Shown here piece after piece: positions 1 through 35,560 of a stretch of DNA of 35,560 nt. The translations under genes were made by a program, and so were the position numbers. Every line of letters begins with the position of its first letter. Position 1 is the stretch's first letter. This DNA is from Candidatus Paceibacterota bacterium (GTDB taxonomy: Bacteria; Patescibacteriota; Minisyncoccia; Minisyncoccales; RBG-13-42-11), in assembly GCA_016782605.1 (NCBI GenBank), contig JADHYE010000005.1:1-35560 (forward strand), written 5' to 3'. The notes beneath the pieces were generated by a model. It searched no databases and was not told the DNA's origin. It was given only the letters and a program-made list of their open reading frames with translations.

Positions 1-372
1 GATTCTTTCTATTTTGTGGATTTTCCCGGATATGGATATGCGAAATGTTCGATATCGGAACGCAACAAAATGATCAAAAGGATTTTTTGGTATGTCGAGT
101 TTTCCGATGCAAGGCCCAAGGCGGTTTTCTTGATTATTGACGCTAATGTCGGCTTGACCGCTCTTGACCGGGATATGATAAAAATTCTTAAGGCAAATAA
201 ACACCAAATTGTCATTGTTGCAAATAAAATTGATAAATTAGCCAGAGCCGCCGCGGAAAAACAGCTTTCGTCAATTATGAAAGAAACACGAGATATGCCG
301 GTTTTTGGATATTCGGCCAGAACAAACGAAGGGAAGGACGAATTAACCAACAAAATTGCGAGCTTTGTATAA
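1..372 (+). CDS. engB: Ribosome biogenesis GTP-binding protein EngB/YsxC, 3' part
   Basis: C-terminal part of the small TRAFAC GTPase EngB (YsxC/YihA), which binds GTP and assists assembly of the large ribosomal subunit in the cytoplasm. The reading frame is open from base 1, so the P-loop half lies outside the window. The visible part starts at the G3 motif (DFPGYGYAK), followed by the G4 motif NKIDKL and a G5-like YSA. DFPGYGYAK is close to diagnostic for EngB within the GTPase superfamily. The frame ends with TAA at 370-372. Nothing indicates truncation at the 3' end. The identification is firm; only the N-terminus is missing because of the window edge. Confidence 0.93.
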   Translation, partial: DSFYFVDFPGYGYAKCSISERNKMIKRIFWYVEFSDARPKAVFLIIDANVGLTALDRDMIKILKANKHQIVIVANKIDKLARAAAEKQLSSIMKETRDMPVFGYSARTNEGKDELTNKIASFV

Positions 373-379
373 AATAGGT

Positions 380-466
380 CGACTGAGTGGCGTTTTAAGG
401 CAACCCTAAAAAAGGCTGAAATCATCCTTAAAACCTTGGTTTTAGACCGAAGGGGGGTATCTCAGT
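380..466 (+). repeat. Intergenic repeat, copy A
   Basis: First of three related intergenic segments (others near 2072 and 2700). The shared core is a C-rich CCTT, then AAAACCTTGGTTTT, GACC and a G-rich run. AAAACC/GGTTTT can form a hairpin inside an outer CCTT/AAGG pairing. ACTGAG at 381-386 and CTCAGT at 461-466 bound the copy. It does not code. An RNA or DNA structural role is inferred from the repetition only. Confidence 0.55.
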
Positions 467-475
467 AATCTTAAT

Positions 476-494
476 CCACTATCAGTGGGTTTTT
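476..494 (+). terminator. Rho-independent terminator-like hairpin
   Basis: CCACT-ATC-AGTGG stem-loop directly followed by GTTTTT. The stem is short (5 bp) but the T-tract is clear. It lies about 100 bases after engB and just before a good promoter, so it probably ends transcription from the left. Confidence 0.5.
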
Positions 495-497
495 ATG

Positions 498-526
498 TTG
501 ACACAAGTCCAAATTTAAGCTATTCT
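498..526 (+). promoter_or_regulatory. Sigma70-type promoter
   Basis: TTGACA at 498-503, a 17-base spacer and TATTCT at 521-526. Transcription would begin near 533, giving the nucleotidyltransferase/phosphotransferase gene at 713 a leader of about 180 bases. The leader contains a GATTAATC/GGTTAATC hairpin (about 613-632) and a 43-codon open frame, but no riboswitch class that I recognise. Confidence 0.65.
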
Positions 527-529
527 ACG

Positions 530-661
530 ATGGATAGGTTAAAACCAGGCAAACAAGTGGGTGACATAAACTGCTTATTGACCAGCCAATCTTGTATTTT
601 AAGAGGGCGGTCGATTAATCTGGTGGTTAATCAATTGAAGGCAATATACAAAGCGGTTTAA
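530..661 (+). CDS. Possible small ORF in leader (43 codons)
   Basis: ATG at 530 opens a 43-codon frame ending in TAA at 659-661. The product would be a small basic peptide beginning MDRLKPGKQVGDIN. There is no ribosome site, and the start is only 3 bases after the -10 box, too close for a leaderless mRNA from that promoter. A frame this short is quite likely by chance. I do not recognise the peptide; the entry records an otherwise unexplained stretch. Confidence 0.15.
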   Translation: MDRLKPGKQVGDINCLLTSQSCILRGRSINLVVNQLKAIYKAV

Positions 662-712
662 GCCAGTTGAATGCGTGTTCTTAGCCTTTTTATTTTTAAT
701 TTAAGAGCAACT

Positions 713-2104
713 ATGAAGGCATTAATTATTGCAGCCGGTAATGGCACAAGAATGCAATTGGTAACTCGTGGGCGACATAAATCGCTTATGAGCTTATTAG
801 GCTTAAAGATCATTGAGAGAGTTATTCTTGGAGCAAAAGAGGCAGGTATTTTTGAGTTTGTAATTATTACCGGCTATAAAGGAAAAGAACTCAAGGAAAC
901 TATTGGCGACGGTAGTCGTTTTGGTGTTTCAATCGCTTATGTTCATAATAATAAATGGGAGGAGGCAAATGGAATTTCTGTCCTTAAAGCGAAAGATTAT
1001 TTTAAGGAAGATTTTATTCTTCTAATGTCTGACCATGTCTTTGACTGGCGAACACTCCTTAGGCTTAAGAGAATAAAATTAAAAAAGGACGAGTGTACTC
1101 TTGCTATAGATAAAAATATGGATTCCGTTTTAGATATAGACGATACCACAAAAGTTTTAGTTAAAAATAACAAAATTGATTCAATAAGCAAGAATCTTAA
1201 TGTCTATAATGCCTACGATACTGGAATGTTTTTGTGCTCACCCTATATTTTTGAAATTCTAAAAAAAACAATCTCAGATCATAAAAATTCATTGACTAAT
1301 GGAATGAGAGTTATTGCAAAAGAAGGAAAACTGAGGGCGTTTAATATTAAAGGAAGATTTTGGTCAGACTGCGACACTTATGCAGATATCAAATTTGCAG
1401 AAAAAAAACTTCTTAAGAATCTTAATAAATCCGAGGATGGAATTATATCAAAAATAATTAATCGAAAGGTTTCTATATTTATTTCAAAATACTTAGTAAA
1501 AACCGGGCTTACTCCTAATAAAATTTCTATACTCAATTTAATGATTGGGATTTCATCCGCCTTTCTTTTTGCGAAAGGAAGTTTCCCCTGGATTTTTATA
1601 GGAGGGGTATTGGCCCAGCTGACTTCGATTACCGACGGTTGTGACGGAGAAATTGCAAGACTCAAGTTTTTATCAAGTAAATTTGGCGCTTGGCTCGATG
1701 ACTCATTTGATCGTTATATAGATATGTTAATTGTGATTGGCATGGCTTACGGCTATTGGGCAATTAGCCAAAATTCATTAGTTTGGCCCATTGCAGCATT
1801 TGCGGTCATGGGACTTGCACTTCTTAACTATTTACCTGCTAAGCATCGCGACATAACAGATCGTAAACTTGTGTGGTACGGTCCTAAATTTAAAAGACCA
1901 GGAAGACTTCTTCTTATTATGTTCGCAGGGATAACAGGCTTAATATTTCCTGCATTAATATTGATTGCCTTAATTTCCAACTTAATATCTGTTTCCAGGA
2001 TTATTGTTTCTGCAAGAGAAAATAAAAATTCAGCTAAAAATAAGGCACAAAAAAAATACTCTCAATCGGTGAGACACCCCGAAAAGTCCCGAATTTCCCC
2101 TTAA
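713..2104 (+). CDS. Nucleotidyltransferase / CDP-alcohol phosphatidyltransferase fusion
   Basis: Bifunctional 463-residue protein. Residues 1-230 are a sugar-nucleotidyltransferase-type domain (MKALIIAAGNGTRM at the N-terminus, a following KSL, acidic MSDH near 105). Residues 250-450 are a membrane CDP-alcohol phosphotransferase with the full signature: D308, D311, G312, A315, R316, G325, D329, D333. This arrangement is known in the IPCT/DIPPS enzymes, which make CDP-inositol from inositol-1-phosphate and then transfer it to an alcohol. A polar-lipid or inositol-phosphate product is therefore plausible; the substrate cannot be read from sequence. The ATG at 713 is preferred over an in-frame ATG at 671 because the domain begins exactly there. 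The last about 11 codons run into repeat copy B. Confidence 0.82.
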   Translation: MKALIIAAGNGTRMQLVTRGRHKSLMSLLGLKIIERVILGAKEAGIFEFVIITGYKGKELKETIGDGSRFGVSIAYVHNNKWEEANGISVLKAKDYFKEDFILLMSDHVFDWRTLLRLKRIKLKKDECTLAIDKNMDSVLDIDDTTKVLVKNNKIDSISKNLNVYNAYDTGMFLCSPYIFEILKKTISDHKNSLTNGMRVIAKEGKLRAFNIKGRFWSDCDTYADIKFAEKKLLKNLNKSEDGIISKIINRKVSIFISKYLVKTGLTPNKISILNLMIGISSAFLFAKGSFPWIFIGGVLAQLTSITDGCDGEIARLKFLSSKFGAWLDDSFDRYIDMLIVIGMAYGYWAISQNSLVWPIAAFAVMGLALLNYLPAKHRDITDRKLVWYGPKFKRPGRLLLIMFAGITGLIFPALILIALISNLISVSRIIVSARENKNSAKNKAQKKYSQSVRHPEKSRISP

Positions 2105-2135
2105 AATGTCGGTTCAAGACCGAGGATGCCAGCCA
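2072..2135 (+). repeat. Intergenic repeat, copy B, overlapping a gene end
   Basis: Second copy of the repeat seen at 380 and 2700: AATTTCCCCTTAAAA, then CGGTTCAAGACCG (a CGGT/ACCG hairpin) and GAGGATGCC. It starts inside the last codons of the fusion gene, so the tail QSVRHPEKSRISP is probably element-derived rather than part of the enzyme fold. Confidence 0.5.
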
Positions 2136-2146
2136 ATTTGTAAAAA

Positions 2147-2176
2147 GTCGCCAATAGGGTGGTTTTTTAGTATAAT
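2147..2176 (+). promoter_or_regulatory. GTCGCC hairpin/T-tract merged with a -10 box
   Basis: GTCGCC, a short loop, a G-rich arm and TTTTTT, followed directly by TATAAT at 2171-2176. The same arrangement, with identical spacing from GTCGCC to the -10 box, occurs at 9251-9280. The ATG of the ASCH gene is 8 bases after TATAAT, so its mRNA is predicted to be leaderless. No TTGACA-like -35 is present; GTCGCC sits where one would be. Confidence 0.55.
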
Positions 2177-2184
2177 GAAACTAC

Positions 2185-2622
2185 ATGAATCATATTGCAG
2201 TTATGAAAAAATCCTGGGGTTTGATCGAAAAAATTTTGACTGGCGAGAAAACAATTGAATCAAGATGGTATAAATCAAGATACTCTCCTTGGAATAAAAT
2301 AAAGCCCAGTGACGTTATTTATTTCAAAGATTCTGGTGGACCAGTATCTGTCAGGGCAGAAGTGGTTAAGGTTCTTCAATTTGACAATCTTACTGCCAAA
2401 AAAATAGAACAAATATTGTTTAAATACGGGAAAGTAGATTTGGGAACGAGCCACATAATGCCGGAAATTAGAGAATATGTTTCAGGTAAGAATTACTGTA
2501 TTCTTGTCTTTTTTGACAATGTGGAAAAAATAAAACCCTTTAATATTGATAAAACTGGTTTCGGTGCTATGTCTGCTTGGATTAGTGTTGATGATATAAA
2601 TCGATTAAAGAAAGCGAACTAA
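2185..2622 (+). CDS. ASCH domain protein
   Basis: 145-residue cytoplasmic protein. The N-terminal half shows the ASCH (ASC-1 homology) pattern: a GEKTIESR motif near residue 20, matching GxKxxExR, then a DVIYFKDSG strand and an RAEVVKV strand. ASCH domains have a PUA-like fold and are proposed RNA-binding or RNA-modifying modules; some are nucleotide amidohydrolases. The substrate of this one is unknown. It is a single gene with its own leaderless promoter, flanked on both sides by copies of the intergenic repeat, so it is not obviously in an operon. The fold call is fairly secure; the function is not. Confidence 0.72.
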   Translation: MNHIAVMKKSWGLIEKILTGEKTIESRWYKSRYSPWNKIKPSDVIYFKDSGGPVSVRAEVVKVLQFDNLTAKKIEQILFKYGKVDLGTSHIMPEIREYVSGKNYCILVFFDNVEKIKPFNIDKTGFGAMSAWISVDDINRLKKAN

Positions 2623-2699
2623 TTAACGAGGTTTCAACATCATCCCATAGCGCCAGCACCAGTCAGCACAATATCGAGGCCGACCGAGAGGGGTTTGGT

Positions 2700-2766
2700 G
2701 GGGAAACCCAAAACAGCCTAAATTTCCCCCTAAAACCTTGGTTCTGGACTGGGGGACACAGCATCC
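2700..2766 (+). repeat. Intergenic repeat, copy C
   Basis: Third copy: AAATTTCCCCCTAAAACC, TTGGTTCTGGACT, GGGGGACACAGCAT. CCCCC and GGGGG can pair around the centre. The preceding bases (2680-2715) hold a GGGGTTTGGTGGGGAAACCC block. The copy lies just before the promoter of the DUF5671 gene, as copies A and B also precede promoters. Confidence 0.55.
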
Positions 2767-2788
2767 TACTATATTTAGTATTGTATGG

Positions 2789-2794
2789 TATACT
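2789..2794 (+). promoter_or_regulatory. -10 box for a leaderless mRNA
   Basis: TATACT ends 6 bases before the ATG at 2801. No clear -35 is seen. The spacing places the transcription start at or next to the start codon and supports 2801 over an in-frame start at 2738, which would lie in repeat C. Confidence 0.5.
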
Positions 2795-2800
2795 GAAACT

Positions 2801-3784
2801 ATGGAATACAACACTACCACTATAGAAAACACGCCAAAAGATGTTTTTTTGCATCTTTTGAATATTCTCACCTTTTTTATAAGCGTTATTGGTTTTATTA
2901 CGCTTTATATCCAGTATATCAGCGCTATTTTTCCCGACCCCCTCAATTTTTATTATACGAACATAGCAAATGCGGTTCGTTTATCAACATCAATGCTTGC
3001 CGTAGCGGTTCCGGTATATCTTTTAACCTCATGGCTATTGGCAAAAGACATCGCCAGTAATCAAGAAAAGCGGGAGCTGAGATTAAGAAAAGGGCTGATT
3101 TATTTCACTCTTTTTATATCTGCAGTTACTATCATTGTAGATCTTATTACTTTTGTCTATAACTTCTTGAGTGGCGAATTGACTATTCAGTTCTTTTTGA
3201 AAATGCTTGTTGTGCTTTTGGTGGCTGCGGCTGTTTTCGGATATTATATTTGGGAGCTGAGACGGAAAAACATAAAGTCCAAAACTCCCAAGATACTTGC
3301 CTGGACTCTTTCTTTTGTGGTATTAGCAAGCATAATTGCAGGTTTTTTCATTATTGGCACGCCAGCAGAGCAGCGGGACAGAAGATTTGATGAACGAAGA
3401 GTAAATGACCTCCAGATACTGCAGAGCCAAATTGTTAATTACTGGACACAGAAAGAAAGTCTTCCTCAAAGCCTTAACGGATTAGAAGACAGTATTTCCG
3501 GATTTGTTGTCCCAAAAGATCCTCAGAACGATGCCTCATATGAGTATAATATTCTTAGTCTTGTTTCATTTGAATTATGTGCAACATTTAAAACTTCAAC
3601 TAAAGACTTCAGCTCGACTTATAAGGGTTCAACATCTTTTTACATGGAGGAGCCGTTACCCTATGGTTCATTTCAGCAAAATTGGGATCATGAAGCAGAG
3701 AGAACCTGCTTTGAAAGAATAATCGACCCCGACTTATATAAAAACAATGAGCAATTGAAAGTATCCGTGCCAGGCCGAGACTGA
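2801..3784 (+). CDS. DUF5671-type membrane protein with C-terminal globular domain
   Basis: 327-residue integral membrane protein. Residues 15-140 contain four hydrophobic helices in the DUF5671 pattern (a helix pair, the charged loop KDIASNQEKRELRLRKG, a second pair). A fifth helix near 160-190 leads into a C-terminal soluble domain beginning FDERRVNDLQILQSQIVNYW, which resembles the helix-plus-LPQSL pattern of pseudopilin-like domains. The family is frequent in CPR genomes and its function is unknown. The start at 2801 is chosen from the -10 box just before it and because the helices follow from there. It has no operon partner; the next gene is about 280 bases away. Confidence 0.7.
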   Translation: MEYNTTTIENTPKDVFLHLLNILTFFISVIGFITLYIQYISAIFPDPLNFYYTNIANAVRLSTSMLAVAVPVYLLTSWLLAKDIASNQEKRELRLRKGLIYFTLFISAVTIIVDLITFVYNFLSGELTIQFFLKMLVVLLVAAAVFGYYIWELRRKNIKSKTPKILAWTLSFVVLASIIAGFFIIGTPAEQRDRRFDERRVNDLQILQSQIVNYWTQKESLPQSLNGLEDSISGFVVPKDPQNDASYEYNILSLVSFELCATFKTSTKDFSSTYKGSTSFYMEEPLPYGSFQQNWDHEAERTCFERIIDPDLYKNNEQLKVSVPGRD

Positions 3785-3835
3785 TAACAAGGCCTGTGGG
3801 CACAAAATAAGACATTTAAATATATCCTTAAGCAG

Positions 3836-3898
3836 TGTCTCATTTGTCTCAATTCAGCTTAAAAACACCCCGATCGAGAGACATTATGAGACATGTCT
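3836..3898 (+). repeat. Imperfect inverted repeat in the pyrF upstream region
   Basis: TGTCTCATTTGTCTC is followed about 35 bases later by GAGACATTATGAGACA, its near-complement (one base longer). The pair could form a long hairpin in RNA or DNA. It lies in the 277-base gap before pyrF, ahead of the terminator-like GTCGCC hairpin and the promoter. Role unknown. Confidence 0.45.
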
Positions 3899-3902
3899 AA
3901 AA

Positions 3903-3925
3903 GTCGCCCGAAATGGCGATTTTTT
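3903..3925 (+). terminator. GTCGCC...GGCGAT + T6 terminator-like hairpin
   Basis: GTCGCC-CGAAAT-GGCGAT followed by a T-run. It is the same motif as at 2147 and 9251, but here the next bases are a TTGACT -35 box instead of a -10 box. It probably ends transcription arriving from the DUF5671 gene. Confidence 0.5.
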
Positions 3926-3930
3926 GAAAC

Positions 3931-3958
3931 TTGACTTTTTCCCTGAATGTGGTAAAAA
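3931..3958 (+). promoter_or_regulatory. Promoter for the pyrF-pyrE pair
   Basis: TTGACT at 3931-3936, a 16-base spacer and TAAAAA/TAAAAT. A second possible -10, TATAAT at 4021-4026, lies nearer the gene. The leader carries the strong ribosome site AAAGGAGG at 4041-4048, 13 bases before the ATG, unlike most genes in the window. Another AAGGAGG at 3978 precedes a three-codon ATG CAC TAT TAA frame. Confidence 0.5.
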
Positions 3959-4061
3959 TAAAATATAAAATTATAAAAAGGAGGGGAATGCACTATTAAT
4001 AATTGAATAAGGACTGAAAATATAATCAAGACAAAAACTAAAAGGAGGAAAAACAACAGAG

Positions 4062-4847
4062 ATGGAAGCTAAAGACAGAATCATTGTGGCACTAGATGTG
4101 GACAGTCGGGAAAAAGCACGGAAGCTAGTAGAACTTCTCTACCAGTATGTTGGCTACTTCAAGGTCGGCCTTGAGCTTTTGACGAGCGTAGGGGCACCGG
4201 TAGTCGTTAAAGAACTTCAGGAAGCCGGCGGAAAGATTTTTTTCGACGGGAAATTCAAGGATATTCCCAATACCGTTGCCGGCGCTTCAGCAGCTGTAAC
4301 GAAATTAGGCGTTGATATATTCAATGTCCATTGCTTCGGCGGACTGGAAATGATGAAGGCTGCCAGGAAAGCAGCTGATGAAACCGCTCAAAGCCTGAGC
4401 AAAAAATCTCCCATTATATTGGGGGTAACGCTGCTCACCAGCCTCAACTACAACGATTTGGTTTTGCTGGGGATTTATGAAGATCTCAACATCGCTGATC
4501 CGAAAGAATTAGCGGAGATAAAACGTCAGCGAATCGAGAGACTGGTCGGTCATCAATTATCCTGGCTTGCTCAAGAAGCTAAGCTTGACGGCGTAATCGC
4601 ATCACCTCAGGAAATCCAGGTTATTCGGAAACATACTCAGCCGGAATTTTTGGTAGTAACTCCTGGCGTTCGGCCTCTTTGGGCCGCAACCGGAGACCAG
4701 AAAAGAGTGATGACTCCCGGCGAAGCGATTAAAGCTGGAGCCAACTACCTCGTTATTGGTCGGCCGATAACACAACCACCGCCGGAGGTTGGCGGGCCGG
4801 TCGAAGCTGCGAAAAAAATCGCAGAAGAAATCGCCGAGGTTTTATAA
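4062..4847 (+). CDS. pyrF: Orotidine-5'-phosphate decarboxylase
   Basis: Decarboxylates OMP to UMP, the last step of de novo pyrimidine synthesis; cytoplasmic TIM barrel. Seen in the sequence: IIVALDV at the start (first strand), FKVGLELL, and the catalytic DGKFKDIPNT (DxKxxDI) near residue 62. TPGVRP and IGRPIT near 200-235 form the phosphate-binding strands. 261 residues is slightly long; the extra sequence lies around 140-170. The gene has a strong Shine-Dalgarno and is clearly richer in G+C than most neighbours. The pyrE-like gene follows after 11 bases. Horizontal origin is inferred from composition and ribosome-site style. The function is secure. Confidence 0.93.
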   Translation: MEAKDRIIVALDVDSREKARKLVELLYQYVGYFKVGLELLTSVGAPVVVKELQEAGGKIFFDGKFKDIPNTVAGASAAVTKLGVDIFNVHCFGGLEMMKAARKAADETAQSLSKKSPIILGVTLLTSLNYNDLVLLGIYEDLNIADPKELAEIKRQRIERLVGHQLSWLAQEAKLDGVIASPQEIQVIRKHTQPEFLVVTPGVRPLWAATGDQKRVMTPGEAIKAGANYLVIGRPITQPPPEVGGPVEAAKKIAEEIAEVL

Positions 4848-4858
4848 GGGGGAAAGAC

Positions 4859-5560
4859 ATGGAAAAGACAGATATTATACGTCAGATTGATCCAAAGAAG
4901 ATGGTGGCTGCTTTCCCAGATGAGATTCTTTACTGGTTTGACCTCTGTGATGCTGCCTGGATTCACGATGGCGATCCCAAAAAACCTCATGCCGAATTAA
5001 CTTCAGGAATGTGCAGCAACGGCTTCTTCGACTGTATGCGGGTTTTAAAGTATCCGAATCTCGCCGAAATTCTCGCTAAACAACTTGCCAAGGAACTGAA
5101 GAACCAGGGAATATCCACACCAGATTGGGTTATTGGTTCTGCTTATGCCACAATTACTTTCTCATATGAAGTGGCAAAAGCTTTTGGAGCTGTCCATGGA
5201 TTCGTAGAGAAAGATCCAGTCGATCTAAAGGGCAAAAACATGCTCTGGGCGAGAATGAAAATTCCAGCCGGTGCTAAAGTACTCCAAATTGAGGAGCTGA
5301 TTACCACCAGTGGAACGATGACGGAAGTCCGTCGAGCAGTTGAAGAAGGAAATGGCGAACCAGTTAATTTCCTGCCGATTGTCGGCGCTTTAGTTCATCG
5401 GCCACCAAAACTACCGGCAGATTACGGCGACCGGAAAGTTATTGCGGTGATTGAAAAAGAAATCTGGGCAGTTTATCCGAAAGATTGTCCGTTATGCAAA
5501 GCCGGTTCCCAGAGGTATCGTCCAAAGACTCACTGGCTAGAATTGACCGGGAAGAAATAA
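4859..5560 (+). CDS. pyrE: Orotate phosphoribosyltransferase-like protein
   Basis: 233-residue type I phosphoribosyltransferase. The PRPP loop is VLQIEELITTSGTM near residues 140-154, where the usual two acidic residues (VEDVITTGG in PyrE) are two glutamates. A C-terminal CPLC motif with downstream RPK is found in a subgroup of OPRTs. Family role: joins orotate and PRPP to give OMP, the substrate of the PyrF encoded just upstream. The spacing of 11 bases and the purine-rich AAGGGGG ribosome site indicate co-transcription. Its composition matches pyrF. The PRTase fold is firm; orotate as substrate rests mainly on the PyrF neighbour and the CPLC subgroup. Another pyrimidine PRTase role is possible. 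Confidence 0.78.
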   Translation: MEKTDIIRQIDPKKMVAAFPDEILYWFDLCDAAWIHDGDPKKPHAELTSGMCSNGFFDCMRVLKYPNLAEILAKQLAKELKNQGISTPDWVIGSAYATITFSYEVAKAFGAVHGFVEKDPVDLKGKNMLWARMKIPAGAKVLQIEELITTSGTMTEVRRAVEEGNGEPVNFLPIVGALVHRPPKLPADYGDRKVIAVIEKEIWAVYPKDCPLCKAGSQRYRPKTHWLELTGKK

Positions 5561-5587
5561 ACCATCATATCATAATCACAAGCATAA

Positions 5588-5624
5588 GTCGCTGCGGCAT
5601 AAAGCCTCAGCGACTCTTATTTTT
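5588..5624 (+). terminator. Terminator after pyrE
   Basis: GTCGCTG...CAGCGAC stem (7 bp) with an inner CGGC/GCC pairing, followed by TCTTATTTTT. It closes the pyrF-pyrE unit. Confidence 0.75.
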
Positions 5625-5708
5625 GACGAAATTTTGATTTGTTTCATTTTGTGTTAAAATAGCTTAAAATAGTCCCGACCGAGCCGCGTCAAATATTAAT
5701 AAATAATT

Positions 5709-6077
5709 GTGAAGAATCAAAAGTTTTTAAAAAGGTTAAAAATCGCATTTTTGGGAATAGTAGCGACTTTCAAGGAGGAACGAAATTTCAGAATACAGCT
5801 TTTAATAGGGTCCATAGTCATATTGTTCATGATGGTTCTTAGTTTGAATTACATAGAAAAATCTATCTTACTTCTGACCATTTTAATGGTTTTAAGCCTT
5901 GAATTAATTAACTCTCAGATTGAAAAGTTTTTGGATATAATCCAGTCGGACCACCACCCAATGGTAAAAAGAATCAAAGATTTTTCAGCCGGCGCAGTTT
6001 TGCTTTCGGTGCTTGGGTCTATTGTTATAGGAATTCTAATATTCCTGCCCTATATAATTAGTCTTATTAAAAGATAA
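5709..6077 (+). CDS. dgkA: Diacylglycerol/undecaprenol kinase family protein
   Basis: 122-residue membrane protein of the DagK family, which phosphorylates undecaprenol or diacylglycerol. Signature stretches: ATFKEERNFRIQ near the N-terminus and ELINSQIEKFLDII...KRIKDFSAGAVLL in the second half, matching the family ELxNTAIE...KDxAAGAV. Three hydrophobic helices are visible. The start is GTG at 5709, with no clear ribosome site; a weak promoter-like TTGATT/TAAAAT lies at 5634-5660. The PAP2 gene follows after 5 bases. In Gram-positive and CPR-like cells this family usually feeds undecaprenyl phosphate to wall synthesis, which fits the neighbour. Confidence 0.85.
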   Translation: MKNQKFLKRLKIAFLGIVATFKEERNFRIQLLIGSIVILFMMVLSLNYIEKSILLLTILMVLSLELINSQIEKFLDIIQSDHHPMVKRIKDFSAGAVLLSVLGSIVIGILIFLPYIISLIKR

Positions 6078-6082
6078 AACAT

Positions 6083-6628
6083 ATGTATTGCGACCTTAAA
6101 ATATTTGAAGCCATCAACGGTCTAGCTAATCAATCGAAGATCATAGATGCCTTAGGAATATTCCTGGCAGATTATCTGCCGTATTTATTGATACTGTTGC
6201 TGTTGTCTTTTTTGTTTTGGCCCAAGAGAGACAGGATAAAAAACAGGGCAATGGTTTTGGTTTCCATAATCGGTGCTCTTATCGCCAAATTCGTAGTTAA
6301 AGAGACAATATTGCTTTTTTATGCTTGTCCAAGGCCGTATGTAGATTTACCCTTAACCAATAAGCTTATATCTGCCAATCCTGCTGAAAACTTAGAATCT
6401 TTTCCTTCTGGCCACGCCATTCTGTTTTTTGCCTTAAGCGCTGTCATATACAGCTTTAACAAAAAATTAGGGATATTCTTTCTCATATGTTCCACGTTAA
6501 TGGGCATAGCAAGGATATTCGTTGGAGTTCATTGGCCAAGCGATATTTTAGCCGGAGCTGTTTTAGGAATAATAGTTGGAGTTATTATTAAGTGGCTTTA
6601 TGCGAAATATCGGAAAATGAGACACTAG
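6083..6628 (+). CDS. PAP2-family phosphatase, BcrC-like
   Basis: 181-residue integral membrane phosphatase. PAP2 motifs in order: CPRPY (end of C1) near 92, FPSGHA (C2) near 108-115, and ARIFVGVHWPSD (C3) near 141-152, giving the catalytic histidine pair and aspartate. Five or six hydrophobic helices. The C1 lysine is further from RP than in the canonical KxxxxxxRP. BcrC-type members dephosphorylate undecaprenyl pyrophosphate to recycle the lipid carrier. Pairing with the DgkA-like kinase directly upstream suggests a lipid-carrier supply unit. The class is firm; the substrate is inferred. Confidence 0.83.
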   Translation: MYCDLKIFEAINGLANQSKIIDALGIFLADYLPYLLILLLLSFLFWPKRDRIKNRAMVLVSIIGALIAKFVVKETILLFYACPRPYVDLPLTNKLISANPAENLESFPSGHAILFFALSAVIYSFNKKLGIFFLICSTLMGIARIFVGVHWPSDILAGAVLGIIVGVIIKWLYAKYRKMRH

Positions 6629-6670
6629 AATATGCTCTTATATCTCATTTTATGCTTCGCTTACTAGCAA

Positions 6671-6719
6671 ACTTTATAAACTTTTCAGATTTGACATACT
6701 TTATAAAGTTTTATATAAT
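6671..6719 (+). promoter_or_regulatory. Promoter with operator-like palindrome, HTH-Fic gene
   Basis: TTGACA at 6691-6696, a 17-base spacer and TATAAT at 6714-6719, a consensus promoter. The spacer carries the perfect 12-base palindrome ACTTTATAAAGT (6698-6709), and a near-copy ACTTTATAAAC lies at 6671-6681. The start codon is 8 bases after the -10 (leaderless). A repressor bound in the spacer would block RNA polymerase; the HTH domain of the encoded protein is the obvious candidate. Confidence 0.78.
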
Positions 6720-6727
6720 GGGAACGT

Positions 6728-7654
6728 ATGACTATACAGGATAAGCTGAAAATCATTCAAAACCTTTCCGGATTAACGCAAGAAAAACTGGCTGAAAAAC
6801 TCAGGGTGTCTTTTGCTACGCTTAACAGTTGGATTAACGGAAAATCAAAAGCGCACAAAAAAGGCGATAAAAATATAAATGATTTATATTTTCTTTACAC
6901 CGGACAGAAAAATATCCAAGAGGATCCCTTACGGGCAAAAAAACAAATAATTACAGACAAATCGCGGAAATGCGGGAACGTCTTAAAGAAAATAGTAAAG
7001 AGCACTGACATTTACGATCAATTTTTGCTTTCTTTAACTTATCATTCAAATAAAATAGAAGGCAGCACCCTTACCGAAGACGAGACCAGGGCGATTATGT
7101 TTGATAATGTTTCTTTACCGAATAAAAATATTATAGAACAGTTAGAGGTAAAAAATCATCAAGCCGCCTTAGAATATCTATTAAAAAGCCTTTTATCCGC
7201 TTCATTCAAAATTAATGAGATATTTATTCTGAAACTCCATGGCATTCTGATGAATGGTATTAGAAAGGACGCTGGTGCTTATAGGAACCACGGAGTACGC
7301 ATTGTCGGAACATACGTGCCAACAGCCAATTATTTAAAGGTGCCAAGATTAATGCAAGAATTGACAAAAGATATTAACCATAAGTACAAAGATATTGTCG
7401 CTCATACTGCGAATATACACAGCAGATTTGAACAAATCCATCCCTTTTCCGACGGCAATGGAAGGGTGGGGCGCTTGCTCGCTGGCGCGATGCTGCTGAA
7501 GAATAATTTGCCGCCGGCCGTCATAGAGCAAAAAAAGAAGCGTTTTTATAATAATTATTTGAGAAAGGCGCAGCTTGGCAACGACTTTATTCCTTTAGAA
7601 AACTTTCTTTGCGATTCAATAATTGTAGGATTCAAGGTTTTAGAAAGAAAATGA
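6728..7654 (+). CDS. HTH-Fic protein, autoinhibited class II type
   Basis: 308-residue protein. Residues 5-45 form an XRE/Cro-type helix-turn-helix (GLTQEKLAEKLRVSFATLNSW). The Fic domain carries HPFSDGNGRVGR at 238-249, complete with catalytic His238 and the phosphate-binding loop. S107-NKI-E111-G112 matches the inhibitory (S/T)xxxE(G/N) motif N-terminal to the Fic core. Family: transfer of AMP or another nucleotide to protein targets, held off by the inhibitory glutamate. The DNA-binding domain with a palindrome in its own promoter suggests autoregulation. It stands alone, with no antitoxin gene alongside, as expected when inhibition is built in. The target is unknown. Confidence 0.88.
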   Translation: MTIQDKLKIIQNLSGLTQEKLAEKLRVSFATLNSWINGKSKAHKKGDKNINDLYFLYTGQKNIQEDPLRAKKQIITDKSRKCGNVLKKIVKSTDIYDQFLLSLTYHSNKIEGSTLTEDETRAIMFDNVSLPNKNIIEQLEVKNHQAALEYLLKSLLSASFKINEIFILKLHGILMNGIRKDAGAYRNHGVRIVGTYVPTANYLKVPRLMQELTKDINHKYKDIVAHTANIHSRFEQIHPFSDGNGRVGRLLAGAMLLKNNLPPAVIEQKKKRFYNNYLRKAQLGNDFIPLENFLCDSIIVGFKVLERK

Positions 7655-7675
7655 AAATACCCTAAACATAAGTTA

Positions 7676-8383
7676 ATGCCTAAAATAAACTTTGAAAATC
7701 GCATTTTGCTCGGTATTACCGACGGAAAAGGTCTTCACTGCCGTGCAGAAGAAAAATTAGAAGCTTTAAATAAATTGAAAATTAAAAAGGCAGCTTTGTT
7801 TTTGGAAGAGCTTGACCAAGCTGAAAGAAAGAAAATCTACCGGGCTCTTTTAGATTCCACGCTTAAAAAAATACCGCTTTGCCACGTGAGAAACGACATG
7901 GAGGTGGAAGAATTTGTTTTTTTAGAAAGCAAATTCAAAACCAAATACTTTACGATCCATGAGAACAGTTTCGGCTTTTTAGACAAATGGCCGGGATTTG
8001 AGAAAAAGCTTTATCTGGAAATGAATACTGACGACTACATTTCTCCTAAAGTAAAGATTGAAAAGATCGGAGGATTCTGCGTTGATTTGTCCCATTTCAA
8101 GGTAGCCCTGATTTCCTGGACCAAAGAGTTTGATTATACCTATATCAAGAGAAATAAAAGCAAATTTACCTGCAATCATTTAAACGGCTATGATTGGAAG
8201 AAGAATACGGACATGCATACGGTAAAGAACGTGAAAGACTTCAATTACTTGGAAACCCTTCCTAAGTTCATTTTTTCAAAGGTTATTGCTTTGGAAATGT
8301 ATAATTCGATAGCAGAGCAGATAAAGTTCAAGAATTATTTGAAAAAGATGCTGGGAGAATATTTTAATAGAAAAATTCAATGA
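7676..8383 (+). CDS. Uncharacterised protein, possible xylose-isomerase-like TIM barrel
   Basis: 235 residues, no signal peptide or membrane segment. I do not recognise a named family. The order of short strands ending in polar residues (LCHVRND, FTIHENS, LYLEMNTDD, GFCVDLSHF, FTCNHLNGY, VIALEMYNS) resembles the metal-ligand pattern (E..D-x-x-H..H..E) of the xylose-isomerase/AP-endonuclease-2 superfamily. A sugar-phosphate isomerase or metal-dependent hydrolase role is possible but unproven. It follows the Fic gene after 21 bases and overlaps the VOC gene by 4 bases (ATGA), so the last two genes are translationally coupled. Composition is like the surroundings. Confidence 0.55.
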   Translation: MPKINFENRILLGITDGKGLHCRAEEKLEALNKLKIKKAALFLEELDQAERKKIYRALLDSTLKKIPLCHVRNDMEVEEFVFLESKFKTKYFTIHENSFGFLDKWPGFEKKLYLEMNTDDYISPKVKIEKIGGFCVDLSHFKVALISWTKEFDYTYIKRNKSKFTCNHLNGYDWKKNTDMHTVKNVKDFNYLETLPKFIFSKVIALEMYNSIAEQIKFKNYLKKMLGEYFNRKIQ

Positions 8384-8745
8384 AATTTAACTATATCTTA
8401 CTTTACGTATCAGATTTGGATAAAACAGCTTCTTTTTATGAAAAGCTGGGTTTTGAGATTGCAAAACAAACAGATAACTATATTATTGCTAAATTAGGCG
8501 ATTTTGAGCTTCATTGCTACGACCAGGCAAAAGTGTTCTTTAAACAAGATATTGATAGGTTTAAGGGAGCTGGCGTGTTTCTATATGTTAACGTTGATAA
8601 TGTTGACGAGAAATATTCTGAATTGGTGAATAACGGACTAAATCCTTCAGCTCCTCCCAAAAACTTTGAATGGGGGAATAGGGAATTCGCTATTAAAGAT
8701 CCTGACGGCTACAAGCTGGTTTTTTATAAAAAGTCGATAAATTAA
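8380..8745 (+). CDS. VOC (glyoxalase/bleomycin-resistance) family protein
   Basis: 121-residue single-domain protein. Pattern: FNYILLYVSDLDKTASFYEKLGFE at the N-terminus (first beta-alpha-beta-beta-beta unit) and FAIKDPDGYKLVFY at the C-terminus (DPDGxxxxF motif, second unit). VOC proteins use a divalent metal or bind a ligand, with roles from methylglyoxal detoxification to drug sequestration; a single-module protein normally works as a dimer. The candidate metal ligand near the C-terminus is not the usual glutamate in ExxE order, so a catalytic role is uncertain. The start overlaps the upstream gene by 4 bases. The fold is firm; the substrate is unknown. Confidence 0.8.
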   Translation: MKFNYILLYVSDLDKTASFYEKLGFEIAKQTDNYIIAKLGDFELHCYDQAKVFFKQDIDRFKGAGVFLYVNVDNVDEKYSELVNNGLNPSAPPKNFEWGNREFAIKDPDGYKLVFYKKSIN

Positions 8746-8768
8746 TTAATAACTAACTAAACATATAT

Positions 8769-9086
8769 ATGGAAGAGAAACCAAAAAAAGAAAAGTCTAA
8801 TATAATGGCTATTATCAGCTATATTGGCTTTCTCTGTTTAATTCCCATTCTGACAAAACAGAAAGATGAATTTGTCAGTTTCCATGCAAAACAAGGCTTT
8901 GTTTTGTTTGTTGCTGAAGTGGCCACTTGTATATTTTTTAGCATCTTTATCTTTTTATGGTTCCTGGGCAATATCTTTTGGTTTGTCTGGCTTGTTCTGA
9001 GCATTATCGGAATCGTTAATGTTCTAAACAAGAAAAAGAAAGAAATTCCATTATTAGGCAAGTTTGCGGAAAAGATTAAATTCTAA
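8769..9086 (+). CDS. Small membrane protein, DUF4870/Tic20-like
   Basis: 105-residue protein with a lysine-rich cytoplasmic N-terminus (MEEKPKKEK), three hydrophobic helices (about 12-30, 44-66, 68-86) and a basic tail. FVSFHAKQGFVLF between helices 1 and 2 is the characteristic element of DUF4870/Tic20-like small membrane proteins (FxxxHAxQ). Function unknown. It lies 23 bases after the VOC gene and could be co-transcribed; a promoter for the next unit begins about 50 bases downstream. Confidence 0.7.
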   Translation: MEEKPKKEKSNIMAIISYIGFLCLIPILTKQKDEFVSFHAKQGFVLFVAEVATCIFFSIFIFLWFLGNIFWFVWLVLSIIGIVNVLNKKKKEIPLLGKFAEKIKF

Positions 9087-9137
9087 AATAGGAAAATTAA
9101 CGGGCATTTTTAAAAAATAAGATGGCCTTTTCACTAC

Positions 9138-9166
9138 TTGACAATAGCTTTCGGTTGTTTTATTAT
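9138..9166 (+). promoter_or_regulatory. Sigma70-type promoter
   Basis: TTGACA at 9138-9143, exactly 17 bases, TATTAT at 9161-9166. The predicted transcript start (about 9173) is only about 15 bases before a rho-independent terminator, so this promoter appears to drive a very short RNA, not the hydrolase gene directly. Confidence 0.65.
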
Positions 9167-9172
9167 TCACTT

Positions 9173-9217
9173 CCAGTTTGGATAAAGAAAAAGCTTCGCC
9201 TTCTGGCGGGGCTTTTT
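9173..9217 (+). ncRNA. Candidate short RNA between promoter and terminator
   Basis: A consensus promoter is followed after about 20-45 bases by a complete terminator hairpin with no open frame between them. The product would be about 45-50 bases. It may be a small RNA, or a leader whose terminator is bypassed to express the hydrolase at 9289. No known family is recognised. Confidence 0.35.
9188..9217 (+). terminator. Terminator hairpin
   Basis: AAAAAGC and GCTTTTT enclose a CGCC/GGCG stem with a TTCT loop, making a strong hairpin that ends in a T-run and works on both strands. It is followed by a perfect 8-bp hairpin GTTGAGGA-TTG-TCCTCAAC at 9230-9248. Confidence 0.7.
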
Positions 9218-9229
9218 CGTAGCAAGATC

Positions 9230-9280
9230 GTTGAGGATTGTCCTCAACAGGTCGCCAAATGGGCGATTTTTTGTTAAAAT
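9230..9280 (+). promoter_or_regulatory. Hairpin plus GTCGCC/T6 element and -10 box
   Basis: Perfect hairpin GTTGAGGA/TCCTCAAC, then GTCGCC-AAAT-GGGCGATTTTTT (terminator-like), then TAAAAT at 9275-9280, 8 bases before the ATG at 9289. Same layout as 2147-2176. The start codon at 9289 is predicted to be leaderless, which rejects an in-frame TTG at 9238 inside the hairpin. Confidence 0.55.
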
Positions 9281-9288
9281 ATATCAAT

Positions 9289-9891
9289 ATGAAAAAACAA
9301 GTTGTTGTTATTCACGGCGGCGATACCTTTAAAAGCTACAAGGATTATTTGGCTTTTTTGAAAAGCTATGAGATTGAGATTAACAAACTGAAAACAAAAA
9401 GATGGAAGGAAACTTTAGCCGTAAAGCTGGGAAAGGGCTTTGAAGTCATTTATCCCAAAATGCCAAATCCGATGAACGCAAAATACAAAGAATGGAAGAT
9501 AATCTTTGAGAAACTGTTGCCTTTTTTAAGGAACAACGTTATCTTGTTGGGACATTCCCTTGGCGCTGCTTTTTTAGCTAAATATTTAGCTGAAAACAAG
9601 TTTCCGAAAAGAATAATGGCTGTTTTCCTGGTTTCTGCCCCTTTTAGCGGGAAAAGCAAGAAATACTCCTTAGCTGATTTTAAACCGCCCAAAAGCCTTA
9701 AAAACCTTGAAAAACAGACCAATAAAATCGTTATTTACTATAGCAAGGATGACAAAGTCGTTCCTTTTTCCGATATGAAGAAATACGTTAAAGCTTTACC
9801 TGGAGCAAAAACTGTAATATTCAAAAATAGGGGACATTTTAACCAGACTGAATTGCCGGAGTTGATAAAGGAAATCAAAAGAATGGTATAA
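9289..9891 (+). CDS. Alpha/beta-hydrolase (serine hydrolase, RBBP9-like)
   Basis: 200-residue cytoplasmic hydrolase. It opens with strand VVVIHGGDTF; the nucleophile elbow is GHSLGA with Ser90. The acid is Asp154 or Asp155 in YSKDDKVVPF and the base is His183 in NRGHFN, a complete catalytic triad. Size and layout fit the small RBBP9/YdeN-type hydrolases. The natural ester or amide substrate is unknown. The TAA stop (9889-9891) overlaps the -10 box of the next gene. The start is set by the -10 box 8 bases upstream and by the first strand beginning right after it. Confidence 0.82.
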   Translation: MKKQVVVIHGGDTFKSYKDYLAFLKSYEIEINKLKTKRWKETLAVKLGKGFEVIYPKMPNPMNAKYKEWKIIFEKLLPFLRNNVILLGHSLGAAFLAKYLAENKFPKRIMAVFLVSAPFSGKSKKYSLADFKPPKSLKNLEKQTNKIVIYYSKDDKVVPFSDMKKYVKALPGAKTVIFKNRGHFNQTELPELIKEIKRMV

Positions 9892-9892
9892 T
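9862..9892 (+). promoter_or_regulatory. Promoter inside the 3' end of the hydrolase gene
   Basis: TTGATA at 9862-9867, a 19-base spacer and TATAAT at 9887-9892, overlapping the stop codon. The next ATG (9900) is 7 bases downstream: another predicted leaderless transcript. Confidence 0.5.
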
Positions 9893-9899
9893 CAAAAAT

Positions 9900-10457
9900 A
9901 TGAACGACAAACAAAAAATAAAAGAAATGGAAAAAGAACCAATAAAAAATAGTGTAAAAACAGATAACTCTAAAGAAACATTGCAAGCTATCTTTGATAA
10001 CGTCAGGGACGGTTTGGTTATTTTAGATAAAACAGGAAAAATCATCCAGATAAGCGATAGCCTCATTAGAATGGGAGGCTATTCTAGAAAAGAAATCATT
10101 AGTAAACGTTTGGGACTTATGACAATGTTTTCTCCTAAAAGTTTAAGTCAAATGCTGATTCATTTTATAGGAACATTAGCCGGCAACGAAGCAATGCCTT
10201 ATGAAATTGAAGGAATGACAAAAAGCGGTAAAAAACTGTTTGCTGAAGTTTCCGGCAATTCCTTGAGATTGAAAGGAAAGATTGTTGGTGTGGTGGCGAT
10301 TCTCCGCGATATTACCGAACGCAAAAAAATAGAAGATGAATTGAAAGAAAAGAATGAAATGCTAGAAAAGTTCAATAAGTTTGCCGTGGGTAGGGAACTA
10401 AAGATTATTGAATTAAAGAAAAAAGTAAAGGAATTGGAAAAAAGGGGGATGAAATAA
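9900..10457 (+). CDS. Single PAS-domain protein with C-terminal coiled coil (copy 1)
   Basis: 185 residues. PAS domain about 28-145 (LQAIFDNVRDGLVILDKTGKI at its start, AILRDITERKK at its end), followed by a heptad-rich coiled coil (DELKEKNEMLEKFNKFAVG...). No kinase, cyclase or output domain follows. PAS domains bind small ligands or cofactors and mediate dimerisation. The C-terminal part, with FNKFAVGREL, resembles the linker that joins PAS to kinase cores in CPR-type sensor kinases, so this looks like a detached sensor module. It is paralogous to the next gene. Role unknown; it could form heterodimers with a kinase or with its paralogue. Confidence 0.75.
   Translation: MNDKQKIKEMEKEPIKNSVKTDNSKETLQAIFDNVRDGLVILDKTGKIIQISDSLIRMGGYSRKEIISKRLGLMTMFSPKSLSQMLIHFIGTLAGNEAMPYEIEGMTKSGKKLFAEVSGNSLRLKGKIVGVVAILRDITERKKIEDELKEKNEMLEKFNKFAVGRELKIIELKKKVKELEKRGMK
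10285..10401 (+). repeat. 117-base identical block, copy 1
   Basis: Identical base for base to 10881-10997, including third codon positions, while the flanking parts of the two genes differ at many sites. It covers the end of the PAS domain and the start of the coiled coil. Confidence 0.9.
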
Positions 10458-10490
10458 AAAGCGATATTGCCAATCAATGAAACGCTTTTA
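10456..10490 (+). terminator. Terminator-like hairpin between PAS genes
   Basis: AAAAGCG and CGCTTTT arms with an inner ATTG/CAAT pairing, beginning at the stop codon of the first PAS gene. AT-rich bases follow. Confidence 0.45.
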
Positions 10491-10509
10491 AAAATAGGAG
10501 ATTTTTTGA

Positions 10510-10515
10510 TATAAT
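10510..10515 (+). promoter_or_regulatory. -10 box for a leaderless mRNA
   Basis: TATAAT preceded by GGAGATTTTTTGA, 7 bases before the ATG at 10523. No clear -35. Confidence 0.5.
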
Positions 10516-10522
10516 CTGATAT

Positions 10523-11059
10523 ATGAGGAAAGAATCGCAAAAAGATAACATAAAAACAGACAACTCAAAGGAAACATTAGAAGCTATATTTGATAGCGTC
10601 AGAGACGGTTTGGTTATGTTAGATAAAACAGGGAAAATCACTAAGATAAGTAAAAGCCTTGTTAAAATGGGGGGTTATCCTGCAGAAGAGCTTGTTGACA
10701 AGCGTTTGAAGTTTATGACAATGTTTTCTCCTAAAAGCTTAGGTCAAATACTGATGAATTTCGTTAGAACAATAGCCGATAACGAAATAATGCCTTATGA
10801 AGTTGAAGGGGTGACAAAAGACGGCAAAAAATTATTCGCTGAAATTTCTGGCTCTCCTTTGAAAGTACGGGGGAAAATTATTGGTGTGGTGGCGATTCTC
10901 CGCGATATTACCGAACGCAAAAAAATAGAAGATGAATTGAAAGAAAAGAATGAAATGCTAGAAAAGTTCAATAAGTTTGCCGTGGGTAGGGAACTAAGGA
11001 TTATTGAATTAAAGAATAAAATCAAAGAACTGGAAAAGAAATTGGAGAAAATAGAATGA
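10523..11059 (+). CDS. Single PAS-domain protein with C-terminal coiled coil (copy 2)
   Basis: 178 residues; paralogue of the preceding gene with the same plan: PAS about 20-138, then coiled coil ending in KNKIKELEKKLEKIE. The two proteins match along their length but differ at many positions in the first two thirds and are identical across the block from GVVAILRDITERKK to FNKFAVGREL. It has its own -10 box. The metallopeptidase gene starts 4 bases after its stop. No output domain. Duplication followed by gene conversion is the simplest reading. Confidence 0.75.
   Translation: MRKESQKDNIKTDNSKETLEAIFDSVRDGLVMLDKTGKITKISKSLVKMGGYPAEELVDKRLKFMTMFSPKSLGQILMNFVRTIADNEIMPYEVEGVTKDGKKLFAEISGSPLKVRGKIIGVVAILRDITERKKIEDELKEKNEMLEKFNKFAVGRELRIIELKNKIKELEKKLEKIE
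10881..10997 (+). repeat. 117-base identical block, copy 2
   Basis: Second copy of the block at 10285-10401, offset by 596 bases. Confidence 0.9.
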
Positions 11060-11063
11060 AACT

Positions 11064-11441
11064 ATGACTATGGAAGAGTTTGAAAAGTTGGTGGATGAAG
11101 GCATAAAAGACATTCCCGAGCATTTCTTAAAAATGCTGGAAAATGTCGATATTATTATCGAAGAAACGCCTACAATAGAGCAATTGGAAAAGTTAAAGAT
11201 AAGAAAGGGCGTTTTTCTTTTCGGCTTGTATGAGGGCATTCCTCAAACTAAAAGGTGGGGATACAGCCAGGCTTTACCCGACAAAATCACTATTTTCAAG
11301 AATCCGATTGAAAAAGTAGGTGATTCTGACGAGGAGATTAAAAAGATCGTCAGAGACACTATCTGGCACGAACTTGCCCACCATTTCGGCATGGATGAAA
11401 AAAGCGTAAGAGACGCCGAAAAACGAAAGAAAATAACATGA
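11064..11441 (+). CDS. Zincin-like metallopeptidase (DUF1025/PF06262 type)
   Basis: 125-residue protein with a zinc-binding HELAHHFG motif at 102-109 (His102, Glu103, His106) near the C-terminus and a preceding DEEIKKIVRDTIWHE helix. The N-terminal part MEEFEKLVDEGIKDIPEHF and IFKNPIE in the middle match the small bacterial metallopeptidase family PF06262. Those proteins are cytoplasmic with unknown substrates. ATG at 11064 and at 11070 are both possible. It overlaps the next gene by 4 bases (ATGA), so coupling with the thiol-redox membrane protein is likely. Confidence 0.82.
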   Translation: MTMEEFEKLVDEGIKDIPEHFLKMLENVDIIIEETPTIEQLEKLKIRKGVFLFGLYEGIPQTKRWGYSQALPDKITIFKNPIEKVGDSDEEIKKIVRDTIWHELAHHFGMDEKSVRDAEKRKKIT

Positions 11442-12577
11442 AAAAAATAACCTTAGCCATTTTGTTCTCTTTGATTGTTTTTCTGCCGGTTTTACCTGTT
11501 TTTGGACAAACAGACAGCAAGCCGACCCTATATTTTTTTGGCAGTCCAACCTGCCCTCATTGTTTGATGGAAAAGGCGTTTTTGGACGAATTAGAGAAAA
11601 ACTGCGCCCAGGTTGAAATAGTGAGATATGACTTTGCTGAAAACCTTGAATTAGCAAAGGAACTTTATCAAAAGTATAATGTTTCTGCTCAAAAACAAGG
11701 TTTTGTGCCGGTTACTTTTATAGGAAACAGATATTTTATCGGATTCAATGAAAAAATCGGCCAAAGTATTGAAAATTACATTTCAGAACTGACCGAAGGA
11801 AAAGACCTACCAGAACAGTGCCCTTGCACAACTTCAGAAACAATAATAGAAATCCCGTTCTTCGGGAAAATTGATATTGGCAATTTTTCTCTTCCTGCTC
11901 TGGCCGTTGTTTTGGGAACCCTTGATGGATTTAGTGTCTGTTCCTTGGGAGCATTAGTTTTAATTTTAGGACTGACACTTGCTTTAAAGTCAAAAAAGAA
12001 AATCTTAATCTTCGGAGGAATATATGTCTTAACTACGATAATTATCTACGGCTTTTTGATTTTCTTATGGCACCAGCTTTTCGTTTTCGTCGCTCCTTAT
12101 ATAAAAAAAATGGAAATACTGATAGGTCTTTTGTCTTTGGCTGGCGCTGTCTATTTCTTGAAAGAATTCTTTAAAGTGCGCAAAAAAGGAGCTGTTTGCC
12201 AGTTTGGCGGCATTTCCGATAAGTTTTCCAAAAGGGTCCAGGGAATATTCGAAAGAAAGACAAGTATCTTGGTTTTGGCCGGAGCAGTCTTGTTGTTCGG
12301 CACAGTCATCACTATTGTTGAATTTCCTTGCTCTGCTGTTCTTCCGGCTATATTCTCGGGAATACTGGCTGGGGCCAATCTACCTCTTTATCTGTCTCTG
12401 TTATATATCGGCATCTACGTTTTGTTTTACATGCTGGATGAACTCGCTATCTTTTTGATTGCTGTTTTCACGATGAAGATTTGGATTCTTTCTCCAAGGT
12501 TTATTGTTGCCCTTAATCTTTTTGCTTCAATTCTGCTGTTTCTGCTCGCTTTCTATTATTTCGCTGCTATTTTCTGA
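11438..12577 (+). CDS. Thioredoxin/glutaredoxin domain fused to a DsbD/CcdA-like membrane domain
   Basis: 379-residue envelope protein. N-terminal signal sequence (MKKITLAILFSLIVFLPVLP), then an extracytoplasmic thioredoxin-like domain with CPHC at Cys39-Cys42 and a cis-Pro stretch GFVPVTF. Six or more transmembrane helices follow from about residue 148. Cysteines in GFSVCSLG and EFPCSAV lie in the helix positions used by CcdA/DsbD to carry electrons across the membrane. Probable role: moving reducing equivalents to, or oxidising, thiols outside the membrane. The partner is unknown. The fusion of both halves in one chain is unusual but recurs in small-genome bacteria. It is coupled to the metallopeptidase upstream. 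Confidence 0.82.
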   Translation: MKKITLAILFSLIVFLPVLPVFGQTDSKPTLYFFGSPTCPHCLMEKAFLDELEKNCAQVEIVRYDFAENLELAKELYQKYNVSAQKQGFVPVTFIGNRYFIGFNEKIGQSIENYISELTEGKDLPEQCPCTTSETIIEIPFFGKIDIGNFSLPALAVVLGTLDGFSVCSLGALVLILGLTLALKSKKKILIFGGIYVLTTIIIYGFLIFLWHQLFVFVAPYIKKMEILIGLLSLAGAVYFLKEFFKVRKKGAVCQFGGISDKFSKRVQGIFERKTSILVLAGAVLLFGTVITIVEFPCSAVLPAIFSGILAGANLPLYLSLLYIGIYVLFYMLDELAIFLIAVFTMKIWILSPRFIVALNLFASILLFLLAFYYFAAIF

Positions 12578-12604
12578 AATAATTTGTCTTAAAGAATAAA
12601 GGCC

Positions 12605-12666
12605 TTGACAAGGTTCTATTGTGGGTATATATTCATAATAGAGAACGCCTGGTCGAGTTCTCTATT
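12605..12666 (+). promoter_or_regulatory. Promoter with repeated operator-like half sites
   Basis: TTGACA at 12605-12610, 17 bases, TATATT at 12628-12633. Three related sites surround it: GTTCTATT at 12613-12620 in the spacer, AATAGAGAAC at 12637-12646 at the start point, and GTTCTCTATT at 12657-12666. The last two form a perfect 10-bp inverted repeat with a 10-base centre. It may be the operator of the DUF134 regulator encoded at the end of this operon, or an mRNA hairpin. Confidence 0.75.
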
Positions 12667-12689
12667 GCAATCAATACTTATTAAAAATT

Positions 12690-12962
12690 ATGCCAAGATT
12701 TAATGCAACAGGTCCTTCAGGTTCAGGTCCCGGCACAGGCTGGGGAATGGGTCCTTGTGGCGCCGAAACGGGCTTTAGAAGGGGATTTGGCCGCGGATTA
12801 GGAAGAGGCTTTGGACGAAGAGGTTTTTATGGTTATCAGCCGTATCAGCCACAAATCACCAAAACAGAAGAAAAGGAAATGTTAGCAGAAGATATGGCAA
12901 ATTTGAAAGAAGAACTTAAAGCCATTGAAGCTCGTTTAGCCGAACTTAAAGGAAAAAAATAA
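12690..12962 (+). CDS. DUF5320 family protein
   Basis: 90-residue protein. The N-terminus MPRFNATGPSGSGPGTGWGMG with a nearby Cys, then a run of G-F-G-R repeats (about 29-45), is typical of DUF5320 proteins. The C-terminal half is a charged helix (EEKEMLAEDMANLKEELKAIE) likely to form a coiled coil. Function unknown. In anaerobic bacteria and archaea such genes sit beside NifX-like, MinD-ferredoxin and DUF134 genes, as here. First gene after the promoter, with a leader of about 50 bases containing the inverted repeat and no clear ribosome site. Confidence 0.82.
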   Translation: MPRFNATGPSGSGPGTGWGMGPCGAETGFRRGFGRGLGRGFGRRGFYGYQPYQPQITKTEEKEMLAEDMANLKEELKAIEARLAELKGKK

Positions 12963-12980
12963 AATTAAATAAAGAATAAA

Positions 12981-13319
12981 ATGAAAACAGCAGTAAGTTC
13001 AACCGGAAAAAAACTCACAGATAATGTCAGCGAGGTATTTGCCAGATGCCCCTATTTTGTTATTGCAGAAATTGAAAATCAGGAAATAAAAAAATTTGAA
13101 GCGATGAAAAATGAAAGTGAAAACCAGATGGGCGGAGCGGGTATTTCAGCCGCTCAACTGATGGCGGAAAAGAATATTAAGGCCGTGATTACAAAGAATG
13201 TCGGGCCGAGAGCTTTAGACGTATTAAAGCAATTTAATATAGGAATTTATTACGGAGACGGCGCGATAGAAAAAGTTTTGCAAGAATTTATCGACGGGAA
13301 ACTTGAAAAAATGAATTGA
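12981..13319 (+). CDS. NifX/NifB C-terminal-like dinitrogenase cofactor family protein 1
   Basis: 112-residue single-domain protein of the NifX/NafY/NifB-C family: MKTAVSSTGKKLTDNVSEVFARCPYF at the start, QMGGAG in the middle, KNVGPRALDVLKQF in the second half. True members bind iron-sulfur or iron-molybdenum cofactor clusters. Stand-alone members in genomes without nitrogenase are thought to bind or carry Fe-S clusters or metals. No nif genes are seen here. It is followed one base after its stop by a second, diverged member; the two differ in the cysteine-bearing N-terminal loop (ARCPYF here, FGRCLTY there). The role is inferred from the cluster. Confidence 0.82.
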   Translation: MKTAVSSTGKKLTDNVSEVFARCPYFVIAEIENQEIKKFEAMKNESENQMGGAGISAAQLMAEKNIKAVITKNVGPRALDVLKQFNIGIYYGDGAIEKVLQEFIDGKLEKMN

Positions 13320-13320
13320 G

Positions 13321-13680
13321 ATGAAAATAGTAATTCCGACTGATAACAAAAAAGGGCTAGAAGATACAGTAGCCGAACATTTCGGTCGCTGTTTGACATA
13401 TACTTTTCTTAATGAAAAAGGTGAAGTTGTGGAAATTGTAGATAATACCAGCGAACACATGGGCGGTGCGGGTTTGCCACCGGAATTGATGAAAAAGCAT
13501 GGAGCAGATATTCTCTTGTGCAAAGATCTTGGCCCAAGAGCTTTAGATTTATGCAGTCAGTTGGGAATTGATGTTTATGTCAGTCAAGCGGAGACGGTAA
13601 AAGAGATTTTTGAGATGTGGAAAAATAATAAACTTAAAAAAGCAGGCCCGGAAGATGTTTGCGAGGAGCATAAAATATGA
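13321..13680 (+). CDS. NifX/NifB C-terminal-like dinitrogenase cofactor family protein 2
   Basis: 119-residue paralogue of the upstream protein: MKIVIPTDNKKGLEDTVAEHFGRC, HMGGAGLPPELM, KDLGPRALDLCSQLGI. It has a longer C-terminal tail with a Cys (PEDVCEEHK). The same cluster- or metal-binding fold is expected. It overlaps the MinD-family gene by 4 bases (ATGA), so the proteins are probably made together. That NifX-like proteins and the ferredoxin-containing ATPase act on the same cluster or metal is inferred from gene order. Confidence 0.82.
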   Translation: MKIVIPTDNKKGLEDTVAEHFGRCLTYTFLNEKGEVVEIVDNTSEHMGGAGLPPELMKKHGADILLCKDLGPRALDLCSQLGIDVYVSQAETVKEIFEMWKNNKLKKAGPEDVCEEHKI

Positions 13681-14618
13681 AAATTGCAATAACAGGGGGG
13701 AAAGGCGGGGTGGGAAAATCAATGGTGGCGACTTCTCTGGCGGTTGAATTCGCAAGACGAAATAAAACGATGTTAGTGGATGCAGATGCCGAATGCCCAA
13801 ATGACCACCTTTTACTTTCCGTAAAAAGAAAAAAATCTATTACTGTTTATCAACCGATTCCAAAATGGGATTTTAAGAAATGCACAAAATGCGGCAAATG
13901 CGCTTCTGTTTGCAAGCAAAACGCCATTGTTTCTGTTAAAGGGAAATTTCCTGCTTTTGTCAAAGATGTTTGTATTGGTTGCAAGGCCTGTATTGTTGCC
14001 TGTCCGACCGGCGCAATAACGGAAACTAAAAAAGAAATCGGCACAATTTATACGGGAAAATATAATGTTTACCCCGTTAGAAATCGGATTTCTAATGGGG
14101 TCAATTTGGTTTCGGGCGAGCTTAAATTGGGAGAACTTGCTTCTGGCGAAGTGGTAGCTGAAGTAAGGAAATATTCCGATAAGATTAATAAAAAGATGAA
14201 AGCCGAAGTAATTGTTATCGATTCCTCACCGGGAATCGGCTGCCCCGTCATTGCTTCTTTGGTCGGCACTGATTATATCATCGGGGTAACCGAACCAACA
14301 CCGTCCGCCCTTTTTGATTTAAAAAGGGTTTTATACCTTGCCGATCATTTCAAGATTAAACATGGAATTGTTATTAATAAATTTGATCTCTCAAAAGATT
14401 TTTATAAAAAGATAGAAAAATTTGCCAAAATGAATAAAATTCCAATTTTGGGAAAAATCCCTTACAGAAAAGATTTTGTTGAATCAACGATAAAAATGAA
14501 GCCCGTGGTTGAAATAAATCCAAAATATAGAAAATTATTCAAAGAAATTATTAATAAAATAAATAAAGAATTAGTCGATGAAGCTAAAGCTTCATCTCCA
14601 CCTTCGTTTGCTCAATGA
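13677..14618 (+). CDS. MinD/Mrp-family P-loop ATPase with inserted 2[4Fe-4S] ferredoxin domain
   Basis: 313 residues. Deviant Walker A GGKGGVGKS at 7-15, switch I-like VDADAECPN at 34-42, Walker B-like VIVIDSSPGIGCP at 178-190. A ferredoxin domain is inserted at about 65-115 with cysteines 69, 72, 75, 79 and 99, 102, 105, 109, enough for two [4Fe-4S] clusters. This is the MinD-ferredoxin ATPase type found with NifX-like proteins; Mrp/Nbp35 relatives carry Fe-S clusters. Residues 131-142 (VYPVRNRISNGV) are encoded by a palindromic element read in frame between the ferredoxin part and the next strand. The C-terminal EAKASSPPSFAQ comes from another element. Clusters with such ATPases often have two; only one is present here. 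Confidence 0.88.
   Translation: MKIAITGGKGGVGKSMVATSLAVEFARRNKTMLVDADAECPNDHLLLSVKRKKSITVYQPIPKWDFKKCTKCGKCASVCKQNAIVSVKGKFPAFVKDVCIGCKACIVACPTGAITETKKEIGTIYTGKYNVYPVRNRISNGVNLVSGELKLGELASGEVVAEVRKYSDKINKKMKAEVIVIDSSPGIGCPVIASLVGTDYIIGVTEPTPSALFDLKRVLYLADHFKIKHGIVINKFDLSKDFYKKIEKFAKMNKIPILGKIPYRKDFVESTIKMKPVVEINPKYRKLFKEIINKINKELVDEAKASSPPSFAQ
14071..14101 (+). repeat. Palindromic element family (a), in frame inside the MinD-family gene
   Basis: ACCCCGTTAGAAAT, loop CGG, ATTTCTAATGGGGT: a 14-bp stem with one G-T pair. Read in frame as YPVRNRISNGV. The same arms occur at the murC start (21646-21727) and before murL (31403-31535). The site lies in a region of variable length between the Fe-S domain and the rest of the ATPase, where an insertion would be tolerated. 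Confidence 0.85.
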
Positions 14619-14638
14619 AATATTTATTTCATTTCGAC
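14577..14638 (+). repeat. Double-hairpin element family (d), diverged copy over the MinD gene end
   Basis: GATGAAGC-TAAA-GCTTCATC (perfect 8 bp), then TCCACCTTCG, then ATGAAAT-ATTT-ATTTCAT (perfect 7 bp). Same order as the copies at 27417, 27475 and 27905 (hairpin, TTCACCTTCG, hairpin), but with different arm sequences. It supplies the last codons and stop of the ATPase gene. A further hairpin, GATGAGAT/ATCTCATC, lies at 14670-14687. Confidence 0.55.
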
Positions 14639-14712
14639 GTTCGATTGATAAATATAAATTGAGACAAGAGATGAGATTTATCTCATCGAACTAATAAATT
14701 AAAACTCGGTAA

Positions 14713-15762
14713 ATGAAGGAAAAAGTTGCTATTATCTCAATACTGGCGAACGCAATCTTAGCTGGAGGAAAAATCGCTGTCGGTGTGTTTTCGAGTTCGG
14801 CCGCTATTTTAGCAGAGGGAGTTCATTCTTTTATGGATATTTTCTCCTCGGCAGTTGGTTATATTGGAATCAAAATATCTAAAAAACCAGAAGACCAAAA
14901 ACATCCCTATGGCCATTATAAATTTGAGGTTTTAAGCGGCACAATTATTACTATAATTCTTTTAGCGACAGGCTTGGGAATTATTTACGAGGCCTATCAA
15001 AGTTTTCTTGACCCTGAAAAAATTAAAGTCAGCTATTTAGCTTTCGGAATAATGATATTTTCAGCAGCTGTCAATGAAATAATGGCCAGAGTAAAAATTC
15101 ATTTTGGTAAAAAAGAGAACTCCATCAGCTTGCTTTCAGACGGATTTCATTCAAGGGTTGATGTTTATGCTTCGCTGGCTGTTCTCGCTGGTTTGTTTCT
15201 GACAAAATACTGGATTTATACTGATTCCTTGTTAGCTTTTTTGATTGGCGCTTATATCATTAAAAAATCTTTTTCTTTGGGAAAAGAAGCAGTCGATTCT
15301 TTGCTTGACGTTTCAGCCGGTGAAGAAATTGAGGAAAAGATAAAAACAATCGCTAAAACGCAGAATATCGAAATTTCTTCTTTAAAGACCCAAAAAAAAG
15401 GTTCGGCTGTTACTGCCAATTTGGAAATAAAACTGCCGAGCAATTTAAAGGTAGAAGAGGCAACTAAAATTTCCAACAGCTTAAGAGAAAAACTTATAAA
15501 AGCAATAGAAAGTCTTCAGTATGTCGCCATTCAAATCACAAGTCACGAAGTAGAAACGGGATTTTATAAACCAGAATTCGGCAGGAGTTTTGGTTGGCAA
15601 AGAAAAGGCAAATTTAGAGGAAAGATTGAAGAGGCGAAAGGAGAAGGGCCGGGCGGCTATTGTACCTGCTCGAAATGCGGTTATAAAACCCTTCACGAAC
15701 GCGGCGTCCCTTGTTCGACGCTTGAATGTCCAAAATGTAAAATTAACTTAGTTAGAAAATAA
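14713..15762 (+). CDS. CDF family cation transporter with C-terminal zinc ribbon
   Basis: 349-residue membrane protein. The cation diffusion facilitator domain covers about 1-290: five or six helices, metal-site motif HSFMDIFSS (HxxxD, near residue 38-42) and its partner SDGFHSRVDV (near 143-152), then a cytoplasmic ferredoxin-like domain. CDF proteins export Zn, Fe, Mn or other divalent metals by proton antiport. The extra C-terminal part is a basic linker plus zinc ribbon: CTCSKCGYK...RGVPCSTLECPKC. Fusion to a ribbon is not usual for CDFs and fits the metal/Fe-S theme of the operon. The DUF134 gene follows one base after the stop. The exported metal cannot be told from sequence. Confidence 0.87.
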   Translation: MKEKVAIISILANAILAGGKIAVGVFSSSAAILAEGVHSFMDIFSSAVGYIGIKISKKPEDQKHPYGHYKFEVLSGTIITIILLATGLGIIYEAYQSFLDPEKIKVSYLAFGIMIFSAAVNEIMARVKIHFGKKENSISLLSDGFHSRVDVYASLAVLAGLFLTKYWIYTDSLLAFLIGAYIIKKSFSLGKEAVDSLLDVSAGEEIEEKIKTIAKTQNIEISSLKTQKKGSAVTANLEIKLPSNLKVEEATKISNSLREKLIKAIESLQYVAIQITSHEVETGFYKPEFGRSFGWQRKGKFRGKIEEAKGEGPGGYCTCSKCGYKTLHERGVPCSTLECPKCKINLVRK

Positions 15763-15763
15763 T

Positions 15764-16045
15764 ATGACAAGACCAATAAAACCAAGAAGAGTGTTATTTG
15801 ACCCAGATGTGGTGTATTTTAAACCGAGAGCGGTGCCTTTATCCATGCTGAATGAGGTTGATTTAAACATAGACGAACTGGAGGCATTGCGGCTTTGCGA
15901 TTTTAAAAACCTAGACCAAGCTGAAGCGGCAAAAAGAATGAAAATTTCTCAAAGCACACTTCAACGAACTTTAACATCAGCCCACCAAAAAATCGCTGAA
16001 GCCCTAATTGAGGGCAAGGCGATAAAGATAATAAAAGAAAAATAA
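15764..16045 (+). CDS. DUF134 family DNA-binding protein
   Basis: 93-residue protein of the DUF134 family: MTRPIKPRRV...VYFKPRAVPLS, then NIDELEALRLCDFKNLDQAEAA and a sigma-70 region 4-like helix-turn-helix (AAKRMKISQSTLQRTLTSAHQKIAEAL). Family members are predicted DNA-binding proteins. It is the last gene of the DUF5320-NifX-NifX-MinD-CDF operon and the only clear regulator in it, so it may act on the inverted repeats around the operon promoter at 12605-12666. Start ATG directly after the CDF stop; no separate promoter. Family call firm, role inferred. Confidence 0.87.
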   Translation: MTRPIKPRRVLFDPDVVYFKPRAVPLSMLNEVDLNIDELEALRLCDFKNLDQAEAAKRMKISQSTLQRTLTSAHQKIAEALIEGKAIKIIKEK

Positions 16046-16076
16046 AGAAGAGAAAATACTAGAAATGATCAAAGAG

Positions 16077-16106
16077 AAAACGAGGCTTCTCAGTAAGTCT
16101 CGTTTT
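16077..16106. terminator. Bidirectional terminator between DUF134 and efp
   Basis: AAAACGAG...CTCGTTTT with inner CTT/AAG pairing. T-rich on the right, A-rich on the left, so it serves both converging operons. Confidence 0.75.
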
Positions 16107-16111
16107 AAATT

Positions 16112-16675
16112 TTATTCTACCCTTCTGACATATTCTCCCTTTTCCGTGTTGACTTCAATAATATCGTTGACTTTAACAAAAAGGGGGACATTGATTTCAG
16201 CTCCTGTTTCCAACTTTACTATCTTTGTTCCTCCCTGAGCTCTGTCTCCTTTAATTCCCGGGGGAGCTTCAATAACTTTCAATTGGACTTTTATCGGCAG
16301 GGAAACGTTGATTATTTTCGCTTTGAATTCCAGGCCCTCTACAATTTCGTTCGATTTTAGAAAAACAGCGCTCTCTCCAACAGCTTCTTCAACCAGGTCA
16401 AAACGCTTGGAAGAGTCTTTTTCGTGACAGAAAAAAAACTTGCCCTGATTGTGGTAAATGAATTTCACTTTGATTTTTTCAATTTCCGCTTCTTCAAGTT
16501 CTTCTCCAGCGTGAAAAGTTTTCGAAACTACACTACCGGTAATCAGATTTTTTATCTTTGTTTGGACAACCGAACCTCCTCTGCCTTTAAAAACTAAAGA
16601 AGAATCCAGCACTTCGTAGGGCTGGTTGTTTAAAATGAAATCTATTCCTTTTTTAAAATCGTTATGTGAGAGCAT
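16112..16675 (-). CDS. efp: Translation elongation factor P
   Basis: 187-residue three-domain protein that rescues ribosomes stalled at polyproline. KOW-like N-terminal domain with the tip loop FKGRGGSVVQTKIKN, then EELEEAEIEKIKVKFIYHNQGKFFF and the C-terminal signature VLIxAPxGIKGDRAQGGTKxVxLETG-like stretch (seen as APPGIKGDRAQGGTK). The tip residue at the modification position is Arg (KGRGG), not the Lys modified by EpmA. Arg tips are modified by EarP in some bacteria, but no EarP gene is in the window. Last gene of the leftward operon, one base after fmt. The function is secure. Confidence 0.95.
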   Translation of the reverse strand: MLSHNDFKKGIDFILNNQPYEVLDSSLVFKGRGGSVVQTKIKNLITGSVVSKTFHAGEELEEAEIEKIKVKFIYHNQGKFFFCHEKDSSKRFDLVEEAVGESAVFLKSNEIVEGLEFKAKIINVSLPIKVQLKVIEAPPGIKGDRAQGGTKIVKLETGAEINVPLFVKVNDIIEVNTEKGEYVRRVE

Positions 16676-16676
16676 G

Positions 16677-17639
16677 TTATTCTAGGGTTGAACCGGCAAA
16701 GTCGGAATGGCCCCGTAAAAATTCTTCTGCATTTGATTCTTTTTTACCTTCTATTTGCAGTTTTTCAATAACCAGAAAGTCTTCTTTGCACTGCACGCCT
16801 ATTTCGTTTTGAGGAACAACTAAAACCTTACCTATATCATATCTCTTTTGTTGGGATGATTTGTAAACTCTTGTTTTTAAAATCTTTATCTTTACTGTTT
16901 TGCCTTTATTCTGCCAGAAAGTATATGTGCCAGGCCAAAGAGAAAAAGCTCTTACTTTTCTTTCTATTTCTTCGACTGGTTTCTGCCAATCAACTTTTCC
17001 GTCTTCTTTTTTTAATATTTTAGTGTAGGTTGCTCTTTTCTCGTCTTGAGAATTGGGCTCTATTTCATTATTTATCCATTTTGGAATGATATTCAGTAAT
17101 AATTTTGCCCCTAAGTCAGCTGTTTTTTCAGTCAGTTGCTCTGCTGTTATTTCTTCTGATATAGAAAGCCTAGAAAGGGAAACTATCTTGCCGCTGTCTA
17201 GTTTTTCATCCATTAGCATTATGGTTACGCCTGCTTCTTCGTCTCCATTCAAGATTGCGTATTGGATAGGGGATGGACCTCGGTATTTTGGCAATAAAGA
17301 AGGATGAACGTTCAGAAAGCCAAAACTTGGAATCTCCAATATGTCCTTTGGAATTAGTTGGCTGTAGGCTGCAACAACTACCAAATCAGGCTTTAAGTTT
17401 TGGATTTCCGATTTAATGTCTTTAATATTTTCTGGCTGAGCTACTGGAATTTTATATTTCTCAGCTGTCATTTTCACTGGCGAAGGAGTAATAACTTGTT
17501 TTCTGCCGACTGGCTTGTCTAACGATGTGGCAACCAAAACCGGCTTGTATTCGCTTTGGCAAAGCTTATCTAAAATAATAGCGCCGAATTCTGGCGTCCC
17601 AATAAATACTATTTTTAGACCTCTTAACATATAAATCAC
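16677..17639 (-). CDS. fmt: Methionyl-tRNA formyltransferase
   Basis: Formylates initiator Met-tRNA using 10-formyl-THF; cytoplasmic. About 320 residues. Motifs: VFIGTPEFGA near the N-terminus, NVHPSLLPKYRGPSPIQYAI with catalytic Asn-x-His and SLLPKYRG (formyl-THF site) near 110-130, then the C-terminal OB-like domain beginning around 205. GTG at 17639 overlaps the upstream stop (GTGA), suggesting coupled translation; ATG at 17630 is an alternative start closer to the usual N-terminus. The neighbouring efp is another translation gene. Secure. Confidence 0.94.
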   Translation of the reverse strand: MIYMLRGLKIVFIGTPEFGAIILDKLCQSEYKPVLVATSLDKPVGRKQVITPSPVKMTAEKYKIPVAQPENIKDIKSEIQNLKPDLVVVAAYSQLIPKDILEIPSFGFLNVHPSLLPKYRGPSPIQYAILNGDEEAGVTIMLMDEKLDSGKIVSLSRLSISEEITAEQLTEKTADLGAKLLLNIIPKWINNEIEPNSQDEKRATYTKILKKEDGKVDWQKPVEEIERKVRAFSLWPGTYTFWQNKGKTVKIKILKTRVYKSSQQKRYDIGKVLVVPQNEIGVQCKEDFLVIEKLQIEGKKESNAEEFLRGHSDFAGSTLE

Positions 17640-18118
17640 TTAACAATACGCCACTCTATTTCTTCTTCTTTCCCGGCGAATTCCAGCCAGTCGTTCTCAG
17701 GAGAAATGACGTACCATTTTTTCTTGGATTCTGACCAAACCATCTGATTCCCTTGGAAATACGGCTTTTTGACTATTTCTTTCGGCTTCAATTTATCCAA
17801 TTCCAACCATTTTTTAAAAACCGTTTCAATGGCATAATCCAAACCTCTGGACCTTGCCCATTCAGCTACTTTGTTGATGGCGTTCTTTGCTTTTCTAGCA
17901 GAGCCTGCTAATTCTAAAAGCTGTTTTGCCGGCCTGGTAAATCTAGAATAGATTATCTTTTTCTTTTTGGCGTCTTTTTTAATCTGTTCCAGATTTAAGC
18001 CTTTGCTGTAGAAATAACAATTGACTATTTCCTGAATTTTTGTTTCTTCCCGCTGTTTTTTGCGCCGCTTCGGCGCATCCGCCGATGAGGTGGACTTTTT
18101 TTTTGACTTATCCTTCAT
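17636..18118 (-). CDS. Uncharacterised basic protein
   Basis: 160 residues, strongly basic and helical. N-terminus about 1-25 is low complexity and lysine/arginine rich; residues 9-19 (STSSADAPKRR) come from a palindromic element of family (b). The rest has a helical core (ARKAKNAINKVAEWARSRGLDYAIETVFKKWLEL) and a C-terminal part with QMVWSESKKKWYVISPENDWLEF. No family recognised. The charge suggests nucleic-acid binding, but no motif supports it. It overlaps the AMMECR1 gene by 11 bases upstream and fmt by 4 bases downstream, so it belongs to the same operon. Confidence 0.6.
   Translation of the reverse strand: MKDKSKKKSTSSADAPKRRKKQREETKIQEIVNCYFYSKGLNLEQIKKDAKKKKIIYSRFTRPAKQLLELAGSARKAKNAINKVAEWARSRGLDYAIETVFKKWLELDKLKPKEIVKKPYFQGNQMVWSESKKKWYVISPENDWLEFAGKEEEIEWRIVK
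18062..18093 (-). repeat. Palindromic element family (b), in the unknown basic gene
   Basis: On the plus strand: GCGCC-GCTTC-GGCGC, AT, CCGCC-GATGA-GGTGG: two adjacent hairpins, 32 bases. It matches the reverse complement of 18531-18562 at 30 of 32 positions. It is read in frame, but in the opposite orientation to the AMMECR1 copy. Confidence 0.85.
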
Positions 18119-18698
18119 ATTTTTCTGCTATAAAGCGATAAATGAATACTTCTTCTTTTTCGGGGTTGATGCCTGCTTTTTGGCAGGCAATGGAAAACTG
18201 CTCCTCTGGTACGTTGATTCCTTCCAAATCAGGCAGTAAAAGCCCTGTTTTGGAAGAAACATTGCCGTCAAACACCGGATCTTCATTAGGAAAGGCAAAA
18301 GGCGCTGTTTTTACAATTATACCAAATTTTTTAGGATTTAGCTCGTTAATATTCTCGATTAATTCAGGTTCGCTTAAGACGTAAATAGTGTATGAAAGAT
18401 AGGGGATGTCGTCTTTTTTGATAGGCTCAAACCGGTAATCTTCGGTAGCTGCGGCAATGGCGTTATTGATGATTTCTTCAGCTATATTTATTTTCGTGGG
18501 CAGATAAGTGCCGATGCAGCCTCTTAGTTCCCGCCTCATCGGCGGATGCGCCGAAGAGGCGCATTTTTCGATGGTAACGAAAACGCCTGCTCTTTTCTCT
18601 AAAAATTCTTTAGGCAGGTTTGTCGGAGGAGCAATGATTTTCCTTTCTATCAGATAATTTTCTACAGTTTGTTTGGCAAGTAAAACGTATTGGTTCAT
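18108..18698 (-). CDS. amrA: AMMECR1 domain protein (AmmeMemoRadiSam system protein A)
   Basis: 196-residue AMMECR1 protein. Family motif LRGCIGTYLP at 58-67, preceded by AGVFVTIEK, followed by NNAIAAATEDYRFEPI and YTIYVLSEPE. Human AMMECR1 is a disease gene of unknown biochemistry; prokaryotic members occur with Memo and a radical SAM enzyme, both encoded nearby. Between VTIEK and ELRGCIG lie about ten extra residues (CASSAHPPMR), encoded by palindromic element family (b); relatives usually have only a few residues (such as HKNG) there. The insertion sits directly before the most conserved motif. It overlaps the Memo gene by 4 bases. Confidence 0.88.
   Translation of the reverse strand: MNQYVLLAKQTVENYLIERKIIAPPTNLPKEFLEKRAGVFVTIEKCASSAHPPMRRELRGCIGTYLPTKINIAEEIINNAIAAATEDYRFEPIKKDDIPYLSYTIYVLSEPELIENINELNPKKFGIIVKTAPFAFPNEDPVFDGNVSSKTGLLLPDLEGINVPEEQFSIACQKAGINPEKEEVFIYRFIAEKYEG
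18531..18562 (+). repeat. Palindromic element family (b), in frame in AMMECR1
   Basis: Plus strand: CCGCC-TCATC-GGCGG, AT, GCGCC-GAAGA-GGCGC; two perfect 5-bp hairpins side by side. Inverted relative to the copy at 18062-18093. It encodes ASSAHPPMRR on the minus strand. Confidence 0.85.
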
Positions 18699-19351
18699 TT
18701 TAATTTAAAGTTTGCTACTAAATATCCAACGCCGAAAGGGAATTCATATGATAAGATTTCTGGCTGCCAAACTTGCCCTGAGGACATTCGGCTGAGCTCA
18801 GTCGAAGCCCTTGTCGAATTGGCTTCCAGCATGCCTAATAAAAAGCAGATGGATCTTAAGCCACATTCTCCGGCTTCCGGGTATTTGTTATCCAGTTTAA
18901 GAATATTTTCAATATCTTTCTTTTTTAAAGATTCAATCAGTTCTTTGTCGAATTTCCCGCCTTGAGGGTTTAATCCGTAAGGACCGTCTTCTTTTAAGCA
19001 ATGGGAAAGATCTCCTGAGGCAATTAAAGCGTATTTCTTGTCTTCTGCCAAATTCTTATATATTCTTTTTCCTTCGTTAAAATAGAATTCCGGGGATTCT
19101 GAACCAGTTAAAACCATATCAATCTTTCCCTGAAAGTTATTAGCCAGAAAGTAAAGAGGCACCTCAAACCCCCAATCAGGATGAGGAGAGGAAATGACAA
19201 TCTGCTGGGGATTTGTTTTTTTAAGTTCTTTTGATAAAACGTAAAGGCTTTCAATTGTTGTTTTAACTTTCTCTCTGTCTTCTTTTGAACCAACAGAAGG
19301 CAGGATTATCGGCGGGTGAGGGGATATGAAAGCTGAAACTATATTTGACAT
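18695..19351 (-). CDS. amrB: Memo/LigB-family protein (AmmeMemoRadiSam system protein B)
   Basis: 218 residues. The Memo/extradiol-dioxygenase (LigB) superfamily fold is indicated by ISPHPPIILP at the N-terminus, SSPHPDWG near 54-61, and ASGDLSHCL near 111-119, which carry the candidate metal-binding histidines and aspartate; the C-terminus SYEFPFGVGYLVANFKL is typical. The reaction is unknown; Memo binds metal in other organisms. First gene of the leftward operon. Residues about 177-194 (STRASTELSRMSSG) are encoded by a palindromic element and interrupt the junction between GMLEA and WQPEILSYE. Confidence 0.82.
   Translation of the reverse strand: MSNIVSAFISPHPPIILPSVGSKEDREKVKTTIESLYVLSKELKKTNPQQIVISSPHPDWGFEVPLYFLANNFQGKIDMVLTGSESPEFYFNEGKRIYKNLAEDKKYALIASGDLSHCLKEDGPYGLNPQGGKFDKELIESLKKKDIENILKLDNKYPEAGECGLRSICFLLGMLEANSTRASTELSRMSSGQVWQPEILSYEFPFGVGYLVANFKLK
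18787..18806 (+). repeat. Palindromic element family (c), in frame in the Memo gene
   Basis: TTCGGCTGAGCTCAGTCGAA, palindromic at 9 of 10 base pairs, with GGAC/GCCC-like flanks. Read on the minus strand as ASTELSRM. Only one copy is in the window, but the form (CTGAGCTCAG core with TTCG/CGAA ends) is that of a dispersed palindrome. Confidence 0.65.
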
Positions 19352-19423
19352 TTTGTTTTGGAAATATTAACTTCTAATAATACGTTATTTTGTACCTTAT
19401 TTTAATATATTGGAGGTATGTTG

Positions 19424-20017
19424 ATGCTGAAAATTCGAGATAAGGATAGACTTTTTGCAGAGAAAGTAACCTCGGTATTCAATCACTGTTCTGTCGCTTG
19501 TCTTTTTAGAGAGGACTACGGATGCAAAGATTGTCTCTTTTTCAATTTCGCCTTAGACCTAGAGGCAAATAATGCTTTATTCCTGACCCTGCAAGACCTT
19601 ATTAGCAGATTAGAAGAGCATTATGACCGCAAGCCTTCTCAGGCTGCCTTCCTCAAGTGTTGGGCATACAGCGTATTGGTGATTTATTCTGCAAACGGCG
19701 AAAAACTTCCATTCCTTAATCAGGAAATAGCCAACAAAATGATAAGAAAAGCTCAAGTCAATCCCACGAAATTTTTTAATCGGGCGAGAAGGAAACTTCT
19801 TAAAATGAACGCCCTATGGTTTGAAGAATTACGGAGAATGTGCCAAAGAGCTGATATCAATGGCTGTTTCTGGAACTCGATTGTTCTTTTCCTAGCTCTT
19901 TTGCTAAAAGCCAAGGAATGGGAAGAATTCTCGAAAAAAACAGAAGTACAGGAAACACCAGAAGAACTTCATCAGGCAATATTAACCCACCTTCGACAGG
20001 AAAGGAGAGCTTCATAG
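19424..20017 (+). CDS. Uncharacterised protein between the AmmeMemoRadiSam genes
   Basis: About 197 residues, soluble, mostly helical. The N-terminal part has a cysteine cluster (HCSVAC, then YGCKDCLFF near residues 24-40) that could bind zinc or a cluster; the middle and C-terminal parts are helical with many basic residues (KFFNRARRKLLKMNALWFEELRRMC). No family recognised. Start: GGAGG lies 7 bases before the ATG at 19424, whereas the ATG at 19418 would be only one base away, so 19424 is preferred. It is transcribed away from the Memo operon and towards the radical SAM gene, sharing a terminator with the latter. A functional link to that system is only positional. Confidence 0.6.
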   Translation: MLKIRDKDRLFAEKVTSVFNHCSVACLFREDYGCKDCLFFNFALDLEANNALFLTLQDLISRLEEHYDRKPSQAAFLKCWAYSVLVIYSANGEKLPFLNQEIANKMIRKAQVNPTKFFNRARRKLLKMNALWFEELRRMCQRADINGCFWNSIVLFLALLLKAKEWEEFSKKTEVQETPEELHQAILTHLRQERRAS

Positions 20018-20029
20018 CTCTCCTTTCCT
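19998..20029. terminator. Long perfect bidirectional terminator
   Basis: AGGAAAGGAGAGCT-TCAT-AGCTCTCCTTTCCT: 14 perfect base pairs with a 4-base loop, followed by ATTTT (and preceded on the other strand by AAAAT-type bases). It contains the end of the plus-strand gene and touches the stop codon of the minus-strand radical SAM gene. Confidence 0.85.
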
Positions 20030-21044
20030 ATTTTAAAATCAAGTTCAAATTCTTTCCGCATCTCTGGCATTTGCCCTTCTTGTCATGACGAGAGATGCTG
20101 TACCCTATTCTGTCTATCGCCAAAGTACCGCATTTGGGACAGAAAGTGTCTTCTGTCGGCAATCCTGGAACGTTGCCAGTATATACGTATTTTAGTCCGG
20201 CTTCTTTACCTATATCATAAGCCATTTTTAAAGTATCAATTGGGGTTTCCAACGAACCTTGTAATTGCCATGACATGCTGCTGGAGAACTGGCTGATATG
20301 CCAAGGAGTTTCCTTCCCCAATTCTTCCTTGATGAATCTGGCTATGTTTTCAAACATTTCCCTTGAATCGCTTAATCTTGGGATAGCCAGAGTAGTTATC
20401 TCAAGCCAAATGTTTTTGCTTTTTAATCTTTTTAAGTTATCTAAAATCGGCTGGAGTTTTGCTCCGCAGTTTTTGATATAGAATTCATTGGAAAAGCTTT
20501 TCAAATCAACGTTTGCTGCATCTAAGTAAAGCGATGCCCGGTCACAAAGTTCCCTTGACCAGAAGCCGTTGGTTACCCAGGCGTTTTTCAATCCTTTCTT
20601 TTTGGCCAGTTTCATAATATCTAAAGCATATTCTGAGAAAATAGCTGGTTCAGTATAAGTGTAGGAAATACTAGGCACTTTGTTTTTTAAAGCGATATTG
20701 ATAATTTCTTTTGGCAAAACGTAATCTCCCGGTATTTCTTTTGTTTCTTTAACTTCCTGGGAAATATCCCAGTTTTGGCAGTTCAAACATCTTAAATTAC
20801 AGCCTACTGTGGCAACAGATAAAGAACGGGTACCTGGCAGAAAATGGAAAAATGGCTTTTTCTCTATTGGATCAATATTGCAGGCAGCAAGCTTTGCGTA
20901 GTTTAAAACGTAGAGTTTGCCGTCGATATTTTCCCTGACTCCGCAAATTCCTCTTTTCCCCGGCTCAATAAGACAATAATGGGCGCAATTCTGGCATTGT
21001 GTTTTTTGATCAGCGGTTGTTTGATATAAATAGGCTTCTTTCAT
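20028..21044 (-). CDS. amrS: AmmeMemoRadiSam system radical SAM enzyme
   Basis: 338-residue radical SAM enzyme. Cluster motif CNLRCLNC (Cys82, Cys86, Cys89; CxxxCxxC) preceded by an N-terminal cysteine set (CQNCAHYC...GICGVREN) typical of this AmrS subfamily, and FFHFLPGTRSLSVATVG. The C-terminal zinc ribbon has CPKCG and CQRCG pairs. It generates a 5'-deoxyadenosyl radical; the substrate is unknown. With AMMECR1 and Memo in the same 5 kb, all three named components of the AmmeMemoRadiSam set are present. The -10 box TAAAAT lies 6 bases before its ATG, so it is transcribed separately from the operon and probably without a leader. Confidence 0.92.
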   Translation of the reverse strand: MKEAYLYQTTADQKTQCQNCAHYCLIEPGKRGICGVRENIDGKLYVLNYAKLAACNIDPIEKKPFFHFLPGTRSLSVATVGCNLRCLNCQNWDISQEVKETKEIPGDYVLPKEIINIALKNKVPSISYTYTEPAIFSEYALDIMKLAKKKGLKNAWVTNGFWSRELCDRASLYLDAANVDLKSFSNEFYIKNCGAKLQPILDNLKRLKSKNIWLEITTLAIPRLSDSREMFENIARFIKEELGKETPWHISQFSSSMSWQLQGSLETPIDTLKMAYDIGKEAGLKYVYTGNVPGLPTEDTFCPKCGTLAIDRIGYSISRHDKKGKCQRCGKNLNLILK

Positions 21045-21050
21045 ACTTAA

Positions 21051-21075
21051 ATTTTAATCCTTTTTATGATAAAAT
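21051..21075. promoter_or_regulatory. Divergent -10 boxes of amrS and thpR
   Basis: ATTTTA at 21051-21056 is TAAAAT on the minus strand, 6 bases before the amrS ATG. TAAAAT at 21070-21075 on the plus strand is 9 bases before the thpR ATG. The 40-base gap leaves no room for 5' leaders, so both mRNAs are predicted to be leaderless. Confidence 0.55.
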
Positions 21076-21084
21076 ACAATTATC

Positions 21085-21645
21085 ATGTCCCACAGAATTT
21101 TCATTGCCGTTAATTTGCCAGAGAACGTTAAGAAAAAACTGGCTGAATACGAGGAAAACTGGTTAGATCTGCCCATAAGATGGACGAAAAAGGAAAACCT
21201 GCACATTACCCTTGTTTTTTTAGGTTATCTGAACGACGAAGAACTCTTGGAAACTATTAATATTGCCAAAGATATTGCTCCAAAAATTAAGCCATTTTCA
21301 ATTAATTTGAATAGAATTATCTACGGGCCGCCAAAAAAAATGCCCCCTCGCATAGTTTGGGTGGAAGGGGGAAAAAACCAGGAATTGGCTGATTTACAAA
21401 AAGATCTGGAAAATTCCCTTTACGGCGGTTCGGAAAAAAGCGAAATGAAACCGTATAGTCCCCATATTACTTTAGGACGAATAAAAACCTGGGAATTCAG
21501 GAAATTGGAGCCGGAAGAAAGGCCGGAAGTCAATAAAGATATATCCTTGTCTTTTGAAGTTAATTCCATTGAGGTGATGGAAAGCCAGTTGAAAAGGGGA
21601 GGGCCCGAATATACTATTTTAGAATCATGCCCGCTAAAAAGCTAA
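21085..21645 (+). CDS. thpR: RNA 2',3'-cyclic phosphodiesterase (LigT-type)
   Basis: 186-residue 2H phosphoesterase. The two catalytic HxT motifs are LHITLVFLG near residue 42-50 and SPHITLGRIK near 129-138. ThpR opens 2',3'-cyclic phosphate ends of RNA; E. coli LigT also joins tRNA halves in vitro. Length and N-terminus (RIFIAVNLPE) fit the family. It is followed directly by palindromic element family (a), in which the murC start lies. Function class secure, physiological role unclear. Confidence 0.92.
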   Translation: MSHRIFIAVNLPENVKKKLAEYEENWLDLPIRWTKKENLHITLVFLGYLNDEELLETINIAKDIAPKIKPFSINLNRIIYGPPKKMPPRIVWVEGGKNQELADLQKDLENSLYGGSEKSEMKPYSPHITLGRIKTWEFRKLEPEERPEVNKDISLSFEVNSIEVMESQLKRGGPEYTILESCPLKS

Positions 21646-21727
21646 ACCCCGTTAGAAATTTAAGTTAATGGGGTTTAAAGAAAGATTATTTTATGGAAAA
21701 AAACACAAAAGAGATTTCTAACGGGGT
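21646..21727 (+). repeat. Palindromic element family (a), spanning the murC start
   Basis: ACCCCGTTAGAAAT at 21646-21659 and its perfect reverse complement ATTTCTAACGGGGT at 21714-21727, with an extra partial arm TTAATGGGGT at 21664-21673. The murC ATG (21693) lies inside, and the right arm codes for ISNGV of MurC. Confidence 0.85.
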
Positions 21728-23033
21728 AAAAATCCATTTTATCGGCATCGGCGGAATCGGCGTTTCCGCCTTAGCCCAATATTATTTATCTCAGGGCCAC
21801 AAAGTTTCAGGCTCTGACTTGAAGTCTTCGGAGATTACAAAAGCTCTAAAAAAAAGGGGGGCGAAGGTTTTTATTGGACCCCACAAGGGGTCGAATCTTG
21901 GCTATTTGCCAGACTTGGTGATATATAGTCCGGCAGTAAAACCAGACAATCCTGAGTTTAAAAAAGCGAGAAAGGTTAAAATTAAGCTTCAAAGCTATCC
22001 TCAAGCTTTAGGGAAACTGACCAAACAGCACTTCACAATCGCTATTTCAGGAACTCACGGCAAAAGCACAACAACTTGCATGCTCGGACTTGTTTTAATG
22101 AAAGCTGGCTTTGATCCGACAATAATCGTCGGCACGAAAATGAAAGAATTTAAAGACAGCAATTGTCGGGTTGGTAAAAGCAAATATCTGGTTATTGAAG
22201 CTGATGAACACTTTGCTTCTTTTTTGAATTACTGGCCGAAAATAATCGTTCTGACAAATATTGAAAAAGACCATCTGGATTACTACAAGAACTTTGGCAA
22301 TATCCTTAAAGCTTTCAGAAAATACGTTTCTCATTTACCGAAAGACGGAATACTGCTTTTGAATAAAGACGATGAAAGTATTAAAAAGATATCTTGCTCT
22401 GCTTTAAAAAAATATTATTCATTGAAGCAGACTGAAGCAAAAAAGCTGAAAAAGATTCTCAAAGTTCCAGGACAGCATAATGTTTCCAATGCTCTGGCTG
22501 CTTTGACTGTAGCTAGAATTTTGAAAATACCTGATAAAGTTTCTTTTAAAGCTCTGTCGTCCTACATGGGATGCTGGCGCCGTTTTGAAATTAAGAAAAT
22601 GATAATTAAGAAAAAACCATTGACCGTTGTTTCTGATTACGGACACCATCCCACGGAAATAAAAGCAACCTTGAAAGCAACTAGAGAGAAATTCTTGAAA
22701 AGCAGAATCTGGTGCGTTTTCCAGCCCCACCAATACCAAAGAACCTATTATCTATTTAAAGACTTCGTGCGGGCTTTTAGGGAGGCGCCGATAGATAAGA
22801 TAATCATTACTGATATTTTTGACGTGGCTGGCAGGGAAAAAAAGAATATTAAGAAGAAAGTTTCTTCTAAAAAATTGGTTAAGTCGATAAAAAAGGGGAA
22901 TATAGTTTATCTTGCCAAAGAAAAACTGCTTGGATTTATTAAAAGCAATATTAAGGAGATTGATGTTTTAATTATAATGGGCGCTGGAAACATATATCAG
23001 CTGGTTTCAAAGCTTGACAAGAAAGGCAAATAA
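21693..23033 (+). CDS. murC: UDP-N-acetylmuramate--L-alanine ligase
   Basis: Adds L-Ala to UDP-MurNAc, the first peptide step of peptidoglycan synthesis; cytoplasmic. 446 residues. Motifs: HFIGIGGIGVSALA at 15-28 (Rossmann domain), GTHGKST at 120-126 (ATP loop), EADEHFASF near 169, LTNIEKDHLDYY near 187, DYGHHPTEIKAT near 313, FQPHQYQRTYYLF near 345. Relatives begin only a few residues before the GIGGIG motif; here the first residues (MEKNTKEISNGV) are encoded within the palindromic element, so the present start was probably created or moved by it. Separate from the murD-ftsW-murG cluster by 10 kb. Confidence 0.95.
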   Translation: MEKNTKEISNGVKIHFIGIGGIGVSALAQYYLSQGHKVSGSDLKSSEITKALKKRGAKVFIGPHKGSNLGYLPDLVIYSPAVKPDNPEFKKARKVKIKLQSYPQALGKLTKQHFTIAISGTHGKSTTTCMLGLVLMKAGFDPTIIVGTKMKEFKDSNCRVGKSKYLVIEADEHFASFLNYWPKIIVLTNIEKDHLDYYKNFGNILKAFRKYVSHLPKDGILLLNKDDESIKKISCSALKKYYSLKQTEAKKLKKILKVPGQHNVSNALAALTVARILKIPDKVSFKALSSYMGCWRRFEIKKMIIKKKPLTVVSDYGHHPTEIKATLKATREKFLKSRIWCVFQPHQYQRTYYLFKDFVRAFREAPIDKIIITDIFDVAGREKKNIKKKVSSKKLVKSIKKGNIVYLAKEKLLGFIKSNIKEIDVLIIMGAGNIYQLVSKLDKKGK

Positions 23034-23101
23034 AGAAAAAATGTATATAGAAGTTATTGTTCTCAAGGTCGATAGTTTTAAAAATAATCGAGCATATTAA
23101 C

Positions 23102-23254
23102 ATGACATTATTTTGGGCAATCGTAGCAATAGTGGCAGTCGGAATTCTTTGGATTCTAATGTCAAAAAAGAAAAAGGGCAACACTCTACCGAACAAACCA
23201 GAAGAACCAACACCGCCAATGACACCTCCTCCTTCTGAACCACCGGCAATGTAA
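23102..23254 (+). CDS. Small single-helix membrane protein with proline-rich tail
   Basis: 50 residues: one hydrophobic helix (TLFWAIVAIVAVGILWILM), a basic stop (SKKKKG) and a proline-rich tail (PNKPEEPTPPMTPPPSEPP). No family. An in-frame start at 23057 is less likely because the helix should be near the N-terminus. The pattern (helix, positive stop, Pro-rich tail) supports a real protein with a cytoplasmic tail. Not linked to murC by any evidence except proximity. Confidence 0.5.
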   Translation: MTLFWAIVAIVAVGILWILMSKKKKGNTLPNKPEEPTPPMTPPPSEPPAM

Positions 23255-23257
23255 ACC

Positions 23258-23330
23258 CTGTAATACAACTTCGGCAATCTGCGATTCTATGGTTTCGTCG
23301 AAGCAAAACCAGCCGAAGTTGATATACGGA
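23258..23330 (+). repeat. Structured intergenic inverted repeat
   Basis: CAACTTCGGC at 23266-23275 and GCCGAAGTTG at 23312-23321 (perfect 10 bp, extending imperfectly to about 18 bp) enclose a second small pairing GGTTT/AAACC around a TTCGTCGAAG centre. Perhaps another dispersed palindrome; only one copy is in the window. Confidence 0.5.
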
Positions 23331-23356
23331 GTAAATTTAGTTTTTGTAAGATAAAC

Positions 23357-23386
23357 AAAAAAGCACTCTTTTTGGGTGCTTTTTTG
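23357..23386. terminator. Bidirectional terminator
   Basis: AAAAAAGCAC...GTGCTTTTTT hairpin between the small membrane protein gene and the converging TrmB-like gene. Confidence 0.8.
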
Positions 23387-23398
23387 CGTAGTCGGAAA

Positions 23399-24007
23399 TT
23401 AGCCTATTAAAAATACTTCCTGTTTTCCCGAAGGGAAATATATTACTTTATCAAAAATGATCATTGCGCCGTTGAATTTTTCAACTTTTAATTCTTGGAA
23501 TTCTATCTTGCCAAGCCTTTTTTTGATCTCCTGATAAACTCTTTTTAATGATTTAGAACTGATCGAAATATCATTTTGATTAATGATAATGATTTTCGGA
23601 GTGGAACTAAAAGAAATTATTTCTTCTAAACTTCTCAAGCTCTCTTTTCCCTTGAAGACTCTGACTCCCTCTTCTTTTGAATATTTTGCTTCTAAAGTTG
23701 CGATGATTCTGATAAATTCTCTTTCTTTTTCTTCAATTTCTCTTTTTTGAGTCCTTAAAATTCCTAAAATGCTTTCTGGTGATTGGGCCCTAAAAAGCCT
23801 TTTGCCTCTTTGTTTTGTTTTAAGAAACAGTTTTTTATCTTCCAGCTTTTTAATAATTTCATAGGCAGTCGGTCTAGTTAACCCTGCTTCTTTTGCTATA
23901 TTCTGAACCGAATTTGGACCCAATTCCAAGCCAGCCAAATAGACTCTGACTTCCTTTTCAGAAAGCCCTAGTTTTCTTAACTCCAATTCCATTAATGAAA
24001 ATGTCAT
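23399..24007 (-). CDS. TrmB family transcriptional regulator
   Basis: 202 residues. N-terminal winged helix of TrmB type: LRKLGLSEKEVRVYLAGLELGPNSVQNIAKEAGLTRPTAYEIIKKLEDKKLF in segments typical of the family; a coiled coil about 85-115 (KREIEEKEREF); a C-terminal effector-like domain with FKGKESLRSLEEII, as in short TrmB proteins. It has a consensus promoter on its own strand. The methyltransferase gene is divergent, 213 bases away, and may be its target. The ligand is unknown; in archaea, TrmB regulators sense sugars. Confidence 0.87.
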   Translation of the reverse strand: MTFSLMELELRKLGLSEKEVRVYLAGLELGPNSVQNIAKEAGLTRPTAYEIIKKLEDKKLFLKTKQRGKRLFRAQSPESILGILRTQKREIEEKEREFIRIIATLEAKYSKEEGVRVFKGKESLRSLEEIISFSSTPKIIIINQNDISISSKSLKRVYQEIKKRLGKIEFQELKVEKFNGAMIIFDKVIYFPSGKQEVFLIG

Positions 24008-24013
24008 GAGTTT

Positions 24014-24042
24014 ATTATACTTTAAGATTTATTTGAAGTCAA
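24014..24042 (-). promoter_or_regulatory. Consensus promoter of the TrmB-like gene, leaderless
   Basis: On the minus strand: TTGACT, a 17-base spacer, TATAAT, then 6 bases to the ATG at 24007. This fixes the start codon and indicates a leaderless mRNA. Confidence 0.75.
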
Positions 24043-24140
24043 TTCTTGATTGTGTCGGACTTTGTTTTACAAAGATAATCTAATTTTTAGCTTTAAAAAT
24101 AAGAGAGTTGGTGATTTTAACTGATTTTTGTCAATAAATC

Positions 24141-24168
24141 TTGACAAAATATTTATAAATGCTAATAT
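24141..24168 (+). promoter_or_regulatory. Promoter of the methyltransferase gene
   Basis: TTGACA at 24141-24146, a 16-base spacer and TAATAT at 24163-24168. The leader holds the hairpin ACCGAG-GTAT-CTCGGT (24180-24195) and a GGGAGG ribosome site (24209-24214). This rejects the upstream in-frame TTG at 24128. Confidence 0.65.
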
Positions 24169-24220
24169 CGGAGACAGCAACCGAGGTATCTCGGTAACAA
24201 ATAAATATGGGAGGAAAAGC

Positions 24221-25114
24221 GTGAAAGATTTCGATATAGAGATAGTAGAACAAGCTGGTTTTTATGAACGAAAAAGATGGCCGTACCTCTTGGGTTTGCC
24301 ATTGATGTGGATACTTACCATTTGGGTGGTATTCAAAAAGAGTATAGGGTTGAAATCAAAAACCAATACGCTTTGGTTCGACGGCCTAAACCGCTCTTGC
24401 CGAGAGATAAAGGAAGGAGCCGCATCGTGGCGCGCGCTCGATATAATTTACAACTATATATTCGGAGAAGAAAAAAGTTTCTCGACCAAAGTTGGCGATT
24501 ATTGGATAGGCATGATGAATGCTCAGGCAGTCCGCAATCGCCTCAGGTTGGTAAAACGAGAACTGATCAAAGCAATTAAAAATGCTGCCAAAAAAGAGAA
24601 AGAAGTCCTATTATTGTCTCTTGCAAGCGGATCAGCTCAAAGTGTTATTGAGGCTATCACCGAAACAAAAGAAGTAAATGTAAAGGTTACCCTTTTGGAC
24701 CTTGATCCAGGAGCAATAGAATACAGCAAAAAAATGGCTGAAAAATACGGGGTTAAAGAGAAAATAACCTTTGTTGTCGGCAACACAAGCGAACTCGAGA
24801 AAATCAACAATGGTGAGAAGCCTCATATCATTGAGATGGTTGGTTTTCTCGATTATCGTCCGCGTGAAAAAGCCATTCTTCTGTTGAATAGGATTTATCA
24901 ATGCCTTGCTCCAGGTGGAACATTCCTTACCGCCAATATACTTCCTAATCCTGAAATGTTTTTTCTGAAAGTCGTAATCAATTGGCGGATGCTCTACCGA
25001 AAGCCAGAAGAGCTGAGGAATATTATCGTCGCGAGCGGCTTCACGAAAGAAAACACCAGAATTGTCTATGAGCCTCTAAAAATCCATGCGGTAGCTATCT
25101 GTAGAAAACCGTAA
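24221..25114 (+). CDS. Class I SAM-dependent methyltransferase-like protein
   Basis: 297 residues from a GTG start; GGAGG lies 6 bases upstream. N-terminal part has one hydrophobic segment (LLGLPLMWILTIWVVF, about 25-42), suggesting membrane attachment. The SAM fold is in the C-terminal half: VLLLSLASGSAQSV (motif I), VTLLDLDPGAIEYSKK with acidic strand end (motif II), ITFVVGNTSEL, CLAPGGTFLTANIL (motif post-III). The substrate is unknown; a membrane-anchored lipid or small-molecule methyltransferase is one option. One of the few genes here with a classic ribosome site and leader. The divergent TrmB-like regulator may control it. Confidence 0.75.
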   Translation: MKDFDIEIVEQAGFYERKRWPYLLGLPLMWILTIWVVFKKSIGLKSKTNTLWFDGLNRSCREIKEGAASWRALDIIYNYIFGEEKSFSTKVGDYWIGMMNAQAVRNRLRLVKRELIKAIKNAAKKEKEVLLLSLASGSAQSVIEAITETKEVNVKVTLLDLDPGAIEYSKKMAEKYGVKEKITFVVGNTSELEKINNGEKPHIIEMVGFLDYRPREKAILLLNRIYQCLAPGGTFLTANILPNPEMFFLKVVINWRMLYRKPEELRNIIVASGFTKENTRIVYEPLKIHAVAICRKP

Positions 25115-25120
25115 CTTGTT

Positions 25121-25167
25121 AAAACCCTGAAGAAATGATAAACTAGAGCAATCATCTTCAGGGTTTT
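25121..25167. terminator. Long hairpin terminator
   Basis: AAAACCCTGAAGA and TCTTCAGGGTTTT (13 perfect base pairs) with a 21-base loop. It works as a terminator for the methyltransferase gene and ends 8 bases before the histidine kinase start, so it may also affect initiation there. Confidence 0.7.
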
Positions 25168-25175
25168 ATATTCTT

Positions 25176-27347
25176 ATGAATGTTTACGCTTTCACTGCTT
25201 TAATTAATGCTGTTGCTAGCTTCATTGCGGGATTTTTTGTTTATTTTAGAGCCAGAAAAACTCCTATTAATAGGAGTTTTATGTTTTTTTCATTGAGTGT
25301 GGCCATTTGGAGTTTGAATTATTTTTTCTGGCAGATTGCAAAAGACGAAAATAGTGCTCTTTTTTGGTCAAAAGCTTTAATGGCTGGAGCGATTTTTATC
25401 CCAGTAAGTTATTTCCATTTTATTGTTAATTTATTAAATATAGTCAAAGAAAAAAAGAAGTCGTTGATTATTGGTTATGTTTTATGTTTTATCTTCTTAT
25501 TTTTAGACTTTACCCCGTTTTTTATTAAAGGGGTTGCTCCTCGACTCTCTTTTGCATACTGGCCCGAACCAGGCCTCGCATTCCATCCTTTTTTATTAAT
25601 GTTCTTCCTTTATGCAATTTATAGTTGGTATTTAATGTTTAAAAGTTACAGGAAGACTATTGGGATGAAAAGAGAACAAATCAAATATGTATTAATCGGT
25701 ACATTTATTGGGTTTCTTGGCGGATCAACTAATTATCTGCTTTGGTATAATATTCCTGTCTCTCCTTTCGGTAATGGCCTGGTCGCGTTGTACGTTCTTT
25801 TGGTTGCCTATGCTATTGCGAGATACCGATTGATGGACATTAAATTGTTTTTGGGAAGGGGAATGATATATTTTATTTCTTTGGCTATAGTCATTGGTTT
25901 AGCGTTTCTGTCGATCTTTTTAAACAATTCATTGTCAACTCCTGTCCCAATAAATATTATGATTTCATTGGCGATAGGTATAGGAATTATTCTCTTCCAA
26001 CCGATATTCCGCTTTTTTGAAAAATTAGCATCTAAATATTTCTATTATGCTTTTTATTCTTATCAAAAAGTTTTAACCGATTTAGGGAGAAAACTAACTA
26101 AATTTTTAGACTTAGACAAACTTTCTTCTTTAATCGCCAACACCTTAATAGAAACAATGAAATTAAACAGAACGGTGATACTTTTAAGAGAACCCGATAG
26201 CGGCAATTACATAATCCAAAGAAACATAGGCTTCAGAGAAGAAAACGGTATTTCTTTAGTCAGAGATAATTTTTTAACTATCTGGCTTGAAAAAACCCAA
26301 AAACCTCTCGTCTCCGAAGAAATCTCTTTAGTTATTAGAGACCTCGAAAAAGGTGAGATAAAAATAGGATTGGAAAACTTAAAAGAAAACATGAAAAGAA
26401 TTGAAGCTGGTCTTTGTCTACCACTTTTGCTCGAAAATAAAATTATCGGAATGATTGTTTTGGGGAATAAATTGTCCGGCGAGCCTTATTCTCAACAAGA
26501 CATTGAACTTTTAACAACCCTTTCAAACCAAGCCTCTATTGCCCTACAAAACGCCCAGTCTTACTCGAAAATTAAAAACTTTAATGTTAGATTAGAAAAA
26601 GAAGTAAATAAGGCGACAAAAGAATTAAAAGAAGCTTATGAGGAGTTACAGAAATTGGACAAGGCAAAATCAGAATTCGTTTCCATCGCTTCGCACCAGT
26701 TAAGAACTCCCCTAACGGCAATCAAAGGATATATTTCAATGATGCTGGAAAAGGATTATGGAAATCCACCAAAAGCAATGGAGTCTCCTTTAAAAAACAT
26801 TTACACTTCCAATGAAAGGCTGATAAAATTGGTGAATGACCTTTTGAATGTTTCCAGGATTGAGGCTGGTAGAATAGAGATAAAAAAAGAAAGCTTTTCC
26901 TTAGAAACGATGATAAACAGTATAATAGAAGAATTAAAAGGATTGAGTGACAAAAAGAATATTTATCTAAAATTTGAAAAGTCAAAAAAATCAATACCTA
27001 ATGTTTCTGCCGACAAAGATAAAATGAGACAAGCGATTATTAATATTATAGATAATGCAATTCACTATACGGTAAAAGGTGGAATAACTATACAAATTCA
27101 AAAACAAGGCAATAAATTAAAAATTATAATTACGGATACCGGTGAAGGAATGACAAAAAATGAACTTTCCTACCTTTTTGAAAGCTTTTCCAGGGGCAAG
27201 GCAGGAAATAAGCTCTGGACAGAAGGAGCTGGTCTCGGTCTTTATGTAAGTAGAAGATTTATCGAATTAAATAGAGGAAAAGTCTGGGCTGAATCAGCAG
27301 GCAAAAACAAAGGTTCAACTTTTTATATAGAATTACCAATAAAATAA
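25176..27347 (+). CDS. Membrane sensor histidine kinase (7TM-like, GAF, HisKA, HATPase)
   Basis: 723 residues. N-terminal membrane part about 1-280 with seven or more helices (7TM sensor-type, as in N-terminal 7TM histidine kinases). GAF domain about 300-470 (LIETMKLNRTVILLREP ... IALQNAQSY). Coiled linker, then HisKA with the phosphorylated His507 in ASHQLRTPLTAIKGY. HATPase_c: N box INIIDNAIHYT, G1 DTGEGM, F box LFESFSRG, G2 GAGLGLYVSRRF, all present. It autophosphorylates and passes the phosphate to a receiver, most likely the single-domain protein encoded 186 bases downstream. Between them lie a broken frame and the tandem family (d) elements. The stimulus is unknown. Confidence 0.92.
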   Translation: MNVYAFTALINAVASFIAGFFVYFRARKTPINRSFMFFSLSVAIWSLNYFFWQIAKDENSALFWSKALMAGAIFIPVSYFHFIVNLLNIVKEKKKSLIIGYVLCFIFLFLDFTPFFIKGVAPRLSFAYWPEPGLAFHPFLLMFFLYAIYSWYLMFKSYRKTIGMKREQIKYVLIGTFIGFLGGSTNYLLWYNIPVSPFGNGLVALYVLLVAYAIARYRLMDIKLFLGRGMIYFISLAIVIGLAFLSIFLNNSLSTPVPINIMISLAIGIGIILFQPIFRFFEKLASKYFYYAFYSYQKVLTDLGRKLTKFLDLDKLSSLIANTLIETMKLNRTVILLREPDSGNYIIQRNIGFREENGISLVRDNFLTIWLEKTQKPLVSEEISLVIRDLEKGEIKIGLENLKENMKRIEAGLCLPLLLENKIIGMIVLGNKLSGEPYSQQDIELLTTLSNQASIALQNAQSYSKIKNFNVRLEKEVNKATKELKEAYEELQKLDKAKSEFVSIASHQLRTPLTAIKGYISMMLEKDYGNPPKAMESPLKNIYTSNERLIKLVNDLLNVSRIEAGRIEIKKESFSLETMINSIIEELKGLSDKKNIYLKFEKSKKSIPNVSADKDKMRQAIINIIDNAIHYTVKGGITIQIQKQGNKLKIIITDTGEGMTKNELSYLFESFSRGKAGNKLWTEGAGLGLYVSRRFIELNRGKVWAESAGKNKGSTFYIELPIK

Positions 27348-27351
27348 ATCT

Positions 27352-27411
27352 ATGGCTAAAAAAATACTAATAGCAAGGATCTTTCACTTCGTTCAAGATT
27401 CTTTTAATTAA
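27352..27411 (+). pseudogene. Remnant of a response-regulator start
   Basis: ATG GCT AAA AAA ATA CTA ATA encodes MAKKILI, the usual first residues of a receiver protein, then leaves the family sequence (ARIFHFVQDSFN) and stops at 27409. The intact regulator begins MKKILIIEDE at 27533. GGATCTT...AAGATTC, a further hairpin, follows the break at about 27378-27402. A second receiver gene was probably lost, or the original start was displaced by inserted elements. Confidence 0.5.
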
Positions 27412-27416
27412 AATTT

Positions 27417-27529
27417 GGCGAAGAGGAATTTATCCTCTTCTTCACCTTCGCTTCCATAAATGGAAGCTCGGCGAGGCGAATAGGAATTTATCCTCTTCTT
27501 CACCTTCGCTTCCATAAATGGAAGCTCGG
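27417..27529 (+). repeat. Double-hairpin element family (d), two tandem copies
   Basis: Two 55-base copies (27417-27471 and 27475-27529) separated by CGA; one mismatch was found between them. Each has GGCGAA, a hairpin around GGAATTTATCC, TTCACCTTCG, a perfect hairpin GCTTCCAT-AA-ATGGAAGC and CTCGG. The second copy ends 3 bases before the response regulator ATG. Confidence 0.9.
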
Positions 27530-27532
27530 CTT

Positions 27533-27898
27533 ATGAAGAAAATTTTGATAATAGAAGACGAAAAAATATTAAGGGAAATGTACCACGATAAATTCGTCCA
27601 GGCCGGCTTTGACATTACTCTGGCGAACTCAGCAGAAGAGGGAATTGACCTTGTTTCAAAGGTAAAACCGGATTTAATTCTTCTTGATATTCTGCTTCCT
27701 AAAACAAACGGAATCAGTTTCTTAACCAAATTAAGGGAAAAACCGGAATTCGATTCTTTGCCGGTAGTTGCTTTTTCCAATTTTGACAGCCCGGAAACAA
27801 AAAAAGCCGCCTTTAATCTTGGCGTAAAAGATTACTTGATCAAGACAAATTTCACTCCGAAAGAAATCATTGAGAAGATTAAAAGCTATCTTAAATAA
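27533..27898 (+). CDS. Single-domain response regulator
   Basis: 121-residue receiver domain. Acidic pair Glu8-Asp9 (IIEDE), phosphorylation site Asp52 (LILLDILLP), Ser in VVAFSN and the conserved Lys in KDYLIKTN: all catalytic positions present. No output domain, so it works by protein-protein contact or as a phosphate carrier, like CheY or Spo0F. Partner of the upstream histidine kinase by position. The start is set at ATG 27533 because the upstream in-frame MEARL is inside the repeat element. The 5' region is wholly made of the family (d) repeat; no ribosome site. Confidence 0.9.
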   Translation: MKKILIIEDEKILREMYHDKFVQAGFDITLANSAEEGIDLVSKVKPDLILLDILLPKTNGISFLTKLREKPEFDSLPVVAFSNFDSPETKKAAFNLGVKDYLIKTNFTPKEIIEKIKSYLK

Positions 27899-27904
27899 TA
27901 ATTG

Positions 27905-27959
27905 GGCGAAGAAGATGAAATCTTCTTCTTCACCTTCGCTTCCATAAATGGAAGCTCGG
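27905..27959 (+). repeat. Double-hairpin element family (d), third copy
   Basis: 55 bases: GGCGAAGA, hairpin GAAGAAGAT-GAA-ATCTTCTTC, TTCACCTTCG, GCTTCCAT-AA-ATGGAAGC, CTCGG. Hairpin 1 has different bases from the tandem copies on both arms, with pairing kept. The aspS ATG follows one base later. Confidence 0.9.
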
Positions 27960-27960
27960 T

Positions 27961-29361
27961 ATGCAAAGAACTTTAAACGCAGAAACAGCTAAATACGTCG
28001 GCAAGAAAGTAAAAGTTGCAGGCTGGGTACAAACCATTAGGTCTCATGGTAAGATTATCTTTTTTGATTTAAGAGATAAGTCTGGAATTTTGCAATTGGT
28101 TTTTAGCCCTAAGGATGAATCGCTTTATAAAACAATACACAAAATAAGACCAGAGTGGGTGATCGGAGCTGAAGGGATTATTGCAGAAAGACCGAAGGGA
28201 ATGGTAAATCCTAAAATCACAACTGGAAAAGTAGAGCTACATCCTGAAAATTTAGAAATTTTCTCTGAAGCAAAAACTTTACCCTTTCCCATTGATACCG
28301 ATGGTTATGAAATCAATGAAGAAATGAGAATGAAATACCGTTACCTTGATTTACGGAGAGAACGAATGAAGAAAAATCTTATTTTGCGACACAAACTTGT
28401 AAAATTTATTAGGGATTTCATGGGCGACAAAGGGTTTATTGAAATAGAAACCCCTCTCCTCACCAAAACAACTCCCGAAGGAGCGCGGGACTATATTGTG
28501 CCTTCCAGGCTATATCCAGGTAAATTCTATGCTTTACCTCAATCGCCCCAACAATATAAAGAATTATTAATGGTAGGTGGTATAGAAAAATATTTTCAAA
28601 TCGCCAGGGCAATCCGCGATGAAGACCCCAGAGCTGACAGACAACCTGAACATACTCAGTGGGATTTTGAAATGTCGTTTGTTGAACAGGAAGATATTAT
28701 GAAAGTTTTAGAAGAAGGCATTATTAAGCTTACAAAATATCTGGAACCGATGACCGGAAAAAAATTATTAGCCGAGCCCTTGCCAAGAATAAACTATCAC
28801 GAATCAATGAAGAAATATGGCACCGATAAACCAGATATTAGACCTGAACCAAAAGATCCTAACGTTTTAGCTTTTGCCTGGATTATCAATTTTCCACTAC
28901 TGGAATGGAACAAAGAGGAAAATCGTTGGGATCCAATACATCATATGTTTGTGATGCCGAAAGCCGGATATGAAAATCTACTAGACACCGATCCTGGCAA
29001 GGTAATTAGTACACAATTTGACCTTGTTTGTAATGGCTATGAAATTTGTAGTGGAAGTATTCGAATTAATCAACGCAAACTTCAGGAAAAAGTAATGCAA
29101 ATTATCGGTTTAGATATTAAAAAAGCAAAACAACAATTCGGTCATCTGTTGGAAGCATTAGAGTTGGGCGCACCACCTCATGGCGGAGCTGCCCCCGGTA
29201 TCGATCGTTTGGCTATGTTATATGCTGGAGAATCAAATATTAGAGAAGTGACAGCTTTTTCAAAAACAGGAGATGCGCGAGATTTAATGATGAACTCTCC
29301 CAGCGAAGCTGACAGTAAACAATTGAAAGAACTTCATATAGAAGTAAAAAAGAAAAAATAA
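27961..29361 (+). CDS. aspS: Aspartyl-tRNA synthetase, compact (no GAD insertion)
   Basis: Charges tRNA with aspartate; class II synthetase, cytoplasmic. 466 residues versus about 590 for the usual bacterial enzyme. OB-fold anticodon domain 1-110; motif 2 region FYALPQSPQQYKELLM and FRDEDPRADRQPEHTQ-like stretch (seen as AIRDEDPRADRQPEHTQ); bacterial-type GAPPHGGAAPGIDR motif 3 near the C-terminus. After YGTDKPDIRPEPKD the sequence goes directly to FAWIINFPLLEW, so the GAD insertion domain normally located there is absent. Whether it also charges tRNA-Asn cannot be told. It begins one base after a family (d) repeat; dacA-like gene overlaps its end by one base. Confidence 0.95.
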   Translation: MQRTLNAETAKYVGKKVKVAGWVQTIRSHGKIIFFDLRDKSGILQLVFSPKDESLYKTIHKIRPEWVIGAEGIIAERPKGMVNPKITTGKVELHPENLEIFSEAKTLPFPIDTDGYEINEEMRMKYRYLDLRRERMKKNLILRHKLVKFIRDFMGDKGFIEIETPLLTKTTPEGARDYIVPSRLYPGKFYALPQSPQQYKELLMVGGIEKYFQIARAIRDEDPRADRQPEHTQWDFEMSFVEQEDIMKVLEEGIIKLTKYLEPMTGKKLLAEPLPRINYHESMKKYGTDKPDIRPEPKDPNVLAFAWIINFPLLEWNKEENRWDPIHHMFVMPKAGYENLLDTDPGKVISTQFDLVCNGYEICSGSIRINQRKLQEKVMQIIGLDIKKAKQQFGHLLEALELGAPPHGGAAPGIDRLAMLYAGESNIREVTAFSKTGDARDLMMNSPSEADSKQLKELHIEVKKKK

Positions 29362-30326
29362 TGTCAAAAAAAACAAAGATATTCTTAATTTCTTTAATAT
29401 TGAGCTTGCCCATTTTCTGGGGAACGAACGTTTTGGAAAAAAGCCTGACCGATTTTTTCTTTTGGCATCAAGTAAGCAATAATCCAAAGATTTTTGCCGC
29501 GCAAATCGCTTTTGAAGAAAGGTTAATGGAAATGAAGCCGATCAGGAACAAAACGATAGCCGTTTTTGAAACAGAAGCAAAGTCAGCAATTTCAGTCTTG
29601 GTTGAGAAAGAAAGGGTGCTGTTTGATAAATCACCAGATGAAAAGCTGCCGATTGCCAGTCTAACAAAATTAATGACAGCTTTGGTCGTTTTGGAAAACT
29701 ACGACCTATCAAAAGAAATTACCATTTCCAAGGAAGCTGCCAATCAGAACGGAAGCATTCCAAAATTGCAAGAAGGAAAAAGTTTTCCGACAGAATATTT
29801 GCTTTATCCTTTATTGATGGAATCAAGCAATATAGCGGCTTTTGCCTTGGCTAACGATTATGACGGAATAACAGGAAAAGAGTTTACAGAACTGATGAAT
29901 AATAAAGCGAAAGAAATAGGGATGAACGATACTTTTTTTGATAATCCAAGCGGCCTTGATCCTGAAGAATCCAGCACGGAAATGAATTATTCAACTACTA
30001 ATGATTTAGTTAAACTTGTTAAAAGATTACTGGAAAAGCCATTAGTCTGGCAGATACTTTCTACCCCCCGATATTCTTTGTACGGACCGGAACTGATAAA
30101 TACCAACAGATTCTTAATGGACGATTCCAATATCTGGCAGAACAGGATAATCGGCGGCAAAACAGGATATACGGAAAAAGCAGGAGGCTGTTTGCTTATG
30201 GTTATGGAATCGCCGAGAGGCCAGGGAACTTTAATTAATATAATCTTGGGTGCCAGGGGAACAGAAGACAGATTCGGTGAAATGGAAAAACTGGTTGACT
30301 GGCTTAACCAAGCATATAAATGGTAA
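29361..30326 (+). CDS. dacA: D-alanyl-D-alanine carboxypeptidase (PBP5-like, S11)
   Basis: 321 residues. Trims the terminal D-Ala from peptidoglycan stem peptides. N-terminal hydrophobic signal or anchor (KIFLISLILSLPIFW). Active-site motifs: SLTK with Ser100-Lys103, SSN at 155-157, KTG at 267-269, spaced as in S11 penicillin-binding proteins. The mraY start follows 4 bases after its stop, and the ATG overlaps the aspS stop. The region from here to murG is a wall-synthesis cluster. It lacks the usual extra C-terminal domain of PBP5. Exact position in the S11 family is uncertain. Confidence 0.9.
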   Translation: MSKKTKIFLISLILSLPIFWGTNVLEKSLTDFFFWHQVSNNPKIFAAQIAFEERLMEMKPIRNKTIAVFETEAKSAISVLVEKERVLFDKSPDEKLPIASLTKLMTALVVLENYDLSKEITISKEAANQNGSIPKLQEGKSFPTEYLLYPLLMESSNIAAFALANDYDGITGKEFTELMNNKAKEIGMNDTFFDNPSGLDPEESSTEMNYSTTNDLVKLVKRLLEKPLVWQILSTPRYSLYGPELINTNRFLMDDSNIWQNRIIGGKTGYTEKAGGCLLMVMESPRGQGTLINIILGARGTEDRFGEMEKLVDWLNQAYKW

Positions 30327-30330
30327 TCAT

Positions 30331-31398
30331 ATGTATTTGCCTGAAGCAGCCATAGACGCCATTAAAATATTCACTCTGGGAGCATTCAGCTTTATCGTTG
30401 CTTTTTTATTTACTCCTTTTGTCACCAAGCTTTTGTACAAGTACAAGCTCTGGAGAAAAGAAGTAAGACAGAAAGCGATTGACGGAGGAGATGTAACTGT
30501 TTTCCAAAAATTCCACACAGAAGGGGAGACGAATGTTCCGAGAGCAGGAGGCATCTTAATCTGGGGCACTGTGGTAATAACCATCTTTTTTTTCTGGTTA
30601 GTTTCGCAATTCACTGATATCTGGTGGATAGAGAAGCTTAACTTTCTAAGCAGAAACCAGACCTGGCTGCCGCTTTTTACCCTGGTAGCTGCTTCTTTGC
30701 TGGGCTTAACAGACGACCTTATGCAGGTTTTCGGCAAGGGCAAATACATTGCCGGAGGAGTAAGTTTAAAAAAAAGGCTTTTTATCGTCGCTTTGATCGG
30801 TTTGGCTGGCGCTTTGTGGTTTTATTTCAAACTGGACTGGACAACCATCCACATTCCGGGACTGGGTAATCTGGGAATTGACGGCTGGTATATTCCAGTT
30901 TTTGTCCTAGTAATGCTGGCTGTCTATTCCGGAGGAGTAATTGACGGATTGGACGGTTTGGCTGCCGGTTCCTTTGTCTTTATTTTTGCTGCTTTTGCCG
31001 GCATTTCCTTGTTTACAGGGCAAATTGACATTGCTGCTTTCTGCGCAGTCATTTTAGGGGCTTTGCTTGCTTTTTTATGGTTCAACATCCCTCCTGCCAG
31101 GTTTTACATGGGAGAAACAGGCATGATGGGGCTTTGCGCTGTTCTAACTGTAGTTGCTTTTTTGACTGACTCTGTTTTTGTTCTGCCGATCATTGCTTTC
31201 TTGCTGGTTATGGAATCAGCCTCTGTTATCCTGCAGCTTCTTTCCAAGAAATTCAGACATAAAAAGATATTTTTGTCTTCGCCCATTCACCATCATTTTG
31301 AAGCTAAAGGCTGGCCCCACTACAAGGTAACCATGCGATTCTGGATTATCGGGGTGGTGGCAGCCATTGTCGGTATGACCATTAGATTATTAGGATAA
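30331..31398 (+). CDS. mraY: Phospho-N-acetylmuramoyl-pentapeptide transferase
   Basis: Transfers phospho-MurNAc-pentapeptide to undecaprenyl phosphate, giving lipid I; polytopic membrane enzyme of about 355 residues. Motifs: GLTDDLMQVFGKG (first catalytic acidic pair), VIDGLDGLAAG, FYMGETGMMGL, and the MraY-specific SPIHHHFEAKGWPH near the C-terminus. About ten helices. Start ATG 30331, 4 bases after the previous gene; an upstream start at 30250 would overlap that gene extensively. The FYMGETG motif deviates from the more common GDTGS form. Secure. Confidence 0.95.
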   Translation: MYLPEAAIDAIKIFTLGAFSFIVAFLFTPFVTKLLYKYKLWRKEVRQKAIDGGDVTVFQKFHTEGETNVPRAGGILIWGTVVITIFFFWLVSQFTDIWWIEKLNFLSRNQTWLPLFTLVAASLLGLTDDLMQVFGKGKYIAGGVSLKKRLFIVALIGLAGALWFYFKLDWTTIHIPGLGNLGIDGWYIPVFVLVMLAVYSGGVIDGLDGLAAGSFVFIFAAFAGISLFTGQIDIAAFCAVILGALLAFLWFNIPPARFYMGETGMMGLCAVLTVVAFLTDSVFVLPIIAFLLVMESASVILQLLSKKFRHKKIFLSSPIHHHFEAKGWPHYKVTMRFWIIGVVAAIVGMTIRLLG

Positions 31399-31402
31399 AT
31401 GA

Positions 31403-31535
31403 ACCCCGTTAGAAGTCCTGGGCAGAAAAAATTTAGATTAAATTTTTTTCTGCTTGTAAATAACGGGGTGTAATTAAAAACAGAAGTTTGTCTGAAATCA
31501 GCCGAAAACTGTATAAGACGAACTTCTAACGGGGT
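31403..31535 (+). repeat. Palindromic element family (a) between mraY and murL
   Basis: ACCCCGTTAGAAGT at 31403-31416 and its perfect reverse complement ACTTCTAACGGGGT at 31522-31535. Inside are a partial arm TAACGGGGT (31461-31469), a hairpin GCAGAAAAAATTT/ATTTTTTTCTGC (31422-31453) and an alternative pairing GAAGTTTGTC (31483-31492) with GACGAACTTC (31517-31526). The right arm ends in the GTG start of murL. Confidence 0.85.
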
Positions 31536-32778
31536 GAAACTTCAACAATTAAGGAAAAAATATCCGAGGTTTGTTTTTGAAAAATATTCCTACAGAATCT
31601 CTGGAAATAATTTAGAGGTTTTTTTTGATTTTAAGATTGAACCTGATATTTCTTTTCAACCGAAAATTATTATTAAAAACATTCAAGGAAAAGTTAATAA
31701 TCTGGAAAACCTAATTTTTCATTTAGGATTAATGGAAATTCCCACTTATTGGAAAGCGACTTGTTCACCAGAAATCATTATCAGGGCTGGATTCCTAAAT
31801 AGAGAACAGATCAGCTGGTGGAAAAGCTTGATTATCAAAGGCATGGGCCAGTTCTTTTTTGAAAATAAAATTGATTGGCGGTCTAAGAATTTTTTGAAGA
31901 TTAGGTGCGAGAGTAACAATAAATACAAAGTATTTAACGGAAAATTAAAAAACAGGTATTTGGTGCCTTTTTCCGGAGGCAGGGATTCAATCGTTACGAT
32001 TGAGCTTTTAAAGAAGAAATCAAAAACAGCTTTGTTCTTGGTAAACCCAAACGAGCAGATTAAAAAATCAGCCAAGGTAACAAAGATTAAAAAACAAATC
32101 ATTGTACAGCGCGTTATCGATAAAAAGCTTTTAGCTTTAAATAAAAAAGGATGTTTGAACGGACACACTCCTTTTACTGCGCTTTTGTCGTTTCTGAGCG
32201 TTTTTTGCGCTGTTCTGTTTGATTACAAAAATGTTGTTTTTTCAAACGAAAAAAGCGCGAATGAAGGAAATGTAAAGTATTTGGGCAGAATAATAAACCA
32301 CCAGTGGGCAAAAAGTTCTGAGTTTGAAATAATTTTTAAGAAATACTGTAAAAAATATTTAGCGAGAAATATAAATTACTCCAGTTTTTTGAGAAAATAT
32401 ACTGAGTTGGAAATATCCAAAAAACTAATTAACTTTCCTCAATATTTTCCTGTTTTTTCCAGCTGCAATAGTAGTATGCGTATGGGCGCTAAGCAGGTGA
32501 GGTGGTGCGGCAACTGTCCAAAATGTTTATTCGTTTATTTGACCTTGTATCCTTTTTTAAATAAGAAACAATTGCTTTTGATTTTTAGAAAAGACATTTT
32601 CCAAAATAAAAAATTACTGCCTGTTATGAAAGCTTTAATGGGACAGGGGAAAGCAAAGCCTTTTGAATGTGTAGGCACTAGAAAAGAAAGCTTAGATGCT
32701 TTAAAATTAAGCTTAGAGAAAAAGGAAAAAAACAAAGCTCCTTATCTATTGACAAAAGTAAAAAAGATGGTATATTAA
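31534..32778 (+). CDS. murL: MurL-like UDP-MurNAc-L-Ala-L-Glu epimerase
   Basis: 414 residues. ATP-pyrophosphatase-type loop PFSGGRDS (SGGRDS at 147-152) and a zinc/cysteine motif WCGNCPKC at 324-331 are the features of the MurL family, which epimerises the L-Glu of UDP-MurNAc-L-Ala-L-Glu to D-Glu. In Xanthomonas MurL works with MurD2, a MurD that adds L-Glu; here a MurD gene lies 417 bases downstream. Start: GTG at 31534, made by the last bases of a palindromic element; no ATG occurs in frame between the preceding stop (31471-31473) and it. The start is therefore somewhat uncertain. The sequence is a good match to the family by motif, but activity is inferred. Confidence 0.75.
   Translation: MKLQQLRKKYPRFVFEKYSYRISGNNLEVFFDFKIEPDISFQPKIIIKNIQGKVNNLENLIFHLGLMEIPTYWKATCSPEIIIRAGFLNREQISWWKSLIIKGMGQFFFENKIDWRSKNFLKIRCESNNKYKVFNGKLKNRYLVPFSGGRDSIVTIELLKKKSKTALFLVNPNEQIKKSAKVTKIKKQIIVQRVIDKKLLALNKKGCLNGHTPFTALLSFLSVFCAVLFDYKNVVFSNEKSANEGNVKYLGRIINHQWAKSSEFEIIFKKYCKKYLARNINYSSFLRKYTELEISKKLINFPQYFPVFSSCNSSMRMGAKQVRWCGNCPKCLFVYLTLYPFLNKKQLLLIFRKDIFQNKKLLPVMKALMGQGKAKPFECVGTRKESLDALKLSLEKKEKNKAPYLLTKVKKMVY
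32749..32776 (+). promoter_or_regulatory. Promoter at the end of murL
   Basis: TTGACA at 32749-32754, a 16-base spacer, TATATT at 32771-32776, all within the last codons of murL. It feeds the small membrane protein gene at 32799. Confidence 0.65.
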
Positions 32779-32798
32779 ACGAAAAGGAGGTGATTTAA

Positions 32799-33023
32799 GT
32801 GAAAAAAATTACGTTAGTTCCTTCCCTAAGCATTATTGTGGCCAGCTATCTATGGGCAATCGTCGTGTTTATTAACCAAAAAGACTTGCCAACAATGGGA
32901 TGCTATGGTTCATCCTGCTTCCCGGCACATACACCTTCGTGGCTAGTGGGAATAATAATAATTCTCGCTGGCACTCTTGCAGCCGGCATAATAATACTCA
33001 TATCCTCCAAGCAGGAAAAATAA
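32799..33023 (+). CDS. Small two-helix membrane protein with strong ribosome site
   Basis: 74 residues from a GTG start. Two hydrophobic segments (about 7-25 and 48-68) separated by an outside loop with two cysteines (MGCYGSSCFPAHTPSW), which may form a disulfide. AAGGAGGTGATTTA upstream is nearly a full complement to the 16S 3' end, unusual in this window. Own promoter at 32749. No family recognised. The strong expression signals in the middle of a wall-synthesis cluster suggest an abundant envelope peptide. Function unknown. Confidence 0.65.
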   Translation: MKKITLVPSLSIIVASYLWAIVVFINQKDLPTMGCYGSSCFPAHTPSWLVGIIIILAGTLAAGIIILISSKQEK

Positions 33024-33037
33024 AACCAGCAACCGAC

Positions 33038-33123
33038 ATGGGAGCAAAGCAGCACGCAATCAGTGACCAGATTGCGACAAGCTTTTTACCACATCGCCCC
33101 CACTTGCTGCTTTGCGCCCTCCC
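33038..33123 (+). other. Structured G+C-rich element between small gene and murD
   Basis: GCAAAGCAGC at 33044-33053 pairs with GCTGCTTTGC at 33106-33115; inside, CGCAATC (33055-33061) pairs with GATTGCG (33070-33076). Flanking GGGAG and CCCTCCC may extend the outer stem. It does not resemble the other palindromes. It could be a 3' mRNA structure or a small RNA end; no promoter of its own was found. Confidence 0.45.
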
Positions 33124-33124
33124 T

Positions 33125-33156
33125 AACCTCTTGTACCCGTACAGGAGGTTCTTTTA
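33125..33156 (+). terminator. Terminator before murD
   Basis: AACCTC-TTGTAC-CC-GTACAG-GAGGTT (12 bp with one wobble pair), followed by TCTTTTATTTT. It ends the transcript of the small membrane protein. Confidence 0.8.
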
Positions 33157-33194
33157 TTTTAAAAAGCTCAAATATATGGTATTTTTAAGATAAT

Positions 33195-34448
33195 ATGGTA
33201 TTAAACGAATTTAAAAACAAGCGTATTCTTATTCTCGGGTTCGGCAAAGAGGGGAAAGACGCTTTTTTATTTTTCAGGAAGATGTTTCCAAGCAAAGTCA
33301 TGGGAATAGCAGATAAAAATCAAATTAAAGTTAAAGCTAAAAGAATCAAAAAGCATTTCGGCAAAAACTATCTTAAATCGTTAAAGAAGTATGATATCGT
33401 AATCAAGTCTCCAGGCATTCCTTTTAAGATATTGCCAAAGTCAGAAATAAAAAAGATTGTTACGCAGACTGATATCTTCTTTAATAATTGCAAAGGCAAG
33501 ATTGTCGGAATTACCGGCACTAAAGGAAAAAGTACTACTGCTTCCTTAATTTTCCAGATATTGAAGAAAGCAGGATTAAAAGTCCATTTGGTCGGCAATA
33601 TTGGAAAACCTATTCTCAATCTTTTATCTTCAACTACTAATAAAGATATCTATGTTTACGAACTCTCCAGTCATCAACTGTACAATCTTAAAAAATCTCC
33701 CCAAGTTGCCGTGTTTCTGAATATTTACCCGGAACACTTGGATTATTACCGCAGCTTCAAAGAATATGCTTTGGCCAAAGCAAATATTGCCCGTTACCAA
33801 AAAAAAGAAGATTTCTTGATTTTTAATTCCCAGGACAAAATAATCAAAGCAATCGCTAAAAAATCTAAAGCTAAGAAAATTCCGATCAAGGGAAAATATT
33901 ACGAACTGAATAAAGCTGCAGCTAAAGCAGCGGCTAAAGTTTTCAAGATTAAAGAAAAAATCATTGAAAAAGCGATTAAAGAATTCAAACCTCTGCCTCA
34001 TAGATTAGAATTAGTAGGAACTTATAAAGGAATTACTTTTTACAACGACGCTTTAGCCACTATACCTGAAGCAACCATAGCCGCCATGGATACTTTGGGA
34101 AAAAGAGTGGAAACGATAATGCTTGGCGGGTTTGACAGAAAGATTGATTTCAAAAAGTTAGCTGAAAAAGTTTTAAAAAACGGAGTAAGAACAGTTATCC
34201 TGTTTCCGACAACAGGACAAAAGATCTGGAAAGAGATTGTGCGACAAGCAAAAAAAGAAAGGCCGAATCATTTTTTCGCAAATAATATGGAAAGGGCAGT
34301 TAAAGTGGCATATCAATATACCGGTGAAAACAATATTTGCCTTCTTTCAACTGCTTCTTCCAGTTTCAGCATTTTCAAAGACTACGAAGAAAAGGGGAAT
34401 CTGTTTAAAAAATACGTAAGGAAATATGGTACTGGAAAAAAGATCTAA
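33195..34448 (+). CDS. murD: UDP-MurNAc-L-Ala--glutamate ligase (MurD, possibly MurD2 type)
   Basis: 417 residues. Rossmann N-terminal domain (ILILGFGKEGKDAF), ATP loop GTKGKSTT at 108-115, ELSSHQLYNL and LNIYPEHLDYYRSF (metal and substrate site), PLPHRLELVG and FYNDALATIPEATIAA in the C-terminal part. Mur ligase adding glutamate to UDP-MurNAc-Ala. With MurL nearby, the enzyme may use L-Glu (MurD2) rather than D-Glu; no MurI glutamate racemase is in the window. The substrate stereochemistry is inferred from the neighbour only. ftsW starts 23 bases before its stop, so translation is coupled. Confidence 0.88.
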   Translation: MVLNEFKNKRILILGFGKEGKDAFLFFRKMFPSKVMGIADKNQIKVKAKRIKKHFGKNYLKSLKKYDIVIKSPGIPFKILPKSEIKKIVTQTDIFFNNCKGKIVGITGTKGKSTTASLIFQILKKAGLKVHLVGNIGKPILNLLSSTTNKDIYVYELSSHQLYNLKKSPQVAVFLNIYPEHLDYYRSFKEYALAKANIARYQKKEDFLIFNSQDKIIKAIAKKSKAKKIPIKGKYYELNKAAAKAAAKVFKIKEKIIEKAIKEFKPLPHRLELVGTYKGITFYNDALATIPEATIAAMDTLGKRVETIMLGGFDRKIDFKKLAEKVLKNGVRTVILFPTTGQKIWKEIVRQAKKERPNHFFANNMERAVKVAYQYTGENNICLLSTASSSFSIFKDYEEKGNLFKKYVRKYGTGKKI

Positions 34449-35541
34449 CCGTCCCGATTATGTCCTTTTGGGAGCAATAGGATTTTTGCTGGCTTTTGGC
34501 ATGGTTATTCTGGCCAGCGTTTCCGCTCCCTACTCACAAGAGAAATTCGGCAATACTTTCGGCTTTTTACAGCATCAGATTATTTTCGGCTTGATTCCGG
34601 GATTAATCTTGGCTTTCTTTTTCTATAAGATTAAACTTTCTCTTTTGAAAAAATGGGCTCCTTTGCTTCTTTTTGGAAGTTTGGCTTTGGTGATTATGGT
34701 TTTTATTCCTGGAATAGGCCTGAAGATAGAAGGAGCAGCCAGATGGCTAAGTTTGGGACCAATAGCTTTCCAGCCCTCTGAAATCCTAAAACTGACCTTT
34801 ATCCTTTATCTGGCTGCCTGGCTGGCCAGCAAAGTACCCTCACAAAGCAAAGGTGAAAAGAAAATCAGCCAGACTTTCATTGTTTTTCTCATTATCTTTA
34901 GCATCGTTGCTTTAGCCCTGGTTTTTCAGCCGGATATCAGCACTTTGGCAGTCATATTTATCGTCGTTGCCATAATGTATTTTTCCGCCAATACTCCTTT
35001 TATCCAAAGCATTTTTACCATGACATTAGGAATAACTGCTATTTTCATTTTAGCTAAAATAGCTCCTTATCGGGCTAACCGGCTTTTGGTATTCTTTAAT
35101 CCGGAAATAGACCCGATGGGAATAGGCTATCAGTTAAAGCAGTCATTGATTGCCATTGGTTCTGGAGGAATTTCTGGAGCTGGCTTGGGCATGGGCATAC
35201 AGAAGTTCGGATTCATTCCCCAGCCATTTTCAGATTCGGTTTTTGCTGTTTTTTCCGAAGAAACAGGCTTTATCGGCGGCTTTGTTTTAATCCTGCTTTT
35301 TTTGATATTTTTGTGGAGAGGGTTTAAAATAGCTAAAGACAGCAAAGACAGGTTTTTGCAGCTAAGCGCTGTAGGTATCACTTCCTGGATTGTTGTCCAG
35401 GCATTCATTAATATCGGAGCAATGATAGGCCTTCTGCCCTTGACCGGAATTCCTTTGCCTTTTATCAGCTATGGAGGCTCAGCTCTGATCATGGTTTTGA
35501 TTGCTTCAGGCATACTGTTAAATATATCTAAAAATACATGA
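34426..35541 (+). CDS. ftsW: FtsW/RodA/SpoVE family peptidoglycan polymerase
   Basis: 371 residues, about ten transmembrane helices. Motifs: GAARWLSLGPIAFQPSEILKL (RWI-x-LG and Q-P-S-E-x-x-K pattern), LVFQPDISTLAVI with catalytic-site Asp, GLLPLTGIPLPFISYGGSA near the C-terminus. SEDS glycosyltransferases polymerise lipid II with a class B PBP partner. FtsW rather than RodA is favoured because of the murD-ftsW-murG gene order. Overlaps murD by 23 bases and murG by 4. Secure as SEDS. Confidence 0.93.
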   Translation: MVLEKRSNRPDYVLLGAIGFLLAFGMVILASVSAPYSQEKFGNTFGFLQHQIIFGLIPGLILAFFFYKIKLSLLKKWAPLLLFGSLALVIMVFIPGIGLKIEGAARWLSLGPIAFQPSEILKLTFILYLAAWLASKVPSQSKGEKKISQTFIVFLIIFSIVALALVFQPDISTLAVIFIVVAIMYFSANTPFIQSIFTMTLGITAIFILAKIAPYRANRLLVFFNPEIDPMGIGYQLKQSLIAIGSGGISGAGLGMGIQKFGFIPQPFSDSVFAVFSEETGFIGGFVLILLFLIFLWRGFKIAKDSKDRFLQLSAVGITSWIVVQAFINIGAMIGLLPLTGIPLPFISYGGSALIMVLIASGILLNISKNT

Positions 35542-35560
35542 AAATACTTTTTGCCGGCGG
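35538..35560 (+). CDS. murG: murG, first codons only
   Basis: ATGA overlap with the ftsW stop; the translation MKILFAGG matches the start of MurG (family GGGTGGH follows immediately in known proteins). The gene continues outside the window. The call rests on 8 residues and the gene order. Confidence 0.7.

Follow-up and report, generated by a model that had tools for sequence, protein, structure and literature searches.

Rickettsia palindromic elements (RPE; Ogata et al., 2000, 2002) are repeats of about 150 bp, of which RPE-4 and RPE-6 are described as REP-like, while the RPE sequences of R. conorii are reported to end in CGTC (PMC10969869, PMC3733652). As far as these accounts go, the element described here resembles the RPEs in that palindromic repeats lie in frame in many unrelated protein genes, are translated and are apparently tolerated. 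It differs in being a 34-nt dimer of two hairpins, found in Patescibacteria, without a CGTC tag and located in tRNA fragments as well. Because terminal tag and length, rather than a comparison with the RPE consensus, set it apart, we have not filed it as a member of that family.

GTAG/CGTC REP dimers occur inside open reading frames, for example in Opitutus terrae and R. conorii, and REP insertions at the same site of recB are known from two Xanthomonas species (PMC3733652); Patescibacteria are not among the phyla named in that REP survey (PMC3733652). Short hairpins, almost spacer-free dimers in some families and intragenic positions, including uvrA (PMC3733652), are shared with the element studied here, whose terminus, however, lacks GTAG/CGTC and which has five copies in the genome. 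REPIN/RAYT systems offer an inverted hairpin doublet with alternative long-hairpin and clover folds and compensatory changes (PMC3116915). Whereas REPINs are extragenic with spacers of tens of bp (PMC3116915), all five copies in our genome are intragenic. Of the REP/REPIN traits, the element thus shows a doublet foldable both ways, with covariation for the two-hairpin form only, and shows neither the tag, nor, in this genome, a RAYT gene flanked by the repeat, nor a mainly extragenic location at high copy number; given the missing tag, we have not filed it with the REP elements either. The double-hairpin or repetitive hairpin-forming elements of mitochondria (Allomyces, sponges; PMC2800124, PMC7218506) also consist of two tandem hairpins, are presumed mobile and sometimes lie in genes; they are organellar and the present element is bacterial, the likeness noted here being one of layout. 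The target-site duplication of classical, IS-derived MITEs was not seen. Small UPF0213-type GIY-YIG endonucleases are related to the element by association only, their genes adjoining copies at tRNA loci. Literature searches returned no report of palindromic repeat elements in CPR and nothing relevant for Parcubacteria in combination with palindromes.

The window, i.e. the whole stretch of 35,560 nucleotides of Candidatus Paceibacterota DNA analysed here, has its strongest inverted repeat between 18061-18093 and 18531-18563 (33 nt, 94%). After inversion, 18062-18093 and 18531-18562 are identical at 30 of 32 positions; the two inverted 32-base copies of the original prediction are thus confirmed. 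The natural unit is 34 nt (Table 1) and is composed of two adjacent, GC-rich 17-nt hairpins with 6-bp stems and 5-nt loops and no spacer between them.

Table 1. Coordinates of the element copies, their host genes and a neighbouring palindrome in the window.
Feature	Position	Strand	Remarks
Double-hairpin copy 1	18061..18094	.	TGCGCCGCTTCGGCGCA TCCGCCGATGAGGTGGA; on the gene strand gives STSSADAPKRR near the N-terminus of the 160-aa protein
Double-hairpin copy 2	18530..18563	.	CCCGCCTCATCGGCGGA TGCGCCGAAGAGGCGCA; inverted relative to copy 1; covariance model E 1.3e-11
Uncharacterised 160-aa protein	17636..18118	-	Copy 1 lies in its Lys-rich N-terminal tail; the core is conserved from about residue 20 onwards
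AMMECR1 / AmmeMemoRadiSam system protein A	18108..18698	-	Pfam PF01871 4e-38; NCBIfam TIGR04335
LigB/Memo-like protein (AmmeMemoRadiSam system protein B)	18695..19351	-	Carries a 13-residue insertion with a palindrome
Different palindrome TTCGGCTGAGCTCAGTCGAA	18787..18806	.	Within the 13-residue insertion NSTRASTELSRMS of the LigB/Memo-like protein

The 160-aa host of copy 1 gave no match in Pfam and NCBIfam searches; its orthologues are present in 203 of the 246 genomes of the order. On the gene strand copy 2 encodes CASSAHPPMRR, which lies in the beta-hairpin loop (about residues 46–56) that precedes the LRGCIG motif of AMMECR1. The peptides originally read from the two copies (STSSADAPKRR, and ASSAHPPMRR before LRGCIG) are therefore correct as given. 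The element had also been described as read in opposite directions in adjacent genes and as compatible with more than one frame. The element is indeed inverted, but both genes are on the minus strand, and since the element itself is near-palindromic the two window copies share a single codon phase; codon phases other than theirs occur in other genes. The insertion NSTRASTELSRMS in the Memo-like protein is missing from most homologues, and hence three consecutive genes carry palindromic inserts. The palindrome TTCGGCTGAGCTCAGTCGAA within it, found in the third gene of this run, is of another kind than the double hairpin.

The whole genome (527,624 bases; 38.5% GC over the stretches read) was searched with the pattern GCGCC N5 GGCGC AT CCGCC N5 GGYGG, with free loops and up to 3 mismatches. 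The search, which had been proposed with the original prediction, returned four copies, while the reversed control pattern returned none in the genome. A covariance model added a fifth copy with altered stems, located in TatD. All five are intragenic, the hosts being the 160-aa protein, AMMECR1, NusA, S16 and TatD. At E<=0.01 the model matched 36 of the 247 genomes of the order, and at 1e-6 it matched 10 of 380 genomes sampled through the phylum; named matches in the genome collection include Nomurabacteria, Magasanikbacteria and Moraniibacteriota. In the window's own family the element is present in only one of eight relatives, and this patchiness fits gain and loss better than simple inheritance. 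The element is a compact family with conserved structure, of which the reduced Patescibacteria genomes carry few copies each. Matches in Streptomyces, Dyella, Acidobacteria and Deltaproteobacteria look like chance GC-rich palindromes and were excluded from the alignment.

The alignment comprised thirty copies, drawn from this order and from the genome collection. The consensus, TCCGCC-TCNTC-GGCGGA / TGCGCC-GANGA-GGCGCA, is a 34-nt inverted dimer in which 8 of the 12 stem pairs show changes on both sides and 96.4% of cells are paired. None of 500 shuffles reached the observed pairing or covariation values, and slid controls were far lower. The search pattern works against this result, as it scores two mismatches for a compensated change and only one for a broken pair. 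Loop conservation, on the other hand, partly reflects selection by the search because the 30 sequences were gathered with loop-fixed patterns. A single long hairpin across the unit is the lowest-energy fold of some copies but was rejected as the conserved structure, its paired cells and covariation being no better than those of shuffles. With covariation for two hairpins and none for the long hairpin, the conserved object is the hairpin pair.

Most AMMECR1 orthologues read approximately FVTIEK-DGE-LRGCIGTYL where FVTIEK-CASSAHPPMRRE-LRGCIGTYL is found here; those compared are mostly 57–68% identical and, in the form FVTIEK-xGx-LRGCIG, have the segment missing. The segment is thus not conserved in homologues without the element, and a reading of AMMECR1 as carrying merely a conserved protein segment was ruled out, as it was for TatD. 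TatD orthologues read KS-xK-VVAIGE, the genome of the window having ESRLIGGPSKRR at that place. The TatD insert is missing from 23 of 25 orthologues; the second carrier (G028) belongs to another family, and its copy occupies the same codon but differs by compensated changes in the stems. Both TatD copies are 33-nt forms. The NusA peptide is missing from the orthologues of all eight family members, and copies in UvrA and PNPase of other genomes appear as gaps in alignments to solved homologues. In AlphaFold models, the AMMECR1 insert forms a loop between strands 38–46 and 56–64, and that of TatD a lower-confidence loop between helix 92–100 and strand 114–122. The net gains, +9 aa in AMMECR1 and +10 aa in TatD, correspond to neither a clean 33 nor a clean 34 nt because the nearest relatives are of other genera. 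A same-genus empty site for PNPase (G118 versus G119) yielded no clean junction, the loop there being already long and unrelated.

In four other genomes (L142, L145, L149, L166) AMMECR1 orthologues have unrelated extra sequence in exactly the same loop, which is therefore a permissive site. This extra sequence is partly palindromic-looking. Same-site recurrence was also seen with the element itself: TatD copies occur at one site in two families, and a similar peptide is present at the N-terminus of the 160-aa protein in three. Old inheritance with many losses could alternatively account for this recurrence.

Hosts checked with Pfam include FtsZ in three genomes, NusA in two, RpoD, GyrA, an Asp-type tRNA synthetase of class II, L23, S16 and a GtrA-like protein. 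In FtsZ, NusA, RpoD, GyrA, the synthetase, L23 and S16 the copies are mostly outside Pfam domains, and copies in proteins are mostly in tails or loops (FtsZ, RpoD, GyrA, L23, UvrA, PNPase). Positions differ among orthologues: NusA has its copy in the middle in one genome and in the tail in another, FtsZ at the N-terminus in one and in the tail in two. According to a tally made by hand, 14 of 19 homology-checked coding copies are in one phase (p = 3.8e-4 versus one third), giving SASSADAPxRR or its equivalent from the inverted orientation. Some N-terminal copies could sit upstream of the true start codon. The freedom from stop codons, which had been taken as a strong sign of selection, proved a weak argument: at 70% GC, shuffled copies keep 80% of frames open versus 87% observed, an excess that is small but real (P about 0.004). 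Phase bias and the placement in tails and loops are better evidence for filtering. A GyrA fragment (L101:1477-3033) with the element near its N-terminus also contains a LAGLIDADG_3 domain, which suggests an intein.

Duplicated tRNA fragments provide the cleanest evidence on insertion. The stretch GACCACT^ATGCGACC of the intact tRNA-Ser in L046 recurs as a duplicate that is interrupted at the caret by the 34-nt element. The position (tRNA-Ser 13^14, in our own count) is the same in L063, L071 and L203, and filled/empty pairs in all four loci have the junction CAT^AGTGG. A further pair, in tRNA-Gln of L201, has the junction GGGATC^GTCTAATGG. The insert is exactly 34 nt in each of these five intra-locus paralogue pairs. 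Target-site duplications were found neither in the five pairs nor across 46 element junctions; the flanks are A-rich (65% A). Since 34 is not divisible by three, an intragenic insertion must either be adjusted by one base or be terminal, and the many copies with A-rich flanks in N- and C-terminal tails, as well as the 33-nt forms in TatD, would fit such a need. In another region, L020:1533-2448, a LAGLIDADG-type endonuclease gene is flanked by intact tRNA-Gln on one side and, on the other, by a tRNA-Gln 5' fragment immediately preceded by the element.

Further repeats were noted in the window and in a hairpin scan that covered stretches of the genome totalling about 430 kb. A repeat with the inner hairpin CTTCGCTTCCATAAATGGAAGCTCGG is present in three copies at window positions 27403-27529 and 27891-27959, with similar-looking hairpins at C1:44876. 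The hairpin CTGTTGAGG-N5-CCTCAACAG occurs three times in the genome (G000:C2:18243, C2:20233, C7:3110). A lone half-element, TCCACCTCATCGGCGGA, lies at G000:C1:44910-44926 between ribosomal protein L11-like and NusG-like genes, beside other palindromes. Window positions 9933-10232 and 10529-10828 form a 300-nt direct duplication (78% identity, spacing 596) that spans two ORFs.

The reading we favour, to which we assign a probability of roughly 0.7, is that the two sequences in the window represent a small non-autonomous mobile element, a palindromic dimer of the REP/RPE-like kind that is tolerated as a passenger peptide. That a repeated double hairpin has inserted in genes, as originally proposed, is supported. 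Such an element would spread at low copy number in Patescibacteria, adding exactly 34 nt without target-site duplication. Its insertions would persist where harm is small, namely in intergenic DNA, duplicated tRNA fragments, disordered tails and surface loops, and those in protein genes would do so with the frame kept or restored. Within genes it would be translated, mostly in the phase K-(S/C)ASSADAPxRR-K, as an 11-residue passenger peptide. We infer that the copies have moved, presumably as extruded hairpins or single-stranded DNA and with the help of an enzyme acting in trans, and that the peptide is tolerated, not useful. The element is best called a new family of palindromic dimers within an already known type of element.

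Its mobilisation might tentatively be attributed to small UPF0213-like GIY-YIG endonucleases encoded beside tRNA genes, acting on the double hairpin, e.g. as an extruded cruciform. Units of a hairpin, a GIY-YIG gene and a duplicated tRNA half would then be autonomous, and those copies that stand alone in protein genes would have been moved in trans. At six loci (L046, L063, L071, L074, L203, L204), all adjoining tRNA genes or fragments, a GIY-YIG gene is found no more than about 300 bp from the element; among control loci the count is 0 of 88 (315 kb). In four lineages the element is at 13^14 of a tRNA-Ser 5' fragment matching that of the host, directly upstream of the GIY-YIG start codon, and the intact tRNA-Ser comes after the GIY-YIG gene. 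The copy in L074 is degenerate and lies in a tRNA-Gln fragment; that in L204 lies in a tRNA T-arm fragment. The proteins match Pfam GIY-YIG at 9e-16 to 1e-21, with UPF0213 as the nearest solved structures, and a literature search found no report of such a hairpin, GIY-YIG and tRNA unit in bacteria. Two GIY-YIG genes of the window's own genome each lie directly 3' to a tRNA-Ser gene, with tandem AT-rich hairpins in front of them (L036:15081-15475, 19248-19615). However, a nearby GIY-YIG gene is missing for most copies and for every coding copy examined, the four tRNA-Ser cases may go back to one origin, and tRNA neighbourhoods may simply attract both element and endonuclease genes. That lone 34-nt hairpins throughout the Patescibacteria are mobilised in trans by tRNA-targeting GIY-YIG units, with in-frame peptides in essential proteins as the outcome, is a somewhat more doubtful extension. 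The tandem hairpins at both L036 tRNA-Ser loci are alike, and the sequence following tRNA-Ile in L066 begins with the same CAACGTACAAA.

Movement by a RAYT, with the copies as REPIN-type elements transposed as single-stranded hairpin DNA, is unlikely. The layout of an inverted hairpin dimer with two alternative folds is shared (PMC3116915), the missing target duplication fits single-strand transposition, and a single RAYT-like gene, an IS200-like Y1 gene of 237 aa that scores 25.6 bits in Pfam versus a cut-off of 23, is present in the genome of the window. In this genome, the sole one searched for the gene, no copy of the element adjoins it, though, and GTAG/CGTC tetranucleotides are within 8 nt of only 2 of 46 elements, the case in L203 belonging to the tRNA-Ser flank. 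Selection could instead act on the hairpins as RNA or DNA sites with a function of their own, in transcript stability, the control of translation or RNase processing close to tRNAs, the peptide being secondary. Compensatory stem changes would agree with this, as would several copies immediately 5' of tRNA genes or tRNA-like sequence (L020, L066, L069, L074) or near protein N-termini. Yet host genes are unrelated, presence is patchy, positions vary among orthologues and no known family was matched in Rfam, which makes this explanation quite improbable. Hardly credible is the assumption of no insertion at all, the copies being a conserved protein segment or chance GC-rich coding sequence. The N-terminal peptide shared by the 160-aa protein of three families would be in its favour; orthologues at 57–80% identity lack the inserted segment, however, the element is also in unrelated genes and tRNA fragments, and the reversed pattern gave 0 matches in the 247 genomes of the order.

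In-frame palindromic insertions have been described as peculiar to Rickettsia, and REP dimers within a few other bacteria; a family in Patescibacteria widens this process. Its hosts include FtsZ, RpoD, GyrA, NusA and ribosomal proteins, and genes of essential proteins are among those hit. The association with tRNA genes and GIY-YIG endonucleases provides a directly testable candidate for the missing enzyme and, if mobilisation by GIY-YIG units is true, these would represent a mobile system of bacteria that relies on neither RAYT nor DDE transposases. With exact junctions and a clean unit of 34 nt, the family lends itself to studying how selfish palindromic DNA moves and how short peptides are acquired by proteins.
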